Shown here piece after piece: positions 1 to 64,000 of a DNA stretch of 64,000 nt. The DNA is taken from positions 1,423,093 through 1,487,092 of the forward strand of contig CP076745.1 in the NCBI GenBank assembly GCA_019262145.1, in the 5' to 3' direction. This DNA comes from Candidatus Methanogranum gryphiswaldense (GTDB taxonomy: Archaea > Thermoplasmatota > Thermoplasmata > Methanomassiliicoccales > Methanomethylophilaceae). The translations under genes were made by a program, and so were the position numbers. The notes below the pieces were generated by a model. That model was not told the DNA's origin and made no database searches. It worked only from the letters and a program-made list of their open reading frames with translations. The stretch's first letter is position 1. Every line of letters begins with the position of its first letter.

Positions 1-1
1 C

Positions 2-493
2 CCTCATTTTGATAAATTCGTCAGCAACCTTCCCTACAGCGTTTCGACACCGATAATATTCAAACTTCTGGATTACGACTTCAAAAAAGCCATTGTGATG
101 GTACAGAAAGAATTTGCTGACAGGATGGTCGCAGATGTCGGAAGCCCTGACTATTCACGTCTCACCGTGAATCTCTTCTTTAGAGCTGAATGCAAAATAT
201 TGGAAAAGGTGCCCCGCTCCAGATTCAATCCTGCTCCGCAGGTCGATTCCGCCCTGGTCGAGATCTTGCCTAGGCCTGCCCCGTTCACGGTCAAGGACGA
301 GAGACTGTTCTTTAAGGTCACAGAGGCCACCTTCAATCACAGACGCAAGAAGATAGGCACATCTCTGAAGGCTGCTAACCTTATTCCAAAAGAGACGATC
401 GTCCCATATATGGACGAACGCGTCGAGAACCTGAGGCCGGTCGAGATAGGCGAGATCGCAGATGCGATATATGATCTCAACAACAGGTCTTGA
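2..493 (+). CDS. ksgA: 16S rRNA dimethyladenosine transferase, C-terminal part (KsgA/Dim1)
   Basis: SAM-dependent enzyme that dimethylates the two adjacent adenines of the 3'-terminal hairpin of 16S rRNA during small-subunit maturation. The gene enters from the left edge, so the N-terminal SAM-binding half is missing; the frame is open from base 2 and gives about 163 residues. The NLPY catalytic motif is at visible residues 9-12, in a stretch reading SNLPYSVSTPI. The typical segments VQKEFADRM, FNPAPQVDSA and FNHRRKKIGTSL follow. It ends in TGA and is convergent with the TrmB regulator three bases later. Family assignment is very safe; only the 5' end is absent. Confidence 0.95.
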   Translation, partial: PHFDKFVSNLPYSVSTPIIFKLLDYDFKKAIVMVQKEFADRMVADVGSPDYSRLTVNLFFRAECKILEKVPRSRFNPAPQVDSALVEILPRPAPFTVKDERLFFKVTEATFNHRRKKIGTSLKAANLIPKETIVPYMDERVENLRPVEIGEIADAIYDLNNRS

Positions 494-496
494 ACC

Positions 497-1288
497 TCAC
501 AGGGAATGTTCACTGACCTCGCCGATTAAATTTTTTATTGCGCCTTTCTGCATCATTGTGATTATCGGCAGTTCAAAAACGACCCCGGTCTGCTCGTCCT
601 TGTCGTAATATGTCAATATGGAGCGCTTTCCATCCACTATAACCAGCATCTCGACCCTGAGCTGCGTTCCCTCTATAGCACTCTTGCTCATGAATAATGA
701 ATGGTACATTTCTGCGAATGTATCATTGTCGATGGTCGGATTTATGAACCGAACATTTGGCATATCCTCCTTGAAGGACGAGGGAGACCCCGGAGACACA
801 CATACGACGTCGATCGAATCTTTCAATGCTTTCAGGTCGTCGATGAAAGGACGTATCGCTGAGACCCTTGGGCTTACTATCATCAGCTCTTTCTTTGCTT
901 CTTTCATCATATCGGATATCTGTTTTTTGATTGATATGCTTCCTTTGATATGCCATACGGGAAATGTCTTTTGCTTGGCACTCACACTGCGTTCGCTCAA
1001 TTCCTTGGATATCAATAACACGGATTCTTCGAATTCGTCCCTCATGATGTGGAGAAGACGCTCTACTGGTATCGCCCTGTAACTTTTCGGCCTACTTTGG
1101 AATACCTCGACATACCCTTTCTCTTCCATCAGGTCCAATATGTCATATATGCGGGTCCTAGGCACCCCGGATTCCTCGTGTATCTGCCTGGCCGTTCCTT
1201 CTCCCAAACCTACCAACGCGACGTATGCCATGGCCTCATACTGAACCATGCCTAATCTTGTGAGCTCATCTACGACATTATCTTTCAT
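497..1288 (-). CDS. TrmB-family transcriptional regulator
   Basis: DNA-binding regulator of about 263 residues. The N-terminal winged helix (roughly residues 5-75) has the TrmB pattern: QYEAMAYVALVGLGEGTARQ, then SGVPRTRIYDILDLMEEKGY. The C-terminal half resembles the phospholipase-D-like effector domain, with a closing segment around MLVIVDGKRS. The open frame runs back to 1363, but the extra 25 residues look non-coding. The ATG at 1288 lies just after a perfect palindrome (1288-1308) and a TATA-like stretch near 1316-1326, as for a short-leader or leaderless transcript. It is divergent from an MFS exporter and probably controls it and itself. Family well supported; ligand unknown. Confidence 0.88.
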   Translation of the reverse strand: MKDNVVDELTRLGMVQYEAMAYVALVGLGEGTARQIHEESGVPRTRIYDILDLMEEKGYVEVFQSRPKSYRAIPVERLLHIMRDEFEESVLLISKELSERSVSAKQKTFPVWHIKGSISIKKQISDMMKEAKKELMIVSPRVSAIRPFIDDLKALKDSIDVVCVSPGSPSSFKEDMPNVRFINPTIDNDTFAEMYHSLFMSKSAIEGTQLRVEMLVIVDGKRSILTYYDKDEQTGVVFELPIITMMQKGAIKNLIGEVSEHSL

Positions 1289-1308
1289 TGTAACCCTTAA
1301 AGTTACAA
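1288..1308. promoter_or_regulatory. Palindromic operator at the TrmB gene start
   Basis: Perfect inverted repeat with 7-base arms (TTGTAAC and GTTACAA) around a 7-base AT-rich spacer. It touches the regulator's ATG and lies just downstream of its TATA-like element, where bound protein would block transcription. The location suggests autoregulation and possibly control of the divergent MFS gene; that is inference. Confidence 0.6.
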
Positions 1309-1411
1309 CATTAATTAATATAATTTTTACGTTGAAGTGATAGCAGAATGGATTTGTTCCCAATCAGAACAGATTATGAACTTTGATACTGAAATGGAGA
1401 GCTGAAAGAGG

Positions 1412-2854
1412 ATGAATAATATTATGCACAGATCAAATGGCAGCAAAACTGATGCCGATAGGTATGCAACAAAATTATTGCTGACGATGACCGCGGTAGC
1501 CTTACTTGTCAATTATGTTGAAACGATGGTCATTCCGGGGATCCCTACCATCCAAGACGAGTTCGGTACGACCGCAAGTCTTGCATCGTGGATCACGTCC
1601 GCATTCCTTATCGTCGGAGCGGCCACAGCCCCCCTGTTCGGTAAACTAGGCGACATATACGGGAAGAGAAAGATCTTCATAATCGTACTTTTGATCTACA
1701 TAGCAGGCCTGATATTCGCAATAGTCTCAACGTCGATATACGAACTCCTTGCCGCAAGAGCAATACAGGGAATGGGCTTTGCCGTGGTGCCTCTTGCTTT
1801 GGCACTTTTAGCAGATAAATTGCCTCCTGAGAAGATAGGCACAGCACAAGGAATAATCAGCGCAACGTTCGCCATAGGAGCTGTATTGGGACTGATAATC
1901 GGTGCATATATCGAAGAGATGCATGGATGGCGTGATGCCTTCCTAATGGCATTGATACTGAGCATTCTTCTGCTCATATTCTCCCTCAAGATCATTGAAA
2001 AAGATGTTCCTGGAAACAAGACGAAAGTGGACTATGGCGGGGTCGCATTCCTCATAGTAGGGATCACCCTCTGCATGGTCTACATAACCGAGGGTCCCTC
2101 GAGAGGATGGGATTCGATGGACAACCTTGCATTCCTCATACCTGGAATCATCTCTCTGTTGCTTTTCTTCATCTACGAAGGAAGGAAGAAGGACCCTCTG
2201 ATCCCGTTGCCCCTTCTGAAAATAAGGAACATATTGATGGCAAATCTGATAGGCATATTCTCGATGATGGCGATGTTCCTCGTGTTCTTCGGGGTCACAT
2301 ACTATACACAACTTCCAGAACCATACGGACTTGGGATGAGCACGATCGAATCCGGACTTACCATGGCACCCGCGGCCATTTTCATGTTGGTGCTCGGACC
2401 CATTGCGGGACGTGCCGTATCCCGTATCGGCCCCAAACCTCTTCTGATCATAGGTTCACTGCTCGGCGTAACCGGCATGTCCATGTTCATGATGTTCCGC
2501 GGAGATTCCACGGCCGTGATGATAGACCAGATCGTTACCTTGGCAGGAGTCATATTGACCATGATCCCGATCATCAACATAATCACCATATCGACACCGA
2601 AAGAGAACAGCGCCGTCAGCCTCGGATTCAACACCTCCATGCGTGATATCGGAGGCGCCATAGGTCCTGTTATCGCCACTACGATAATGACCTCTTATGT
2701 CGTGTCCGTTGTGTTCGCGAGCGGTGTGGTGGAGTTCCCGTCCTCGACAGCGTTCGATATCGTATTCGCAGCAGGTGTGGTGATAATGGTCACATCGTTG
2801 ATATTGAGTCTGTTCGTCAAGAACTACTCCTTTAAATCGAAAAAGAACGAGTGA
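1412..2854 (+). CDS. MFS multidrug/solute exporter, DHA2-like (14 TM)
   Basis: Proton-driven export permease of 480 residues in the cytoplasmic membrane. Many hydrophobic helices fit a 14-TM DHA2-type topology. MFS motif A (GKLGDIYGKRK) is near residues 77-87, after the first two helices, and ARAIQGMGFAVVP marks the motif-C/B region. A purine-rich GAAAGAGG precedes the ATG directly. It is divergent from a TrmB regulator with a palindromic operator between them, the usual arrangement of a drug pump and its sensor. Substrate cannot be read from sequence. Confidence 0.9.
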   Translation: MNNIMHRSNGSKTDADRYATKLLLTMTAVALLVNYVETMVIPGIPTIQDEFGTTASLASWITSAFLIVGAATAPLFGKLGDIYGKRKIFIIVLLIYIAGLIFAIVSTSIYELLAARAIQGMGFAVVPLALALLADKLPPEKIGTAQGIISATFAIGAVLGLIIGAYIEEMHGWRDAFLMALILSILLLIFSLKIIEKDVPGNKTKVDYGGVAFLIVGITLCMVYITEGPSRGWDSMDNLAFLIPGIISLLLFFIYEGRKKDPLIPLPLLKIRNILMANLIGIFSMMAMFLVFFGVTYYTQLPEPYGLGMSTIESGLTMAPAAIFMLVLGPIAGRAVSRIGPKPLLIIGSLLGVTGMSMFMMFRGDSTAVMIDQIVTLAGVILTMIPIINIITISTPKENSAVSLGFNTSMRDIGGAIGPVIATTIMTSYVVSVVFASGVVEFPSSTAFDIVFAAGVVIMVTSLILSLFVKNYSFKSKKNE

Positions 2855-2992
2855 TCATAAAACAAACACAAAACATCATTGAAATCTGGTATCGTCGAAT
2901 CGTCCGTAAAGATGATTTTACGATACCGGCCATTTTTCATAGTATCTATTTCGTATCGATACCCATTATATGTCACAAGCCAATTCTCATGC

Positions 2993-3769
2993 ATGGACGG
3001 GTCCGAATTATTTGACCAGATAAAGAAGGTCTCCCGCGGATTGGGCATAGTTGACATATCTGTAGCGTCAACGGATCTTTGGGAAACCGACCCAATAGTG
3101 AAAGACAGGATCAAAACCGGGAACAGACCAAAGGACATAATGCCATCGGCCAGATCCGTGATCGTTATCGGCATACCCATCCAACGGGCCATACTCGAGA
3201 CCGCGCCGTCAATATATTATCATCAGCTTTACGACACGGTAAACAGGGCACTCGACGATGCAACTGAAAGGATCGCTCTTGAATTGAATATATTGGGGCA
3301 TGAAGCCATATTCGTACCCAGGGACGGATATCATGGAATTGCTGGTCTGAGAGTTGTTCCAGCATCCTTTTTCTCACACAGACATGCCGCATATCTTGCA
3401 GGTATGGGAACATTCGGTTACAATAATACGATACTCACAAAAAAATACGGTCCGAGGATAAGATTCTCATCGGTGATAACTTCCGCAGAACTTCCATCAT
3501 CAGAGCCGATGAGCTACAATCTGTGCATAAAATGCAAAAAATGTACACGCGATTGCCCGGTTGGAGCAGTACCAGACATAAATTATCCCAAAGGCATTAC
3601 ACAAAAAAACAAATGTGTAGAACATTCCGCAGAGCTATCTGAGCTGGGAATATCTCCGTGTGGCATTTGTATCAAAACATGCCCTGTGGGTATGGACAGC
3701 AACGACACTGTTCCAGACCAAAAATTCATAGATGATGCAAAAAGCTATGTTAAGCCGCTTAAACAGTGA
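2993..3769 (+). CDS. QueG-like 4Fe-4S protein (epoxyqueuosine-reductase family)
   Basis: About 258 residues, related to the cobalamin-dependent epoxyqueuosine reductase QueG. The N-terminal part carries SARSVIVIGIPI and a central YHGIAGLRVVPASFFSHRHAAYLAGMG-like region typical of the corrinoid-binding fold of that family. The C-terminus has two cluster motifs, CIKCKKCTRDCP and CGICIKTCP, for two [4Fe-4S] clusters. The frame is open back to 2879, but ATG 2993 is preferred because a TATA-like CATTATATG lies about 25 bases upstream (leaderless). It lacks the HEAT-repeat tail of bacterial QueG. Archaea generally make archaeosine rather than queuosine, so the substrate is probably different; a corrinoid redox role is speculative. 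Confidence 0.75.
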   Translation: MDGSELFDQIKKVSRGLGIVDISVASTDLWETDPIVKDRIKTGNRPKDIMPSARSVIVIGIPIQRAILETAPSIYYHQLYDTVNRALDDATERIALELNILGHEAIFVPRDGYHGIAGLRVVPASFFSHRHAAYLAGMGTFGYNNTILTKKYGPRIRFSSVITSAELPSSEPMSYNLCIKCKKCTRDCPVGAVPDINYPKGITQKNKCVEHSAELSELGISPCGICIKTCPVGMDSNDTVPDQKFIDDAKSYVKPLKQ

Positions 3770-3808
3770 ACAAAGATATAACGACGGAGCCTATACAGGA
3801 GTGATCAC

Positions 3809-4996
3809 ATGCAGATAGGGATCGTAGGAAAACCAAATGTCGGAAAATCCACATTCTTCGGTGCAGCAACCATGGCACCGGTCGAAATAGCAAACTATCC
3901 ATTCACGACGATAGAACCCAATAAAGGCATAGCTTATGTTCGTAAGCCGTGTCCGTGCAAAGAACTCGGTATACAATGCACCCCGCACAATTCCCTCTGC
4001 ATTAACGGTACCAGGATGGTACCAATAGAGCTTCTGGATGTCGCAGGACTTGTTCCGGGTGCATGGGAAGGCAAAGGCCTCGGAAACAAATTCCTAGATG
4101 ATCTCAGACAGGCGGATGCTCTCATCAATGTCGTTGATGTCAGCGGATCCACGGACCTGGAAGGCAACCCGGGAGAACCTGGGAGGTTCGATCCCACAGA
4201 AGATGTTATTTTCCTCAGAAGGGAGATCGAACTCTGGATGAGAGAGATAATAAAGAATGGACTCGGAAAGATAGCCAGACAGGCAAAGATGCAGGGGACG
4301 AAACAAGAGGTCATCATTCAAGAAAGATTGGCCGGCCTGAACATCACAGAAGGAGATATCAAGGAAGCACTCAGAAAGGTCGAACTTCCTGCTGACCCTA
4401 CCCTCTGGGACGACGAGGTCCTCCTTAAATTATGTATCGAGATCAGGATACTTTCCAAACCTATGATCATAGCGATGAACAAATCCGACATAGCTCCTTC
4501 AGAGAACATAAAGAAAGTGCAATCCATGGGAGACATGGCCGTACCTACACTTGCCGAGACCGAATTGGCACTCAAAAAGGCATCCGCTGCCGGGATCTTG
4601 GAATATCTTCCCGGAGATGCGACCTTCACCATAAAACCGGGTGCAAAGCTCAATGACGCTCAGAAAAAGGCCCTGGGATACATGGCAGATAACATGAAAA
4701 AATACAACGGAACAGGGATCCAGACCTGCATAGAGGAGGGTGTCTTCAACATGCTTGATCGCATCGCCGTCTATCCTGTGGAGGACGAGACCAAGTTCAC
4801 CGACCATTTCGGAAGGGTCCTGCCTGATTGTTTCCTTGTTGCCAGAGGATCGACCGCCAAGGACCTTGCGTACAAGATACATACGGACCTCGGAGACAAA
4901 TTCATCAGAGCCATAAATGCCAAGACCAAACGTACCGTAGGTTCGGACTACGTGTTGCAGGACGGCGACATCATAAGAATAGTCGCCAACAAGTGA
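3809..4996 (+). CDS. YchF/OLA1-type translation-associated GTPase
   Basis: Obg-related P-loop NTPase of 395 residues, acting in the cytoplasm in association with ribosomes. The P-loop GKPNVGKS is at residues 7-14, G3 is DVAG near residue 77, a lineage-specific cysteine-containing insert (CPCKELGIQC) sits near 48-57, and a TGS domain forms the last ~80 residues ending in VLQDGDIIRIV. The G4 motif is NKSD rather than the altered NxxE of bacterial YchF, which suggests ordinary GTP specificity. It ends eight bases before the polB start, and its stop region supplies polB's GAGG ribosome-binding site, so the two genes are probably co-transcribed. Confidence 0.9.
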   Translation: MQIGIVGKPNVGKSTFFGAATMAPVEIANYPFTTIEPNKGIAYVRKPCPCKELGIQCTPHNSLCINGTRMVPIELLDVAGLVPGAWEGKGLGNKFLDDLRQADALINVVDVSGSTDLEGNPGEPGRFDPTEDVIFLRREIELWMREIIKNGLGKIARQAKMQGTKQEVIIQERLAGLNITEGDIKEALRKVELPADPTLWDDEVLLKLCIEIRILSKPMIIAMNKSDIAPSENIKKVQSMGDMAVPTLAETELALKKASAAGILEYLPGDATFTIKPGAKLNDAQKKALGYMADNMKKYNGTGIQTCIEEGVFNMLDRIAVYPVEDETKFTDHFGRVLPDCFLVARGSTAKDLAYKIHTDLGDKFIRAINAKTKRTVGSDYVLQDGDIIRIVANK

Positions 4997-5004
4997 GGTT
5001 CAAA

Positions 5005-7434
5005 ATGGGAACATGGGATGTCAGACTTCTAAGCGCTTCTTATGCCAGCGATGAGAACGAGAACGTATATCTGGAACTCTTCGGGAAGACCCGTGACAAG
5101 AAATCCATAACCATCCTATGCTTTGACTACAAGGCCTACTATTATGTGGTTGACCCCAACGATGCGGTCGAAAAGATACTTAAGAATGACCCGGACGTGG
5201 TCTCATTCTCTCCCGACAGGCTATATTACAAAGGGGACTACCACAATGTCCTGAAAGTTACAGTAAAATTCCCATGGAAGGTACCGGAATACAGGAACAA
5301 CTGGAAGAATGCGGGATATCACGTTCTTGCCGCCGACATACCATTCCATCACAGATTCATCTACGACATGGACATGAGTTCATGCATAAAGGTGACAGGG
5401 GATTCCATCGACAAGAACTATGCTACCGATGTCATCATAAAAATGACGGGCTTCGAAAACATAGATTCTTTCGACCCAGGTCTTAAGATCCTCTCGTTCG
5501 ACATAGAGAACAGCGTGGAGCACGGTTTCATCTACACAATATGTTCAGTAATAGGTGAGGATGGGAAGATCCGGGAATGCGATGCGATACTGGGCCCTGA
5601 GAAGAAGATAATAGAAGACTTCTCAAAACTCATAGAGGAAGAAGATCCAGACGTGATAACTGGATATAACATCGATAACTACGATATCAGAAAGATATTG
5701 GAAAGGGCAGAGATCAATAAGATGAAGGATGCCCTTCCGTGGGGACGCGATCACGGACAGCCCAGGATCGTAAGCGAGAGATTCTGGAGAGTAAAAGGAA
5801 GAATGATCACCGATGCCTGGTGGGCGGCGAAGAAAGAATTGCGCCCTAAACAGGAAACTCTCAATGCAGTATCGAAACAGGTATTGGGAGAGACAAAACT
5901 TGATGTCGACCCTAAACACATGGACGAGGAATGGGCTAAAGATCAGGCAAAAGTAATAAAGTATTGTTTTAAGGATTCGGAGCTGGCACTCAAGATATTG
6001 TTACATGTTGGAACACTCAGAAAAGGAATGGACCTCGCCACTGTCGCAAAGCTTCCTCTCGAAGATGTTCTCACCGCCGGGTCCTCTCAATTGGCTGATT
6101 CCCTTCTCATCCGTGCGGCTGATAGGAATAAGATCGGCGTCCCGCTCATGGGAAGGAGGAACGCGGACAGTGACCAAATAGAGGGAGGCTACGTTCACAC
6201 TATGACCCCTGGTCTTTACCACTGGGTCTGTGTAGAGGACTTCAAGTCCATGTATCCATCGCTGATAATAGCTAAGAACATCTGTTTCACGACCCTTTCA
6301 CCAGAAGGAGAGATCTTAAGCCCATCTGGAGCAAGATTCCTTGCCCCCGCGAAGAGGGTAGGGATCTTGCCCGGCATACTTTCCGCCTTGATGAACCAGA
6401 GGGACAGCATAAAGAAGAGGATGAAATCCACATCCGATCCATATGAACACCAGTACCTTGACGGTCTCCAGGCAGCAGTGAAGGTCCTGATGAATACGTT
6501 CTATGGTGTTTTCGCATCCTCATTCTATAGATTCACCGACAAGAACATCGGAGCGGCCATCACAGCCTTCGCCAGAGACAACGTCAAATCCATCATCAAA
6601 GAAGTAGAATCCGAAGGAGTTTCGGTGATCTACTCTGACACGGACTCGGTCTTCATGCAATCACCTTACAAGAATCTCGAAGGTTCCGTAAAATTCGGAA
6701 ATGAGATGTCCCAGCGCTTCTCCAGGGACGGTGGGACGCTGGAGTTCGAAAAACTCGTAGAGCCTCTTTTCACACATGGAAAGAAGAAGAGATATGTCGG
6801 CAAGATAGTCTGGCCGACCACCGAAGACGAACTTCTTGTCAGAGGCTATGAGATAAGGCGTTCAGACTCTTTCGATCTGCAGAGCAATCTTCTGATGGAG
6901 GTATTCAAGGAGATACTCGATGAGGACGACGAAGGCGCGGTCGCACTTGTGAAGAAGACAGTTCAAGATGTCCTTGCAGGGAAGGTTGAACCTTCAGAAC
7001 TGGTGATATCGAGGACGTGCAAAGGCCTTAACGATGCGTACGAGAACCCGGAAAGAATGGCGAACGTCCAGGCCGCCAAAAAATTGATGAAACTGGGTTA
7101 CAACTTCATACCCGGTATGAAGGTATCGTGGATAGTCACTGACGCAAAGAAGACACCTCAGGAAGTGGAACCATACGTCAGCGGCGTCGAATTCACGGCC
7201 AAACCGGATTATGAATACTATGCTGAACGTCTCGCGCAGATGGCCTCGAGAGTGACCGAGGTATTCGGATGGACGGAGAAGGACCTGCTCTTGGGAAGTC
7301 AGCAAAAGACCCTTTTCGACAGTTTCGGTCCGTCTTCCGATAACAGATCCAAAACAGATGTCAAGAAGGAACCCCCGACCGCCCCGAAAAAACCTCAACA
7401 GAGGAAGAATGCAAACCTCGACGACTTCTCCTGA
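5005..7434 (+). CDS. polB: DNA polymerase family B (replicative, with 3'-5' exonuclease)
   Basis: 809-residue archaeal family B polymerase. Exonuclease motif I (SFDIEN) is near residue 165, Exo II (GYNIDNYD) and Exo III (YCFKDSELA) follow, so proofreading should be active. Polymerase motif A (DFKSMYPSL) is at about 412, motif B (KVLMNTFYG) at about 493 and motif C (YSDTDS) at about 543. No intein interrupts these sites. A PIP-like box, QKTLFDSF, lies near residue 767 for binding the PCNA clamp, followed by a basic low-complexity tail. The ATG at 5005 follows GAGGT; the frame is open further upstream but that part overlaps YchF and is a shadow. Confidence 0.95.
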   Translation: MGTWDVRLLSASYASDENENVYLELFGKTRDKKSITILCFDYKAYYYVVDPNDAVEKILKNDPDVVSFSPDRLYYKGDYHNVLKVTVKFPWKVPEYRNNWKNAGYHVLAADIPFHHRFIYDMDMSSCIKVTGDSIDKNYATDVIIKMTGFENIDSFDPGLKILSFDIENSVEHGFIYTICSVIGEDGKIRECDAILGPEKKIIEDFSKLIEEEDPDVITGYNIDNYDIRKILERAEINKMKDALPWGRDHGQPRIVSERFWRVKGRMITDAWWAAKKELRPKQETLNAVSKQVLGETKLDVDPKHMDEEWAKDQAKVIKYCFKDSELALKILLHVGTLRKGMDLATVAKLPLEDVLTAGSSQLADSLLIRAADRNKIGVPLMGRRNADSDQIEGGYVHTMTPGLYHWVCVEDFKSMYPSLIIAKNICFTTLSPEGEILSPSGARFLAPAKRVGILPGILSALMNQRDSIKKRMKSTSDPYEHQYLDGLQAAVKVLMNTFYGVFASSFYRFTDKNIGAAITAFARDNVKSIIKEVESEGVSVIYSDTDSVFMQSPYKNLEGSVKFGNEMSQRFSRDGGTLEFEKLVEPLFTHGKKKRYVGKIVWPTTEDELLVRGYEIRRSDSFDLQSNLLMEVFKEILDEDDEGAVALVKKTVQDVLAGKVEPSELVISRTCKGLNDAYENPERMANVQAAKKLMKLGYNFIPGMKVSWIVTDAKKTPQEVEPYVSGVEFTAKPDYEYYAERLAQMASRVTEVFGWTEKDLLLGSQQKTLFDSFGPSSDNRSKTDVKKEPPTAPKKPQQRKNANLDDFS

Positions 7435-7452
7435 TCCTTCGAATTGTCCTAC

Positions 7453-7504
7453 TATTTAAATACGAGATTATCATCAACACTTCTTGCAGAGTCGATGTAC
7501 TCTG
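7453..7504 (+). promoter_or_regulatory. rpl15e promoter and leader hairpin
   Basis: TATA box TATTTAAATA at 7453-7462. About 25 bases downstream, where transcription should begin, is a perfect 6-bp inverted repeat CAGAGT/ACTCTG (7487-7504). The ATG at 7547 follows AAGGTG. The leader is about 60 bases, longer than for most genes in this window. Confidence 0.5.
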
Positions 7505-7546
7505 TCGGAAATGTGCCCAAAAGGTGAATCCGCTAAGGTGATTATT

Positions 7547-8167
7547 ATGAGCGATGAGACTCAAGAACAGCGCCCCGTCAACGGTAAGAGCATGTACTCT
7601 TACATCGCAGACGCGTGGAAGAACCCCCACAAGGGATATGTTAAAGAACTGAACTACGAGAGAAGGATCCAGTGGAGAAGAGAGGATAATTTCCTCCGCA
7701 TCGAGAGGCCAACCCGCCTCGACAGGGCCAGAGCTCTCGGATTCAAAGCAAAGCAGGGATATGTTATCGTCAGGGCAAGGGTCAGAAAAGGAAACTTCCA
7801 GAAGAGAGCTATCACTGCAGGAAGGAGGGCAAAACGCCGCGGTATAAATCAGATGACCGTCGGTAAGAGCCTCCAGAGAATGGCAGAGGAAAGGACAGCC
7901 AAAAGATACCCCAACCTCGAAGTCCTGAATTCCTACTGGGTAGGAGCAGACGGACAGCAGGAATGGTATGAGATCATCCTCGTCGATCCAGCACACCCCG
8001 TTATCAAAGCAGACCCCAAGATCAACTGGATCTGCAGCAACGTGAACAAGAACCGTGTATACCGCGGACTTACTGGTGCCGGAGTCGCAGGTCGTGGACT
8101 CAGAAAGAAGGGTAACGGCGCGGAGAAATCCAGGCCGTCCATCAGGGCAAAACAGTACAGAAAGTAA
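7547..8167 (+). CDS. rpl15e: 50S ribosomal protein L15e
   Basis: Archaeal/eukaryotic-type large-subunit protein of 206 residues, rich in Arg and Lys. Characteristic segments are [44 protein letters not shown] and the glycine-rich [17 protein letters not shown] near the C-terminus. The ATG at 7547 is chosen because AAGGTG lies six bases upstream; the frame is open to 7484 but that segment is leader. It has its own TATA box and is followed by a strong GC-rich hairpin. Confidence 0.95.
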
Positions 8168-8196
8168 ACCTGTCCTCAAACACTTTACAATTTATT

Positions 8197-8218
8197 GGTC
8201 CGCCCTTTTGGGCGGACC
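8197..8218 (+). terminator. Terminator-like hairpin after rpl15e
   Basis: Perfect 9-bp stem (GGTCCGCCC / GGGCGGACC) with a TTTT loop, 30 bases after the L15e stop and between convergent genes. There is no long T-run afterwards, so processing or 3'-end stabilisation is also possible. Confidence 0.6.
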
Positions 8219-8230
8219 TCACTTACAAAA

Positions 8231-8251
8231 TAAAAGATTCTGAAAAGAATC
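8231..8251 (-). terminator. Terminator of the ThiI-like gene
   Basis: On the minus strand a GATTC/GAATC hairpin (8236-8251) is followed by TTTTATTTTG, about 45 bases after the stop of the ThiI-like gene. Confidence 0.5.
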
Positions 8252-8294
8252 GCTAAAAATGATTTTGAAAGATCGTTAAGATAATTGTTTTCTT

Positions 8295-9134
8295 TCAATC
8301 TACATCCGAGATCAATGCCATCATCTCAGACACCTTCTCGTCACTCATGCCGATCGTCGGGAAGAACACGGGAAGTCCGTAATTGGAAACATCGACGGTC
8401 TCGAGGTCCTTTAGCGATGTACCCCAAACATACCCGTATATCTTCTTCGGGTCATCCTGATCGTTATCTATCGCTCTCAATTCCGGATCGTACTTTTCCA
8501 AAATAGAACAGTCTATGTCGCTTCTGACAATGACCTTGCAACCGCGCTTCATCATCAACCAGGCAGAGACTATACCGCGATCGTCGTGAACTTCGGCAAC
8601 GACGCGCCCCTGTGTGCCCATCGGTAGTCCCGCGTGACATCTTATGTATGAATCGAATATGTAGGTCTTATTGTTCCTAACCTCGACGTAGAATATCTTC
8701 TCCGGATGAGTGAGATCCACCTTAAGCCCCTCATTGGACTCGAATATGGCCGATCCGGCCTCGCGCCCGACATCCATACTGGTGAATTGATGATGATTGC
8801 CCTCACGCCTTGCCCTCACGGCAAACGTCTGTCCCGGAGAGATCCTACCCTGTGAATATTTTGCAGCCGCCGCACATATGTCATCCATATTTGCAGTTGT
8901 GATGTCTGCGATCGACATGGATGCTATGCCGAAGACCTTCTTGAGCGATCTTGCTGCGGCAACTAGATCTGTGGATTCGACAAAAAATCTTGCCTCTCCT
9001 TTAGTGACAATGGCCTCCAGTCCATCGGCGGCGAGCATTGAAAGCATGTTCTCTTTCAATCTGTTCTCGAATTTCACCCTTACAGGTATACTTTTGAGAC
9101 CTATCTCCGCGTACCTTACGAGAATTACTGCCAC
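8295..9134 (-). CDS. ThiI-like THUMP protein with degenerate PP-loop
   Basis: 279 residues. The N-terminal half matches the NFLD and THUMP RNA-binding domains of tRNA 4-thiouridine synthase ThiI (RYAEIGLKS at residues 7-15, then VDLTHPEKIFYVEVR). The ThiI linker is conserved (HAGLPMGTQGRV), and AWLMMKRGCKV matches the helix that follows the PP-loop. Where ThiI has SGG(I)DS, this protein has HDDRGI, so the ATP-pyrophosphatase loop is gone, and the remainder of the catalytic domain is short. It cannot be expected to adenylate tRNA; it may be an RNA-binding or scaffold remnant. No rhodanese domain. It is a stand-alone gene with its own hairpin terminator. Confidence 0.75.
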   Translation of the reverse strand: MAVILVRYAEIGLKSIPVRVKFENRLKENMLSMLAADGLEAIVTKGEARFFVESTDLVAAARSLKKVFGIASMSIADITTANMDDICAAAAKYSQGRISPGQTFAVRARREGNHHQFTSMDVGREAGSAIFESNEGLKVDLTHPEKIFYVEVRNNKTYIFDSYIRCHAGLPMGTQGRVVAEVHDDRGIVSAWLMMKRGCKVIVRSDIDCSILEKYDPELRAIDNDQDDPKKIYGYVWGTSLKDLETVDVSNYGLPVFFPTIGMSDEKVSEMMALISDVD

Positions 9135-9209
9135 GCAATAGGGTTAACAATAGACGATATTAAGAGTTTTCACATGAAAAGTTAAAAGGGATGTGAGCAT
9201 CAATACTTC

Positions 9210-10031
9210 ATGGACCCCATCATAGTGTTCGCACTCGTCATTGTGGGCATATTCGCCGGTGTGATAGGCGCGATGTTCGGGATGGGGGGAGGAATAATCT
9301 TTGTTCCTTTTTTGACGATAATCTTCGGTCTGTCCGCCAGCGAAGCCGTGGCTGTGAGTCTTGTCGGGATCGTAGCTTCATCAGTCGGTGCCGCATCTTC
9401 CTATGTGAAAGAAGGAAGATCCAACATCAGGCTTGGATTGCTGCTAGAGACCACGACCGTCATAGGTGCGATAATTGGTGCGCTGTTGGCCGGAATAATG
9501 TCCAATTGGATGCTCCTATGTGTTTTCTCGGCGATGCTCATCTACAGCGCCTTGCACATGTTGATCCACAAGGAGCATGTGGTCGAACCTGTTGAAGATG
9601 ACAACGGGCCTCTGGTCTTCCAATACGAAGATGAAAAAGGAGAATCACACAAGTACAAAGTGGATAACGTCAAGGGCGGACTTGCTGGATGCGCAGGCGC
9701 TGGAGTATTGGCCTCCATGACCGGCGTGGGTGGAGGTGCAATTAAAGTTCCTATAATGAACATATACATGCACGTACCGATAAAGATCGCAAGTGCGACA
9801 AGCAATTATATGATCGGGATAACGTCATTGTCCGGAGCGATAATCTTCTTCATGAACGGCGATGTGCTCCTCGATTATGCTGCAGGAATAGCGATAGGCG
9901 CCTTCATAGGTGCGTTGATAGGCGTGAAGGTCTCAGGTTGCATAAAGACGAGCTCCATGAGAAGTTATCTTGCGATCATCCTATTGATCGTGGCCGCCGT
10001 AGAACTCATGAAAGCAGGAGGGTTGCTATGA
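9210..10031 (+). CDS. TauE/SafE-family anion permease
   Basis: Membrane protein of 273 residues of the TauE/SafE (DUF81) family, which exports sulfite, sulfoacetate or related anions. It has two glycine-rich repeats typical of the family: IGAMFGMGGGIIFVPF near residues 20-35 and TGVGGGAIKVPIMN in the second half, each opening a bundle of about four helices. A charged cytoplasmic loop (around VEPVEDDNG) separates the halves. Its stop overlaps the start of the next gene (ATGA), which encodes the DUF1634 partner commonly found beside TauE. Substrate unknown. Confidence 0.88.
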   Translation: MDPIIVFALVIVGIFAGVIGAMFGMGGGIIFVPFLTIIFGLSASEAVAVSLVGIVASSVGAASSYVKEGRSNIRLGLLLETTTVIGAIIGALLAGIMSNWMLLCVFSAMLIYSALHMLIHKEHVVEPVEDDNGPLVFQYEDEKGESHKYKVDNVKGGLAGCAGAGVLASMTGVGGGAIKVPIMNIYMHVPIKIASATSNYMIGITSLSGAIIFFMNGDVLLDYAAGIAIGAFIGALIGVKVSGCIKTSSMRSYLAIILLIVAAVELMKAGGLL

Positions 10032-10297
10032 ATCCCTCGAAGACGACAGCCTTCGTACTAAGGCTCTTCGTCACTGTGGGAATAATAGTGATGGCTGTAG
10101 GACTTATACTTTCAGAACAGGAATACGGCAACACCGTACTTTGGAGCGGCATCCTAATATTGATCTGCGCACCGCTTTTCGGAATATTGACAACGCTGTT
10201 TTCCCTCATATCCGAGAAAGATTGGAAATGGGCGAAAGTGGCAATTGTACTGATAATAATCATTACGGCAGATGTCGTAATATCAATCCTTCTCTAA
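10028..10297 (+). CDS. DUF1634 small membrane protein
   Basis: 89 residues with three hydrophobic segments, matching the DUF1634 family. Its ATG overlaps the TauE/SafE stop (ATGA), so the two are translationally coupled; adjacency to DUF81 permeases is a known property of this family. Likely an accessory subunit of the permease (inference). The longer open frame back to 9938 lies inside the permease gene and is a shadow. Confidence 0.8.
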   Translation: MNPSKTTAFVLRLFVTVGIIVMAVGLILSEQEYGNTVLWSGILILICAPLFGILTTLFSLISEKDWKWAKVAIVLIIIITADVVISILL

Positions 10298-10337
10298 TAA
10301 ATATAAAGAGTGCCATACATTCAGAAAAGGGAGCATT

Positions 10338-10433
10338 ATGGATTTCTCAATAATTCAAATTGCCATAACTGCAGTTCTTATCTGCATCGCCGCCTATGCT
10401 CTGTTACGCGCCGTAAAAAGTGAAAGGGCGTGA
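10338..10433 (+). CDS. Tiny single-TM protein (31 aa)
   Basis: Short gene encoding an almost entirely hydrophobic N-terminal helix (residues about 4-24) followed by a charged tail ending AVKSERA. The ATG follows GGGAG with good spacing, and a TATA-like AATAAATATAAAG lies at about 10293-10305, so it appears to be expressed in its own right. The next gene begins four bases after its stop. Function unknown; the layout resembles small regulatory subunits of membrane complexes. Confidence 0.55.
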   Translation: MDFSIIQIAITAVLICIAAYALLRAVKSERA

Positions 10434-10437
10434 TCGG

Positions 10438-10713
10438 ATGGGACCCGAACTTATCTATGAGGACACCGAGTGCGGTGGTCGTTTCAAACTTATGCTTAAT
10501 GGTGCTGAGATAGGGTATGTCACATTCGTCAAACTATCTGAGAACATGATCGATCTCAACCATACGGTCGTCAAAAAAGATCATGAAGGACATGGTTACG
10601 GAAAACTGCTTGTGAACGCCGTGGTGGAAATGGCCAACAAAAAAGGCCTGATAATCATCCCAAGCTGCTCTTATGCAGAACACATCATGAAAAAGACCAA
10701 TGAAGATTTGTAA
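10438..10713 (+). CDS. GNAT-like N-acetyltransferase (YjdJ/NATD1 type)
   Basis: 91 residues of the small single-domain GNAT group (COG2388). The acetyl-CoA pyrophosphate-binding loop is in HEGHGYGKLLVNAVVEMA and the preceding strand reads MIDLNHTVV. The closing region, IIPSCSYAEHIM, is typical of this group (PxCxYA). ATG 10438 is preferred over an in-frame GTG at 10420 that overlaps the upstream 31-residue gene. Substrate unknown. Confidence 0.82.
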   Translation: MGPELIYEDTECGGRFKLMLNGAEIGYVTFVKLSENMIDLNHTVVKKDHEGHGYGKLLVNAVVEMANKKGLIIIPSCSYAEHIMKKTNEDL

Positions 10714-10801
10714 ATTCATATTTTAATGATGATTTGGTCAGATGATGTCCTTATGTTCGGACCAAAACGACCATATGGAAAACGCAGATAGAACATATGA
10801 G

Positions 10802-10885
10802 TGCAAGGGATGGGATTTGAACCCAAGAACCACTAAGGATTAGGCCCTGAACCTAACGTCGTTGACCAGGCTTGACTACCCTTGC
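10802..10885 (-). tRNA. tRNA-Leu (anticodon CAG)
   Basis: Class II tRNA of 84 bases. Acceptor stem GCAAGGG/CCCTTGC, anticodon stem TTAGG/CCTAA around loop TTCAGGG giving CAG, a long variable arm, and T-loop GGTTCAAATCC. Discriminator A73; CCA is not encoded. No intron. A TATA-like TTTTATTTA lies upstream on the minus strand. Confidence 0.93.
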
Positions 10886-10977
10886 AACCGGTACGCCTAT
10901 TGCGTCATTGTAAATAAAAGTGATTGTGCATACCAGTCTCCTGATATGCAATGTTTGAAAATTCAGTACAGGCCTGA

Positions 10978-11196
10978 TTAGGCTTTCATGATCTTCATCC
11001 ATCCACCAGACTCGTAGATAGCAAGACCCCTTTTCTTGATTATAGTCTCGAATTCGACCCAGTCGATAACATCGAGCCTGTTGTTCTTCCCTTTCGTGAA
11101 CTGCACACCGCTGGTACCCTTGACCTTACCGGGCTTGAGTCCTTTGTTGTTCGCGATCGTCTTTGCTTTTGCGATATCGATCTTTTCCATGACCAT
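10978..11196 (-). CDS. Small basic conserved-looking protein (72 aa)
   Basis: 72-residue Lys-rich protein of unknown function. The first half (about residues 8-35) is basic with the rhythm LKPGKVKGTSGVQFTKGK, followed by a more acidic segment around VIDWVEFETI and a closing GGWMKIMKA. ATG 11196 follows a strong GAGGGAGG ribosome-binding site. A TATA-like ATTTAAATAT lies near 11245-11260. Size and charge suggest nucleic-acid binding, but I recognise no family. Confidence 0.65.
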   Translation of the reverse strand: MVMEKIDIAKAKTIANNKGLKPGKVKGTSGVQFTKGKNNRLDVIDWVEFETIIKKRGLAIYESGGWMKIMKA

Positions 11197-11378
11197 CTTT
11201 TTCCCTCCCTCATGCGCCAGGCATGCTGAATGAAATATCCAGATGTTCAATATTTAAATGTTGTCCGAAAAACTGGCCATTCACAGCCATTTTTAAAAAT
11301 TTTTTACATACAAAGGATAGCCAGGGAAGAACATTCTAATGACAAATAATATCAAGACGATAACCTCTATCTAACCCT

Positions 11379-12722
11379 ATGGGAGAAGAACCGGTCCTCG
11401 ACCTAAACTCTGCTCGGAATATGTCAATGAGCCCAGAGGAGGTCTTGAAATTCGGAAAGGTATTCGGAAAATTAGGAATATCTGTCGTTATCGGTAGAGA
11501 CTGCAATCCTGGCAGCATGATGATGATGAATGCGTTCGTAGCTGGGATGCTGTCGGTCGGTACCGAGATATGGGACGCGGGCATCATGCCTACGCCCGCG
11601 ATCGCATTTGCATCGAAAAACTTCGATTTCTTCGTAATGGTCGGAACACCGGACAGAACAGGCGACCTTCCTAAGGGAAAGATATACAATAAAGACGGAT
11701 CGCCATTGGATAGGGATTCCCTGAGGGACATCATAAGAAGATACAACGACAATGATTTTCAATTGCAGCCCTACAACAAAACGGGAACCATACATCAAAT
11801 GAACATGATCGCACAAAATTACATCGAGTACATATCTGCCTCTCACAACGGACGCAGAGCCCCCATAATACTGGATTGCGGATGCGGAAGTACATCCCTA
11901 TGTGCTCCACATGTACTTGCGAAGATAGGATGCGACCTTATATCCATCAATGCCCAAATAGACGGAGATTTCAGACCCAGGCCTCCTGGAATATCCAACA
12001 CCGATATTGCTAGCACGAATGAGATCGTAGCATCCAACACAGGAAGCATCGGTATAGCCCTTAACGGAGACGGAACTCATCTGGCCCTGATAGACGAAGC
12101 AGGACGGTATGTCTCCCTGGAAGAAATGCTCGCACTCGTTTTGCTGCATACCAAGCCCTCTGTGCTGGTCCTACCTGTGGATATGTCGGCCGTGATAGAC
12201 GACGCGTTCTATGGTACACTCGATGTTAACCCGAATTTAAAAAATGCAGCCTCACACAAAATAATCAGGACCGATGGAACATTGGAATCCACCACGAAAG
12301 CCCTCAAAGAAGAGGGGTCCGGGATCGGCGTGACGAATGACGGAGCGTTCATATTCTCTGAATCCTCGCTATGTCCAGATGCGATACACACCAGCATAAT
12401 CATCTCCGAGATCGCCAGCAAGAACAGTATAAGAGATATAATCTCATCACTTCCTAAATACGTGATCGTGAATGACGTCATACATTTCTCAGGAAATCGT
12501 GAGGTTTTCACCAAAAAAATAAACGATAAGCTTACCAGCATCGAATCCAAGAGTGTCTTCGCCATCAAAGGTTGGAGAGTGGAGATGAGGAACGGATGGT
12601 TCACGATATCCTTCAACGAGGACATCCCCGATTACATTAACCTCGTATCAGAATCCAGGGACAAGGCCTATGCCATCACCATGATGGAAATGGCAAAGAG
12701 CCTGGTCTTCAGATGCGTCTGA
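11379..12722 (+). CDS. Phosphohexomutase-family protein with altered catalytic loops
   Basis: 447 residues with the overall plan of archaeal phosphomannomutase/phosphoglucosamine mutase: an N-terminal domain with VVIGRDCNPGSMM near residues 36-48, a central domain around NGDGTHLALIDEAG, and further domains to the C-terminus. Key motifs are not canonical. The phosphoserine loop TASHNP is replaced by VGTPDRTGD (residues ~88-96), and the metal-binding DGDxDR is replaced by NGDGTH. An active mutase would need both, so this looks like a repurposed or inactive paralogue. It is convergent with the JAMM gene, with the two stops adjacent. Confidence 0.72.
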   Translation: MGEEPVLDLNSARNMSMSPEEVLKFGKVFGKLGISVVIGRDCNPGSMMMMNAFVAGMLSVGTEIWDAGIMPTPAIAFASKNFDFFVMVGTPDRTGDLPKGKIYNKDGSPLDRDSLRDIIRRYNDNDFQLQPYNKTGTIHQMNMIAQNYIEYISASHNGRRAPIILDCGCGSTSLCAPHVLAKIGCDLISINAQIDGDFRPRPPGISNTDIASTNEIVASNTGSIGIALNGDGTHLALIDEAGRYVSLEEMLALVLLHTKPSVLVLPVDMSAVIDDAFYGTLDVNPNLKNAASHKIIRTDGTLESTTKALKEEGSGIGVTNDGAFIFSESSLCPDAIHTSIIISEIASKNSIRDIISSLPKYVIVNDVIHFSGNREVFTKKINDKLTSIESKSVFAIKGWRVEMRNGWFTISFNEDIPDYINLVSESRDKAYAITMMEMAKSLVFRCV

Positions 12723-13097
12723 TCAGAAAACCACTTCGAGCTTGACTTCCTCACCGTTCGAATTGTAGGCTCTCCAACTCTTCCTGTCGTAAGGCTGACA
12801 GGTGATGAAATGGACACCTCCCATCTGACTGAAGAACGTAAGGTCCGCATTGGAAGGTTGATTGGAGAACCCTGGATGCGAATGCGCACTACCTGATCTA
12901 CTGTAATCTATCGGTGTCATCCACTCGTTGATGAAACTGTGACTTTCTCCGAAAATGGATCCGGGCACAAGCAACATTTCTGTAACCACGCCTTCCTCCG
13001 CCCTATGATAACAGATGAATTCGTCAGGATAGGTGGATTTTGCGGATTCGTTGAAACCATCAATGAAATCGACGCTTACTCCGTATAATTTCTTCAT
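12723..13097 (-). CDS. JAMM/MPN-domain metalloprotease-like protein
   Basis: 124 residues. A complete JAMM zinc motif is present: HSHP followed by GFSNQP and SNAD, that is HxH-x7-SxxD, near residues 73-86, with the usual acidic residue possible in the N-terminal half. Relatives cleave ubiquitin-like modifiers (SAMPs) or small-molecule conjugates. The ATG overlaps the stop of the upstream NAD kinase fusion (ATGA), so the two are translationally coupled. The protein is minimal in length, with no extra domain. Whether it is a desampylase or another isopeptidase cannot be told from sequence. Confidence 0.78.
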   Translation of the reverse strand: MKKLYGVSVDFIDGFNESAKSTYPDEFICYHRAEEGVVTEMLLVPGSIFGESHSFINEWMTPIDYSRSGSAHSHPGFSNQPSNADLTFFSQMGGVHFITCQPYDRKSWRAYNSNGEEVKLEVVF

Positions 13098-14701
13098 ATC
13101 GTGTTCACCAGCTTCTCACGTACACGCCTATAGAACTCTGTATTGAATCTTATGAATCTTGACTTACGGCCGGATGCACTTATGTCTATGGAGGATCTGC
13201 CTGCCATCTGGAACTCCTCCTGACCATCTGTTACGATGAGACATCCCTTGTCCATGATGGATTCCACCGTGACCTTCGCCCCCAACGGTACCACGAATGG
13301 TCTGGATGCGAACTTGTAAGCGGCCATTGGAACTATTACCATGCCGTTGACATTTGGATCGATTATCGGGGCACCGAGGCTCATCGCATAACAGGTGGAA
13401 CCTGTTGGTGTGGAAACGATTATCCCGTCCGCACGTACCTCTGTCATCAAGTTATCGTTCACGTAGACCTTGAAATGCCTTATCTTGGCAATAGAATCGG
13501 TGTGGACCACGACCTCATTGACAGCATCTGCAAGATCCATACCGTTATAACGCGCCACGACCCTGGTTCTATCCTCTATGGTATATTCTCCGCGACGAAG
13601 CTTTGCGATCCCGTCCTCTATATCTTTGACATCTATCTCTGCAAGGAAACCTACGCCTCCGGCATTGATGCCGATCAAAGGCGCAGTATTATTGTTGAGC
13701 GCCCTTAGAATGGTCCCATCACCTCCGATGGTGATGATTATGTCCACTTTCATCTCACAGATCGGACATCCTTTTATCCCGAATTCCTTGGCGATGGCAT
13801 CATCCAAGATTATATCTTCACCGTCGAGCGCGTTCATCACACGTTTTGTATATTCCTTGACGGTCGGTATGTTGATATTGGCACTTATTCCGTATCTGGC
13901 CTTTTCCTTGGGACTTTCCTTTCTCATTATGAAATCGTAAACTTTCCTGTCGCCGAATGCGATGAAATTCGAACGTATCTCCAAATCGAACGGCATATTC
14001 AAAGGATTTCCCTGAAGGTCCATGACCTCCCCTCCCGCTTCTTTGAGCAGAAGATAACTGGCAGCGATGTCGACGACCCTTATGGCGCGGGTGTACTTCT
14101 CGGAATACATCATGTACCCATCCGCCTGTCCTTCCGCAACGAGTTCCATCTCCAAGGATGCACATCCGTATGAACGTGAGGACTTGACCCTCTTGACCAA
14201 TGCAAAACTGTCAGGATGGGCCCCGTTGCCGAGATATATCATCATGAACAGGTCGTCCATGTCGGAATTCTTCTTGGCTTTTATAGGGAGGCCGTTCTTG
14301 AACGCACCTTTTCCCTTCTCTGCGGTCATAACATCACCGGTAACAAGATTCTTGAGATACGCTGTGTGTATGCCCCTCAGATCATTCTTGCCTATGGCCA
14401 TGGATATTGTGAACAGAGGGACCCCTGCCACTGCGTTGGATGTCCCGTCGATGGGATCTAGGACCATTGTCTCCTCCGCACCGTTGTCGACATAGCCTAT
14501 CTCCTCACTGAGGACGTTCAGAGGTATGTTGTTCCTCGTGATGTAGTCCAAGACCGTGTTCTCTGCTATCTTGTCTATCTGAGATGTGTCCGTGCCGTCG
14601 GCCCCCATCCCCAAACAGTATCCCTTTTCGCAGGATGGGATCTTTGCGATTGCCTCCCCGACAGCATCCGCGATGCAGGCGAGGGTCTCCATGAGTGTCA
14701 T
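13094..14701 (-). CDS. Bifunctional IMPase-family phosphatase / NAD kinase fusion
   Basis: About 535 residues with two enzymes in one chain. The N-terminal ~260 residues are an inositol-monophosphatase/FBPase-type phosphatase with the metal motif LDPIDGTSNA and the second acidic motif VVDIAASYLLLKEAGG. The C-terminal part is an NAD kinase with IITIGGDGTILRALN and the PTGSTCYAMSLGAPI substrate loop. The same fusion is known in methanogens (e.g. MJ0917), where it acts as NADP phosphatase/NAD kinase. Start taken as ATG 14701, with ATG 14692 equally possible; the frame is open to 14776 without good coding character. Its stop overlaps the JAMM gene start. Confidence 0.9.
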   Translation of the reverse strand: MTLMETLACIADAVGEAIAKIPSCEKGYCLGMGADGTDTSQIDKIAENTVLDYITRNNIPLNVLSEEIGYVDNGAEETMVLDPIDGTSNAVAGVPLFTISMAIGKNDLRGIHTAYLKNLVTGDVMTAEKGKGAFKNGLPIKAKKNSDMDDLFMMIYLGNGAHPDSFALVKRVKSSRSYGCASLEMELVAEGQADGYMMYSEKYTRAIRVVDIAASYLLLKEAGGEVMDLQGNPLNMPFDLEIRSNFIAFGDRKVYDFIMRKESPKEKARYGISANINIPTVKEYTKRVMNALDGEDIILDDAIAKEFGIKGCPICEMKVDIIITIGGDGTILRALNNNTAPLIGINAGGVGFLAEIDVKDIEDGIAKLRRGEYTIEDRTRVVARYNGMDLADAVNEVVVHTDSIAKIRHFKVYVNDNLMTEVRADGIIVSTPTGSTCYAMSLGAPIIDPNVNGMVIVPMAAYKFASRPFVVPLGAKVTVESIMDKGCLIVTDGQEEFQMAGRSSIDISASGRKSRFIRFNTEFYRRVREKLVNTI

Positions 14702-14786
14702 GATGAGCACATATAGCGTACCCTCGCTTTTTAGGATTTTGTAAGCAAAACAATTGTTGTTATATCCGGATGGCATCCTGGATCAC

Positions 14787-15446
14787 ATGCAGCCTTTGGA
14801 CGGGACCGATGAGACCGTGTTCTCGGAACGCGGCAGGATCTATACTCTCTCAGCGGACCCTGGCAACAGGGTCTACGGAGAGAGGCTGACGACCGTCAGA
14901 GGCAAAGAATACAGAGAATGGTCCCCTCAAAGAAGCAAACTTTCTGCCTATATCACCAACGGCGGCAAGGAATTCCCATTCACCAAGAGCAGCAAGGTCC
15001 TATACTTGGGAGCGTCAAGCGGCACGACCCCCTCCCATGTATCGGATATCGTATCCGAAGGAAAGGTCTACTGCGTGGAATTCGCCCCTAGGATGTTCAG
15101 GGACCTAGTCGGAACATGCGACCGCAGACCGAACATGATACCTATCCTCGCGGATGCCACGAACCCATCGGAATACCAATTCATGATAGACACCGTAGAT
15201 ATCGTCTATGCGGATGTAGCTCAAAAGAATCAAGCGGACATAATAGCGAACAACCTTGATCAGTTCAACGCCAAGAACGGCATGGTGGCAATAAAGGCCA
15301 GATCGGAGGATGTGACCTCGGACCCTAGAACGATATTCAAGATCGCCGAGGAAAGACTCAAAAACAGAGGATTCCGGATATTGGACTCGAGAAGTCTGGA
15401 ACCTTTCGAGAATTCCCACCAGATGATCGTGTTCAGGAAGGATTGA
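14787..15446 (+). CDS. flpA: Fibrillarin-like rRNA/tRNA 2'-O-methyltransferase
   Basis: SAM-dependent methyltransferase of 219 residues, the catalytic subunit of archaeal C/D box ribonucleoproteins that places 2'-O-methyl groups on rRNA and tRNA. Visible motifs: EWSPQRSKLSAYI, the SAM-binding VLYLGASSGTTPSHVSD, YCVEFAPRMFRDL and DIVYADVAQKNQ. The catalytic K-D-K/H residues fit MVAIKARSED and ENSHQMI. ATG 14787 is used; an open frame from TTG 14754 adds only 11 unlikely residues. The usual partner Nop5 is not adjacent here. Its TGA abuts the ATG of the Nudix gene. Confidence 0.95.
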   Translation: MQPLDGTDETVFSERGRIYTLSADPGNRVYGERLTTVRGKEYREWSPQRSKLSAYITNGGKEFPFTKSSKVLYLGASSGTTPSHVSDIVSEGKVYCVEFAPRMFRDLVGTCDRRPNMIPILADATNPSEYQFMIDTVDIVYADVAQKNQADIIANNLDQFNAKNGMVAIKARSEDVTSDPRTIFKIAEERLKNRGFRILDSRSLEPFENSHQMIVFRKD

Positions 15447-15797
15447 ATGACGAAAAGGACCGTGTATTCCGTAGCCTTCAAAGACGAAAAATTCCTGATG
15501 GTCTACCACCCTAAAAGAAAAGGTTGGGAGATGCCAGGTGGAAGTGTGGAGAACGGCGAGACCGTAGAAGAGGCCGCAAAAAGAGAATTCCTCGAAGAAT
15601 CTGGATATTCCATAGAGATCGTTAGAACAAGGGATCTTGGACCTTGCGATGTCTGTGCCTGCAGACTCCTGAACAAGGTAACGGACGAATGCGAGATGGC
15701 ATCAGAACTTTTCACTGAGATACCTTCAGAACTCTCCTTCGATAGGTCAGAATACGAAGAGACCATACCCTGGGCAAGGTCCGTCCTAAAGGAGTAA
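15447..15797 (+). CDS. Nudix hydrolase
   Basis: 116-residue Nudix protein with a complete catalytic box from residue ~31: GGSVENGE, then REFLEESGY (consensus Gx5Ex7REuxEExGu). Such enzymes hydrolyse nucleoside diphosphates linked to another moiety. The start codon directly follows the fibrillarin stop, so the two are co-transcribed. Substrate cannot be inferred. Confidence 0.9.
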
Positions 15798-15831
15798 ATA
15801 CGCATAATATATCACGTATTTTGGAGATAAC

Positions 15832-16233
15832 ATGGTATTCTGTCCCAACTGCGGAGCAAACAACGATACCGGTTCGAAATACTGTGCCGTGTGCGGAAAG
15901 GAATTCCCCAATCAAAATGCGGGATTCAATCCTTCCGACACCACAAGAAGCGATCCCAATTCGTGTTGCAACACGAAATACGAAGAAAAGAGCATGGCCT
16001 TGGCGGTGTTCTTCAGCATCCTATTGCCTGGACTTGGAGTGATATATGTAGGGAAGACCACCGAAGGATTGATGATGTTAATCCTCGCAGTATTGTGTCT
16101 AATCTTAGGATTCTTCTTCGTATTGCCCTGGTTCGGTTGCGTTGTGATCTGGCTAGTATCTCTGGTATACACGGCAGTGAAAGCCGGCGAATATAACAAC
16201 AAACTAAGCAGCACAGGTCAGCCACCCTGGTGA
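15832..16233 (+). CDS. Zinc-ribbon TM2-domain membrane protein
   Basis: 133 residues. An N-terminal zinc ribbon (CPNCGANN...YCAVCGKEF, residues 4-25) is followed by a flexible linker and two or three hydrophobic segments matching TM2-type domains: ALAVFFSILLPGLGVIYVG and LILGFFFVLPWFGCVVIW. The short C-terminal tail ends QPPW. A TATA-like stretch and GGAGATAAC precede the ATG. Function unknown; the zinc ribbon presumably faces the cytoplasm. Confidence 0.8.
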   Translation: MVFCPNCGANNDTGSKYCAVCGKEFPNQNAGFNPSDTTRSDPNSCCNTKYEEKSMALAVFFSILLPGLGVIYVGKTTEGLMMLILAVLCLILGFFFVLPWFGCVVIWLVSLVYTAVKAGEYNNKLSSTGQPPW

Positions 16234-16321
16234 TACTAGTATAAAAGTGAACCTTTTAATACTCGGTATCATTTGGTATGCTCAAGCCTCGCCGCCTATA
16301 TAATGATCGGAGAATCAACAT

Positions 16322-16777
16322 ATGGCAAGAATGCAAACAAGAAGAAAAGGTAAGTCTTGCTCAAGACGCCCCATGATCAGCGAAAACCCAGCTTGGGTAC
16401 CCCTCAACGCCACCGAAATCGAGGAGCTCACTGAGAAGTTCGCCAAAGAAGGAATGGTGTCTGCTAAAATCGGACTCGTTCTCAGAGACCAGTATGGAGT
16501 TCCCAATGTCAGATTGGCAACTGGAAAGAACCTAACTGAGATCATGGAGGAAAGAGGAGTTTTATCTTCCCTGCCAGAGGATCTCGCGAACCTCATGAGA
16601 CGCGCCATCGACCTTAATGTTCACGTAAAAGAGCACAAGGGAGATTACGCCAACAAAAGAGGACTCGAGTTGATCGAAGCTAGGATCAGAAGGCTTGAAC
16701 GCTACTACAAAAAGAATGGCGTCATACCGAAGACCTGGAAATATTCGCTCAACAACGCAGAGCTAATGCTTAAGTGA
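16322..16777 (+). CDS. rps15: 30S ribosomal protein S15
   Basis: 151-residue archaeal S15, a primary binder of the central domain of 16S rRNA. The archaeal N-terminal extension (RRKGKSCSRRP) and the S15 core are clear: LRDQYGVPNVRLATGK, LNVHVKEHKGDYANKRGLE and RRLERYYKKNGVIP. A TATA-like CTTTTAATACT lies upstream near 16250-16260. It is followed after six bases by the DHH nuclease, a gene order conserved in many archaea. Confidence 0.96.
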   Translation: MARMQTRRKGKSCSRRPMISENPAWVPLNATEIEELTEKFAKEGMVSAKIGLVLRDQYGVPNVRLATGKNLTEIMEERGVLSSLPEDLANLMRRAIDLNVHVKEHKGDYANKRGLELIEARIRRLERYYKKNGVIPKTWKYSLNNAELMLK

Positions 16778-16783
16778 GAAATT

Positions 16784-18133
16784 ATGGACGAATTCGTCCT
16801 ACCTCCCAAACTTTTTTCCCATTTATCTCAAGCTGCAAACATAGTTCGCAGCCATGATTTTATTCAGATATTCTCACATTATGATGCAGACGGCATCTCG
16901 GCCGCTGCCATCGTAGCAAAGGCCTTATTGCGTGAGAAAAAAGAATTCAGAGTAACATTGTTCACTACACTCAATGATCCAAATATGGAAATCATAAAGA
17001 GCACTGCGGCAGAATGTATGATCATAACAGACCTCGGCGCATCCTACATCAAAGAATTCGATGCAATGAACTGTGATGTGATCGTTCTGGATCACCACAC
17101 CATATGCGACCAGGCGAAGAGGATATGCTATGCCAACCCGCATCTTTACAACATAGACGGGATGACCTCTGGTTGCGGTGCCACGATGGCGCTGCTGTTC
17201 GCTGTCACCTTGAACGAAAAGAATTGGGATCTGGTTCAGATCGCCTTCGCTGGTATCGCGGGAGACAGACAGCATATCAACGGCCTTTCTGGCCTTAACA
17301 CATATCTTTTGGATGAGGGAACGAAGAGAGGATTCATAGAGGTCACAGATGGCTCCTTGATACCCATCGGAGAACTTACGGCCGAGCTCTTCACATCCAC
17401 AGACCCGTATATACGTGGAGTGAGCGGGAGCGTCGACGGTGTGGCTAAACTTCTGGATGATGCGGGCATAGAACACACCAAACACTTCAAAGACCTGACC
17501 GAGAACGAGAAAAGAAGGCTTACCTCACTGATAACCGTAAAATTGGTACAGCAGGGAGTTTCACTGCAAACCCTGATGGAGGTCTCTCACACGAGATATT
17601 ATCTGTCCGAATGGAAAATGGATGCCGAAGCACTTTCATCCTTACTCAACGGATGCGGACGCCTGGGACTTATGGGCGTGGGCGTGGGAGCAGGTTTAGG
17701 TGACAAGGAATGCCTTAGAAAAGCAAAGGACATAGAGACAGAATCCAAGAAACAGACCATCAACGGTGTTCTGATCATCGATAGGATCGGATTGACCCAG
17801 ATGAAGAACATTCAATGGTTCGACAGTTCGACTTCAGGGTTCACCGGAATGATATGCGGCATTGCTATGCAGTTCATTGGCGACCACAGAAAACCTACAA
17901 TCGGTATCAACAGTTCAGAAGGTCTTGCTAAAGTTTCATCCAGAGGGATGTGGGAACAGCTCGACAGAGGTGTCGACCTTTCCAAAGCACTCAAGATCGC
18001 CTGCGAATCGGTAGGCGGTAACGGTGGCGGTCATAAGATAGCCAGCGGCGGTTCTTTCGATCCTTCCAAGATCCAAGAATTCCTAAATAACTTGGATAAG
18101 GTGGTAGGAGAACAACAGGTCACCGCCAAGTGA
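16784..18133 (+). CDS. DHH-family nuclease, GAN/RecJ-like (Cdc45-related)
   Basis: 449 residues of the DHH phosphoesterase superfamily. The N-terminal catalytic motifs FSHYDADGISAAA (residues ~30-42) and VLDHHT (~103-108) are intact, with a further metal-site segment AGIAGDRQHING. The C-terminal DHHA1-like domain ends in GGNGGGHKIASGG. Archaeal relatives bind GINS and MCM at the replication fork (GAN) or act as single-strand exonucleases. Location right after rps15 supports orthology with the replisome-linked group. The 3' end overlaps the convergent Kae1 gene by 14 bases. Confidence 0.9.
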   Translation: MDEFVLPPKLFSHLSQAANIVRSHDFIQIFSHYDADGISAAAIVAKALLREKKEFRVTLFTTLNDPNMEIIKSTAAECMIITDLGASYIKEFDAMNCDVIVLDHHTICDQAKRICYANPHLYNIDGMTSGCGATMALLFAVTLNEKNWDLVQIAFAGIAGDRQHINGLSGLNTYLLDEGTKRGFIEVTDGSLIPIGELTAELFTSTDPYIRGVSGSVDGVAKLLDDAGIEHTKHFKDLTENEKRRLTSLITVKLVQQGVSLQTLMEVSHTRYYLSEWKMDAEALSSLLNGCGRLGLMGVGVGAGLGDKECLRKAKDIETESKKQTINGVLIIDRIGLTQMKNIQWFDSSTSGFTGMICGIAMQFIGDHRKPTIGINSSEGLAKVSSRGMWEQLDRGVDLSKALKIACESVGGNGGGHKIASGGSFDPSKIQEFLNNLDKVVGEQQVTAK

Positions 18134-19100
18134 CCCTAACCTCATCGGTCCTGAATCTTTGTCTCACCACGGTGTCGTTGATATTCATCCTGACACCTGA
18201 ATTATACATTATATTGCCCAACCAAGCGATCATCGCACCATTGTCCATGCAGAATCTCCTGTCGGGACAGAACATCTTTGCCCCGCGTTCCTTGGCCATG
18301 GTATCGACCATCTCGCGAAGACGCATGTTCTGTGCCACCCCTCCGCCCAACAGGACCTCTTCCTTGCCTATGTGCGCCATGGCACGTTCTGTGACCTCTG
18401 TCAGCATCCCAAAGGCTGTCTCCTGTATCGAGAAGGCTATGTCCTCTACACGCTCGCCTTTATTGCTGAATGCGAGTGCGGCCGTCATTATACCGGAGAA
18501 GGCCATATCCATACCTTTCACTGAATAAGGAAGCTCTAAAAGCTTGTCTCCCTGCTTGGCCAATTTCTCTATCGTGGGGCCTGCGTAATATCCTAGCCCG
18601 AGTTCCCTTCCCAATTTATCGAGCATATTTCCTATGCCCACATCCTGAGTTTCACCGAATATACGATATCTCTCATCGGAATATGCGATGATCTGGGTAT
18701 TCCCTCCGGATGCGTAAAGGAGCACCGGGTCCGTACATCCTGTGGTCGCATTGCCTATCTCAATATGCGCGATACAATGATTGACGCCTATTATCGGAAT
18801 TTCCAATATGCTTGAAAGCGAACGCGCTGCTGTAGCGGCCACCCTGAGACACGGGCCGAGCCCTGGACCCATGGAGAATGAAATGAGGTCCACATCATGG
18901 AGTGATACCTTTGCTTCCTCTGCAGACCTGGTGATTATACTTGAGACCACATCCGCATGATGATTGGCTGCCTCTCTCGGATGGAGCCCACCCTCTGGAG
19001 GCTTATACATGTCCAACACATTGGACAGGACCTTCCTCTCGGAATCCACGATGCCTACGCCCAAAGTATGGGCCGTTCCCTCGATGCCTAGTGTGATCAT
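18120..19100 (-). CDS. kae1: Kae1, tRNA N6-threonylcarbamoyladenosine synthase subunit
   Basis: 326-residue catalytic subunit of the KEOPS complex, which transfers threonylcarbamoyl to A37 of ANN-decoding tRNAs. ASKHA-fold motifs: LGIEGTAHTLGVGIV at the N-terminus, metal-binding NHCIAH with H108 and H112, ASGGNTQI, and the C-terminal MDNGAMIAW aspartate. The length fits Kae1 alone; the Bud32 kinase that is fused in many archaea is absent and must be encoded elsewhere. Upstream is a MATE transporter on the same strand; downstream the 3' end overlaps the DHH nuclease. Confidence 0.95.
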   Translation of the reverse strand: MITLGIEGTAHTLGVGIVDSERKVLSNVLDMYKPPEGGLHPREAANHHADVVSSIITRSAEEAKVSLHDVDLISFSMGPGLGPCLRVAATAARSLSSILEIPIIGVNHCIAHIEIGNATTGCTDPVLLYASGGNTQIIAYSDERYRIFGETQDVGIGNMLDKLGRELGLGYYAGPTIEKLAKQGDKLLELPYSVKGMDMAFSGIMTAALAFSNKGERVEDIAFSIQETAFGMLTEVTERAMAHIGKEEVLLGGGVAQNMRLREMVDTMAKERGAKMFCPDRRFCMDNGAMIAWLGNIMYNSGVRMNINDTVVRQRFRTDEVRVTWR

Positions 19101-19148
19101 CTGTCCCGCTGATTCGGTTCTTACAATAAATATGTGGTCCTCGGGACC

Positions 19149-20543
19149 TCACTCCATATGGATAAGCTCATCCTTTGGAGGTTTCCAATTCTTCATCAAT
19201 GTCCTCAATAATGTAATTCCCCAAACACCCATGATCAGCGACCCCAATATCTCTGAGATCGTGACGCCCCACCACATATACGTTACAACACCAAATGTGG
19301 CAAGATACAAACACACCGGTACCTGAAAGATATTTCTGATCACTGTGGATATCAATGATTTGATGCCTAACCCCAATGATTGGAAGAACCCGGAACTTAC
19401 AAAACCCAGTGCTAGGAATGGAAGGAACAATCCCATTATCCTCAACGTATTGACCATATCTTCCCTCAAAAATATGGTATTGTCAGAATAAGAGAATAAT
19501 ATGCATATCTGCGGAGCAAAAACGTATATCAAAACCATTAGCGCTAACATGACCACTATCATTACCTTCAAGGCATAGTAATACGCGATATTGATCCTAT
19601 CATAACGCTTCGCACCATAGCTTGCAGCACACACTGGCACTATCGCCCATGACATTGCCATAAGAGGAATTGTAGCAATGTCTATGATCCTCCACACACT
19701 TGAATACACAGCAACTGAGTCCGTACCGCCGACGTCGTTGATGATCGTATTCATCAGCATAGCGACCACAGAGATCATTATCATCTCCATTGCAGCAGGC
19801 AATCCCACGGACAATATGTCCTTAGAAATTATTTTATCAATTTTGAATTTCTTGAATGACAGCCTGAGGTATGTGTCTTTTTTTATCTTATACCAATAGA
19901 CGCACATCAATAAAGGTATCCCCATCGCAACAATAGTGGCCAACGCAGCACCAGCAAGACCCCAGTCGAACACATAAATGAATATAGGGTCAAGAACGAT
20001 GTTTATTGCTGCTCCCGCTATCTGTATGTTCATGGATCTTTTCGCTGAACCTTCTGACCGTAATAGACTGGAAAAATAGCTAGAAAGGAATATCACAACG
20101 GTGCCGGCAATTATGGGTATTATGTACGCCAAACACTCATCTTCTATCCCTGCTCCACCGATCTTTCCGATCAAGAAGGGAGTTATCAACAACATGAGGA
20201 CGGTCATGATAACGCCGCAGATTATCACAAGTATCATTCCCTGGACCGCGGCCTTGTCTGCTCCTTCCACATCCTTGGAACCTATCCTTCTGGCTATTGC
20301 TTGAGAAGCTCCAACACCTATACCGCTGCCTATGGCGATGAGTATGAAGAATATCGGGAAGACGACACCCAAAGCGGCCAAAGCATCTGAACCAAGACCA
20401 GTGACCCAAACGGCATCGATGACATTGTTGAGTGTCTGAATGATCAAAGCAACAGATATTGGAATTATCATTGCTATGATGGCCTTTTTGGGGTCTCCAG
20501 TTAGGATGTTAACATCCTTGGTTCTTCTAGATGTCTCTTCCAT
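19149..20543 (-). CDS. MATE-family efflux transporter
   Basis: 464-residue membrane antiporter with about 12 helices in two similar halves. Each half begins with the MATE pattern: VALIIQTLNNVIDAVWVTGLG near residue 35, and GLPAAMEMIMISVVAMLMNTI in the middle. It exports cationic compounds using Na+ or H+. Kae1 is downstream on the same strand. The start at 20543 (MEETSRRTKDVNIL) is plausible, though no strong ribosome-binding site is visible. Substrate unknown. Confidence 0.9.
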   Translation of the reverse strand: MEETSRRTKDVNILTGDPKKAIIAMIIPISVALIIQTLNNVIDAVWVTGLGSDALAALGVVFPIFFILIAIGSGIGVGASQAIARRIGSKDVEGADKAAVQGMILVIICGVIMTVLMLLITPFLIGKIGGAGIEDECLAYIIPIIAGTVVIFLSSYFSSLLRSEGSAKRSMNIQIAGAAINIVLDPIFIYVFDWGLAGAALATIVAMGIPLLMCVYWYKIKKDTYLRLSFKKFKIDKIISKDILSVGLPAAMEMIMISVVAMLMNTIINDVGGTDSVAVYSSVWRIIDIATIPLMAMSWAIVPVCAASYGAKRYDRINIAYYYALKVMIVVMLALMVLIYVFAPQICILFSYSDNTIFLREDMVNTLRIMGLFLPFLALGFVSSGFFQSLGLGIKSLISTVIRNIFQVPVCLYLATFGVVTYMWWGVTISEILGSLIMGVWGITLLRTLMKNWKPPKDELIHME

Positions 20544-20650
20544 ATATTGCCCCCCAGCGTCAGCCCGTACATATATCTGTTTCTTTTTAAAGATTGAAAA
20601 GAGCCACTCTCAGAAAGTTTAATAAGGATAAGCGAATACACGGTCACGCT

Positions 20651-20726
20651 GGGCTCGTGGTCTAGGGGTTATGACGCCACCTTGACATGGTGGAGGTCGC
20701 CGGTTCAAATCCGGCCGGGCCCACCA
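20651..20726 (+). tRNA. tRNA-Val (anticodon GAC), CCA encoded
   Basis: Acceptor stem GGGCTCG/CGGGCCC with one U-G pair, anticodon stem CCACC/GGTGG around TTGACAT giving GAC, T-loop GGTTCAAATCC, discriminator A at 20723, and an encoded CCA at 20724-20726. It is followed by CTTTT. A box-A-like TTTAATAA lies about 30 bases upstream. Confidence 0.95.
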
Positions 20727-20823
20727 CTTTTATCATTTATGCTTTGACAGGAATGACGATTTGGATCCTTTGTATTCCAATCAAAAACAAATATTTTTTG
20801 TATTATGCTTGAAAAAAATAGTT

Positions 20824-21945
20824 TCATAAAAGAACTATGTTCTCACTCAGAATGACATCGTCATGCGTCCTCTTCCCAAGGATCTTCATGATCTTATCGC
20901 TGTGTATCCCCCTTATGCGATAGATCTCCTCAGAACTATAGTTTGGGATGCCCTTGGCGACCACTTCGTCATTGCAGACGATCTCGATCACATCTCCCTT
21001 TGAGAATTGTCCTTTGATATCCTTCACTCCCACTGGGAGAAGGGATTTATGGGACTCCAAGGCCTTCAATGCACCTTCGTCGATCACAATGGTGCCTGCG
21101 GCGTGGGCGGCTTTGACCCAGCGCCTCTTCTTGCTGATACAGATATCGGAAACGAATATCGTTCCGACTTCCTGTCCAGTGGCCGCCTTTATCAGCATGT
21201 CCTCCATCTCGTTGGAGACTATTATCATCCTGCATCCTGCATCCCTGCATATCTCAGCGGCCCTGATCTTGGTCTTCATGCCCCCTGTGCCGACGCGAGA
21301 TGTGGTGTCTCCGGCCGCGCCAGCTATGTCCTCGGTTATCTCTGTGACCGCGGGAATGAGTTTGGCATCAGGATGGATCTTTGGATTCTTATCATAGAGC
21401 CCGGCGACATCGGAGACGATTATCAGGAGATCGGCATCTATCCTGCTGGCTATCACAGCGGACAAGGTATCATTGTCACCGAACACCGGACCTATCTCCT
21501 TCACACATATCGCATCGTTCTCGTTGAATATCGGGACGACATCGTTCTCCAACAACGCATCTATCGTGTTGTTCAGATTCAACACGGTCTCCCTGTCAGA
21601 GTAATCATCCAATGTTATGAGTATCTGGGCGACGACGATGCCGTACTTCTGGAAACTATCATTCCATTTCTGCATGAGTATGCTTTGGCCGACCGATGCG
21701 GCAGCCTGTCTGATGGGTATCTCCTTGGGCTTCGGCTTCACCTTCATGGCCTTCAAGCCTATGCCTATGGCCCCAGAAGTGACGATCAGGACCTCCTTCC
21801 CCAGATCCCTGAGGTATTTGACCTGAGCCGCCACGGAGTCCATGAACATCGATGATGCCGTGTCCCCGCCCATCGTTATCGATGTGGTGCCCACTTTGAT
21901 GACGACCCTGTCAACATCTCCCAGAAGATCCTTCCTGTCAGCCAT
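20824..21945 (-). CDS. proB: Glutamate 5-kinase with PUA domain
   Basis: 373 residues. Phosphorylates glutamate to gamma-glutamyl phosphate, the first step of proline synthesis. The amino-acid-kinase domain (to about residue 265) shows RVVIKVGTTSIT, VLIVTSGAIGIGLKA, FNENDAI and VGTGGMKTKIRAAEI. A C-terminal PUA domain follows, as in bacterial ProB. ATG 21945 starts four bases after the proA stop; the open frame back to 22011 is inside proA. The two genes form an operon in the order proA-proB. ProC is not in the window. Confidence 0.94.
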   Translation of the reverse strand: MADRKDLLGDVDRVVIKVGTTSITMGGDTASSMFMDSVAAQVKYLRDLGKEVLIVTSGAIGIGLKAMKVKPKPKEIPIRQAAASVGQSILMQKWNDSFQKYGIVVAQILITLDDYSDRETVLNLNNTIDALLENDVVPIFNENDAICVKEIGPVFGDNDTLSAVIASRIDADLLIIVSDVAGLYDKNPKIHPDAKLIPAVTEITEDIAGAAGDTTSRVGTGGMKTKIRAAEICRDAGCRMIIVSNEMEDMLIKAATGQEVGTIFVSDICISKKRRWVKAAHAAGTIVIDEGALKALESHKSLLPVGVKDIKGQFSKGDVIEIVCNDEVVAKGIPNYSSEEIYRIRGIHSDKIMKILGKRTHDDVILSENIVLL

Positions 21946-21949
21946 TTGA

Positions 21950-23272
21950 TCACAACTCGAATTTCTTGTCCAACGACCTATGGGTGAATTTCTTAGCATC
22001 CTTGCCCACATAGTCCTTGACGACCTGACCTTTACCCACTAGGATGTACTTGTAGATCATCAGGCCCTCCATCCCCACCGGACCGCGGGAATGTATCTTG
22101 TTGGTGCTGATACCGACCTCCGCACCCTTGCCGAATCTGTAACCGTCCGCGAATCTTGTGGAGGCGTTGATGAACACGTCTGCGGAGTCCACCCATTTGG
22201 CGAATTCCATCTGCCTCTCTTTATCCTCTGTTATTATGGCATCTGTATGATGCGATCCGTGGAGATTTATGAAATCTATGGCATCCTTGATCGAATCGAC
22301 TATCTTTATCGAGACTATGAGATCGCCGTATTCGGTGTCCCAATCCTTGTCTGTGGCCGGCACCGTGTTGAAATCACTCAGTATCTCCTTCGCCCAGCTA
22401 TCGACCCTCATCTCCACCTTATTCTCGGAATAAAGTTCTGCCATCTCCGGAAGGAAATCCTCGGCGATATCCTTGTTCACGAGCAAGGTCTCCATCGCAT
22501 TGCATACTGCGGGATACTGGACCTTGGAATCGAATGCCACCTTGAGCGCCAGATCGATGTCCGCGTATCTGTCCACATACACATGACAGATGCCTGCGGC
22601 GTGCCCCAGGACGGGGATCTTGGTGTTGTTCTGGATGTAACTGACGAACTCGTTGGAGCCTCTCGGAATCAGGAGGTCTATGTACTTGTCCAAAGTGAGT
22701 ATGGATGAGATGTCCTCTCTCGTCTCCATCAGGACGAACGCCTCTTTGGGTATTCCGGCCTTGGATGCCGCTTCGACAAGTATCTCGAACAGGACCTTTA
22801 TCGTGTTGAGGGCCTCGGAACCGCCCTTGAATGCGACGGCGTTGCCGCTCTTTATGCAAAGGGAAAGTATCTGCGGGACGACATCAGGACGCGATTCGAA
22901 TATCACTCCCAGGAGTCCGATCGGACATCTCACCTGGTAGAGTACGAGATCGTCGTCCAGCTCCAATGTGGACATCGTCTCGCCCACAGGGTCTGCGAAT
23001 TTCACAACATCGTTTATACCATCTATCATGCCAGTGATCTTCTCGTCGTTGACCTTGAGCCTCTTTACCATGGGATCGGTGATCTTGCCTTGGGCCTTCA
23101 TGACCTCCGCGGCCTCCATGTCCTTCGCATTGGCGGCAAGGATGTCTGCGCGATGACCGTCCAGGGCGAGCGCCATCGCTTTGAGCGCATCGTTCTTGAT
23201 CGATGTATCGATGACGGCCAATTTGAGCGCAGCCTGCTTCGCACCCGTGATCTGTATGATGATGTGAGTCAT
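21950..23272 (-). CDS. proA: Gamma-glutamyl phosphate reductase
   Basis: 440 residues of the aldehyde dehydrogenase superfamily. Reduces gamma-glutamyl phosphate with NADPH to glutamate semialdehyde, the second step of proline synthesis. Family segments: CPIGLLGVIFESRPDVVPQI, SGNAVAFKGGSEA, LIPRGSNEFV, GHAAGICHVYVD, the catalytic-cysteine region YPAVCNAMETLLV, and GAEVGISTNKIHSRGPVGM near the end. It is first in the operon with proB. The start at 23272 gives MTHIIIQITGAKQAAL. Confidence 0.95.
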   Translation of the reverse strand: MTHIIIQITGAKQAALKLAVIDTSIKNDALKAMALALDGHRADILAANAKDMEAAEVMKAQGKITDPMVKRLKVNDEKITGMIDGINDVVKFADPVGETMSTLELDDDLVLYQVRCPIGLLGVIFESRPDVVPQILSLCIKSGNAVAFKGGSEALNTIKVLFEILVEAASKAGIPKEAFVLMETREDISSILTLDKYIDLLIPRGSNEFVSYIQNNTKIPVLGHAAGICHVYVDRYADIDLALKVAFDSKVQYPAVCNAMETLLVNKDIAEDFLPEMAELYSENKVEMRVDSWAKEILSDFNTVPATDKDWDTEYGDLIVSIKIVDSIKDAIDFINLHGSHHTDAIITEDKERQMEFAKWVDSADVFINASTRFADGYRFGKGAEVGISTNKIHSRGPVGMEGLMIYKYILVGKGQVVKDYVGKDAKKFTHRSLDKKFEL

Positions 23273-23363
23273 GTCCCTTCGACACCTGGATTGCCTTCAT
23301 CTCTTAAAGAGTTTGATAAAAGGAACAATCCTTTAATAGGTAAAGTGGATTGTTTCCGCCAGA

Positions 23364-23448
23364 GCCGAGGTAGCCAAGCCCGGTATGGCGGTGGTCTCGA
23401 AAACCACTGGTCCTAGACCTCGGGAGTTCGAATCTCTCCCTCGGCGCC
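23364..23448 (+). tRNA. tRNA-Ser (anticodon CGA), CCA encoded
   Basis: Class II tRNA. Acceptor stem GCCGAGG/CCTCGGC, anticodon stem GTGGT/ACCAC around CTCGAAA giving CGA, a long variable arm, T-loop GTTCGAATC, discriminator G at 23445, and encoded CCA at 23446-23448. A TATA-like CTTTAATAGG lies upstream. The restriction-modification island begins about 60 bases downstream. Confidence 0.94.
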
Positions 23449-23511
23449 ATTACATTTTAAAAATTCGATGATTTTCTTAAACGACGCATAAACCGATAGA
23501 ATATACCAAAA

Positions 23512-24750
23512 TTACAAAATGGAAATTTTCCTTCCCATGCACTCAATTACGCCAACGACCAATGCGTTCCCCATCACAAAATATCTCTGACGATCCGTCA
23601 TTCCAACATCTGTCCAACCATCGGGGAATCCGTTGATACGTTCACATTCCAACGGCGTTAATCTCCTCAGACGACCTGTATTTGGATCACATATCAAATG
23701 ACTGGACCTATTGACCGTTCCTTCACTTGTAAGCATTGTACGAGCAGGCATATCAAGATTATCTGGGAAAGATATTGCACCCTCAGAATAACAGTATTTG
23801 TGACCTTGTTTACTAGTACGTTCCAATTTTTTTGATCCTTTTAGATACTTCCATTTATCTGGATCCTTAATGTAATATCTCTCATCAACATCACTCTCAA
23901 GAATGGTTCTAAGCATGATCTGATCTTCTGATCTAACAGGAACGATTTCACGAGTGTAGACCCTTTTACCTTTCATTACGCCTGCACTAAAGAACGACTC
24001 TTCAAAAGAATCAGAAAGATCCACAAGCGTGGGATAATCTTTATCTGATATACTGAATTCATTGACCTTTTTCTGTATCGGCATTCCTTTCACGGGAAAT
24101 ATATCGGCAAAGAATCCTTCAGTAGATACAATCTCTTCGAATCCGAGGTCCTCTACGGATTTCACAAAATCTAAATCTTTTTTGCATGCAAATATGAATG
24201 TTCTCCGCCTTCTTTGCACCATTCCGTAATCTGCTGCATTAATCACACGCCACTCAACATAATAGCCATTATCTGCCAAACATCTCAGTATGACACCAAA
24301 ATCACGTCCTCTTTGAGAGGCTGGCGATTTCAATAACCGATCTACATTCTCTAATAGTACATACTTGGGAGAATGTGCCTTGATGATATCATCGATATGC
24401 CACCAAAGAACACCCTTCTTACCTTCTATTCCTTTTGCACCAGTACTTGCAACGGAATAATCCTGACATGGAAAACCTCCCACTAGAAGATCGTGATCAG
24501 GCACGTTCTTTTTTGCAATGCCAATGTCCTCATTGACATTCTTGGAACCTTTTCCTGAGAAATGCGAATTATAACAATTAAAGGCAAATTGAGTTTTGGA
24601 ATCTGGCTCCCATTGATCTGCCCATATGGTCTCAAACCGATCTGATGCAGTCTCCAAACCGACGCGGAACCCCCCCACGCCTGCAAATAATTCGACCACT
24701 CGGATCTTCTCGACCATAAAATGGTGAATGAACATTTGATTTAAAAACAT
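23512..24750 (-). CDS. DNA (cytosine-5) methyltransferase of a Sau3AI-like R-M system
   Basis: About 412 residues. C5-cytosine methyltransferase motifs occur in order: motif I ELFAGVGGFRVGLE, motif IV GGFPCQDYSVA with the catalytic Cys, motif VI LLENVDRLL, motif VIII VQRRRRTFIF, and motifs IX/X RRLTPLECERINGFPDGW and MGNAL. The region between VIII and IX is the target-recognition domain. ATG 24750 overlaps the Vsr stop (TGATG); a start at 24717 (MVEKIRVVELFAG) is equally plausible. With Vsr on the same strand and a Sau3AI-like nuclease divergent, it should protect GATC as Gm5C-type methylation would predict (inference). Confidence 0.92.
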   Translation of the reverse strand: MFLNQMFIHHFMVEKIRVVELFAGVGGFRVGLETASDRFETIWADQWEPDSKTQFAFNCYNSHFSGKGSKNVNEDIGIAKKNVPDHDLLVGGFPCQDYSVASTGAKGIEGKKGVLWWHIDDIIKAHSPKYVLLENVDRLLKSPASQRGRDFGVILRCLADNGYYVEWRVINAADYGMVQRRRRTFIFACKKDLDFVKSVEDLGFEEIVSTEGFFADIFPVKGMPIQKKVNEFSISDKDYPTLVDLSDSFEESFFSAGVMKGKRVYTREIVPVRSEDQIMLRTILESDVDERYYIKDPDKWKYLKGSKKLERTSKQGHKYCYSEGAISFPDNLDMPARTMLTSEGTVNRSSHLICDPNTGRLRRLTPLECERINGFPDGWTDVGMTDRQRYFVMGNALVVGVIECMGRKISIL

Positions 24751-25196
24751 CACTTCGTACTTCGATTATGCTTCAATTTGATTGTTTGTATGACCCTCTC
24801 TAAATCTGTTTTGATCTCACATTCCCAAACAACAATGACCTTCCATCCATCTTTTTCAAGAGATCTTATCTTTTCAGCATCTCTTTTGACATTCTGATCA
24901 AATTTATTTTTCCAGAAGTCTACATTATTCTTGGGAAGAGGAAGCTCACATATAGGACATCTGTGCCAAAAACATCCATTTACGAATATTGCGATCAATC
25001 TACCCGGATATGCTATGTCTGGCTTTCCGGAAACATCCCAGTGGACCCTATATCCTGACATTCCATTGTCCCTTAGTGCTTTTCTAAGGATCATCTCTGG
25101 TTTAGTATCCTTTCCACGGTTAGAACTCATCACCTTCGAGACATTGTCACTTTTTGGTATCGGACTTCTCCTATCTCGAACATAATCTTTGTCCAT
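24750..25196 (-). CDS. vsr: Very-short-patch mismatch repair endonuclease (Vsr)
   Basis: 148 residues. Nicks beside T:G mismatches produced by deamination of 5-methylcytosine. Family signature: MSSNRGKDTKPEMILRKAL, YRVHWDVSGKPDIAYP with the catalytic Asp, AIFVNGCFWHRCP and KIRSLEKDGWKVIVVWECEI. ATG 25196 is used; its 5' end is back-to-back with the restriction gene. Its stop overlaps the methyltransferase start, so the two are coupled, as expected since Vsr repairs the mutagenic by-product of that methyltransferase. Confidence 0.94.
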   Translation of the reverse strand: MDKDYVRDRRSPIPKSDNVSKVMSSNRGKDTKPEMILRKALRDNGMSGYRVHWDVSGKPDIAYPGRLIAIFVNGCFWHRCPICELPLPKNNVDFWKNKFDQNVKRDAEKIRSLEKDGWKVIVVWECEIKTDLERVIQTIKLKHNRSTK

Positions 25197-25247
25197 GTGA
25201 CACAAAATGCACACAGATCTAATAAATCATTACATAGATTATTCATC

Positions 25248-26666
25248 GTGACGAAGTCCCGCCCTTATGATGAAAAAGATGCCAAATCGGTATTGAACTA
25301 CGCGGGAAAACTAACTGGTCATACTCTATATGAAATAGGTGTGATCGACCTTGACAAAACGGGGACACCCCTTCATACAAAAGGATTCTTTGGACAATAT
25401 CTCGAAAAAGGATATTTTTTCATAGAGAACAATAGTTCGCCTGAACCGGATTTTATCGACATAGGAATTGAACTTAAATCTACTCCGATGAAAAAGAACT
25501 CCAGTGGTATTGTTTCCAAGGAACGTTTGGTACTCAACATCATAGACTATATGAAATTGAATGAATTGAAATTTGAAGGCTCGTTCAAAAGAAAGAATGG
25601 AGATCTTCTAATTGTATTCTACAAATGGGAATCAAATAAGAACTTCTATGATCTAAAGATACTGAAGGTGGTCCACTGGAGATTCCCAGACGACGACCTA
25701 AGAATTATAGAGGAAGATTGGAGAACAATCGCAAAAATGGTAGAAGAAGGAAGAGCCGAGGAACTATCTGAGAGATTTACAATCTATTTGGGTGCTTGTC
25801 CAAAAGGCTCAGGACATGAAAATGACTATCGTAAACAACCATTCTCCAACATTAAAGCTAGACAAAGGGCCCTATCACTAAAGTCATCATATGTCAACAA
25901 AATATACAGGGATTCTACATTAGAAGAGTGCGAAGGCGTATTTTCTTGGAAAGAAAAAAAACAAGAGCCCTTGGCAATGACTTCCTTGTTCGATGGTAAA
26001 AAATGGGCAAAAAATGAATCATTTGAACAATACGTCCTTGATAATTTTAAAAAATTCATTGGAAAAACATGTGAGGAGATAGAAATTGAATTGGGAGTTG
26101 AACTTAATCCCGCATCAAAAAGTTATCGTGCAACCTTGGCGCTCAGAATAATGGGCGTAAGAACAAAACATGTACGAGAATTCGAGGATGCCGACATATC
26201 AATGAAGACCATACTTCTGAAGGACAACAACACTCCACAAGAAAGCATGTCGTTTCCCTATTTTGATTACTGTAAAATAACACAAGAATTCTGGGAAACC
26301 TCTGAATTTCATGACGATCTTGATAAGAAATTCTTCTTTATTGTTTTCCAAAAACCGAAAGAAAAGAACAACAAGAACACATTATTCAAAGGAGCATTCT
26401 TTTGGTCCATGCCAGAAAAGGACCTCAAAGAAGCTGAAAAGGTCTGGAATATCACTAAATCTATGATAGAAAATGGCAAAATAGACAAATTTCCTGGATC
26501 CAGAGACAACTCTGTATCTCATGTACGTCCACATGGAAGAGATAGTAAGGACCTGTGCCTTGCACCAGATGGCAATAAGTACAAAAAGAACTGCTTTTGG
26601 ATCAATCGCACATACATAACAAAAATAGTAAAAGAAAGTGGGATACTAAACAGTAAAACTAAGTGA
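25248..26666 (+). CDS. Sau3AI/MutH-family type II restriction endonuclease
   Basis: About 472 residues from GTG 25248 (489 if GTG 25197 is used). The N-terminal domain has a MutH-type nuclease core: an ...EPDFIDIGIELKSTP segment supplies the D-x(n)-ExK metal site near residues 80-88 and KERLVLNIIDY follows. A similar second MutH-like domain begins near residue 265 (FKKFIGKTCEEIEIELG), the two-domain plan of Sau3AI, which cuts GATC. Total length also matches Sau3AI. It is divergent from the Vsr-methyltransferase pair. The region looks more A+T-rich than its neighbours, suggesting transfer. Specificity is inferred from family only. Confidence 0.85.
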   Translation: MTKSRPYDEKDAKSVLNYAGKLTGHTLYEIGVIDLDKTGTPLHTKGFFGQYLEKGYFFIENNSSPEPDFIDIGIELKSTPMKKNSSGIVSKERLVLNIIDYMKLNELKFEGSFKRKNGDLLIVFYKWESNKNFYDLKILKVVHWRFPDDDLRIIEEDWRTIAKMVEEGRAEELSERFTIYLGACPKGSGHENDYRKQPFSNIKARQRALSLKSSYVNKIYRDSTLEECEGVFSWKEKKQEPLAMTSLFDGKKWAKNESFEQYVLDNFKKFIGKTCEEIEIELGVELNPASKSYRATLALRIMGVRTKHVREFEDADISMKTILLKDNNTPQESMSFPYFDYCKITQEFWETSEFHDDLDKKFFFIVFQKPKEKNNKNTLFKGAFFWSMPEKDLKEAEKVWNITKSMIENGKIDKFPGSRDNSVSHVRPHGRDSKDLCLAPDGNKYKKNCFWINRTYITKIVKESGILNSKTK

Positions 26667-26766
26667 TAAAATATCAACCGATTGATGTGTCAATCCATAA
26701 CTGACCCAAATCTGAAATTCATGCATGCACTGCTAAATATACTTCAATAACGAAGAATAATAAAAA

Positions 26767-27306
26767 TCAAAACATTTTGAGAAGACGCATCTTCTCCGGC
26801 GAGATATGGCAGTATCCTTTGGGATTCCTATCTAAATAGTCCTGATGCTCCGGTTCCGCCGGGAAAAAATTCTCCAACGGACCTATCTCCGTGAAGAACG
26901 AATCATGTTTGGTCATCTCGACCTCTGCGATGCCCCTGACCACGGCCGCAGAACCCTCGTCCGTCCAATATATCCCTGTACCGTATTGCTTCCCTATGTC
27001 GTTCCCCTGATGGTCCTTCTCGGTCGGATCGATGACGAGGAAGAATGCCCAGAGAAGACGCTCCAGATGGATTATCTTTGGATCGTATTCCACCCTGACG
27101 GCCTCCTTGTATCCGAATTTGCCGGAACATACCAGCATATAATCCGGGACAAGCTTGTCATAACCGTTGGCGTAACCGCACTCCGTGTCCTTTACCCCGC
27201 GCAACCCTGCGAATGCCTTCTCAAGCCCCCAGAAACACCCTCCAGCGAGATAGATCACGAATCTTCCCTCCTTTGGTACATATGACCCGTCGGGAACACC
27301 GTTCAT
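26767..27306 (-). CDS. msrA: Peptide methionine-S-sulfoxide reductase
   Basis: 180 residues. Reduces methionine-S-sulfoxide in oxidised proteins. The catalytic motif GCFWG is at residues 23-27, followed by the family segments VKDTECGYANG, VRVEYDP, DPTEKDHQGNDIGKQYGTGIYW and FFPAEPEHQDYLDRNPKGYC, with a candidate resolving Cys in the last. ATG 27306 is preferred over an in-frame TTG at 27336. No MsrB is fused or adjacent. Confidence 0.94.
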   Translation of the reverse strand: MNGVPDGSYVPKEGRFVIYLAGGCFWGLEKAFAGLRGVKDTECGYANGYDKLVPDYMLVCSGKFGYKEAVRVEYDPKIIHLERLLWAFFLVIDPTEKDHQGNDIGKQYGTGIYWTDEGSAAVVRGIAEVEMTKHDSFFTEIGPLENFFPAEPEHQDYLDRNPKGYCHISPEKMRLLKMF

Positions 27307-27417
27307 GATATATTCAGTGCATCGTGGATATTTCAAGGATGCTAATCGAGAAACCCCCGATAAACATCAAATTTTTGCTCAAGCTATATTATCTTCCTAG
27401 GTCGATATACGAACAGG

Positions 27418-28011
27418 ATGATGGTCATGGATGTTAACATACTGCTCTTTGATGACTTTGAAACGTTGGACATATTCGGCCCCGTCGAAATATTAGGCAT
27501 GGTGGAGGAATACGAACTTCACTATCTCTCGAAGTTGGGCGGAACCGTGACAAGCGCACAGGGCGTGAAAGTGGTCACTCGATCCACATCCGACATCAAT
27601 AAGAACGGCATATTGGTGATCCCTGGCGGAAAAGGTACAAGGACCCTGATCAATGATCATGAATTCATATGTTTCCTGAAGGAAATGGCGGACGCGTCAG
27701 AATTCTGCCTTTCGATCTGCACAGGTTCTGCCCTTTATGCAAAGGCCGGTGTCCTTAACGGCAAAAAGGCCACTTCGAACAAAAGAGCTATGAAATGGGT
27801 AAGATCGACGAATGACAAGGTCATTTGGATAGACAAGGCCCGTTGGGTCGTGGACGGAAAATACTACGCCTCTTCCGGGATCTCTGCCGGAATGGACATG
27901 ACCCTGGAATTCGTGAACGATAGGTTCGGTAAAGACAAGGCAGAAGAAATAGCGAACCGTATGGAATACATATGGAACGATGACCCTACGATAGATCCGT
28001 TTGCAAAATGA
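27418..28011 (+). CDS. DJ-1/PfpI-family protein (class I amidotransferase-like fold)
   Basis: 197 residues. The nucleophile elbow SICTGSALYAKAG near residues 99-111 carries the conserved Cys, and the N-terminal acidic residues lie in FDDFETLDIFGPVEIL. Sequence order is that of the ThiJ/PfpI group whose members act as glyoxalases, chaperones or isonitrile hydratases. ATGs at 27418, 27421 and 27427 are all possible. It is divergent from MsrA, which hints at a stress role (inference). Confidence 0.88.
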   Translation: MMVMDVNILLFDDFETLDIFGPVEILGMVEEYELHYLSKLGGTVTSAQGVKVVTRSTSDINKNGILVIPGGKGTRTLINDHEFICFLKEMADASEFCLSICTGSALYAKAGVLNGKKATSNKRAMKWVRSTNDKVIWIDKARWVVDGKYYASSGISAGMDMTLEFVNDRFGKDKAEEIANRMEYIWNDDPTIDPFAK

Positions 28012-28189
28012 AAAGACGGTCCTTTTGCCTCAAAAAGAACGTGCCCTTTCCCCGAAATATCCAAACTGAGCCTTTGACTATGATCAACTTCTAGTGATCA
28101 CCTGTCAAATATCAACGGAAGTAAAATTCGACAGTCACCCCTGAAAGCATACGCCCGGGATGGAACGCCCATCGAAGACGGCAAGCAGA

Positions 28190-28282
28190 TCAAAGCATCT
28201 TCTTCTCTTTTCTCAGATACATCATGCCAAGCACGCCGAGTGCGAGTATGATGATTACTGCAACGATTACAGCGACACTCAT
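28190..28282 (-). CDS. Tiny single-TM protein (30 aa)
   Basis: 30-residue protein consisting of one hydrophobic helix (residues 2-22, mostly V, I, A, L, G) and a basic tail YLRKEKKML. A TATA-like TTGTTATATC lies about 25 bases upstream of the ATG, consistent with a leaderless transcript. Similar in design to its neighbour at 28405-28506 and to the 31-residue protein at 10338. Function unknown. Confidence 0.5.
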   Translation of the reverse strand: MSVAVIVAVIIILALGVLGMMYLRKEKKML

Positions 28283-28404
28283 GAGAATGGTATGCAAATC
28301 TAAAGATATAACAATAACTGAAAAAGATTAAGAGAGGTTTACGGCCCTGGTGGGAAGGTATAGCACGGTCCTATCAAGGTCTATGTTCAGGTCATAAGGC
28401 CCGA

Positions 28405-28506
28405 TCATGCAGATTTCTTTTTCTTGCTCTGCATGTAGTAATAGACACCGCCGACAACGACAACGATCACTACTACTGCAACTACTGCCCAAATCCATGA
28501 GTCCAT
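28405..28506 (-). CDS. Tiny single-TM protein (33 aa)
   Basis: 33-residue protein: MDSWIW, a Val-rich helix, then GGVYYYMQ and a lysine-rich end SKKKKSA. The ATG follows a good ribosome-binding site (AAGGAG). A TATA-like ATATTTATATG lies near 28573-28584 and an imperfect inverted repeat (28532-28556) falls in the predicted leader. Clear translation signals make it more credible than an accidental frame. Function unknown. Confidence 0.6.
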   Translation of the reverse strand: MDSWIWAVVAVVVIVVVVGGVYYYMQSKKKKSA

Positions 28507-28741
28507 ATTTATTTCTCCTTCATTGCTGAAAGGTAACTAGTGCCTTTGTAGCTACCCCTTGACCGATTAAGTACATATAAATATGTTCTTATTGGACAAT
28601 ATATTGCGTATGATGTCCAGACGCCCATCTGTTAACACTATAGGGATAGCAATGACCGCGATATACCAATTTTTAGGACCAGAGAAAAAAGGATAATATA
28701 TTAACATGAGAAGGAATCTGTGCGAAAAAGAGGGAAGCAAC

Positions 28742-29311
28742 ATGCTGACCGCAGGCAAGATAACAAAAGAGGACATCCCAGAGGCCCTAAGCATATCATT
28801 GAAGGAACTGGGTTCTGACTATCTATCAGAGAAGGATTTCGAAGAGGCATTGAGCTCGAGGAATGCATTCTGCATCGTCGTACGCGATGACGGAAAGGTC
28901 GCAGGATTCGCGATATGTCAGATATTCGGTCCTGATATGGTCGACAAGATGCTCCATCTTCCCGACAGCCGGGAACGCAGCATGCTGATGTCCAAGAACA
29001 GGATCGGCCTTTTCGATTCCGTCTCGGTATCGGAGACATCCAGAGGAAAAGGGGTTGGAACCGTCCTTGCCAAGACTTGCATGGACAGATTCAGGGCCGA
29101 AGGCACCGAAGCAGTGACCGCGATGGCATGGGAGGATTACACTGGCCATTGTAACATAAGGAAGATACTGGTCAACTCCATGGAACTCACCCCGTCCTAT
29201 GCTATCAAGGGCTATTGGAATCAATTCGTGAACTCCCCCGAAGGACATCACTGCCCGATGTGCGGATCTCCGTGCAAATGCTTCGGAAGATTGTTTTACA
29301 AAGAATTCTGA
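28742..29311 (+). CDS. GNAT acetyltransferase with C-terminal Cys-rich tail
   Basis: 189 residues from ATG 28742, which follows GAGGG; an ATG at 28706 lies too close to the TATA-like ATAATATATT. The GNAT core shows FDSVSVSETSRGKGVGTVLA (acetyl-CoA loop) near residues 94-113 and VTAMAWEDY. The C-terminus adds HHCPMCGSPCKCFGR, a candidate zinc knuckle. Other members of this layout occur in methanogens. Substrate unknown. The 3' end overlaps the convergent TerC gene by 16 bases. Confidence 0.82.
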   Translation: MLTAGKITKEDIPEALSISLKELGSDYLSEKDFEEALSSRNAFCIVVRDDGKVAGFAICQIFGPDMVDKMLHLPDSRERSMLMSKNRIGLFDSVSVSETSRGKGVGTVLAKTCMDRFRAEGTEAVTAMAWEDYTGHCNIRKILVNSMELTPSYAIKGYWNQFVNSPEGHHCPMCGSPCKCFGRLFYKEF

Positions 29312-30219
29312 GCCTTGCACTTCTTCTCGGCGTAAAAGGATGCCACTATCGTCAACGTGAAAGCCACCAGGATGAACAACAACGATGCCAGGACGGATAC
29401 CTCATAATATTCTGAAATCAGCATCTTGACACCGACGAAGATGAGTATTGCTCCCAATCCGTACTTCATGTACTTCATCGTGACCATCGTTCCCCTGAGG
29501 GCGAAGTACAGCGACCTGAGTCCCATTATGGCGAATATGTTAGATGTGTACACAATGAATGTGTCCGTCGTTATCGACAGGCATGCCGGTATGGAATCGA
29601 ACGCGAACATTATGTCGGAAAGCTCTATGACGACGATACATATCAGAAGAGGCGTCGCCATCTTGACACCGTTCTTTACGGTGAATAATTTGGCACCGTC
29701 CAATTCAGGCGATGCCTTGATGCGCCGACATAATTTGACGACAAAAGAATCCTTCTGATCCTTCTCTTTGGCAAATGCCGTCTTTATCGCTGTATATATC
29801 AATATCGCACCGAAGATGTACATCACGATGTGGAATGATTCCAGCAATTCAGAACCAACGAATATGAATATCGCACGGAAGACGATCGCACCGACGACAC
29901 CATAGAACAGTGCCTCGTGCTGATATTCGTCAGGAATCGCAAAATACGAGAATATCACAATGAATACGAAGATATTATCGACACTCATCGCTTTTTCTAC
30001 CGCATATGACGCCAGATACTCAGTGGCCTTATCCGAGCCCATCTCGACATAGACGAATACCGCGAATATGAGGGCGACCGTGACCCACATGGCGGTCATC
30101 AACAAGGCCTTCCTCACAGGTATGTGCTTTGGACCGCGGTTGAAAACTCCCAGATCCAATGCGAGAAGCACTACGACTATAACGCCGAAAACAACCCACA
30201 TTATGGTCTGGTCAATCAT
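29296..30219 (-). CDS. TerC/Alx-family membrane protein
   Basis: 307 residues with seven to nine hydrophobic segments. TerC signatures are present: YAVEKAMSVDNIFVFIVIF near residue 72, and VVIELSDIMFAFDSIPA near 203, both with conserved acidic residues in membrane helices that can bind metal ions. Relatives export manganese or act with secreted-protein metalation. The C-terminal tail is short and basic. It overlaps the GNAT gene tail to tail. Confidence 0.9.
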   Translation of the reverse strand: MIDQTIMWVVFGVIVVVLLALDLGVFNRGPKHIPVRKALLMTAMWVTVALIFAVFVYVEMGSDKATEYLASYAVEKAMSVDNIFVFIVIFSYFAIPDEYQHEALFYGVVGAIVFRAIFIFVGSELLESFHIVMYIFGAILIYTAIKTAFAKEKDQKDSFVVKLCRRIKASPELDGAKLFTVKNGVKMATPLLICIVVIELSDIMFAFDSIPACLSITTDTFIVYTSNIFAIMGLRSLYFALRGTMVTMKYMKYGLGAILIFVGVKMLISEYYEVSVLASLLFILVAFTLTIVASFYAEKKCKAQNSL

Positions 30220-30273
30220 ATGATCAAAAATGGGATAGTAAAAAGGGGTTTTTAAAGGAATTGGACCTAACCG

Positions 30274-31419
30274 TCAAAGACCTTCTAGCTTCTGCCTTAT
30301 TTTGGACTTCTTTCCGGACTGTCCAGCTGGTTTCTTGCCGGCGTTCTCGTCCAATTTCTCGAGAAGTTCCTTCTCATAAGGTGTGACCTTCTGCGGAATG
30401 TCTATGCGGACTCTGACGTACATATATCCGCGTACCGACGAACTGACCTTGGGCAATCCCTTGTTGGGGATCCTGAGGACGCCGCCGATCTGCGTACCGG
30501 CGGGTATGTTGACCTCCAAGGTCTCCCCTTCCAGGGTCTTGACCTTCTCGGTCCCTCCCAGTACAAGACGGGAGTATGTCGTGGTGACCTCTGTCCAGAG
30601 ATTTAGACCATCGCGCTGGAAATCCTTGCTCTCCTTTACGTGTATAAGCACGTAAAGGTCTCCTGGACCTCCGCCGTTGTATCCTGCATCCCCTGCACCT
30701 GTCACCCTTATGCGCGACCCATCCTCCATTCCCTTGGGGACCTTCAGAGCGATCTTCGATGTGGTGCTGTAACTTCCTGCTCCACGGCACTTCGGGCACT
30801 TCTCGTTGAAGACCTTGCCCGATCCGTGACACGTAGGACATTCCGCTACCGCCACCATGTTACCGAACGGGGTGCGCTGCACCCTTTGGACCCTTCCCTG
30901 ACCTCCGCAGTCCGGACATGTCTGTACCTTACCGCCTTTGCCTCCGGTCCCGTTACATTCCTGGCAGGCGACCGTGTGCGGTACGTTTATCTCGATCTCC
31001 TTGCCATTCAGAACGTCCGTGAGTTCGATAGTTATGTCATAACGAAGGGACTCGCCCGCACGGGCTGTGGTCTTTGAACTGTTGCGGCGACCTCCGAACA
31101 TGCTTCCGAACAGGTCACCGAATATGTCGCTGACATCATCGGCATGGGTGAAGTCGTCCCAGGAGAAACCTCCGTTGCTGAACTGGCCCTCGACACCGGC
31201 GCGTCCGTACTGATCGTACATTTTACGCTTATCGGCGTCCGAAAGTACCTCATACGCTTCCGAGATCTCCTTGAACTTGGCCTCGGCGACCTCCTTATTC
31301 TCTGTGGACACATCAGGATGGTATTTCTTGGCCAACTTGCGGTATGCCGCTTTGATCTCATCTGGAGTGGCGTCCTTCTGCACTTCCAGTATCGCGTAGT
31401 AATCTGTTTCTCCTGGCAT
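30274..31419 (-). CDS. dnaJ: Chaperone protein DnaJ (type I)
   Basis: 381 residues. J domain at the N-terminus with HPD in KKYHPDVS (~residues 31-38), a Gly/Phe-rich linker (NGGFSWDDF), four CxxCxGxG zinc repeats between about residues 150 and 210, then the substrate-binding C-terminal domain ([13 protein letters not shown]). Stimulates DnaK ATPase and delivers clients. It is last in the grpE-dnaK-dnaJ run, 13 bases after dnaK. Bacterial-type; such genes reached mesophilic archaea by transfer. Confidence 0.96.
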
Positions 31420-31432
31420 ATGGTATCAGCCC

Positions 31433-33316
31433 TTATTCGTCATCGACTATTTTATAGTCCGCATCGACGAAACCATCATCCTTCTTGGCACCACTTGAGG
31501 AGCCTGACGAGGAGGCGTTTCCAGTCTGTTTGCTCTGTTTCTGAGCCTGTTCCTTTTGATCTGGCTGTTGATAGATCCTTTCACTCATGGGGCCCATGGC
31601 CTTCATCAATGCATCTATCTTGACCTTTATTGCGGACGTATCGTCGCTGCCTTTGACGGCCTCGAGATCGCTGATCGCTGCGTCGATGTTGACCCTCTCT
31701 TCCTGGGTCGCCTTGTCGCCGAGCTCATCCATGGTCTTGCGGGCACTAGCTACAAGCGTGTCTGCCTGGTTGCGCACCTCGATGTTCTCGACCTTCTTCT
31801 TGTCAGCATCAGCATAATGCTCTGCCTGCTTGACAAGTTCCTCTATCTCGTTCTTGTTGAGCTTATTGGAGGATGCGATCGTGATCTTCTGCTCTTTTCC
31901 GGTACCTTTGTCCTTTGCCGACACGTTGATTATACCGTTGGCATCGATATCAAAGGTGACCTCGATCTGAGGCAATCCGCGTCTCGCAGGCAATATGCCG
32001 TCGAGGATGAATTTTCCGAGGGCGGTGTTGTCCGCCGCCATCTTCCTCTCTCCCTGGACCACATTGATCTCTACGGAAGGTTGATTGTCCACTGCTGTGG
32101 AGAACACCTGGCTTTTCTTTGTCGGAATGGTGGTGTTCCTCTCGATGAGCATCGTAGCGACACCTCCGAGGGTCTCTATCCCGAGGGACAGAGGCGTGAC
32201 ATCCAACAGGAGAACGTCCTTGACCTCTCCTGACAGTACTGCACCCTGGACGGCCGCACCCATGGAGACACACTCCATTGGGTCTATTCCGCGTTGGATC
32301 TTGGGCCCTACTATGTTCTCGACGAAACTCTGGACCATTGGCATCCTGGTCGGACCTCCGACCATGATGATCTTGTCTATGTTGTCGTTGGTGAAGTGGG
32401 CATCGTTCATTGCCTGCTCGATGGACTGCTTGCATCTGCTGACGATCGGTTCGACGAGCTGTTCGAGCTTCGCACGTGTAATCGTCTGCACCAAGTGTTT
32501 AGGCCCTGACGCATCGGATGTTATGAATGGGAGGTTGATCTCTGTCTGCATCGTTGTGGACAGTTCGATCTTTGCCTTCTCGCATGCCTCTCTGACCCTC
32601 CAGAATGCCATGTTATCCTTCGACAGGTCTACACCTGTCTCATTCTGGAACTGTTTGATGACGTACTTGGTCATTACCTCGTCCATATCGGATCCTCCCA
32701 GCTGGGTGTCACCGGATGTTGAGATGACCTCGAACACACCGTCACTGAAATCCATGATGGTGACATCCAAGGTTCCTCCTCCGAGGTCGAAGACCATGAT
32801 CTTCTGCGCTGTGCCGGACTTATCCAATCCATAAGCGAGTGCTGCTGCCGTAGGTTCGTTGATTATACGGACGACCTCCAGTCCTGCAATTGCACCGGCA
32901 TCCTTGGTTGCCTGCCTCTGATTATCGTTGAAATACGCAGGAACGGTGATGACCGCCTTGTCGACCGTCTCACCCAGGTAGGACTCTGCGTCCTTCTTTA
33001 TCTTCTGAAGTATGAATGCGGAGATCTGTTGGGGGGTGTACTCCTTTCCCTGTGCGACGACCTTCTGATTGGATCCCATCTTTCTCTTGACGTTCTTGAT
33101 GGTACCGTCGGGATTCGTCACCGCCTGTCTCCTTGCGGGCTCTCCGACCAGGAGTTGCCCGTCTTTTGTGAATGCTACGTATGAGGGGAATGATTTTCCA
33201 CCTGCGCTTGTTCCCTCAGCGGAGGGTATCATGGTTGGCCTCCCGCCTTCCATTATGGAGGCGGCCGAGTTGCTTGTTCCGAGATCAATTCCTATTATTC
33301 TTGACATCTTGCTCAC
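31433..33316 (-). CDS. dnaK: Chaperone protein DnaK (Hsp70)
   Basis: 627 residues, ATP-dependent Hsp70. ATPase-domain signatures: [39 protein letters not shown]; linker [14 protein letters not shown] precedes the substrate-binding domain, and the acidic C-terminus ends ADYKIVDDE, with a Gln/Ser-rich stretch before it. Located six bases after grpE and before dnaJ, a standard order. The start is taken at 33316 ([13 protein letters not shown]); ATG three codons later is possible. Confidence 0.97.
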
Positions 33317-33322
33317 CTTTCC

Positions 33323-33865
33323 TTATTTTGCTTCTTCTTGTTTTTTGGTCACGATGACCTTCGCATACCTTATGACGCGACCATCCATCGTGTATCCCTT
33401 TTGGAACACCTGGGCGATTTTACCGTCGGTGTCACCGTCCACTGTACACATCGCCTCATGGACATGGGGATCGAATTGCCCTTCAGATGGGATCTCTTTC
33501 AGACCCTTCTCCTCGAGCATCTTCATCAGATTCTTCCTTACGCCTCTGAAACCGGTTACAAGGTCCGTCTCCTCGGTCGCGGTCGCCAGTGCGCGATCCA
33601 GATCGTCTATCACTGACAACAGTTCTTTGACCATCCCTTCGTTGGCGTATTTCCGGAACTCCTCGTTCTCCTTCTGTGTCCTTTTACGATAGTTGTCGAA
33701 GTCCGCCTGCAGCCTCCTTGCCATGCTGAGGTATTCCTCCGCCTTGGATTGCGCCTCGGCGAGATCATCTTTAACAACGCTCTCTGCCTGTATATTAGAT
33801 TCGGATGCGTCCTCGGCTATCTTGTCCTCTTTTTCCGCGGACTTTTTTTTAGACTTGTCAGTCAT
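33323..33865 (-). CDS. grpE: Nucleotide exchange factor GrpE
   Basis: 180 residues. Charged coiled-coil N-terminal half followed by the GrpE core: RRLQADFDNYRKRTQKENEE, LLSVIDDLDRALATA and FDPHVHEAM; the end reads VTKKQEEAK. Releases ADP from DnaK. A TATA-like CTTTAAACAA about 25 bases upstream of the ATG gives the operon its own promoter, separated from the thermosome gene by a hairpin. Confidence 0.95.
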   Translation of the reverse strand: MTDKSKKKSAEKEDKIAEDASESNIQAESVVKDDLAEAQSKAEEYLSMARRLQADFDNYRKRTQKENEEFRKYANEGMVKELLSVIDDLDRALATATEETDLVTGFRGVRKNLMKMLEEKGLKEIPSEGQFDPHVHEAMCTVDGDTDGKIAQVFQKGYTMDGRVIRYAKVIVTKKQEEAK

Positions 33866-33900
33866 CGGGATGGCCTCTGTAATTTCTTGTTTAAAGTAAA

Positions 33901-33925
33901 GGGGGCCTGGGCCCCCAGTTTTTTA
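33901..33925. terminator. GC-rich hairpin between thermosome gene and grpE
   Basis: GGGGGCC/GGCCCCC inverted repeat at 33901-33916 with a run of six T (plus strand) directly after it, and CCCTTTACTTT on the minus side. It lies just past the thermosome stop and before the grpE promoter and probably ends thermosome transcripts. Confidence 0.65.
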
Positions 33926-33931
33926 ATGTTT

Positions 33932-35566
33932 TCAATCGTCCATGCCGCCAGGCATTCCGCTTCCGTCTCCCATCTGGGGAACGGGGCTTGCTTTGGATGC
34001 GATCACATCATCGATCCTGAGGATCATGACGGCTGCATCGGTCGCAGAGTTGATTGCCTGTTTTCCGATCCTGTAGGGTTCGATGACATCGAGTTTGAGC
34101 ATGTCCTCGACCTTTCCAGAGAAGGGATTCAGACCAGCGTAGGTCTTGCCTGCCTTGTGCTGTTTCCTCATCTCGATGACAATATCAATTGGGTCCAGAC
34201 CTGCATTCTCAGCGAGTGTAGAGGGGATTATTTCCATTGCAGATGCAAATGCTTCTATTGCGATCTGTCCTCTTCCACCGACCGACTGTGCGTAGTCCCT
34301 GAGGCCCATGGCGATCTCCATTGCTGTCGAGCCGCCGCCTGTGACTATCATTCCGTCTTCGATAGAGACCTTGACCACGGACCATGCATCTACCAAGGAT
34401 CTCTCGACCTCATCCGCTACATGCTGTGTTCCGCCTCTAACAAGGAAGGATACCGTCTTGGGATCCTTGCAACCTGTAACGAAGGTCATGTCCTCATCCT
34501 CGATGCGCCTGAGTTCTACTGACTCCGCATATCCAAGGTCGTTTGCAGTAATCTCAGAGATCTTGTTCATGACGCTTGCGCCGGTCGATCTTCCGAGTCT
34601 CTCCATATCAGACTTCTTGACACGCCTGCAGGCATATATGCCCTCTTTCGCGAAGAAGTGCTGTGCGAGATCGTCTATGCCTTTCTGGCAGAAAACGACT
34701 GTTGCTCCGGATGCTTTGACCTTTGCGACCATGTCCCTGAGCATCTTCTCCTCCTCCTGGAGGAAAGCACTGAGCTGACTTGGGTCGGTGATCTGGATCT
34801 TTGCCTCCATCTCGGTCTTCTTGACCTCGAATGCAGCATCGATGAGCGCGATCTTTGCGTTCTTGACCTTCTTAGGCATCGCATCGGAAACAGGTTCCTT
34901 GTCGATTATGAGACCTTTGATCATCTCGGTCTCTTCCATCTTTGCGCCTGCTTTCTTGACGGTCTGTATGTTCTTGAGGTCTGCGAAGTATTTTCCATCC
35001 TCGTTCTTGTCGATGATTGTCTTGACGGCCTCTACGACCATGTCTGCGAAGATCGATTTGGACGCGTTGACCTGTTTGCTGATCATCGCGGTCTCAGCGA
35101 TCTGCTTCAGAAGCTTATCGTCGCTTATCGAGACTTTCTTGGAGACCTTCTTGAGTATCTCCTGTGCCTTATCGTTGGCAAGCCTGTATCCCGCCGTTAT
35201 TATGGTCGGGTGAACGTTAGAATCGATCATGTCGGTTGCCTTTTTCAGGAGCTCGCCGGCAAGTATGACGGATGTTGTTGTTCCGTCCCCGACCTCTGCG
35301 TCCTGTGTCTTTGCGACCTCTACGAGCATCTTCGCAGCAGGGTGCTGTACATCCATCTCTTTCAAGATGGTCACACCGTCATTGGTGATTACAACGTCCC
35401 CCATGCTGTCAACGAGCATCTTATCCATTCCTCTAGGTCCCAAGCTGCTCCTTACGGCATCAGCAATTGCCCTAGCGGCAGAGATGTTGTTGAACTGTGC
35501 GTCCTTTCCTTTGTCCCTTTTTGTCCCTTCCCTCAATATTATGATAGGAGTGTTACCCATTCCCAT
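33932..35566 (-). CDS. thsA: Thermosome subunit (group II chaperonin)
   Basis: 544-residue CCT/thermosome subunit that forms the double-ring archaeal chaperonin. Motifs: [36 protein letters not shown], the ATPase [15 protein letters not shown], and near the C-terminus [12 protein letters not shown], ending in Gly/Met-rich MPGGMDD. ATG 35566 follows GGAGGAATG; the frame is open far upstream only by chance. A TATA box (TTTATATAG, near 35627-35640) lies upstream. Coexists here with a full Hsp70 system. Confidence 0.96.
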
Positions 35567-35830
35567 GTTTTCATTCCTCCATGTTATTCCCACTATTACG
35601 TGGACTCTAGGTGGGTTATAGTTTGTTCTTCTATATAAACATAACCATAGATATATCGTACATAATGACCGTATAAAACAATAAAAAAGACGATGCCAGA
35701 CATAATTTGGAAAAGGACATGATATTTTGAAAAGCCACCCAGAGAAAGGAGTGTCTTTGAACTGCCCTGTACTATGCCTTGATGAAAAAACATAGAAACT
35801 ATTTTTATCGATGAATAATGGTGCAGTACT

Positions 35831-37645
35831 GTGTACCATACGATCAGGACCTGTTTCGAATGCGAGAACGGAAAACTGCATCTCTTTGAGAACAGCCCCA
35901 AAGAATGCTACGACATGAACCTTCAGATACAAGAGACCAACAAGGCCATGATCTCTTATGAGATGGAACTCTTCACTTATTATCTCGCCGAGAATTATCC
36001 AAGATACGAAGAAGGTCCAGTGTACACGAAGGAATACGAGGATATACTCGCAATATTGGAATTCTATCTCAACAGGTTGACATCCTGCAACGATGACACG
36101 ATAGGAGAACTGATGACCAATCTGAGGTTCTCCCTGACGAATTACATGAAGATCACTGCGGAGCAAGTGAAAGATGTCTCCGACAGCGGAAGATACAGAC
36201 ATTACACTACAAGGGACAGATACAGTAAGAACATGGACCTCAGGAACATATGCTGTTACGAAGCCCCCCTCTTTACTGTGAAGGACCTTGAACACATAGA
36301 CAAACTAGAGCCGAAGGACCGCACCAGGGTCGCCGAGGGTTTTAAACATGCTGCATCCAACGATGAATCGATCAATAACTTCGATTATTCTTTCATCGTA
36401 CGGAACTCCCGTGAGGATACGAGAGACTCCATCTCTTCATTCTTGAATTGCATAAAGAACACCGTCGACGGGAACTTGGAGGGGCCCTCGCTCTATGTCA
36501 GGGTATCGGAAGGACCTCTCATGGAACTTTCAGACAGATATTGGAACTCCGGGGATTCCTTCCAGAAGGACACGAGAAAAAAATACATCCCACTGAAAGA
36601 ATTGATAACATATCTGGAAAATGTCATTGAGATGTCCCCACATTTCCTTGGTTCACAGATCTACAAGGACCTGGAGGACATGAGGGAGAATCACATACGC
36701 CCCTACGATGTCCTTCTTGCTGAGATCGGAGAACGGGATTCGGATCTGGAGAGTACTGACAGTACGCCTGCGGACGTATACAAAAGGATGGAGGACAAAT
36801 GTCAATTGAACGACCTCATCAAAATGGCCATCTTCATACGGGCTGTACATTCGATCTTCAGCGGGTCCAAGGTTGATAAGACAGGAAGTACAAAGTACAT
36901 ATCATTGAAATTCAGCATCAAATCACTAATGAGACTCCTGGACCCCGAGATATTCGGTAAGATCTCTTTTTCCGACATGGTCATCGTATCAGATGACAAC
37001 AGGATGTACGATGAATATTGCAGATATCTGATAAAAGATGTCGGTTTCAAATACGACGACGAAACGGGAGCCTTCTCCCGCGAATATGATCTCAGCGGGA
37101 TACAGACTGGCTGGGGCTCTTCTGGAAGACAGAAGGAAAGAGCGCTTCCGACAGGATGCATAAGTCACATCAGATCCATAAGGAAGATAAAATGTGATGA
37201 TGCGGTCAACATCCTGCCAAAACTCAACAACAACTCTGTCATCCTTGTGGACAAAAAGAACCTGGATCTCGTGGAGACCATGGCCGGTGGACTGAAAAAA
37301 GCCGGTAAAAAGAACATCCGGTTCATAATAATCAAAGGCGACGACTCGTTCGTGTCCGTCAATGAGAATATCGATGACGTCATCGAGGTTGGTGTCAAGG
37401 ACTGCAAGGAATCTTTGTACAACGTACATTCAAACGGTATAGTCATTAAAAGACAGATGGCTTCTGCGAAAACCATTGAGGCCATCTGCATGGACTGCAA
37501 AATAGAACTGGACAAGGATGGAATAGCTTCCCAGCTTTTAGAAGAGAAGATAAGCGGAATTACAAATGACCCTTACGAATCCATAAGGAACACGGCCGTA
37601 AAGGAATTCCTAGAATTGTCACGGTCACTCACCGAAAGCCATTGA
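35831..37645 (+). CDS. Large protein of unknown function (604 aa)
   Basis: Soluble-looking, highly charged protein of 604 residues with no recognised domain. CxxC occurs at residues 8-11 (CFEC). A helical first half is rich in Tyr and Asp/Glu. Toward the end, a segment from about 455 to 540 (VILVDKKNLDLVETMAGGLK, then NIRFIIIKGDD) alternates strands and helices like a Rossmann-type or NYN/TOPRIM-like fold, but no motif confirms this. The start is GTG, about 25 bases after a TATA-like CTATTTTTATC, with no ribosome-binding site (leaderless). It is divergent from the thermosome gene. Codon use looks like that of its neighbours. Confidence 0.7.
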   Translation: MYHTIRTCFECENGKLHLFENSPKECYDMNLQIQETNKAMISYEMELFTYYLAENYPRYEEGPVYTKEYEDILAILEFYLNRLTSCNDDTIGELMTNLRFSLTNYMKITAEQVKDVSDSGRYRHYTTRDRYSKNMDLRNICCYEAPLFTVKDLEHIDKLEPKDRTRVAEGFKHAASNDESINNFDYSFIVRNSREDTRDSISSFLNCIKNTVDGNLEGPSLYVRVSEGPLMELSDRYWNSGDSFQKDTRKKYIPLKELITYLENVIEMSPHFLGSQIYKDLEDMRENHIRPYDVLLAEIGERDSDLESTDSTPADVYKRMEDKCQLNDLIKMAIFIRAVHSIFSGSKVDKTGSTKYISLKFSIKSLMRLLDPEIFGKISFSDMVIVSDDNRMYDEYCRYLIKDVGFKYDDETGAFSREYDLSGIQTGWGSSGRQKERALPTGCISHIRSIRKIKCDDAVNILPKLNNNSVILVDKKNLDLVETMAGGLKKAGKKNIRFIIIKGDDSFVSVNENIDDVIEVGVKDCKESLYNVHSNGIVIKRQMASAKTIEAICMDCKIELDKDGIASQLLEEKISGITNDPYESIRNTAVKEFLELSRSLTESH

Positions 37646-37919
37646 GGTAATGGATTAGAAGCATCGATCGATCCTTGCGATCATTATTTGAATTTCCATT
37701 CAATTTCACAAATCCCCTTCATTTCCACTGCGAATGGCCATTTTGGTTATATCTTATCACAAATAATTGATCGTAAAAAAGTTTACCACTTATATTTCAC
37801 TGAGATCATCCTAATTACGGGTGCAAAAACATCTTATGTGAACGTCTTTGTAAAGATCATTTCCATGTTGACGAACGATAGTAACTGGTCTGGTGATTTT
37901 TATAGCCAAATACATTTAT

Positions 37920-38771
37920 ATGTTCCGATGCGGGTCTGTACCACGGTGTAGATCTACGAACCGACCCAAAGTAGCCGCACAGATATTGGTATCGGTCGTA
38001 TCGATACTTTTCGCCATATTCCTGATAACAGCGTTCCTTCCCATTGTAGAAGGTGGGATCGAGATCAAAGAGGATTCATCAGACATAACCTGGGAGGTCT
38101 CTGGCCTTAACCTCATAACAGAAGGGGGATTTGAGATATCCTCGAAGATGCCGTATGATCTTAATGATGTAGGCATTGAGATCTCGCTCGATGCAGATGA
38201 TGTTAAGACCGTCATCGTACAGAACGAGAACAATACGATAACGAGCAATTCTACGAAGTACATATCCATGTCCGGAGAAACTTCCCTTATCGATGCGATA
38301 TTGATGGTCGCTTATTACAACAACGGCTCGGACACAAATGGGATCATGATGCCTTTGAGCCTAGAGGTACAGGGTTATTACCTTTACTCGATGGTCGGAG
38401 TACAAGTGGATCTGGATATGGACATGACCCTTTCAAGCGATGGCACCCTTGTCTATGATGATACCGACCCGAACGTCTTGGTTATCCAGACCTATGGGGT
38501 GGAGAGTGGGAGTCTTCTTGCAGATATTGGGGCCTTCGATGCGACCGTGAATGACACAGCCATAGAAATGTCCCTTACCAAGAACGGGAACAACATGACC
38601 TTTACGATGGAAACCTCGGATCCCGCAGGGATAATATCAGAATTGAAAGAATGTGCAGAAGAAAATGAAGGAACCATCACCATAACCTCCTCAGGCGTCG
38701 GATATGTCCTTGACCCTGAACAAACATCCAGCATGATCCAACTGCTCGAATCTATGTATGGAGGTGCATGA
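37920..38771 (+). CDS. Membrane-anchored exported protein, unknown function
   Basis: About 283 residues. After a basic N-terminus, one hydrophobic segment (around residues 21-43, ILVSVVSILFAIFLITAFLP) serves as signal anchor. The rest is Asp/Thr/Ser-rich, predicted extracytoplasmic beta-rich material with several N-x-S/T sequons. A TTTTTATAG element about 25 bases upstream suggests a leaderless start at ATG 37920. Followed immediately by a membrane protein gene with which it probably forms an operon. No family recognised. Confidence 0.65.
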   Translation: MFRCGSVPRCRSTNRPKVAAQILVSVVSILFAIFLITAFLPIVEGGIEIKEDSSDITWEVSGLNLITEGGFEISSKMPYDLNDVGIEISLDADDVKTVIVQNENNTITSNSTKYISMSGETSLIDAILMVAYYNNGSDTNGIMMPLSLEVQGYYLYSMVGVQVDLDMDMTLSSDGTLVYDDTDPNVLVIQTYGVESGSLLADIGAFDATVNDTAIEMSLTKNGNNMTFTMETSDPAGIISELKECAEENEGTITITSSGVGYVLDPEQTSSMIQLLESMYGGA

Positions 38772-38772
38772 A

Positions 38773-39345
38773 ATGAGCGAATTCAGCCTCGATAAGGGAA
38801 ACCGTAAAAACGGAATCAAAGGACTGATCGGCAGCATAGTGATATTCGTCGTTCTACCATTAATTGCCCTGTTCTTGATCCAATATATCCAAGATATGGT
38901 GCTGTCCGGTATCTCCAGCGATGTGGACAAAGATGATATCAATGCCCTATTCAAAATAGCCAAAGATGTGCTGATATTGTACCTCATATTCGGAATACCC
39001 GCGATAGTGCTCAGAACATTGGGAAAATTCTACCCTGCAGGTAACCGCGCAAGATTGACCTTCAAATTACTGTACGGATTCTATATCGCAGCATGGTTGC
39101 TCATAATAACGACAGGAGGAGTGATCACAGTAGATGCGACTTCCTTGGCATCCTCCATGGCTGGAGAAAGCTCCGATTACACGATATCTGGATTGACGAT
39201 GGTTCTGGACATGAGCGGACTGATCCTCATCATTGTCCTCATAACACTATTCAAGAACATAATCCCCCTGGCGGAATACAAGGGAGCTCGCAAGAAATAT
39301 CTTGAGAAACTCAATAACCCCGAAACAGATCCAGCAAATGCTTAA
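38773..39345 (+). CDS. Polytopic membrane protein, unknown function
   Basis: 190 residues with four hydrophobic segments (about 20-40, 62-80, 98-115 and 140-160) and charged ends. ATG 38773 follows GGAGGTG with six-base spacing, inside the end of the preceding gene, so the two are co-translated. Probably a membrane partner of the upstream exported protein (inference from context). Confidence 0.7.
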   Translation: MSEFSLDKGNRKNGIKGLIGSIVIFVVLPLIALFLIQYIQDMVLSGISSDVDKDDINALFKIAKDVLILYLIFGIPAIVLRTLGKFYPAGNRARLTFKLLYGFYIAAWLLIITTGGVITVDATSLASSMAGESSDYTISGLTMVLDMSGLILIIVLITLFKNIIPLAEYKGARKKYLEKLNNPETDPANA

Positions 39346-39524
39346 CGCGGATCCCTGAATGATCTGGTATGCGACCTAATAGAGATCACTCACAAGAGGC
39401 CGTACGGTTCGAAACGATGCCTTAACCGACCCCCATCCCAAACACTATGATCTGATCGAGACATGACCCATACCGATCTCGAAATAACTTGGATCTGTTA
39501 TTCGGATATCGATCAAAAATTGAA

Positions 39525-39568
39525 AAAAAAAGAGTTTGGGCCGTACCGACATTGACATCGATACGGCC
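39525..39568 (-). terminator. Terminator after the antiporter gene
   Basis: GGCCGTA/TACGGCC inverted repeat (39539-39568, 16-base loop). Read on the minus strand it is followed by CTCTTTTTTTTT (39525-39536), about 55 bases after the antiporter stop. Confidence 0.6.
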
Positions 39569-39621
39569 ATTTTATTACCGATCTTTGAGACAAGTTCTTC
39601 GACCCGAGACCCAACGGGACA

Positions 39622-41163
39622 TCACTGGTCGTGGACCTCCCCTGCCTCGAACTCCTCCAACTCTTCCTTGGTAGGCATCCAAGACTCCTTCTTCAACCTC
39701 TTCTCGATGATATACGGAGGTAGGATCGCGATGGCTATCACTCCTATGAGCATGCCTGCAAAGTATCCTATTATCTCGAGAGTTGTGTATCCTGTCGGGT
39801 CCTCTGGACACAGACCGAATATGAATCCAAAAGAAAGAGTGCCTATCGAGACCACCGCGATGATCCACATTCCGATCTTTCCTCCGGGAAGTTTGAAAGG
39901 ACGCGGCTTGTCCTTCTGTGTCTTCCTCAATTTTACGAATGCCAGGAACATGAAGAAATACATGATTATATTGATCAGGGAAGTTATTGCCACCAAGACC
40001 CAGTATCCATTTATGTTCATCACGACCATTACGACGTAAGATATGACAAATATCGAAGATATTGCACATTGAAGAAGCAACACTCCTGTGGGAGCGCCAT
40101 TCTTATTCGTCTTGCGGAATATAGGCGGTAGATCTCCGGTATATGCTGCTGGTGCAAGACCCTTTGCAGGACCTATCATCCACGTCGATAACTGAGCGAG
40201 GATTCCTACGGTCAACATTATTCCGAGAGGAACGAGTAACCATCCGATACCAAGATCGTTTAAGGCTATACTGAACGCTTCGATGACCCCTCCGTTCATA
40301 CCATTCTCACTGTTTAGGAATTCATAAGGCACGATGGACCCTACTGCCCATGTACCTACGATCGAAATACCACATATCAATGCAGCAGCAAAGAACATGG
40401 CCCTAGGATAGTCCTTTTTCGGATTCTTTGTATCTCTGGCATGGTAACCAGCCATCTCCATTCCTGCGTATATCAGAACAAGACTCGATGCCAGAGTGAA
40501 TGTCTGGATGAGCGATCCTGAGTTGACATTTGGCAGCAATGCACTTGTGGTCAATTCCCCCAGTTGAGATGTGTGACCGCCCGCCAGCCAAACGCATGCA
40601 AGGACGATCAATATACCGATCGGAACCAAAGATCCCAAAAAGGTACCCATCGTACTGAGTTTATTCGAATTCTTCATTCCGGTGAAGTTGAAATATGTCA
40701 AAAGCCACATCGAGGCCAACATCACGACCAACATGAAGACTGCATTATTGCCGAATGCAGGCTGCAAGATGGTATACGCCAACGTGACCATTACGAAAGA
40801 CGCGACGGTCGGGAAATAAACTATGTTGTTGGTCCACGAACACCATATCGTGATGAAACTTCCCTTACCTGGATATGCTTCCTTGACCCATGCATAGATA
40901 CCTCCTGACTTGGGCCATGTTGATGCCAATTCCGCAGCCACCAGCGACACGGGTATGAGGAAACATATTGCGAACAGGATATACCAAAATATCATGCTCC
41001 ATCCTTCAAGCGCCATACTTGGGAAATTACGTAGGCTCAACACAGCGGCGACATTGATCATCGCCAGGGATACGATCCCCAACTTCATTCCGGATGATAC
41101 TTTGGACTTGCCAGTATCACCGGCTGGACTGTCATTCTCTGATGCAGTAGATGTAGTAGTCAT
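39622..41163 (-). CDS. APC-superfamily amino acid antiporter (GadC/AdiC-like)
   Basis: 513 residues, about 12-14 membrane helices. The first helix region reads LAMINVAAVLSLRNFPSMALEGW, typical of the glutamate/GABA and arginine/agmatine exchangers; length is closer to GadC than to AdiC. The ATG follows GAGGTGAT, and the 5' end overlaps the arginine decarboxylase gene by 32 bases, so translation is coupled. Expected role: exchange external arginine for agmatine made by the decarboxylase, expelling protons. Substrate is inferred from the partner gene. Confidence 0.85.
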   Translation of the reverse strand: MTTTSTASENDSPAGDTGKSKVSSGMKLGIVSLAMINVAAVLSLRNFPSMALEGWSMIFWYILFAICFLIPVSLVAAELASTWPKSGGIYAWVKEAYPGKGSFITIWCSWTNNIVYFPTVASFVMVTLAYTILQPAFGNNAVFMLVVMLASMWLLTYFNFTGMKNSNKLSTMGTFLGSLVPIGILIVLACVWLAGGHTSQLGELTTSALLPNVNSGSLIQTFTLASSLVLIYAGMEMAGYHARDTKNPKKDYPRAMFFAAALICGISIVGTWAVGSIVPYEFLNSENGMNGGVIEAFSIALNDLGIGWLLVPLGIMLTVGILAQLSTWMIGPAKGLAPAAYTGDLPPIFRKTNKNGAPTGVLLLQCAISSIFVISYVVMVVMNINGYWVLVAITSLINIIMYFFMFLAFVKLRKTQKDKPRPFKLPGGKIGMWIIAVVSIGTLSFGFIFGLCPEDPTGYTTLEIIGYFAGMLIGVIAIAILPPYIIEKRLKKESWMPTKEELEEFEAGEVHDQ

Positions 41164-43399
41164 GATTTATCACCTCGACACCATGCGAATCATGCGTGAA
41201 TCCAGGGAATTTTCTGTCGAAGGATTCCAGCGCGCGCAGGTAACTCAATATCGGACCGTTCTTCTTACCAGTCCTCTCGCCAGGCATGAGCAACGGTATG
41301 CCAGGAGGATATGGTACAATCCCTGTTGCAACGATACGATCTTCGATATCATCGATCTTCACATGCTCCACGTTGCCCTTCACGAGCTCCGTGTATGCAT
41401 CCGCCGGGATCATTACCTGCTCAGGAAGGACAGAACATGCCTCGTTTGCGAGCTGGGTCTGCCTCGTGGATTTGATCTGTTCGTGCATTTGCTTTGCAAG
41501 CTGTGCAAGAGACATGCCGCCATATCTCTCAGGATACGCGGAGACGATATTGGGAAGTACGTCGTCCATCAAGGCCCCGTTATCGAACAGTCTCTTGAAC
41601 TCAAAGAGTTCTGATACGAGAGTCCCCCACTTTCCGTTCGTGACTCCCATCGAGAATAAGAACAATATGTTGTAGTCTCCGGACTTTTCATTGACTATTC
41701 CACGCTGATCCAAGAATGCAAGGACAACTGCGGAGGGTATACCGAAATTCGAATGCTCGCCATTATTCTCTATTCCAGGCGTGAGGACTGTGACCTTAAT
41801 GGGATCCAACATGGCCCATCCGTCCTCTATGTTGCCGAATCCGTGCCATGTCTCTCCTGGATGCAATACCCAGCAATCTGGTTCATGCTCAAGGATCTCA
41901 GCAGGTACATCCGCAAAATCCTGTTTCTTCTTCTTTCCTGGTATGTGTACCATATCAGGTTGCCACATGCCGAACCACCAATCCTTCTGATCCTTTTCCT
42001 TCACGGATCTGGTTATCCTTGCCATGGTCTGCCTGAACCTTATGGCCTCGTCGATCGAGTCCTGTGTGAGCACCTTACCATTGGAATCCATCATCTTAGA
42101 GGACACATCCAGTGAAGCGATTATCGCGTATTGAGGAGATGTTGATGCATGCATCATGAATGCCTCATTGAAAAGCGAGGGGTCGATCTTCTTCTTACCT
42201 TCCTTTATGTGTATCATTGATGCCTGGGACAACGCTGCAAGAAGTTTGTGCGTCGATTGGGTTGCGAATACCGTAGGGCGTTCATCGGAAGGCGAGTCGT
42301 CATCCCTCATCGCATATCTGTCCTTGTAGAAAGGATTGAATCTGGCATATCCATACCAAGCTTCGTCGAAATGGACACAATCCGTCACTTTGCCGAGGAT
42401 CTTCTCCGCCTTGGCGGCATTGTAACAAACTCCATCATATGTCGAATTCGTGACTACCGCTATCGAAGGCTTACAATTATCGCCATTGACCAATTTATTA
42501 TCGGCGATCTTCTTCTCTATCACTTCTGGCGCCATACCCTCTGGCAAAATAGGACCCAATATCCCATATCTGTTCCTTGTGGGTATCATGTACACGGGCA
42601 CAGCATGGCTCATCGTTATCGAATGCTCGATCGATTTGTGGCAGTTCCTGTCCACGACCTCCACCTCTCCAGGAGAGGTGACGGCCACATGTACCACTCT
42701 GTTGGAAGTAGAAGTACCGTTGGTGACGAAATATGTCATGTCCGATCCGAAGACCTTCGATGCATATTTCTCTGCATCACCGATTGGACCGCTATGATCT
42801 AAAAGGGATCCAAGTTCACCAACCGATATTGAAAGGTCCGATCTGAAAAGTTGTTCTCCGAAGAAGTTGTAGAAAAGGCGCCCGACGGGGGATTTCAAAA
42901 ATGCCGTTCCGGCTGTGTGTCCAGGAGTGTGCCAGGAATACTCATAATCCTCTGAGAATTCCACCAGGCTCTTGAACATCGGAGGAAGTATTTCCTTACG
43001 ATATCTTCTCATCGAGGCCTCGATACGACCCGCGATGAATGAAGGCGTATCCCCCAATATCCATAGGTACTCGTTGACCTCGGAAAGGATGTCGTATGGT
43101 ATGCTGCTCAAGGCCTCGGGATCGGTCATAAGGAATATCCCTATGTCTGGATCCATCGAACGCATGTTCTTAATTATCTGAGATGCGTCCTGAAGATTCC
43201 AATCGACCATCATGGCATCTACACCACTACTTATGGCACGTATCCCTTTCTTTACACTCTCTGAATTTGTAGAGGCTTTGACAGACACATCCGAAGACTC
43301 CAATTCAACTTTTATGGCATCTAGCATTCTGCCTTTGGAAGAATCAGCTCCGACATCGGAAGATACTATCAATACGGATAGCTTGCTTATTTCTCTCAT
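41132..43399 (-). CDS. adiA: Biodegradative arginine decarboxylase, AdiA-like
   Basis: 755 residues, the length of E. coli AdiA. N-terminal wing (flavodoxin-like) domain with EVNEYLWILGDTPSFIAGR, then the PLP fold-type I core: VVDRNCHKSIEHS, YDGVCYNAAKAE, HFDEAWYGYARFNPFY and the PLP lysine in QSTHKLLAALSQAS (K385). The C-terminal domain ends with PYPPGIPLL and SYLRALESFDRKFPGF. These segments follow AdiA closely rather than lysine or ornithine decarboxylases. It converts arginine to agmatine and CO2, consuming a proton. TATA-like TTTATAAG lies near 43455-43465. Probably acquired from a bacterium. Confidence 0.9.
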   Translation of the reverse strand: MREISKLSVLIVSSDVGADSSKGRMLDAIKVELESSDVSVKASTNSESVKKGIRAISSGVDAMMVDWNLQDASQIIKNMRSMDPDIGIFLMTDPEALSSIPYDILSEVNEYLWILGDTPSFIAGRIEASMRRYRKEILPPMFKSLVEFSEDYEYSWHTPGHTAGTAFLKSPVGRLFYNFFGEQLFRSDLSISVGELGSLLDHSGPIGDAEKYASKVFGSDMTYFVTNGTSTSNRVVHVAVTSPGEVEVVDRNCHKSIEHSITMSHAVPVYMIPTRNRYGILGPILPEGMAPEVIEKKIADNKLVNGDNCKPSIAVVTNSTYDGVCYNAAKAEKILGKVTDCVHFDEAWYGYARFNPFYKDRYAMRDDDSPSDERPTVFATQSTHKLLAALSQASMIHIKEGKKKIDPSLFNEAFMMHASTSPQYAIIASLDVSSKMMDSNGKVLTQDSIDEAIRFRQTMARITRSVKEKDQKDWWFGMWQPDMVHIPGKKKKQDFADVPAEILEHEPDCWVLHPGETWHGFGNIEDGWAMLDPIKVTVLTPGIENNGEHSNFGIPSAVVLAFLDQRGIVNEKSGDYNILFLFSMGVTNGKWGTLVSELFEFKRLFDNGALMDDVLPNIVSAYPERYGGMSLAQLAKQMHEQIKSTRQTQLANEACSVLPEQVMIPADAYTELVKGNVEHVKIDDIEDRIVATGIVPYPPGIPLLMPGERTGKKNGPILSYLRALESFDRKFPGFTHDSHGVEVINHDYYIYCIRE

Positions 43400-43734
43400 A
43401 TTTACCTCGAAACTTGAATTTTTGCGCGTAACGCATTTGTAACACGATGTGTGAGCTTATAAACATATAACCCAACCAATTGTCTATGTTCTAACAAGAC
43501 GAACAAACGCTGACCAACAAATTCTGTGGAAAAAAATCAATCAATATGAAATAAAAAAAAGCATATTTTGATAGGGTATTGTATTGAATTCCAATTTCAA
43601 TAATCCACAAGAATGACCCCCATATCATATTGCGATATTATATCTGTAACGCTAAAAAAATTCAAATTTGAAAAAAGAGAACGACTTTTTGAGCTTCTAG
43701 ATGTAAATAAAAATGGGGGGGTCGCCCCCTGTTT
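43400..43734. other. Intergenic region without a gene
   Basis: 335 bases between the decarboxylase start and the glutamate synthase stop. A+T-rich. It holds the decarboxylase promoter (TATA near 43455-43465), two TAAC-containing direct-repeat-like elements just inside it (CGTAACGC and TGTAACAC, about 43427-43446), and the glutamate synthase terminator at its far end. No convincing reading frame or RNA. Confidence 0.5.
43714..43731 (-). terminator. Terminator of the glutamate synthase gene
   Basis: GGGGG/CCCCC hairpin (43717-43729) with a 3-base loop, followed on the minus strand by CCATTTTTATTT, a few bases after the stop. Confidence 0.65.
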
Positions 43735-46700
43735 TCACTGGTTCTGAGATTCGAGGATCTTCTTGTAACCTATGGGCATGACCTTTAGGAATCTGGTCAC
43801 GTTCTTGTCCCAATCGGCCAATATGTCCTTGGCTTTCTGACTTCCTGTATATCTGACGTGGTCCTCCAGGATCCTCCTGAGCTCCGTCCTGTCAGCAAGG
43901 GAATCCACGAGTAACAGTTCGACCATGTCCATATTGCAATGTCTATCGAAATCGCCATCGTCATTGAGGACATATGCAATTCCGGCAGACATGCCTGCTG
44001 CGAAATTGCGCCCTACATTTCCGAGAAGCACCGCACGACCGCCCGTCATATATTCACAGCAATGGTCCCCGGCACCTTCAGCGACAGCTATCGCACCGCT
44101 GTTACGGACGCAGAATCTCTCTCCGACCACACCGGCAATATATACCTCACCGGAAGTGGCACCATAAAGCAAAGTATTGCCTGCGATGACGTTGAATCTG
44201 GGAACGTGATCCTCACGGAATACCGCGATGCGTCCTCCTGAAAGACCCTTTCCAACGAAATCGTTAGCCTGGCCTTTAAGATAGAATGTCATACCCTGCG
44301 ACAGGAAAGCACCGAAACTCTGTCCGGCGGTCCCCTTGAAGGTTATCTGTATCGCACTGTCCTTCAGGGATAATCCCCTCTTGGTGACCACTCCTGAAAG
44401 CATGGTTCCCACGGAACGGTCGACGTTGCAGATGCCATATTCCAACTTTACCGAATCCCCGGCGTCCAGTGCTATGTTCGCATCCTTGATCATCCTCTTA
44501 TCGAGTATGTCCTTGATTATATCGCCCTGACCGGTGGTGCATATCCTGTCCCCTTTGAACATTTTGACGATCTGGACTATGTCTGCATTATCGGACTTTT
44601 TACCGATCATGGGCTTGCGGACGATCAGGTCTGCGCGCCCTATTATCTCATCAAGGGACCGATATCCCATTACCGCCAGATGTCTCCTGACATCCTCGGC
44701 CAAGAACCTGAAATAATTCATCACGTTCTCTGGAGTACCCTTGAACTTGGCACGTCTCAACGGGTCCTGCGTAGCTATCCCGACAGGACACGTGTTAGTC
44801 TGACACTTGCGGCACATTATGCATCCGATGGCCACCATCGGTGCGGTTGCGAACCCGTATTCCTCTGCTCCGAGAAGAGCGGATATGATGACATCCCTTC
44901 CGGTCTTCATCTGACCGTCTACCTGGAGTCTTACCCTTCCCCTCAGATTGTTGAGCATCAGTGTCTGCTGCGCCTCGGCTATACCGAGTTCCCACGGAAG
45001 CCCTGCATATCTTATCGAGGATAATGGACTTGCACCCGTTCCTCCGTCGGCACCAGAGATCAAGATGACATCGGCGCCTGCCTTGGCAACTCCTGCCGCG
45101 ACCGTGCCCACACCTGCCTCTGAGACAAGTTTGACGCTGACCCTTGCGGTGGGATTGATGCATTTTAGATCGAATATCAACTGCTTAAGGTCCTCGATAG
45201 AATAGATGTCGTGATGTGGCGGAGGGGATATGAGCGTTATTCCGGGTATACAATGCCTGGTGGCCGCTATGACCTTGTCAACCTTGTACTCCATGAGCTG
45301 CCCGCCCTCTCCGGGCTTAGCACCCTGGGCGACCTTTATCTGAATCTCCTCGGCATTCACCAGGTACTGGGCTGTGACACCGAATCTTCCGGATGCTATC
45401 TGCTTGACCTTGGAACACAGGTCCCTTCCGTCAGCGGTGAGCTTGAACCTCTTCGGGTCCTCTCCTCCTTCTCCTGTGTTGCTTTGAGCCCCCAGCCTGT
45501 TCATAGCATCGGCGAGTGTCTCGTGAGCTTCCGTGCTAATGGCACCGAAGGATATGCCTTCAGCCACGAACCTCTTTATGATATTCACGGCAGGCTCAAC
45601 TTCTCTCAGCGGGACGGCCTTGCCCTTCTTGATCTCCATGATGTCGCGTATGAAGAACGACCCTGAGTCCTCCATCTCGGCGAATTGCTTGTAGGCTTCC
45701 TCATCGCTCTCCCTGACAGCCTGATGCAGCCACTTCACCGTGTCTGGATTCCAAGAATGCCTCTCGCCACCTTTCCTGTAGTTGTACAAGCCCTGATCTT
45801 CTAGGACGATCTCCTTATCGTTCTGACCGAATGCAGTCTCATGCACGGAAATGGCCTCACCTGCGATGTCTGTGAGTTTCAGACCTCCGATATTCGAGAC
45901 GGTGTGGGCAAAATACTTTGCACAAACCTCTCTGTCGATACCTATGGCCTCGAAAAGTCTAGAACCGCGATATGACCTGATCGTCGCTATTCCCATCTTG
46001 GACATGATCTTGAGAAGACCGCTCTCCAACACTTTGATGTAATTGCGTTCAGCCGTGTCGACATCGATCTTGATGTCCTCCTGTTCCTTCACGATCTTCT
46101 CGATGATGTTATAGGCCATGTACGGGTTGATGACATTTGCACCATAACCGAACAGCAATGCGAAATGCATGACCTCCCTGGGCTCTCCGGTCTCCACGAT
46201 TATGTCCGTCTGCATGCGCTTCTTGTTGTGCACCAGATATTGGTGTACAGCGGATACCGCCAGAACCGAAGGTATCGCGACATGGTCCTTGTCGACGAAC
46301 CTATCTGAGAGTATGATGTATGAGATATTGTTGTCCACAGACGCCTCGGCCTGCTGGCATATCTTCTTCAGTGCCTTCTCCAGACCCTCGGGGCCATCCG
46401 CCAGATCGAATGTCATGGGAATGACCGTGGTGCTGAATCCCCTGTAAGAGATATTCTTCAACAAATCCAATTCCCTATTCGTTATGACAGGATGCTTGAC
46501 CTTTACTATCTTGCAGTTGACAGGCGTTGGCATCAATACGTTCCTGTTTATGGACCCTATGTATCCAGTTATGGACATCACAAGCTGTTCTCTGATTGGA
46601 TCGATCGGAGGGTTCGTGACCTGTGCGAATGACTGTCTGAAATAATTGAACAATCTCTGAGGCTTGTCGGACAATATCGCCAGAGGCGCATCGTATCCTG

Positions 46701-48162
46701 TGGACCCTACCGGCTCTTTCACCTGTGTTATCATGGGGATCAGGATCTTGGTCACATCCTCTTGGGAATAACCAAACTCCACCATCATGGCACTGGTATC
46801 ATTGACCCAACGATTGACCATCCTTCCAGATGATACTGTGTCGAGGTCCAACCTGTTCGTTTCGAGCCAGGTCCTGTAAGGATATGCAGAAGAGATCTCC
46901 CTCTTTATCTCTGGATCGTATATCACTCTGCCTTCGGCCGTATCAATGAGCATCATCTTGCCTGGCATCAAACGCCCGGATTCCTCGAGATCGCTTTCCT
47001 GTATCTGTATGACACCTGCCTCGGAGGCCAATATGAATAGACCTTCCTTGGTTATCGAGTATCTTGCAGGACGCAGCCCGTTCCTGTCAAGCATACCGCC
47101 TGCGTATCTTCCATCAGTGAACAGGACCGCGGCTGGACCATCCCATGGTTCCATGGGTATGCTGTGATATTCATAATATGCCTTCAGACTGTCCGATATT
47201 GGATTCTTATCATTCCATGATTCGGGTATCATTATCGACAGTGCGTTGGCCATGCTCTTTCCGCTCATCGTGAGGAATTCGAACATGTTGTCCAAGGTCG
47301 CACTGTCGCTCATTCCATCCTGCATTATGGGGAAAAGTTCCTTTAGATCGGGGAGCAACGGAGTCTCGAGAACGCTTTCTCTGGCTTTGGTCCAGGACCT
47401 GTTTCCTTTTATGGTGTTGATCTCTCCGTTATGGCAGAGCATTCTGAATGGCTGTGCCAACTTCCACATCGGAAGCGTGTTCGTGCTAAACCTGGAATGG
47501 ACCATGGCTATAGCGGACTTGAACTCAGGATTCGTGAGATCTCTGTAATACGTCCTCAATTGGATTGGCGTGAGCATTCCCTTATAATTCACGGTCCTGG
47601 TAGAAAGGCTGCAGATGTAGAAATCATCCTTCGAGTCGATGTTCGATCCAGCGACCCTGTTGGAGACCCTTTTCCTCACGCTGTACAACTTATGTTCCAG
47701 AATATCCTGTCCATCATAACTGGTCAAGAACACCTGGGTTATGTTGGGCTCGCTATACTGCGCCTGCGGACCGGGGACGTCGTGGTCCACCGGAACTTCC
47801 CTCAGGCATATCTCATGAAGGCCGTAACGCTGACATTCCTCTCTCAGAATAGAGAGACAAGCCCCCTCGTCCTTCTTATCCTTAGGTAAAAAAATGATTC
47901 CGGTCCCGTATCTTCCGACCTCCGGGACCGAAATCTTAAGAAATTTGGTGATGAAGTCGTGCGGGATCTGCACAGTAATACCGGTACCGTCACCTGTCTT
48001 ACCATCAGCATTCTCCGCACCGCGGTGCTCCATATTCTCAAGGATCTGAAGACCGTACTCGACGATCCTGTGATCCTTGTTCCCATTAATGTTGACGGCA
48101 AGACCCACTCCGCATGAGTCATGCTCATTCTCCGGGTCGTACAGACCCACCGCACTCTTCAC
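43735..48162 (-). CDS. gltB: Glutamate synthase large subunit, full-length bacterial type
   Basis: About 1475 residues (1493 if ATG 48216 is used). Makes two glutamates from glutamine and 2-oxoglutarate. The N-terminal Ntn glutaminase begins at the Cys of HDSCGVGLAV, exposed after removing a short propeptide; the FMN domain contains ISGADGGTGASP, the [3Fe-4S] motif is CIMCRKCQTNTCPVG, and the last domain is the GxGxG-rich GXXG beta-helix (GLSGGRIAVF). GTG 48162 is preferred because GAGG lies ten bases upstream; the earlier ATG overlaps glnA. Most archaea carry split, shorter versions. No small subunit (GltD) is nearby, so the electron donor may be ferredoxin. Confidence 0.93.
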   Translation of the reverse strand: MKSAVGLYDPENEHDSCGVGLAVNINGNKDHRIVEYGLQILENMEHRGAENADGKTGDGTGITVQIPHDFITKFLKISVPEVGRYGTGIIFLPKDKKDEGACLSILREECQRYGLHEICLREVPVDHDVPGPQAQYSEPNITQVFLTSYDGQDILEHKLYSVRKRVSNRVAGSNIDSKDDFYICSLSTRTVNYKGMLTPIQLRTYYRDLTNPEFKSAIAMVHSRFSTNTLPMWKLAQPFRMLCHNGEINTIKGNRSWTKARESVLETPLLPDLKELFPIMQDGMSDSATLDNMFEFLTMSGKSMANALSIMIPESWNDKNPISDSLKAYYEYHSIPMEPWDGPAAVLFTDGRYAGGMLDRNGLRPARYSITKEGLFILASEAGVIQIQESDLEESGRLMPGKMMLIDTAEGRVIYDPEIKREISSAYPYRTWLETNRLDLDTVSSGRMVNRWVNDTSAMMVEFGYSQEDVTKILIPMITQVKEPVGSTGYDAPLAILSDKPQRLFNYFRQSFAQVTNPPIDPIREQLVMSITGYIGSINRNVLMPTPVNCKIVKVKHPVITNRELDLLKNISYRGFSTTVIPMTFDLADGPEGLEKALKKICQQAEASVDNNISYIILSDRFVDKDHVAIPSVLAVSAVHQYLVHNKKRMQTDIIVETGEPREVMHFALLFGYGANVINPYMAYNIIEKIVKEQEDIKIDVDTAERNYIKVLESGLLKIMSKMGIATIRSYRGSRLFEAIGIDREVCAKYFAHTVSNIGGLKLTDIAGEAISVHETAFGQNDKEIVLEDQGLYNYRKGGERHSWNPDTVKWLHQAVRESDEEAYKQFAEMEDSGSFFIRDIMEIKKGKAVPLREVEPAVNIIKRFVAEGISFGAISTEAHETLADAMNRLGAQSNTGEGGEDPKRFKLTADGRDLCSKVKQIASGRFGVTAQYLVNAEEIQIKVAQGAKPGEGGQLMEYKVDKVIAATRHCIPGITLISPPPHHDIYSIEDLKQLIFDLKCINPTARVSVKLVSEAGVGTVAAGVAKAGADVILISGADGGTGASPLSSIRYAGLPWELGIAEAQQTLMLNNLRGRVRLQVDGQMKTGRDVIISALLGAEEYGFATAPMVAIGCIMCRKCQTNTCPVGIATQDPLRRAKFKGTPENVMNYFRFLAEDVRRHLAVMGYRSLDEIIGRADLIVRKPMIGKKSDNADIVQIVKMFKGDRICTTGQGDIIKDILDKRMIKDANIALDAGDSVKLEYGICNVDRSVGTMLSGVVTKRGLSLKDSAIQITFKGTAGQSFGAFLSQGMTFYLKGQANDFVGKGLSGGRIAVFREDHVPRFNVIAGNTLLYGATSGEVYIAGVVGERFCVRNSGAIAVAEGAGDHCCEYMTGGRAVLLGNVGRNFAAGMSAGIAYVLNDDGDFDRHCNMDMVELLLVDSLADRTELRRILEDHVRYTGSQKAKDILADWDKNVTRFLKVMPIGYKKILESQNQ

Positions 48163-48173
48163 TTTATCAAACC

Positions 48174-50357
48174 TCAGCTTATGAAGAGCAGTTCTCTGTA
48201 CTTGGGCATGGGCCACATCTGGTCATCAACTATCATCTCAAGCGCGTCGAGATGTTTCCTGATTGCCTCGATGCTAGGTACGATCTTGTCGTGGAACTCC
48301 ACGGCCTTCTCGCGCTCATTCTCAATTCCATGTAATTTCACACAGAGACTGTCCATCTCGGAGGCCAGGTCCATTGCCGCTGACACGCACTCAGAGATCT
48401 CTTTTATCTGCTTGCGCTCGTGAGAAGACAATTGCTCGAATTCCGTCTTTGAGAACAGCTCCTTGAGCTTGAACACGTTGTCCAACAGCAGGGACTGATA
48501 CTCGATCGCAACTGGGATCAGATGGTTGAGTGCCATGTCACTTATGGTCTTCGCCTCTATCTCGACCTTCTTGCAGTAGATCTCCCAAAGAACCTCTTTC
48601 CTTGCATCAAGCTCGACCTCCGTCAAGACCTTCGTATCCTTGTAGATCTTGATTGTCTTCTTAGATGTGAATGCATCGTAGATCACTGGAACGGAGTTCT
48701 CACAGTCGAGTTTGCGACGTTTTGCCTCGATCCTCCACTCTTCGGAGTATCCGTTTCCATCGAAGCATACATCCTTGCATGCCCTGTATGTCTCACGGAC
48801 CTCGTCAAGGACGGCCTGCATTACAGGTGTTCCGGATGCGATCCTCTTATCGACCGCTATCTTGAACTGCTTAAGCTGGTATGCAACGATCGTGTTGAGT
48901 ACTGCCAGCGGTGCACCGCAGTTGGCCGAGGAACCCACGGCCCTGAACTCGAATCTGTTGCCTGTGAACGCGAACGGCGAGGTTCTGTTCCTATCGGTGT
49001 TGTCCACCAATAATTCAGGAACCTGCGGGATTCCGAGGCTGTAGCCTTTCTTCTCACTGATCTTGACCATGTCCTTGGTGTGGAGCAGCTCCTCAAAGAC
49101 CTGGCTAACCTGTACTCCTAAGAAGGAGGATATGATCGCCGGGGGTGCCTCGTTGGCCCCTAATCTGTGGGCATTGGAGGCTGTCATGATGGATGCTTTC
49201 AGCAACGAATCGTTGTCATAGACGGCCTTGAGCACATTGGCCATGAACGTGAGGAATCTGAGGTTCTCTTCGTCCGTCTTTCCAGGGGACATGAGGCCGA
49301 TGCCGTCTTCTGTTCCAAGGGACCAGTTACAGTGCTTTCCGGATCCGTTTACCCCTCCGAATGGTTTCTCGTGGAGAAGTACCTTGAATCCGTGACGCTC
49401 TGCGACCTGCTTCATGATGGACATGAGGAGAAGGTTATGATCGACCGCGAGGTTGACCTCCTCGTAGACTGGTGCGATCTCGAACTGGTTGGGTGCGACC
49501 TCGTTGTGCCTGGTCTTGACAGGTATCCCGAGTTTGTATGCCTCGTACTCCAGATCCTTCATGAACTCTAAAGCCCTGGAAGGGATCAAAGCGAAATAGT
49601 GGTCCTCGAGCTGCTGATTCTTCGCACTGTTATGTCCCTGAAGCGTACGCTCGGTAAGGATCAGGTCAGGGCGTTGTGCGTAAAGCGCAGAATCGATCAG
49701 GAAGTACTCCTGTTCCCATCCGAGATAGGAATTGACCCTGGCGTTCTCCATTCCGAAGTACTTGAGTACATCGGCGGTCGCCTTGGATACAGCAGAAACG
49801 GATTTCAAGAGCGGTGTCTTGTAATCCAGTGCCTCTCCTGTGTATGATATGAAAACTGTGGGGATGCAAAGACAGTCGCCCATTATGAATGCTGGAGACG
49901 AGGGGTCCCAAGCTGTGTATCCTCTGGCCTCGAAGGTATTCCTTAGACCTCCGCTGGGGAACGAGGATGCATCTGGCTCCTGCTGGCAGAGAAGTTTCCC
50001 GCTGAAACTCTCTATTGATTCTCCCTGTCCGTGTGGTTCCGCAAAGGAGTCGTGCTTCTCTGCAGTTCCGCCTGTCAGTGGCTGGAACCAGTGCGTGTAG
50101 TGTGTTGCTCCCATGTCCATGGCCCAGCGCTTCATGCCTGCGGCAACATGTTCAGCAACAGATTTGTCCAATGTCGCTCCCTGTTCGATTGACTCGTACA
50201 CGATCCTCCTCGTTTCGGAGGATAGGTATTTTCTCATTGTCGCTCTGTTGAAAACATTGCATCCGTAGTAGTCAGATGTTGCAGGTGCTGGAGGCTCAAC
50301 GACGACCGGCGCCTTTTTGAACGCTTCTTCGACGGCTTTGAATCTGCTGTTTGCCAT
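48174..50357 (-). CDS. glnN: Glutamine synthetase type III
   Basis: 727 residues, as long as the GSIII enzymes of Bacteroides and other gut bacteria and far longer than archaeal GSI (~450). Catalytic segments: GWEQEYFLID, RHNEVAPNQFEIAPVYE, HEKPFGGVNGSGKHCNWSLG and RTSPFAFTGNRFEFRAVGSSANCGAP. An N-terminal GSIII-specific region includes FNRATMRKYL and HWFQPLTGGTAEKHD. Fixes ammonia onto glutamate with ATP. It lies just upstream of gltB on the same strand, 11 bases before the preferred start, forming a GS-GOGAT operon. TATA-like GATTTATATTTG lies about 25 bases upstream. Very probably of bacterial origin. Confidence 0.95.
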   Translation of the reverse strand: MANSRFKAVEEAFKKAPVVVEPPAPATSDYYGCNVFNRATMRKYLSSETRRIVYESIEQGATLDKSVAEHVAAGMKRWAMDMGATHYTHWFQPLTGGTAEKHDSFAEPHGQGESIESFSGKLLCQQEPDASSFPSGGLRNTFEARGYTAWDPSSPAFIMGDCLCIPTVFISYTGEALDYKTPLLKSVSAVSKATADVLKYFGMENARVNSYLGWEQEYFLIDSALYAQRPDLILTERTLQGHNSAKNQQLEDHYFALIPSRALEFMKDLEYEAYKLGIPVKTRHNEVAPNQFEIAPVYEEVNLAVDHNLLLMSIMKQVAERHGFKVLLHEKPFGGVNGSGKHCNWSLGTEDGIGLMSPGKTDEENLRFLTFMANVLKAVYDNDSLLKASIMTASNAHRLGANEAPPAIISSFLGVQVSQVFEELLHTKDMVKISEKKGYSLGIPQVPELLVDNTDRNRTSPFAFTGNRFEFRAVGSSANCGAPLAVLNTIVAYQLKQFKIAVDKRIASGTPVMQAVLDEVRETYRACKDVCFDGNGYSEEWRIEAKRRKLDCENSVPVIYDAFTSKKTIKIYKDTKVLTEVELDARKEVLWEIYCKKVEIEAKTISDMALNHLIPVAIEYQSLLLDNVFKLKELFSKTEFEQLSSHERKQIKEISECVSAAMDLASEMDSLCVKLHGIENEREKAVEFHDKIVPSIEAIRKHLDALEMIVDDQMWPMPKYRELLFIS

Positions 50358-50433
50358 GATGGGGTGTGATACGTATGCAAATATAAATCTTTCTAAAATT
50401 TGTCGTTAAATGATTCAAAAAAATGTATCATAT

Positions 50434-50447
50434 TAGACGTTTGTCTA
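50434..50447. promoter_or_regulatory. Inverted repeat in the glnN-merR intergenic region
   Basis: TAGAC-GTTT-GTCTA perfect inverted repeat in the A+T-rich 256-base divergent region between glnN and the MerR regulator. It lies about 65 bases beyond the predicted glnN start site. A regulator site is possible but unproven. Confidence 0.3.
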
Positions 50448-50544
50448 CTAAAAACTAAAATTGTAACTATTTTAATATAATTTTGTACAAAAATGAATAA
50501 AAAGGCATGATTTCAAATTTTAAAAAGACCGATTTTTCGATATC

Positions 50545-50580
50545 AATATATACGAAAACTTTCCCCCTAGGGGAGACTAC
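50545..50580 (+). promoter_or_regulatory. MerR-type promoter with CCCCTAGGGG operator
   Basis: TATA-like ATATATA at about 50545-50553 is followed by the palindrome CCCCTAGGGG (50564-50573), so the palindrome falls at the expected start site. Operators of BmrR-type regulators in bacteria contain a similar CTCCCCTA.GG core, which supports autoregulation. Confidence 0.5.
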
Positions 50581-50613
50581 AATAGAATATAGTCACAAAC
50601 GAGATGCGCTCTC

Positions 50614-51420
50614 ATGAAGTACCGTATTGGTGAATTCTCAAAGATGGCAAAGATGTCTGTCAAGACTCTGAGATACTATGACGAGATCGGATTGCTCAAA
50701 CCCAGCAAGGTGGATGGATGGAATGGATACAGATATTACTCCACAGAACAACTGGGTACCATACAGACCATATTCTTGTACAGGGATGCGGGCCTATCCA
50801 TCGATGAAACAAAGCAGATGCTGCTCGGACATGATATCAAAGGACTCTTGGAATCAAGAAGGGACGAACTTACCACAGAAAGGGAAAGGATCAGCACGGA
50901 ACTCTCAAATTTGGAGAGAATAATAATGAACGAGAAAAAGAACGAACACAATGCCATAGTAAAGGACATCCCAGGATGTGTGGTCTATTGCGGAAAAGGA
51001 AAGATTGCCAATTTCCAAGAGATGACAAAATTCATATTGGGGACCGCAGAGGAATGTCTCGAAGCCAATCCAGGACTGGAATGCGATCCTTCTAATTACT
51101 GTTTCGTGACATACTTGGACAAAGAGTTCAAGGATCGGGAGATCTCGATTGAATATTCTCAAGCCGTAAAAAGAACCGGTATTGAGACAAAGAACATAAC
51201 TTTCAGAAAACTTGAACCTGTGACCGCGATATGCGTGATGCATAAAGGAAGTTACAACAAACTAGGCAACGCCTATTCTTGCGCTCTGGAATTCATAGAA
51301 GAAAATGAATACCAGGTGTGTGAAAATCCGAGAGAATGCTATATCGCAGGATGCTGGAATAGAGACAATGAATCAGATTATCTTACCGAGATACAGATAC
51401 CGATAAAAAAGATGGACTGA
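50614..51420 (+). CDS. MerR-family regulator with GyrI-like effector domain (BmrR-like)
   Basis: 268 residues. The N-terminal MerR winged helix is complete: YRIGEFSKMAKMSVKTLRYYDEIGLLKPS, GYRYYSTEQL; a dimerisation coiled coil spans about 75-110. The C-terminal part (~120-268) matches the GyrI/BmrR-type ligand-binding domain, with VTAICVMHKGSYNKLGNAY and ECYIAGCWNRDNESDYLTEIQIPI. MerR proteins normally twist bacterial promoters, so one here with a TATA promoter is unusual. Targets beyond its own gene are not evident; glnN and the SPFH operon flank it. Confidence 0.88.
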   Translation: MKYRIGEFSKMAKMSVKTLRYYDEIGLLKPSKVDGWNGYRYYSTEQLGTIQTIFLYRDAGLSIDETKQMLLGHDIKGLLESRRDELTTERERISTELSNLERIIMNEKKNEHNAIVKDIPGCVVYCGKGKIANFQEMTKFILGTAEECLEANPGLECDPSNYCFVTYLDKEFKDREISIEYSQAVKRTGIETKNITFRKLEPVTAICVMHKGSYNKLGNAYSCALEFIEENEYQVCENPRECYIAGCWNRDNESDYLTEIQIPIKKMD

Positions 51421-51522
51421 TCCCTTCGAACGCTCAGGTGTATATAAACCAATTATCTTCACAATTTATTACTTGGATAAACTAAATAATACAAAGACAC
51501 ACTTCACCTTATTAGTGAGAAT

Positions 51523-52449
51523 ATGGCATTCCTGTTCAAATCTGGAGATGAATTGTTTGACGAGGGAGTAGACCTCGTAAAACGTAAAGAGTACAATAAA
51601 GCCAGATCAAACTTTGAAAAGTGCGTTCAAAAAGGCACTACAAATTCCAACCTTGCAACTACGTACATATCGATCATATCGATGATCAGCGATCCGAATA
51701 ATCCGAATGTGTACACGGCGTTGGCCAAAAATCTGAGATCTAGCAACACGCCCACTTTCGAATTCGGACTGACACAGGTTGAATCCGAGAAACTGGCGGA
51801 TGAGTGTGACCTTGTCGCTGAACGCATTGTCCTTATGGCAAAAAATGGCAATGCGGATGTCAGGGAACAGAAAGGTAAAGATCTCATCCAGCTCGGTCAA
51901 AAGTATCAGATGAAGCTTGGAAAGGACACACTAAAAACCAATGAGCTGATAAACGGTGACACCGCCACATCAGGTATCAAAGAATCTCTGAGCATCCAAG
52001 CACTCGGATATGAGACGCTCGCATCTGCATCTGTTCTAACTGATCCTAAAAAAGCCGCTGAATATCTGCAGAACGCTTACAACTACCGTAAACAGGCCGG
52101 AGATGACGGATCCCATGATATGGAACTCATTCAGTCCTACTCTAGGTCCGCAAAATGCTGGATCTGTGGAAGGACCACAACCGGTGAAGGCATACACTTC
52201 GTAACCATGTCCAGCGAGATCACCCCCTTCATGAAATCCGCACAGGATGACCTACTCAAATCAGCACCTGCTGATTTTGAATCGGTATACGTCTGCAGAC
52301 CATGTTACTCGGCGATCTCTAGAAGATCGGATGCGATCGCCAATAAATACTATCAGGACGCGATAAAAGACCTCCGCGAAACAGAGATGAGACTTCGTTT
52401 GGAGATCGCAGAGGTTCGCGCATCCGTTGCCATGGTAAGGATGAGGTAA
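51523..52449 (+). CDS. Repeat/zinc-finger protein, first gene of SPFH operon
   Basis: 308 residues. The N-terminus (about 5-60) looks like a TPR hairpin pair (LFDEGVDLVKRKEYNKARSN). A later stretch, ALGYETLASASVL...AAEYLQNAYNYRKQAG, is another helical repeat. Residues ~213-265 hold a two-part zinc site, CWICGR and CRPCY, separated by about 45 residues, followed by a C-terminal helix. A TATA-like GTGTATATAAACC near 51438-51450 probably drives the whole run to 56038. No named family recognised; the role is inferred from its partners as a cytoplasmic scaffold. Confidence 0.72.
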   Translation: MAFLFKSGDELFDEGVDLVKRKEYNKARSNFEKCVQKGTTNSNLATTYISIISMISDPNNPNVYTALAKNLRSSNTPTFEFGLTQVESEKLADECDLVAERIVLMAKNGNADVREQKGKDLIQLGQKYQMKLGKDTLKTNELINGDTATSGIKESLSIQALGYETLASASVLTDPKKAAEYLQNAYNYRKQAGDDGSHDMELIQSYSRSAKCWICGRTTTGEGIHFVTMSSEITPFMKSAQDDLLKSAPADFESVYVCRPCYSAISRRSDAIANKYYQDAIKDLRETEMRLRLEIAEVRASVAMVRMR

Positions 52450-52460
52450 GGTGAAAGATT

Positions 52461-53999
52461 TTGGATGAAATGATCGCTCTAAGGTGCAAACATTGCGGCG
52501 CACCACTCGATAAAAAGGATCTGGAATCCGATTCACCTTTCGTGACGTGCCAATCGTGCGGTACGACACAGCAGAGAATGGATGCGAAAGCCTATCTCGA
52601 CCAGATGATGGGGCAGATCCAGACATGGATCAGCAAATCCATCCCAGGCGGATTCTCCATGGCTCAGTCGGAGAACGTGGACTCTGTTGCAAGATACAAC
52701 ATATTCGTCACGAACATAAAACCGAAGATAGAGACGGAGTACAGCGAATACAGGTTCGCAATAAACACCCTCCTGTCCAACCCGCTCATAGTATTACCGT
52801 TCACCACCGATGCCTCAATCAAAGCCTGTCACGAATCCAATCAGGCATTCGAGTTCAACGCAAAGGCGAAGAGCATTGAGGCATTGGCTGTTGACAACAA
52901 TAGCATGTCCTTGGTAAAAGGTGCAGAGAATATCGCGACCGCTTACGCACTGCTCATAAACAACACCAAATTGTTACATGAGGATAAACCCGGAAGGTAT
53001 ATTCTGCTCAGCAATAATTTCACTGAAGCAGCAAAATCGTTCGCATCGATCAAAGGATATGAATTGGCAGCTCAACGTTTCGAAGCACTAGCGATCGTTT
53101 GTAACGGATGCGAGAAACTACTGAACGGCGATGTAATGAGTGCGATGCCGATGTTTGAAAGCGGGCAGACAAAATTGAGTGGCATCAAAGATAAGGTCCT
53201 TTCGGATATGAACCTCGGCATAATGTACCAGGCTGTGGATATGGAGATCTCCCAAACAAAGATACTGGCAGATATTGCTGGCTTTGTAACTAACGGGGTC
53301 TCTGATGACCCACTTGTTGTGCTCAACGTCATCAGAAAAGTATTCGGATTCAAATTCACAAAAAGCGGGGACTGGGGATATCTTCTTGGAAACAAGGACA
53401 GATATAACGAGATATTCAGCTATATCTCGGCCATAATGAAGGCTAAGAACGGTGGGTCATTACCTATCGTTTCTGGTTCAGGACAGGTCCTGGTCCCATT
53501 CTGGGATGTGGATCTGAGATATAGTTTCCAGACCGGTGCGATGTGGAAGAAGAAGAGTGTGGAGGTCGTAGAAGATATCCTGCTGCCTGCGGATTTCGTC
53601 ATCGATGATGCTTGTCTCAGCGACCCTGCATCAGCGTTGACTGATATTTTCGCACTACGTCCGGAAAAAAGCATACTCTCGGGCATAAAAGGAACGGAGA
53701 CCAGCATCAGCGGCGGAGAAGGGATATCAAAGATCTCACTATTCGCTGAGAACACGCCGGGCGGCAGAAAGGTGGTCGTTCCTTTAAGCACAAAGAGAGA
53801 GGCAGAAAAGTTGGTCTCGGACTACCTGAAACAACGTACGAGCAGCGATTCTCAACTGAAATTGAGTAAACCCTACGTCAAGGGATTGATATACATACCC
53901 TGTGAAGTTGATAGCAATTTGAAAGTACCAGCCGGATTCGGATCTCTGGTCCCGAAAAGGATCAAGAGAACCAACGTTTCCGATCTGATAATCGTGTAA
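52461..53999 (+). CDS. Zinc-ribbon protein of SPFH operon (YdjG-like position)
   Basis: 512 residues. N-terminal zinc ribbon: CKHCG...CQSCGTTQQ at about residues 9-36. A helical middle (about 60-300) contains TPR-like segments (YELAAQRFEALAIVCNGCEKLL). The C-terminal ~200 residues are mixed strand/helix, including QVLVPFWDVDLRYSF and a region ending GLIYIPCEV, which resembles the recurring YdjG-type module following zinc ribbons (tentative). TTG 52461 is preferred because AAGGTG is eight bases upstream; ATG 52470 is the alternative. The gene starts 11 bases after the previous stop. Confidence 0.72.
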   Translation: MDEMIALRCKHCGAPLDKKDLESDSPFVTCQSCGTTQQRMDAKAYLDQMMGQIQTWISKSIPGGFSMAQSENVDSVARYNIFVTNIKPKIETEYSEYRFAINTLLSNPLIVLPFTTDASIKACHESNQAFEFNAKAKSIEALAVDNNSMSLVKGAENIATAYALLINNTKLLHEDKPGRYILLSNNFTEAAKSFASIKGYELAAQRFEALAIVCNGCEKLLNGDVMSAMPMFESGQTKLSGIKDKVLSDMNLGIMYQAVDMEISQTKILADIAGFVTNGVSDDPLVVLNVIRKVFGFKFTKSGDWGYLLGNKDRYNEIFSYISAIMKAKNGGSLPIVSGSGQVLVPFWDVDLRYSFQTGAMWKKKSVEVVEDILLPADFVIDDACLSDPASALTDIFALRPEKSILSGIKGTETSISGGEGISKISLFAENTPGGRKVVVPLSTKREAEKLVSDYLKQRTSSDSQLKLSKPYVKGLIYIPCEVDSNLKVPAGFGSLVPKRIKRTNVSDLIIV

Positions 54000-54012
54000 G
54001 GAGAAGAATAAA

Positions 54013-54390
54013 ATGACAGAACTGAACAACAGAACGCTTTCAGCGGTCTCGCTTGGAGTGTTCATAATCGCACTTGCGATCGGATTCCTTGCCTACATGG
54101 CATTGGATAAGGGTGTGCTCGTGATCCTATGGGTCACAGCGCTGATATTCGGAGTGGCCCTATGCCTCATGTCAAGTCTATTCAGCGATAAGACCACCGG
54201 CGCTGGACCTTCCGACAAGATGTACAGACTTGCAGTTGGTGCATTCGTTGCCTTGGTCGGCCTGGTAGGCTTGATCTATACTGCAACGACTGTTGACTGG
54301 ATATACGTACTCGTGATATTCCTTATCGGCATCGCGCTGATTGGAATCACTGTAGCATTAATAAATAACAAAAAGGAGGCATCACTTTGA
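54013..54390 (+). CDS. Small four-TM membrane protein of SPFH operon
   Basis: 125 residues, four hydrophobic segments (about 12-33, 38-58, 74-93, 97-117) with a short polar loop around SDKTTGAGPSDK. GGAGAA precedes the ATG. Its stop overlaps the TTG start of the next gene, indicating co-translation. Probably the membrane anchor or sensor of the complex encoded by the operon (inference). Confidence 0.75.
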   Translation: MTELNNRTLSAVSLGVFIIALAIGFLAYMALDKGVLVILWVTALIFGVALCLMSSLFSDKTTGAGPSDKMYRLAVGAFVALVGLVGLIYTATTVDWIYVLVIFLIGIALIGITVALINNKKEASL

Positions 54391-54917
54391 CAATCGATCA
54401 AACGATCGACAAAAAAATGAACGATAACAGATCGCTCATAGAGAGGATATCCCTTTACATCCCCGGATATAAGGGTTACAGACAAAAGAATCTCAGAAGG
54501 GACGAGGATAGAGCCGTAAGGGGAGAGGTCGCACGTGAACTGGAAGCAGTAAAGAACGACCTTGTTACCGTACAGAGGGCTACCGTCGGAAACCTAGAAC
54601 TGATGAGAGAGACAGAAAGGATCAGATCCAAAGCTGACAAGTACTATATAGATGTGAAAAAAGCAGTTGCTGGATACAGCGCATTCCACGACTCGGTGAA
54701 AATAATGGAAAAAGAGCTCGACGGCCTTATCCAATGGGATGCAAAACTCATGGATGATGTTCAATCTCTGAAAACACAGACGAAGGCCATAGTCGACGCC
54801 ATTGATAACGGTAACACCGCACTTAAAGGCCAGCTCAGAGACTTAGAAAGGACCATCGACCAACTCTCTGAAGACTACCTCGGAAGAGAGAGCATAATGA
54901 AAGGATTCAAGGAGTGA
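54387..54917 (+). CDS. Coiled-coil protein of SPFH operon
   Basis: 176 residues. The N-terminus has SLYIPGYKGYRQKNLRRDEDR, a motif of the kind IPGYxGYxxKxxRRxxDR that I associate with proteins encoded beside SPFH genes; the remaining ~120 residues are charged helices likely to form a long coiled coil, in the size range of a short PspA-like protein. The start is TTG 54387, nine bases after a strong AAAGGAGG, overlapping the preceding stop. It ends five bases before the SPFH gene. PspA homology is not established from sequence alone. Confidence 0.75.
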   Translation: MTIDQTIDKKMNDNRSLIERISLYIPGYKGYRQKNLRRDEDRAVRGEVARELEAVKNDLVTVQRATVGNLELMRETERIRSKADKYYIDVKKAVAGYSAFHDSVKIMEKELDGLIQWDAKLMDDVQSLKTQTKAIVDAIDNGNTALKGQLRDLERTIDQLSEDYLGRESIMKGFKE

Positions 54918-54922
54918 ACTGA

Positions 54923-56038
54923 ATGGCAGAAAAAAAGACCAACGTAGTATTCTGGGAAAACCAGGGACCTGATGATATAATCTACAGGTCAGAGAACGAT
55001 GACCTCAGAACTATCACCTCTGTGACAGTTCCAGAACACGCAGTAGCCCTTTTCATAAGGGATGGAAAACTCGAAGGCGTGCTCGAACCTGGCAGACATG
55101 TGATCACCTCGGCAAATATCCCCTGGCTGACCAAACTGTACAACATGGCGCTGGGTTACAAAGAAACCCCATTCAAGGTTTGGGTAGTCTACATATCATT
55201 GAAGATCTTCAATGGAAAATGGGGCATCAGAAGCATGATGAAGGCCGCCAATGAATATCAGGTCCCAATCACGCTTATGGCCAACGGTGACTACCAATTC
55301 CGCATAAACGACGTATCTGTGTTCTACACACAGGTGTTAGGCGGAATGACCCAGTACACAACAGGCAGCATCAACTCATTCATGAAGAGCTTCATCAATG
55401 AACAGATCATCCAACAGTTGACCTCGATGTTCTACATGGACATCATGAACAACATCGAGAAAGCATCGACGAGCACGAAAATACTCATCGAACAATACTT
55501 CACTCAGAGAGGAATAGAACTTCTGGCACTGAAGATCAACGAAGTTGCTACCACTGAAGAAGAAAAACAGAAAGTATTCGAATATCTCCAATTCAGTAGC
55601 TCTAAAGGAGAATCGTTCAAGAAATACGAGGTCATGGATAGGATGGCCGATGCGATCGGAACATCCCAAGGAGGCGCAGCAATGGGTACTGGAATGCTAT
55701 TGTTCCCACAGATGTATCAACAGCTTCAGCAACAACCGGTTCAAGGTGTACAGTCACAGCAACAGTCCCAGGCACAAAAAGTCATGTGTCCTGCTTGCGG
55801 ATCCCTCAACGACTATCCGTACAAATTCTGCAACAACTGCGGACAAGCATCACCCATGATGAATCGCACTCAGCCGAGCCCTGCTACTACAGTTGCTGCT
55901 CCGGCACCAGCACAAAATGGTGCACCGGCGAATGACTCTCCAAAGGCATTCAAGATCTGTCCATACTGCGGACATGATCTTAGCGGATTGCCTAAGGTAC
56001 CTAAATTCTGTCCGTATTGTTCTGAACAACTAAATTGA
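54923..56038 (+). CDS. SPFH-domain zinc-ribbon protein (YdjI/virion-core-like)
   Basis: 371 residues. Residues ~10-230 form an SPFH/band-7-like domain of the YdjI type: VVFWENQGPDDIIYRSENDD at the start, then HAVALFIRDGKLEGVLEPGRH. A Gln-rich linker leads to two zinc ribbons near the C-terminus: CPACGSL...FCNNCGQ and CPYCGHD...FCPYCSEQ. Bacillus YdjI has the same SPFH-plus-ribbon plan and works with the PspA homologue YdjF at the membrane. Last gene of the operon, followed by a strong terminator. Confidence 0.87.
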   Translation: MAEKKTNVVFWENQGPDDIIYRSENDDLRTITSVTVPEHAVALFIRDGKLEGVLEPGRHVITSANIPWLTKLYNMALGYKETPFKVWVVYISLKIFNGKWGIRSMMKAANEYQVPITLMANGDYQFRINDVSVFYTQVLGGMTQYTTGSINSFMKSFINEQIIQQLTSMFYMDIMNNIEKASTSTKILIEQYFTQRGIELLALKINEVATTEEEKQKVFEYLQFSSSKGESFKKYEVMDRMADAIGTSQGGAAMGTGMLLFPQMYQQLQQQPVQGVQSQQQSQAQKVMCPACGSLNDYPYKFCNNCGQASPMMNRTQPSPATTVAAPAPAQNGAPANDSPKAFKICPYCGHDLSGLPKVPKFCPYCSEQLN

Positions 56039-56044
56039 GCTTTA

Positions 56045-56077
56045 TGGCCGGCTCACGCCGGCCAATTTCATTTTTTT
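56045..56077 (+). terminator. Terminator of the SPFH operon
   Basis: TGGCCGGC/GCCGGCCA perfect 8-bp stem with a TCAC loop (56045-56064), followed by seven T at 56071-56077. Confidence 0.8.
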
Positions 56078-56159
56078 GGCAAACACCGACTACATATCGT
56101 ATTTATGATGTCAGCACGCATTCATTTTATACTCACATGACAATAGAAAAAGGATTACT

Positions 56160-57632
56160 ATGACCGATGTGGAATATGGAGATAAGTATGCTGTATTCAT
56201 CACCGATACAGGAATAAAATTCTTGACAAACGAAGTAAGTCTCCAAATTATGGAACTCTTAACACGTTCTGGAATGACCGTCACCGAGATCTCTGAATTG
56301 TTAGGACAGCAAAAAACATCCATACAATCAAACATGAAAAAACTTGAAAGATGGGATTTCATTTCATCTTACATTGATGAGAACGACAAAAGAAAGACCG
56401 TATATGTACCATCATCAGTAAAAATACTCTGCCCGGTAATACCATCGCTGGACATTGACTCCGTCGAAAAAGATATCATTGACACGATAAACAAAGAAAA
56501 TGAACAGTACAGGGGCATAATACTGTTGATGATCATTGAAGCCATGAAACTTGGAATAGATCTGAGCCCGTTGATGCTGAGGGGCGGATCACTTTTAGCA
56601 AAATATGCTGGAAAGGACTTTAAGAACATGGATACGGGAACACTTCTTCGTACAATGGAGAAATATTTTGCAGAGGCCAAATTCCCAACAACAGAGTTGT
56701 CGTTTAAAAATGGAGACCTGCACGCAAAGATACACATGGACCGTAATCTAAAAAAATCGTTGATGATGACTCATACGATGATCCTCGGGTATATGATGGA
56801 GGCAATAAGCCTCAATACTGGCGTTAGATACTGTCTAGGATATGTCAAAGAGGACTCAGATGGTATAACACATGCAATGATAACGCCGTATATCGGCAAA
56901 ATATCAAATGGAACTATAATTGATGATATGATCAAAGAGGATACCTACAGCGGATGGCCTCTATCCATATACTATGTGAATGGAAAATCAGTGCTTTTTG
57001 GAAATGAAGTACAGGTCAATATACTTCGGACATTAGATAAATCACAAATGTCCCTAAAAGGATTATCGAACAGCCTCAATATCCCGCCAGTAACTGTTCA
57101 TACCAACATGAATAAACTCGTAGAATCAGGCGTCATCAAATCGGATGCTGCTAGATCATCCAAGTATGTACGTTATGGTCTATCCGGAGAACCGGCAATA
57201 ATTGCTACAGAAAAAGAACCTCGTCTCAGGATAGAGATGGATGCATTATTCAAAAAATACGCAAATAGCCCATCCCAATACTACAAAGCGTTATTCAGAT
57301 ATGTCAACCACTCTTTTCGCCTTGTCGGATTCGACATAAGCAATATAATCAGACACATAGGCATGAACATCTCCGATTCAACGATAGAAGATGACCCGAA
57401 TATCTCTGCCATGGAATTCCTGAACACCATGTGTGAAAAGAACATGGGCCTCGGATTCAAACCATCTATAGTGACGTATGTACCACTTACTATCATACTG
57501 GAGCGTGATGGCCAAACTCTGAGTGAATTTAGATTCATAAAACCCTTCTATGAAGGCCTGTTTAAATTCGGACTCCTAAAACTTACGGGTGATGACTACA
57601 ATATAAGATTCCCCTTCGTTGGTAAAAAATGA
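56160..57632 (+). CDS. Internally duplicated winged-helix regulator
   Basis: 490 residues built from two similar halves. Each begins with a short strand and a winged helix: ITDTGIKFLTNEVSLQIMEL...NMKKLERWDFI (about 15-70) and VNGKSVLFGNEVQVNILRTL...NMNKLVESGVI (about 278-335). After each HTH comes an alpha/beta domain of about 160 residues, resembling a V4R-type or other sensor fold, with similar openings (YRGIILLMIIEAMKLGIDLSPL versus YYKALFRYVNHSFRLVGFDISN). The monomer could thus bind DNA like a dimer. TATA-like ATTTTATACTC lies about 30 bases upstream. It is followed by a palindrome array. Family not named; DNA-binding role well supported. Confidence 0.75.
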   Translation: MTDVEYGDKYAVFITDTGIKFLTNEVSLQIMELLTRSGMTVTEISELLGQQKTSIQSNMKKLERWDFISSYIDENDKRKTVYVPSSVKILCPVIPSLDIDSVEKDIIDTINKENEQYRGIILLMIIEAMKLGIDLSPLMLRGGSLLAKYAGKDFKNMDTGTLLRTMEKYFAEAKFPTTELSFKNGDLHAKIHMDRNLKKSLMMTHTMILGYMMEAISLNTGVRYCLGYVKEDSDGITHAMITPYIGKISNGTIIDDMIKEDTYSGWPLSIYYVNGKSVLFGNEVQVNILRTLDKSQMSLKGLSNSLNIPPVTVHTNMNKLVESGVIKSDAARSSKYVRYGLSGEPAIIATEKEPRLRIEMDALFKKYANSPSQYYKALFRYVNHSFRLVGFDISNIIRHIGMNISDSTIEDDPNISAMEFLNTMCEKNMGLGFKPSIVTYVPLTIILERDGQTLSEFRFIKPFYEGLFKFGLLKLTGDDYNIRFPFVGKK

Positions 57633-57693
57633 AACCATTTCAGTCTTTGATTTTTACCCACACGCCATTCCCTACCGTAGCGTTATGATTTTT

Positions 57694-57766
57694 ATGTATT
57701 TCGTAATATAAATACGAATAACGTATTTTTTTAATACATTTCAACGAAATACATGATTATTCATGT
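57694..57766. promoter_or_regulatory. Dense array of palindromes upstream of a short transcript
   Basis: Three nested or adjacent perfect inverted repeats: ATGTATTTCG (57694-57703) with CGAAATACAT (57745-57754); AAATACG-AATAA-CGTATTT (57710-57728); and ACATGA-TTAT-TCATGT (57751-57766). The half-site GTATTT or its complement AAATAC also appears in AATACATTT near 57733. The array ends about 12 bases before a TATA-like TTATATATA, which suggests multi-site binding by a dimeric regulator. Confidence 0.6.
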
Positions 57767-57819
57767 GAAAAACAAACATTATATATACTCGGAATGTGAT
57801 ATATATTTACAGGAGGCAA

Positions 57820-57924
57820 GTGACGATCGGCAAAATTAATATGTCAAGACACTGCGGCGAGAACAATTCCAAGTTAGGTATGTACTCTAAAGTGAAAGAT
57901 AGGTCGGTTGGCACTTTACACTGA
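57820..57924 (+). CDS. Possible 34-aa peptide within the structured transcript
   Basis: GTG-initiated frame of 34 codons beginning MTIGKINMSRHC and ending VGTLH, with AGGAGG at 57811-57816 three bases before the GTG (closer than usual). An in-frame ATG at 57841 is further away. It is basic and contains one Cys. The overlapping RNA stems and poor spacing make this uncertain; it is an alternative to a purely noncoding transcript. Confidence 0.3.
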   Translation: MTIGKINMSRHCGENNSKLGMYSKVKDRSVGTLH

Positions 57925-57975
57925 AAAGGCAGGCCTTCAGAATTGTTCGCAAGACTCGACTGATGACCGCGACAA

Positions 57976-58020
57976 CCCGATCCTTTGATCGGGACCTTTA
58001 CCCTACAAGGGGGGTCTTTT
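57976..58020 (+). terminator. Double hairpin ending the short transcript
   Basis: Seven-base-pair hairpin (CCCGATC/GATCGGG, CTTT loop) followed directly by a second GACC/GGTC-closed hairpin with an inner CCC/GGG pairing and then CTTTT. Confidence 0.55.
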
Positions 58021-58025
58021 GAGGT

Positions 58026-58586
58026 TCATTCAAAGTAGATTGTTTTTCCTCCCACGACATCAACCTTCAAAAGAGTTTTAATCTTCTGATCGAGTTCCTT
58101 TTCTAAAACGGCCTTGTTCTTTGTTTTCTCAAAAACTATCACGACGTCCACGATCTCTGCACCGATAACATTTTTGAAAGCTGTGATGATCGCATGCATC
58201 GTACCACCTGTACTGAGGACATCATCTACAATGACTACTCTGTCGCCTTTCTTTATACCGTTTATGTACATTTCACATTTAGAATAACCTGTACATTGGG
58301 CGACACTAACCTCACCGGGAAGCCCATACTTCCTTTTTCTTACAATATTCATCGGAACGCCTGTCTTACTTGATATTAGCGTACCTATCGGTATTCCCAT
58401 TGCCTCTGGTGCAATGATATAATCACAATCAAAATCACCAATGGAGATCATGGCATCGGTGACCTCATCGAGAAGCTCTGGTTCTATGCAGGGTATGCCG
58501 TCGGTCAACGGGTGTACAAAATATTGATATCCTTTCATTCCGACAACAGGACATACCTCAAGACTTTCCTTAAGCTTCTCCAACAT
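58026..58586 (-). CDS. hpt: Hypoxanthine/guanine phosphoribosyltransferase, archaeal type
   Basis: 186 residues, type I PRTase. Converts hypoxanthine or guanine with PRPP to IMP or GMP. The PRPP-binding motif is VVIVDDVLSTGGTMHA (about residues 117-132); upstream are IIAPEAMGIPIGTLIS and VRKRKYGLPGE, typical of the archaeal HGPRT group, which is closer to APRT than to bacterial Hpt. It starts four bases after the adenine deaminase stop, forming an operon that turns adenine into IMP via hypoxanthine. The true substrate could include adenine, but an Apt is present at 60314. Confidence 0.85.
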   Translation of the reverse strand: MLEKLKESLEVCPVVGMKGYQYFVHPLTDGIPCIEPELLDEVTDAMISIGDFDCDYIIAPEAMGIPIGTLISSKTGVPMNIVRKRKYGLPGEVSVAQCTGYSKCEMYINGIKKGDRVVIVDDVLSTGGTMHAIITAFKNVIGAEIVDVVIVFEKTKNKAVLEKELDQKIKTLLKVDVVGGKTIYFE

Positions 58587-58590
58587 ACGA

Positions 58591-60240
58591 TCACTCTTTG
58601 ATTAATAGATCTGTGAACTCAAATTTTTCACTATCAAAAAGACCTTTATCGCTCATCTTCAACGATGGAACTACCAGAAGACATTGAAAACCTAATGTCA
58701 TAAATGGCTCCCTCAATGTACATCCACATGATCTGGCCGAAAATATCACTTTCTCTTCCATGAACGAGGCACATTCTGGCGTTTCAGTGCTCATCAGACC
58801 TGCAACAGGTGCAGCGTGATAATATTCCTTGACCCCATCGGTGAAATAATGCCCACCAGATTCAGAGACCGAATTGATAGCGGACGCAAGTAATTCGTAT
58901 GAAGAAGCTACCGCCACCAGATTGTGGGAATCATGGGATATGGATGAGGCAAGTGCACCGTTCTTGAACCCGAATCCGCTTACAAATCCTACCACAGGCT
59001 TAGCCTCCTTGTATCTGTTGATGACCGCCATCAACAAAACATCCTTGTTTGGATCCGGCATGACCACCCAATTATCGGTCTTGAGTTCAACGATCCTTTC
59101 CTTGCTAGCTATCTTTTTATCCTCTACCTGGATCGCTCTCACCTTAACAGATGCGACCTTGCATGGGATGTAAAGGTCCTTTGCCGACAGATCACATTTC
59201 CTTATGTGCGTACCACACGTCATAGGCTGGACCTCGAACAACGCATTACCTGTATCGGCGACCAATTCTCCATCGATATACACTCTTTTGACAGTAAAAC
59301 ACAAAAGATCCGATACGAAGACCATATCCGCGGGACCGCCGACACGTATGGACCCTTCATCGAGATTGTAATGCCTCGCTGGCCATAATGTAGCGGCCTT
59401 CACTGCATTCATCGGGTCCACACCATAATAGACCGCCATCCTCAAAAGTCTGTCCATATATCCTTTGTTCAAACACTGCCCCACATGCATATCATCAGAG
59501 CACAGGAAGAACTCGCGATCCTTGACCGCAGGTATCAGATCCTTCATGTTAGAACATGCGGAACCTTCCCTTACCTGTATCTTCATTCCTTTGTCGGCCT
59601 TTTCTCTAGCCTCAGCTTCGGTAACACACTCGTGATCTGTGGTTATCCCTGCCGCGATATATTTGTCCAGAGCTTCTCCTGAAAGCCCCGGAGCATGTCC
59701 GTCAATGGGTTTTTCTACCTTTTTGGCGGCATCTATCTTGCACATGACTTCATAGTCATCGGCCAACACACCGGGGTAGTTCATCATCTCGGCCAATCCG
59801 AAGATCTCTTTTCTGTGAAGAAGACTCTCGACCTCTTTGGACCCTAATCTTGCACCTGAGGTCTCAAAGGCTGTGGCAGGTACACATGAAGGAACCATGA
59901 ACCTGAATTTCATGGGTGCTCCTTTGGCATCCTGTATCATGAACTCCACTCCTTTTTTGCCCATTACGTTCGCTATCTCGTGCGGATCGGCGATAACGGT
60001 ACAAACCCCTCTTGGGATCGCGGCCTCGGCAAAACGTGAAGGTACCAACAACGAGGATTCTATATGAACGTGTGAATCAATCAGGCCTGGAAGAATATAA
60101 TCAGAGTATTGCTCTGAGGTCTCTTCTATCGATATTACCTTTCCACTTTTCACAGTTATTCTAGCAGGGTAGATCCTATCCTTCAAGACGTCCACTAAAT
60201 TACCCTCGAGTACCTTCGGACCGTTCATATATCGTCGCAT
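58591..60240 (-). CDS. ade: Adenine deaminase
   Basis: About 549 residues of the amidohydrolase superfamily. Deaminates adenine to hypoxanthine and ammonia. Metal motif DSHVHIESS near residue 56-64, followed by VCTVIADPHEIANV, GHAPGLSG, and DDMHVGQCL; the C-terminal domain has GFGFKNGALASSISHDSHNLVAV. ATG 60240 is used because a TTATAC element lies about 25 bases upstream; the in-frame TTG at 60246 is less likely. Divergent from apt with a shared palindrome between, and followed by hpt. Confidence 0.94.
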   Translation of the reverse strand: MRRYMNGPKVLEGNLVDVLKDRIYPARITVKSGKVISIEETSEQYSDYILPGLIDSHVHIESSLLVPSRFAEAAIPRGVCTVIADPHEIANVMGKKGVEFMIQDAKGAPMKFRFMVPSCVPATAFETSGARLGSKEVESLLHRKEIFGLAEMMNYPGVLADDYEVMCKIDAAKKVEKPIDGHAPGLSGEALDKYIAAGITTDHECVTEAEAREKADKGMKIQVREGSACSNMKDLIPAVKDREFFLCSDDMHVGQCLNKGYMDRLLRMAVYYGVDPMNAVKAATLWPARHYNLDEGSIRVGGPADMVFVSDLLCFTVKRVYIDGELVADTGNALFEVQPMTCGTHIRKCDLSAKDLYIPCKVASVKVRAIQVEDKKIASKERIVELKTDNWVVMPDPNKDVLLMAVINRYKEAKPVVGFVSGFGFKNGALASSISHDSHNLVAVASSYELLASAINSVSESGGHYFTDGVKEYYHAAPVAGLMSTETPECASFMEEKVIFSARSCGCTLREPFMTLGFQCLLVVPSLKMSDKGLFDSEKFEFTDLLIKE

Positions 60241-60273
60241 CTGCAATCAAGGATATCTTTATTTTGTATAATC

Positions 60274-60295
60274 GGAGGTTAAAGTTTATACCTCC
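60274..60295. promoter_or_regulatory. Palindrome between divergent ade and apt promoters
   Basis: GGAGGT and ACCTCC arms (perfect inverted repeat) around a 10-base A+T-rich centre that contains a TATA-like TTTATA toward apt. The ade TATA (TTATAC, about 60264-60270) is adjacent. One bound dimer could control adenine salvage in both directions. Confidence 0.55.
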
Positions 60296-60313
60296 AATCC
60301 CTTTCAAGTCGGC

Positions 60314-60838
60314 ATGAAGGACCTTAAGGACTACGTTACGACCATACCCGATTTCCCAAAAGAAGGCATAATGTTCAGGGACATAACCACTCTGATACAG
60401 GACCCCAAGGGTTTCCATTTGGCCGTGGACGGTCTCTGCAAAATGCTCAAGGATGTCGATTTCGATGTTGTATTGGGTTCAGAATCGAGAGGTTTCGTCT
60501 TCGGAGCCCCAGTCGCATATGCGATGAACAAAGGATTCATCCTTGTACGTAAGAAGGGCAAACTTCCGCGTAAGGTCATATGCGAAGAATATGACCTGGA
60601 ATACGGGACCGCCACTCTTGAGATGCACATCGACAGTTTCCCAAAAGGAGCCAAGGTCGTCATCATCGATGACCTGATAGCAACTGGCGGTACCACCAAA
60701 GCTATCATCGATATGGTAGAGAAACTTGGCGGACAAATAGTGAAGATCGCTTTCGTCATAGAATTGGAAGGCCTAAACGGAAAAGACAAACTGAAGGGCT
60801 ACAACGTGGAATCGCTCATCACTTACGAAGGAAGATGA
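60314..60838 (+). CDS. apt: Adenine phosphoribosyltransferase
   Basis: 174 residues. Makes AMP from adenine and PRPP. Segments match bacterial-type Apt closely: DFPKEGIMFRDITTL near residue 13, VLGSESRGFVFGAPVAYA, VRKKGKLPRKV and the PRPP loop VVIIDDLIATGGTTKA. The divergent adenine deaminase competes for the same substrate, and the palindrome between them suggests joint control. ATG 60314 lies about 25 bases after TTTATA, so it is probably leaderless. Confidence 0.95.
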   Translation: MKDLKDYVTTIPDFPKEGIMFRDITTLIQDPKGFHLAVDGLCKMLKDVDFDVVLGSESRGFVFGAPVAYAMNKGFILVRKKGKLPRKVICEEYDLEYGTATLEMHIDSFPKGAKVVIIDDLIATGGTTKAIIDMVEKLGGQIVKIAFVIELEGLNGKDKLKGYNVESLITYEGR

Positions 60839-60891
60839 TAAACCCCAACAACAAAAACCCCTTACTTTTACTTATCACGATGTGGAATAGG

Positions 60892-60963
60892 AGGGCCTGC
60901 CGGGATTCGAACCCGGGTTTTCGGCTCCGAAGGCCAAAAGGATATCCACTACCCCACAAGCCC
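60892..60963 (-). tRNA. tRNA-Arg (anticodon TCG)
   Basis: 72 bases. Acceptor stem GGGCTTG/CAGGCCC, anticodon stem TTGGC/GCCGA around CTTCGGA giving TCG, T-arm GGGTTCGAATCCC. The discriminator base reads T (U73), which is unusual for tRNA-Arg; CCA is not encoded. A TATA-like AAATTAATA lies upstream on the minus strand. Confidence 0.9.
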
Positions 60964-61109
60964 GCGTCACTCATCAACACTTGAGCAGTATTAATTTGTT
61001 GAGTAAGCCGATATTTTCTTGAACAGGTATGCCAGCATGTGATCGCGCATGCGTGGCCTCTAGTGTACGGTGACAAAAACCAATATACTCGAAAACGAAT
61101 GCCGAGATC

Positions 61110-62156
61110 ATGCCAAAGATCGTGATGAATCATGGGGCCGGCGGAGAGGTAATGCAGGAATTCCTGACAAAACATATCATATCCCATTTTCCAAAAATGA
61201 AGGCGGATGTCCCTCTGGACTCCATGGATGATTCAGCGATCGTCGATGATATCGTGTTTACAATAGACGGCCACACTGTGAAGCCACTGTTCTTCCCTGG
61301 AGGGGATATCGGAAAGATATCCGTCTCCGGAACTGTCAATGATATCTCGGTGATGGGAGCAACACCTCTCGGACTGGGTTGTTCAGTCATTATGGAAGAG
61401 GGCCTCGATTTCGACGTTGTGGACAGGGTCATGGAAAGTGTAGGTAAGACCTGCGAGTACTGCGGTGTGCCGGTTGTCACCGGTGATACAAAGGTCATGG
61501 AGTCCGGTGCTATCGATCAGATGGTGATGACCACTTCCGCTATCGGGAAAAGATCCCCTTACTTGGATAAAAACCTACAGATAGCCGCAGAATACAGATC
61601 AGTGGACAACAGATGGTGCACAGACAACAGCGTAAGGCCTGGAGATGCCATCATAGTCTCTGGGTATGTCGGTGATCATGGTGTTGCATTGCTTTCATTC
61701 CGTGAGGGATATGGATTCGAAAGTAAGATAAAAAGCGATGTCGCACCACTGAATAAAATGATCGCTGAAGCACTCAAGGTCGGAGGGATAGTCGCCATGA
61801 AAGACCCCACGAGGGGAGGTCTGGCCAACACACTCAACGAGTGGACCTCCAAATCCAAGGTCGGAATGGAGATCAACCAAACAGACATACCCCTCAGGGA
61901 AGGCGTAGTGAACGCCTGCGACCTCCTTGGGATCGATCCGTTGAGCATTGGAAATGAAGGAAAAGCTGTGATAGCCTGTGTGCCAGATATGGCAGAACAG
62001 ATCGTCAAGGCTCTCAGACGCACCCCCGAAGGAAAGGACGCCACACTCATCGGATATGCTACGAACGGACCTGTTAGAGTAATACTCAAAACAGAGATCG
62101 GCGGTAGAAGGATACTCGAAGCCCCTTCCGGTGATCCTGTACCGAGGATATGCTGA
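61110..62156 (+). CDS. hypE: Hydrogenase maturation protein HypE
   Basis: 348 residues of the AIR synthase-like superfamily. HypE receives carbamoyl from HypF on its C-terminal Cys and dehydrates it to the thiocyanate that becomes the CN ligand of [NiFe] hydrogenase. The C-terminus PVPRIC carries that Cys (C348). N-terminal MNHGAGGEVMQEF, then FPGGDIGKISVSGTVNDISVMGA, and MKDPTRGGLANTLNEW are diagnostic. Other hyp genes are not in the window. Presence fits a hydrogen-using methanogen. Confidence 0.96.
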   Translation: MPKIVMNHGAGGEVMQEFLTKHIISHFPKMKADVPLDSMDDSAIVDDIVFTIDGHTVKPLFFPGGDIGKISVSGTVNDISVMGATPLGLGCSVIMEEGLDFDVVDRVMESVGKTCEYCGVPVVTGDTKVMESGAIDQMVMTTSAIGKRSPYLDKNLQIAAEYRSVDNRWCTDNSVRPGDAIIVSGYVGDHGVALLSFREGYGFESKIKSDVAPLNKMIAEALKVGGIVAMKDPTRGGLANTLNEWTSKSKVGMEINQTDIPLREGVVNACDLLGIDPLSIGNEGKAVIACVPDMAEQIVKALRRTPEGKDATLIGYATNGPVRVILKTEIGGRRILEAPSGDPVPRIC

Positions 62157-62279
62157 CACTTGTCACGCATACTCACTCGATACGCGATAGAACTGGACAT
62201 GCCAACTTTACCTCCGGCACGCTTGATCGGATGAATATTGAAATATATCTGAATCATACGCACCCAACAGGGCACTATT

Positions 62280-63467
62280 ATGGTAATATTTCTTCCATTT
62301 CCTGGATACAGGCCTAACCTGAAAGCCAAAGAATCGATCGGAGACCGCGTCTCACCTCCTTATGATGTGATCGGCCCCGAATACCTGAAAGAACTTCAGA
62401 GCCACAAGAACAACGTGACCAACCTCACTCTCAATCCGGATGCAGACAAGAGATACCACTCTGCAAGAAAGGAACTGGAAAGGATGATCTCGGATGGCAG
62501 CCTGAAACAGGACGCGAACTCCTTTTACTTCTATCAACAGACATTCGACGATGCAGGCATCCGTAAAACAAGGACTGGTATCGTTGGAATACTTAAAACA
62601 GAAGAATACTCGAAAGGCAACATCATACCTCATGAAGAGACCTTCTCGAAAATAAAAGAGGATCGTCTCAACCTATTGAGGGATATGGGATCTCATTTGG
62701 AGTCCATATTTGGTATATTCGAAGGTTTCACACCAGAATTGAACAAAAAAATAGACAATTCGGCGCAACTCATCTATAGATTCGTAGATCCACAGAACGT
62801 TGAACACAGATACCTTAGGATCGCAGACACAGAGATCTGCAAAGAGATATCCGAACAGATGAAAGGACAGAAGATGCTCATCGCTGACGGTCACCATAGA
62901 TATGAGACCGCCCTTAACTATGCGAAAGAGAATCCGGACGACGAAAAGAAACAATATGTTCTCACTACAATGATCGCCGCCGATGACAAAGGATTGGTCA
63001 TCTGGCCTACACACAGACTCGTGGATGCCGGAGATATCTCCGAAAAGAATGCGATCACGAAAATATCAAAAGAAATGACCCTCAAAGAAGTGAAAGTTGA
63101 GGAAATGGAATCCGAACTTAAGGACTGGATGATGGGTTTGATGTTCAGATCTGGAAAATGTTTCCTTGCAAAATACGATAAAAAAGATGATCCGATGTGG
63201 AAATTGGACACATACGTCGCACAGGAACTCATATTGAAAGATGTGTACAAATACGATGAGGATAAAGCAAAAGTGTCCTTCGACGCAGAATACACCTCAG
63301 TCAAAAAGAAGATGGATAACAAAGAACACGATCTTGCAATAATCCTGAACGATCCCAAACTCCAAACCATCTGGGACCTTTCCATGATCGGAAAGAGGAT
63401 GCCGAAGAAAACGACATTCTTCTTCCCCAAGATCTGGTCAGGATTTGTTTTCTATAAAATGGATTGA
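62280..63467 (+). CDS. DUF1015-family protein
   Basis: 395 residues. The family signature is IADGHHRYETALNYA near residue 200, with the N-terminal SPPYDVI (about 25-31), HEETFSKIKEDRLNLLR in the middle and FFPKIWSGFVFYKM at the end. DUF1015 proteins are widespread in bacteria and archaea; their biochemical role is not settled. Length is typical. A separate small hairpin terminator follows. No operon partner is evident. Confidence 0.85.
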   Translation: MVIFLPFPGYRPNLKAKESIGDRVSPPYDVIGPEYLKELQSHKNNVTNLTLNPDADKRYHSARKELERMISDGSLKQDANSFYFYQQTFDDAGIRKTRTGIVGILKTEEYSKGNIIPHEETFSKIKEDRLNLLRDMGSHLESIFGIFEGFTPELNKKIDNSAQLIYRFVDPQNVEHRYLRIADTEICKEISEQMKGQKMLIADGHHRYETALNYAKENPDDEKKQYVLTTMIAADDKGLVIWPTHRLVDAGDISEKNAITKISKEMTLKEVKVEEMESELKDWMMGLMFRSGKCFLAKYDKKDDPMWKLDTYVAQELILKDVYKYDEDKAKVSFDAEYTSVKKKMDNKEHDLAIILNDPKLQTIWDLSMIGKRMPKKTTFFFPKIWSGFVFYKMD

Positions 63468-63473
63468 TCTCAA

Positions 63474-63497
63474 AGGGTCCGAAAGGACCCTACCTTT
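63474..63497 (+). terminator. Terminator after the DUF1015 gene
   Basis: AGGGTCC-GAAA-GGACCCT, a perfect 7-bp stem with a GNRA-type loop (63474-63491), then ACCTTTT, shortly after the stop and between convergent genes. Confidence 0.7.
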
Positions 63498-63506
63498 TAC
63501 AAAATA

Positions 63507-64000
63507 TCAAAGATTCCTTTTAATGGCCGTCCCGCTCCCTTGAGACACTGGCTCAAGTTGCTCACGCACCACGAATACCGGTCCGTGTCCGCCTATCGCC
63601 ATACACGGCCTCCCAGAATCCCTGGACATCTCATGCATGATGTCCATCACAAGCCCCCTCATCCTCTTGGCCTTTGGCGGATCTATATCAACCGTTGTCA
63701 TCAGATAGGGTGCTATTGAATTGAATCTTCTAAGATCCTCTGAAAAATGCTTTATGTCCAGTAAAAGATCACCAGTGAATATCAGATTCAACTTCTTGCA
63801 AATAAATATGCATTCACCGTACATGTGTCCACCTTCTCCCTCCAACACATCGAAGTCATAAGGGCCGACTGAAAAACTTCCGATGTTCAAGAACCCGATA
63901 TGCTCTTTAGGCGTACCGGTATCTATGATCCTCACCTGGGACATGTTCGGAGGACGATAACTGGTTATGATCCTACTGAGCCTGCTGTATCCACGGCAGA
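63507..64000 (-). CDS. Metallo-beta-lactamase-fold hydrolase, C-terminal part
   Basis: The frame has no stop up to the right edge, so the 5' end lies outside the window; about 163 residues are visible. The segment VRIIDTGTPKEHIGF, then LEGEGGHMYGECIFI and LIFTGDLLLD, matches the second half of MBL-fold proteins with the third zinc His (GGH) and the bridging Asp (TGD). The first HxHxDH motif would be in the missing part. A late ...AIGGHGPVFVVRE supplies the last His. Substrate unknown. Confidence 0.75.
   Translation of the reverse strand, partial: CRGYSRLSRIITSYRPPNMSQVRIIDTGTPKEHIGFLNIGSFSVGPYDFDVLEGEGGHMYGECIFICKKLNLIFTGDLLLDIKHFSEDLRRFNSIAPYLMTTVDIDPPKAKRMRGLVMDIMHEMSRDSGRPCMAIGGHGPVFVVREQLEPVSQGSGTAIKRNL

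Follow-up and report, generated by a model that had tools for sequence, protein, structure and literature searches.

A PspA-free operon for an SPFH protein, a helical protein and zinc-ribbon partners in Candidatus Methanogranum gryphiswaldense and related archaea

Five packed genes in the genome of Candidatus Methanogranum gryphiswaldense encode a YdjI-type SPFH protein, a helical-bundle protein, a small membrane protein and two zinc proteins. Their products may form one membrane-surface complex that works like PspA-YdjGHI of Bacillus subtilis but without PspA, a reading for which the chances appear evenly balanced. In the order Methanomassiliicoccales, the gene for the helical protein lies directly upstream of the SPFH gene at 99 of the 104 loci where it was found.

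Organization of the operon

The window, the whole stretch of DNA that was analysed, comprises 64,000 nucleotides of a genome assembled as one contig of 1.517 Mb. The five genes are labelled g1 to g5 in 5' to 3' order, and f1 denotes the family to which this genome belongs, probably Methanomethylophilaceae. The features of the operon, in window coordinates, are:

51441-51448, + strand: TATA box TATATAAA, seen in the sequence about 75 bases 5' of g1
51523-56038, + strand: operon g1-g5, five ORFs on one strand
51523-52449, + strand: g1, 308 amino acids (aa), soluble, helical, with a weak TPR at residues 10-36 and a C-terminal CxxC...CxxC
52156-52305, + strand: zinc-type cysteines of g1, C212, C215, C258 and C261 (CxxC-42-CxxC), invariant in 15 sequences
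52461-53999, + strand: g2, 512 aa, TTG start, N-terminal zinc ribbon and two further domains
52485-52559, + strand: zinc ribbon of g2, C9, C12, C30 and C33 (CxxC-17-CxxC), invariant in 34 aligned sequences
54013-54390, + strand: g3, 125 aa, four transmembrane (TM) segments
54387-54917, + strand: g4, 176 aa, helical-bundle protein, TTG start
54459-54479, + strand: IPGYKGY motif of g4; P26, G30 and Y31 invariant in 78 sequences
54923-56038, + strand: g5, 371 aa, YdjI-type SPFH protein (Band_7_1), two C-terminal zinc ribbons, no TM segment
54995-55582, + strand: SPFH/Band_7_1 domain of g5, residues 25-220, Pfam match
55787-55840, + strand: zinc ribbon 1 of g5, C289, C292, C303 and C306, in 100 of 100 sequences
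55958-56020, + strand: zinc ribbon 2 of g5, C346, C349, C363 and C366, in at least 96 of 100 sequences
56045-56064, + strand: terminator-like stem, 8 bp and G+C-rich, then a T-rich tail, 3' of g5

The first-pass annotation had described a tightly packed set of five genes with one promoter and one strong terminator. Both parts of that description stand: the distances between neighbouring genes from g1 to g5 are 11, 13, -4 and 5 bases, and the set is bounded by the TATA box, which by its sequence is likely to be the archaeal promoter of the operon, and by the stem with its T-rich tail.

Several other genes surround the operon. A 727-aa glutamine synthetase-like gene, named by its sequence, is divergent to it (48174-50357, - strand), and a divergent ORF of 727-732 aa occupies the same place in other genera of f1 (loci L061, L063, L065, L068, L069, L070 and L079), which gives the operon a fixed chromosomal address in many genera of the family. 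Between this gene and the operon is a regulator of the MerR family that carries a GyrI-like ligand domain (50614-51420, + strand); it was rejected as a member of the operon because at L061, in the same genus, it is missing from the stretch that separates g1 from the ORF of glutamine synthetase size. On the 3' side, and also downstream of the operon at L061, is a gene for a protein of 490 aa (56160-57632, + strand) that is built of two winged-helix halves, of which the first matches MsvR (NF053755, 3.3e-26, below the cut-off); by sequence, the product looks like a tandem-duplicated MsvR-like regulator.

Proteins encoded by the operon

The identification of g5 as an SPFH protein had been staked on a profile search, and in that search the match stood: Pfam PF13421 (Band_7_1) recognizes g5 at 2.7e-23 and 83.2 bits, over a curated cut-off of 24. 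No other Band_7_1 protein is encoded in the genome. Both C-terminal sites give zinc-ribbon profile matches, and their cysteines are kept in relatives. With a C-terminal zinc ribbon and no TM helix, g5 has the features that define the YdjI type.

The sole integral membrane protein of the operon is g3, in which four hydrophobic segments were counted, as had been claimed; g1, g2, g4 and g5 have none. The g4 protein matches no Pfam family. In addition to P26, G30 and Y31 of its IPGYKGY motif, D41, R45, D118 and R167 are invariant in the 78 sequences. Its AlphaFold2 (AF2) model (pLDDT 83) has a short helical N-terminus followed by a bundle of four helices.

The descriptions of g1 as a TPR-like zinc protein and of g2 as a zinc-ribbon protein also hold, in that all four cysteines of each are invariant; the match of g1 to Pfam TPR_2 is weak (7.5e-4, below the cut-off). 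The AF2 model of g2 (pLDDT 87) has a helical middle domain (residues 39-330) and a beta/alpha C-terminal domain (334-512). The helical domain has weak profile matches to GID8 (E 0.0015) and to a designed TPR protein (0.22). A fold search with the g2 model placed several HD-PTP Bro1 chains near the top, all with E > 1.5 and not significant. Bro1 domains bind ESCRT-III, and on this modelling a Bro1-like nature of g2 is a lead only.

Conservation of the operon

Co-occurrence in related genomes, on which the first-pass annotation had made its proposal depend, was found at two levels. In 147 genomes of the order searched for g4, this gene was directly upstream of g5 at 99 of 104 loci, with a median spacing of 33 bases as measured between the matched stretches. 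Within f1, g2 preceded g4 by no more than 2 kb at 63 of 70 loci, and the exceptions include short contigs and genomes that have the g1-g2 pair alone. Both g2 and g4 were present in 65 of 102 f1 genomes and neither in 31, with six genomes discordant, counts for which a Fisher test is uncorrected for kinship and includes some incomplete genomes.

The order g1-g2-g3-g4-g5 was kept at all 15 f1 loci examined (the window and 14 others, g2 being split at L080), and the complete set of five is also present in G278 (locus L200), which belongs to a different class of the phylum. The five genes are therefore not a chance run of ORFs. The operon is nevertheless dispensable, since the block is absent from several well-assembled f1 genomes, such as G028, G047 and G104.

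Exchange of partner proteins between lineages

Outside f1, a homologous g4-g5 pair is found with other partners, here called A, B and C, in the sister families of the order, in DHVE2, in Methanomicrobium and in Methanocorpusculum; in the latter three, g4 adjoins g5 at almost every locus whose length allows a verdict. Proteins A and B, of about 247 and 335 aa respectively, each have an N-terminal zinc ribbon and a C-terminal TM segment. They are mutually homologous (hhalign, 100%) and match PepSY/YPEB weakly (E 0.05-0.19). Protein C, of about 196 aa, is a zinc-ribbon protein. The A-B-C genes sit after or before the g4-g5 pair; the order in the sister families is g4, SPFH, two genes for proteins with zinc ribbon and TM segment, and one for a zinc-ribbon protein.

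Within the order, the partners with zinc ribbon and TM segment, B among them, are full length only in families other than f1, and g2 is restricted to f1. The g1-g2 pair, absent from the sister families, stands in for their zinc-ribbon and TM proteins. The first-pass annotation had counted g1 and g2 as two extra proteins, which needs correction: they belong together as a conserved pair, which other Thermoplasmatota (families f7 and f11, loci L194-L199) have by itself. Because no recognised SPFH gene is nearby there, g1-g2 must have a function that is not tied to g5.

Profile comparisons relate some of the partners to each other. The zinc ribbon of g2 has profile matches to those of A, B and C, with a probability of 94% for C, and the C-terminal domains of g2 and C have the motifs VPFW, IPA, EAxxL and YIP in the same order. 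These C-terminal domains score 25-27 against each other, above other families (at most 23) and reversed profiles (at most 18) used as controls. Since the comparison reaches a probability of just 11-17%, homology of g2 and C is suggestive only. Kinship of g1 with A, B, C or g2 was rejected, only cysteine motifs being common to them. A relation of g3 to the TM segments of A and B was likewise rejected, as the probabilities of 5% and 26% (hhalign) are not meaningful for hydrophobic segments.

A second type of operon, g1-g2-SPFH-X, is found in one genus of f1 (g9), at L071 (3759-8098), L072 (3395-7739) and L073 (3623-8090). The X protein has four TM segments and a helical tail, which repeats the theme of TM plus helical parts, and is possibly the functional equivalent of g3 plus g4. 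In a tree of 69 SPFH proteins, those of f1 group with that of G278 (support 100/100), and those of the second operon type join them less surely because of long branches. Long branches also part the f1 SPFH clade from the clade of the g4-SPFH-A-B-C loci. At another f1 locus (L203, 3486-6094), the gene after that for an SPFH protein of a third type (441 aa) encodes a relative of B with 427 aa. This swapping of partners across lineages means that the system is modular: the SPFH protein, usually with g4, is constant, and the zinc and membrane partners are exchangeable.

Comparison with known systems

The YdjI protein of B. subtilis is not itself anchored in the membrane, requires YdjG/H for its placement there, and is in turn required for PspA foci (PMC8581546); YdjG has been described as zinc ribbons with a YpeB-related domain and a TM segment (PMC11237479). 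A likeness of the operon to Bacillus ydjFGHI had been pointed out before and is borne out, in that the PF13421 profile that recognizes g5 also matches in B. subtilis and the architecture in the sister families is close to YdjG/YdjI. Both operons combine a YdjI-type SPFH protein that has a C-terminal zinc ribbon and no TM segment of its own (PMC8581546, PMC11237479) with a zinc-ribbon partner, one or more separate membrane proteins and a helical protein. Unlike pspA-ydjGHI, the window operon is without PspA, PspA_IM30 (PF04012) having no match in the operon or in this genome, and has g4, the four-TM protein g3 and g1-g2 instead. No protein of the operon matches the TPM domain of YdjH, and none has the YdjG-like combination of zinc ribbon, YpeB domain and TM segment. 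The weak PepSY/YPEB matches of A and B in the sister families recall the domain plan of YdjG (PMC11237479).

The archaeal g4-SPFH-A-B-C cassette, for which no name was found in the literature searched, has homologous and adjacent g4 and g5 but replaces g1-g2-g3 with A, B and C. The Meth_adaptin ESCRT systems of Methanobacteriales likewise place a coiled-coil/zinc-ribbon SPFH protein in a predicted membrane-remodelling locus (PMC11188069), whereas here the genome has no Vps4_C match and no adaptin-like gene was recognised in the block. Controls in M. jannaschii and Sulfolobus were matched by Vps4_C, and the frames that it matches weakly in other genomes are 600-785 aa long, as are AAA proteins of the CDC48 type. 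Snf7 gave no match in this genome either, its control being matched only in Sulfolobus and below the cut-off. NCBIfam NF047596 (LIMLP_15305, Leptospira) matches g4 and its relatives over nearly their full length (E 3.5e-8 for g4, to 1.2e-13), but g4 scores far under the family cut-off (33.5 versus 210 bits), so that the profile match indicates remote kinship only.

SPFH/YdjI proteins have been linked with PspA or ESCRT in surveys (PMC9239133, PMC11237479, PMC11188069). Because these started from PspA/PspC or Vps4, a PspA-free SPFH system would have escaped them by design. No paper on SPFH proteins and Methanomassiliicoccales together was found, in a literature search of incomplete coverage; the novelty of the system is a lead, not proof.

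Proposed function and alternatives

The following arrangement is inferred by analogy with B. subtilis. The g5 protein would oligomerise beneath the cytoplasmic membrane, where the four-TM protein g3 would hold it, in the role of YdjG/H. As the obligate partner of the SPFH protein, g4 would take the place of PspA and act as effector or clamp. The alpha-solenoid-like zinc proteins g1 and g2 may dock through zinc ribbons, related ones being present in g2 and g5, and as an adaptor pair could bring clients or signals to the scaffold. The likely task of such a complex would be surveillance or organisation of the membrane under envelope stress; the sensing or repair of membrane damage that the first-pass annotation had suggested would be a role carried over from YdjI, not one read from the sequences.

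The main alternative, rather unlikely, is a quality-control cage like those of prohibitins and HflKC, in which the SPFH protein would be a membrane enclosure closed or anchored by g4 and g3, and g1-g2 would be client adaptors feeding a protease or chaperone encoded elsewhere. SPFH proteins such as HflKC and the prohibitins are assembly and quality-control scaffolds, and both g1, with its weak TPR, and g2, with its GID8 and designed-TPR matches, resemble protein-binding solenoids. However, the block has no conserved protease gene, and the SPFH protein is of the YdjI (Band_7_1) type, not the HflK/C type.

It is improbable that g4 belongs to the PspA/ESCRT-III proteins as a highly divergent member, and that the operon is simply an archaeal Psp/ydj operon. 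Such an identity would fit the position of g4, which adjoins the SPFH gene as pspA does in pspA-ydjGHI, its helical nature and size class, similar to those of PspA, and the near absence of recognised PspA from the order, where it is over the cut-off in only two of 61 genomes. Yet those two genomes (G019 and G021) carry g4 in addition to real PspA, and in Pfam searches at a threshold of 0.01 neither PspA nor Snf7 was hit by any of the 78 relatives of g4. The helices in the AF2 model of g4 form a bundle and are short (22-33 residues), rather than a single long hairpin, and a PDB fold search with this model gave no significant match, PspA, Vipp1 and ESCRT-III being absent among the 50 matches listed. 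Pfam profiles and the AF2 fold comparison thus rule out g4 as a recognisable PspA/ESCRT-III protein, and the earlier statement that the coiled-coil component differs from PspA is upheld.

That the operon serves defence or conflict through a membrane effector is very improbable: presence is patchy within f1, and zinc ribbons and SPFH proteins are known from some conflict systems, but in PADLOC g2 alone gave matches, all of them weak zinc-ribbon ones, and the other four proteins gave none, the locus stays beside the glutamine synthetase gene in many genera, unlike a defence island, and the block has no toxin or nuclease domain.

Implications

The preferred reading, a PspA-free membrane-surface complex, may extend beyond this operon. 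It is conceivable, though somewhat less than evenly probable, that a widespread archaeal scaffold consists of a constant g4-SPFH core and an exchangeable module for sensing and anchoring, and carries out membrane surveillance without an ESCRT-III-fold protein. If the core works as proposed, an SPFH scaffold would be separated from PspA/ESCRT-III, and the conserved g4 would be a directly testable candidate for a PspA substitute. The operon would then encode a candidate envelope-stress machine for gut and sediment methanogens.

Follow-up and report, generated by a model that had tools for sequence, protein, structure and literature searches.

A predicted RNA gene of gut methanogens joins covarying helices with a conserved non-AUG reading frame

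The locus and its promoter

The window, that is, the whole stretch of 64,000 nucleotides analysed here, belongs to a genome consisting of a single contig of 1,516,968 bases. Near its end lies a predicted RNA gene on the plus strand (Table 1). The gene occupies the 390-base gap described in the original prediction, which runs from the stop codon of an HTH protein gene, at 57632, to a hypoxanthine/guanine phosphoribosyltransferase gene that is convergent to the RNA. Beyond the latter stand an adenine deaminase gene, likewise on the minus strand, and then apt, the adenine phosphoribosyltransferase gene of purine salvage, on the plus strand.

Table 1 Features of the RNA locus, in coordinates of the window
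Feature	Position	Strand	Basis or remark
HTH protein gene	56160-57632	+	
Operator-like half-sites	57700-57725	+	TTCGTA-N7-TACGAA (57700-57718), overlapping TACGAATAACGTA (57713-57725); enrichment
TATA box TATATATA	57780-57787	+	sequence
RNA gene, whole	57812-58020	+	from about GGAGG to the terminator-like hairpin; both ends predicted
Covariance-model match	57812-57977	+	145 bits
SD GGAGG	57812-57816	+	predicted 5′ end of the RNA; GAGG invariant in 38 sequences
Open reading frame	57826-57924	+	AUC start, 32 codons, UGA stop (IGKINMSRHCGENNSKLGMYSKVKDRSVGTLH); conserved start position, open frame
P1 5′ strand (UGCGG)	57853-57857	+	pairs with 57967-57971
P2 5′ strand GAACAAUUC	57861-57869	+	pairs with 57940-57948
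P3 hairpin	57895-57917	+	57895-57898/57914-57917 and 57903-57905/57910-57912; four-base loop 57906-57909
P2 3′ strand GAAUUGUUC	57940-57948	+	covariation
Conserved 3′ motif GCAAGACUCGACUGAUGACCGC	57949-57970	+	near-invariant columns; includes P1 3′ strand
Hairpin CCCGATC/GATCGGG	57976-57993	+	sequence; present in some genera, not in others
Terminator-like hairpin, then TTTT	57993-58020	+	hairpin 57993-58016; sequence
Hypoxanthine/guanine phosphoribosyltransferase gene	58026-58586	-	convergent to the RNA
apt	60314-60838	+	

The TATA element named in the original prediction is present as TATATATA, and 45 of 45 loci have a TATA-like box whose first base lies 28-34 nt upstream of GGAGG. Given this conserved spacing, the start of the RNA is probably GGAGG or a site close to it; the 5′ end was accordingly placed from the TATA spacing and the 3′ end from the last hairpin with its TTTT.

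Upstream of the TATA box lie operator-like half-sites. The density of TTCGTA/TACGAA sites is 14.6 per kb upstream of the RNA, where 39 of 43 loci have them, compared to 0.36 per kb elsewhere, and TACGN5CGTA was found 32 times upstream of the RNA and not once in 185 kb of other sequence. In the 1.52-Mb genome an exact TTCGTAN{4,9}TACGAA exists once, at the RNA promoter. Other TACGWWWWWCGTA palindromes are located at G000:C1 109520, 571582, 602030, 1176967 and 1413268, within intergenic regions that precede genes or close to such regions, and possibly mark a small regulon. MsvR, a redox regulator with the motif TTCGN7-9CGAA (PMC3729527), has identical half-sites. The HTH protein encoded upstream of the RNA has 490 residues with two winged-helix and two MsvR-like stretches; among the loci examined, such a neighbour was found solely in the window's genus. 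We do not assign the promoter to MsvR, since the half-sites upstream of the RNA favour a spacing of N10-11 versus N7-9 and the HTH protein scores 92 bits against the MsvR profile, below the cutoff of 220. Control of the putative promoter by an MsvR-like protein is thus a lead, not a result.

Distribution, novelty and neighbours of the RNA family

Searching with the region by blastn gave homologues in 41 of 102 genomes of the Methanomethylophilaceae-type family. A covariance model (R1) built from 38 of these homologues located the RNA in 49 of the 102 genomes, nearly always as one copy per genome; in the rest of the order it returned just one weak fragment match. A second model, applied to 400 genomes of the class, added two family members (L169 and L170) and gave a few matches near 18-22 bits outside the family. 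The gene is missing from several complete genomes of the family. E-values of such short-calibrated models are rough, and weak matches outside the family (L101, L102, L171, L172, L173 and others) were treated as chance; the model searches of the order and of the 400 class genomes thus contained no convincing homologue outside the family. The named genomes that carry the 3′ motif of the RNA are archaea labelled Methanomethylophilaceae, Methanomassiliicoccaceae, Candidatus Methanoplasma, Thermoplasmata or Euryarchaeota, apart from two matches in bacteria (L121 and L128), which are fragments of 18.0 and 16.5 bits and look like chance. A search of phage records and viral contigs gave none.

The RNA region has no Rfam match at the gathering threshold, as the original prediction of a new structured RNA without a recognisable archaeal motif had anticipated. 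At a permissive threshold the best sub-threshold matches, of 20-22 bits, fell outside the core, and in the loci of relatives Rfam gave nothing over the RNA. The archaeal RNase P RNA (RF00373) and SRP RNA (RF01857) of this genome lie elsewhere, at G000:C1:413287-413581 and G000:C1:806852-807158, respectively, and literature searches found no description of the RNA. This predicted RNA gene family of gut methanogens is therefore previously undescribed. Other Rfam matches include a marginal one to HPnc0260 at 20688-20830 of the window (minus strand; 60.9 bits, cutoff 59), which is antisense to tRNA-Val and probably spurious, and one to PYLIS_2, the mtbB pyrrolysine insertion sequence, near the RNA of a g11 genome (L009 2491-2590, minus strand). 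Genome G115 contains two copies of the RNA: an intact one (L099 1717-1882) that resembles the g7 type and a decayed one beside apt (L046 1367-1527), which has GGTGG and no AUH and still has its promoter elements. This suggests replacement by a transferred copy.

The commonest neighbourhood of the RNA is an SPFH-domain gene, the RNA and apt, and the RNA could be read as a cis-acting leader or attenuator of apt that was displaced in some lineages. It is situated directly upstream of apt in several genera (L095, L097, L105, L109), and in genus g12 no strong terminator separates the two. Opposed to this are the antisense genes, two in the window, that stand between RNA and apt in the window and in genus g5, with a convergent gene following the RNA directly in the window. 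Moreover, in genera g7, g6 and g13 the RNA has unrelated neighbours and retains all its features, and apt occurs without such a leader in genomes that carry the RNA elsewhere. We regard an apt leader as very unlikely. Rather, given the convergent gene downstream in the window and the unrelated neighbours in other genera, the RNA stands alone and is best described as a putative autonomous, single-copy gene, predicted to be transcribed, of about 200 nt.

Covarying helices and the frame that crosses them

RNAalifold, run unguided on an alignment of 38 sequences, recovered P1, P2 and part of P3, the last of which was extended afterwards. In this structure 94.1% of cells are paired, compared to 33-44% when partners are slid by 1-3 columns, and changes on both sides are seen in 123 cells versus 38 expected by shuffling. 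In particular, all 8 modelled pairs of P2 show pair-keeping changes on both sides and 5 of the 7 pairs of P3 show compensatory change. Pairing in P1 is retained in 99.5% of cells; four of its five pairs never vary and are hence uninformative for covariation. Folding energy does not single out the RNA: the window copy has an ordinary value (z -0.59), z scores overall lie close to zero, the full-length minimum-energy fold of the window copy lacks the conserved helices, and full-length thermodynamic folding, with mean probabilities of 0.16, 0.50 and 0.52 for P1, P2 and P3, does not reliably yield them. Since energy is not significant, the case for structure rests on covariation, by which a conserved RNA structure comprising P2 and P3 is well supported from comparison of the sequences.

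The original prediction had named two perfect stems and proposed covariance among relatives as the check, which P2 and P3 passed. Its 9-bp stem is P2. The 7-bp stem TAAAGTG/CACTTTA (57888-57894/57912-57918) is not retained in relatives and was dropped; the hairpin supported at this site is AAAG/CTTT plus GTC/GGC, in another register. The two successive 3′ hairpins ending in T were located as described, and the UUACCC...GGG of the terminator-like one recurs in most relatives. Stretches of the 3′ motif are 100% identical in other genera. Inspection of the alignment eliminated a GGUAAG/CUUACC closing stem and an AUCAGU/ACUGAU pseudoknot, each of which fits some genera only, without compensatory change. 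A K-turn at P1/P2 was ruled out as P2 begins with covarying Watson-Crick pairs.

An SD-preceded frame of 34 codons (57820-57924) had been noted across these stems. The frame exists, but the GTG at 57820 that was taken as its start is missing from many homologues, and the start position that is conserved is an Ile codon, AUC 57826, which lies 14 nt downstream of the first G of GGAGG. In 46 of 46 homologues this position holds AUC, AUU or AUA (AUH) and never AUG, at +15 (43) or +16 (3); L025, L094, L169 and L170 follow the same rule, making 50 of 50. L169 and L170, neither of which went into a model, both carry AUA, and their frames, of 33 and 36 codons, terminate at UGA. Many homologues have an in-frame stop in the interval from GGAGG to AUH, or lack AUG, GUG and UUG ahead of the conserved CGE codons. 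A spacing of 7-10 nt from GGAGG to the start is enriched at long ORFs of these genomes, and AUH is found at 9-10.

To count stops, we used a region set by RNA landmarks and not by the stop itself, in 15 representatives less than 70% identical. The frame contained 0 stops in 243 codons, compared to 15 and 11 in the other frames and a mean of 11.9 in shuffles, of which 0 of 2000 reached zero; homologues share descent and their counts are not independent, a kinship that the choice of representatives lessens but does not remove. The open frame persists in the hypervariable part, which is not conserved as sequence and is free of stops in that frame only, and the P1-to-P3 spacing is 40, 43, 46 or 49 in most members, length changes being mostly steps of three. 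The frame ends in UGA (26) or UAA (8), and the stop lies 3-17 nt upstream of the P2 3′ strand in 29 of 38 sequences. It lies beyond that strand in two, while four of the 38 have no in-frame stop before the core end. Of the 34 that stop, 32 have frames of 32-38 codons. L094, which is without P3, keeps a 22-codon frame that ends just before the P2 3′ strand. For L094 2527-4145 we note that this P3-less copy has, some 0.4 kb away, a tandem pair of serine recombinase genes, the first of which has resolvase and recombinase domains. Collectively, a conserved frame with SD and AUH start that would be read by ribosomes is well supported, and we infer that the AUH frame itself is translated. Thus, the alternative raised at the outset, a dual-function RNA whose tiny ORF overlaps the stems, agrees with a frame open in all homologues and with the covariation of P2 and P3.

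The encoded peptide shows no sign of constraint overall. Among 64 close pairs, differences at codon positions 1, 2 and 3 number 271, 270 and 284, and the ratio of synonymous to nonsynonymous change is 0.25 versus 0.28 expected; the first 12 codons have a slight synonymous excess (0.46 versus 0.31). The variable part lacks amino-acid conservation, and genus g11 and L038 retain the nucleotides of P3 in a shifted frame. The peptide matches no Pfam or NCBIfam family. One might nonetheless see here a small-protein gene, a short-leader mRNA that encodes, from a non-AUG start, a rapidly evolving peptide of some 34 residues, and in which the helices merely stabilise or tune the mRNA. The normally spaced SD at the 5′ end, a frame open in all homologues, the narrow range of stop positions and the synonymous excess at the beginning all fit such a gene, yet the equal differences across codon positions, the frame change over P3, the missing domain match and the covariation of P2 as RNA do not, and we consider it doubtful.

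Conversely, the RNA may be purely noncoding, the open frame and AUH being by-products of nucleotide conservation. The covariation of P2 and P3, the AAA and AU conserved at the nucleotide level and the missing amino-acid constraint are consistent with this. It is decidedly unlikely, in our judgement, in view of the hypervariable part, free of stops in this frame alone, the length changes in threes and the two new homologues L169 and L170, which obey the AUH and frame rule. Selection thus appears to see the frame and not the protein sequence. As the frame is kept and the amino acids are not, the selected property would be the act of translation or ribosome occupancy.

A possible translation-gated switch and its known counterparts

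The reading we favour, with a probability that we put slightly short of even, is a structured, ribosome-read, autonomous dual-function RNA in which weak non-AUG translation would gate the fold. Comparative evidence supports its components: the gene family, the covariation of P2 and P3, the promoter, the open frame, the AUH anchor and the unconstrained amino acids; transcription, actual translation, the switch and any target are predicted. Transcription from the gene's own TATA promoter would begin at about GGAGG, probably controlled by a transcription factor that binds the TTCGTA/TACGAA half-sites. GGAGG would then recruit a ribosome that initiates inefficiently at AUH; over some 34 codons it would traverse the 5′ strands of both P1 and P2 as well as P3, and in most cases it would halt just before the P2 3′ strand. 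Its passage would melt P1 and P2 and so alter the exposure of, or free, the conserved 3′ motif, so that the RNA would act as a switch reporting how efficiently translation initiates or how stringently the start codon is chosen.

In genus g12, several members of which have apt beginning a short distance downstream, the promoter, GGAGG, AUH and the frame persist while P1, P2 and the 3′ motif decay. Frame and RNA core are therefore separable in evolution, which argues somewhat against a strict switch. A search of either strand of the genome with the 20-nt 3′ motif, allowing up to 3 mismatches, gave no antisense match, so no target is in sight. A more specific version of the switch is that the peptide-independent, non-AUG frame serves as a sensor of translation initiation, for start-codon stringency or ribosome supply, which unfolds the conserved core, possibly under redox-responsive transcription control; this we hold to be unlikely as it stands. 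In archaea, aIF1 has been reported to favour discrimination against non-canonical starts (PMC6237735), and its link to the AUH start is only a hypothesis.

Few regulatory RNAs have been described from this group of gut methanogens, to which the RNA would add a new family. It is also a rare case of a short frame in which evolution maintains the openness and the non-AUG start but not the peptide. Should the passage of ribosomes be the signal, this RNA would serve directly as an in vivo reporter of archaeal start-codon choice.

Several known systems bear comparison. A tmRNA-like RNA, with a start-less tag frame for ribosome rescue, would likewise be a structured, single-copy RNA with a short internal frame that has no AUG and ends in a stop codon. 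The RNA here differs in having a strong SD at normal start spacing, no tRNA-like domain and no ARAGORN or Rfam tmRNA match, and a gene for SmpB (PF01668) is absent from the window genome; we judge this identity exceedingly improbable. Dual-function sRNAs generally have ordinary starts and conserved peptides. Here, by contrast, every start is AUH, constraint on the peptide is lacking and the frame crosses paired elements. Their conserved RNA structure has its counterpart here in the covarying P2 and P3. Shared with dual-function sRNAs such as SR1/SR1P (PMC8501984) are the short independent transcript predicted here, a structured part and an SD-led small ORF. In Haloferax volcanii, sRNAs with ribosome occupancy, most of them without coding evidence, have been described (PMC12482152); these are archaeal small RNAs engaged by ribosomes, as proposed for the RNA here, although the abstract of that work mentions neither a conserved frame nor a rule of non-AUG starts nor structure that covaries. 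Finally, according to the passage of PMC9845219 that cites Butler et al. 1987, the AUU of E. coli infC, the textbook case, is a near-cognate start retained so that initiation stringency can regulate the gene. Such a start appears to be retained in AUH as well; infC encodes a conserved protein, whereas the frame here is short and unconstrained and lies inside a structured RNA.
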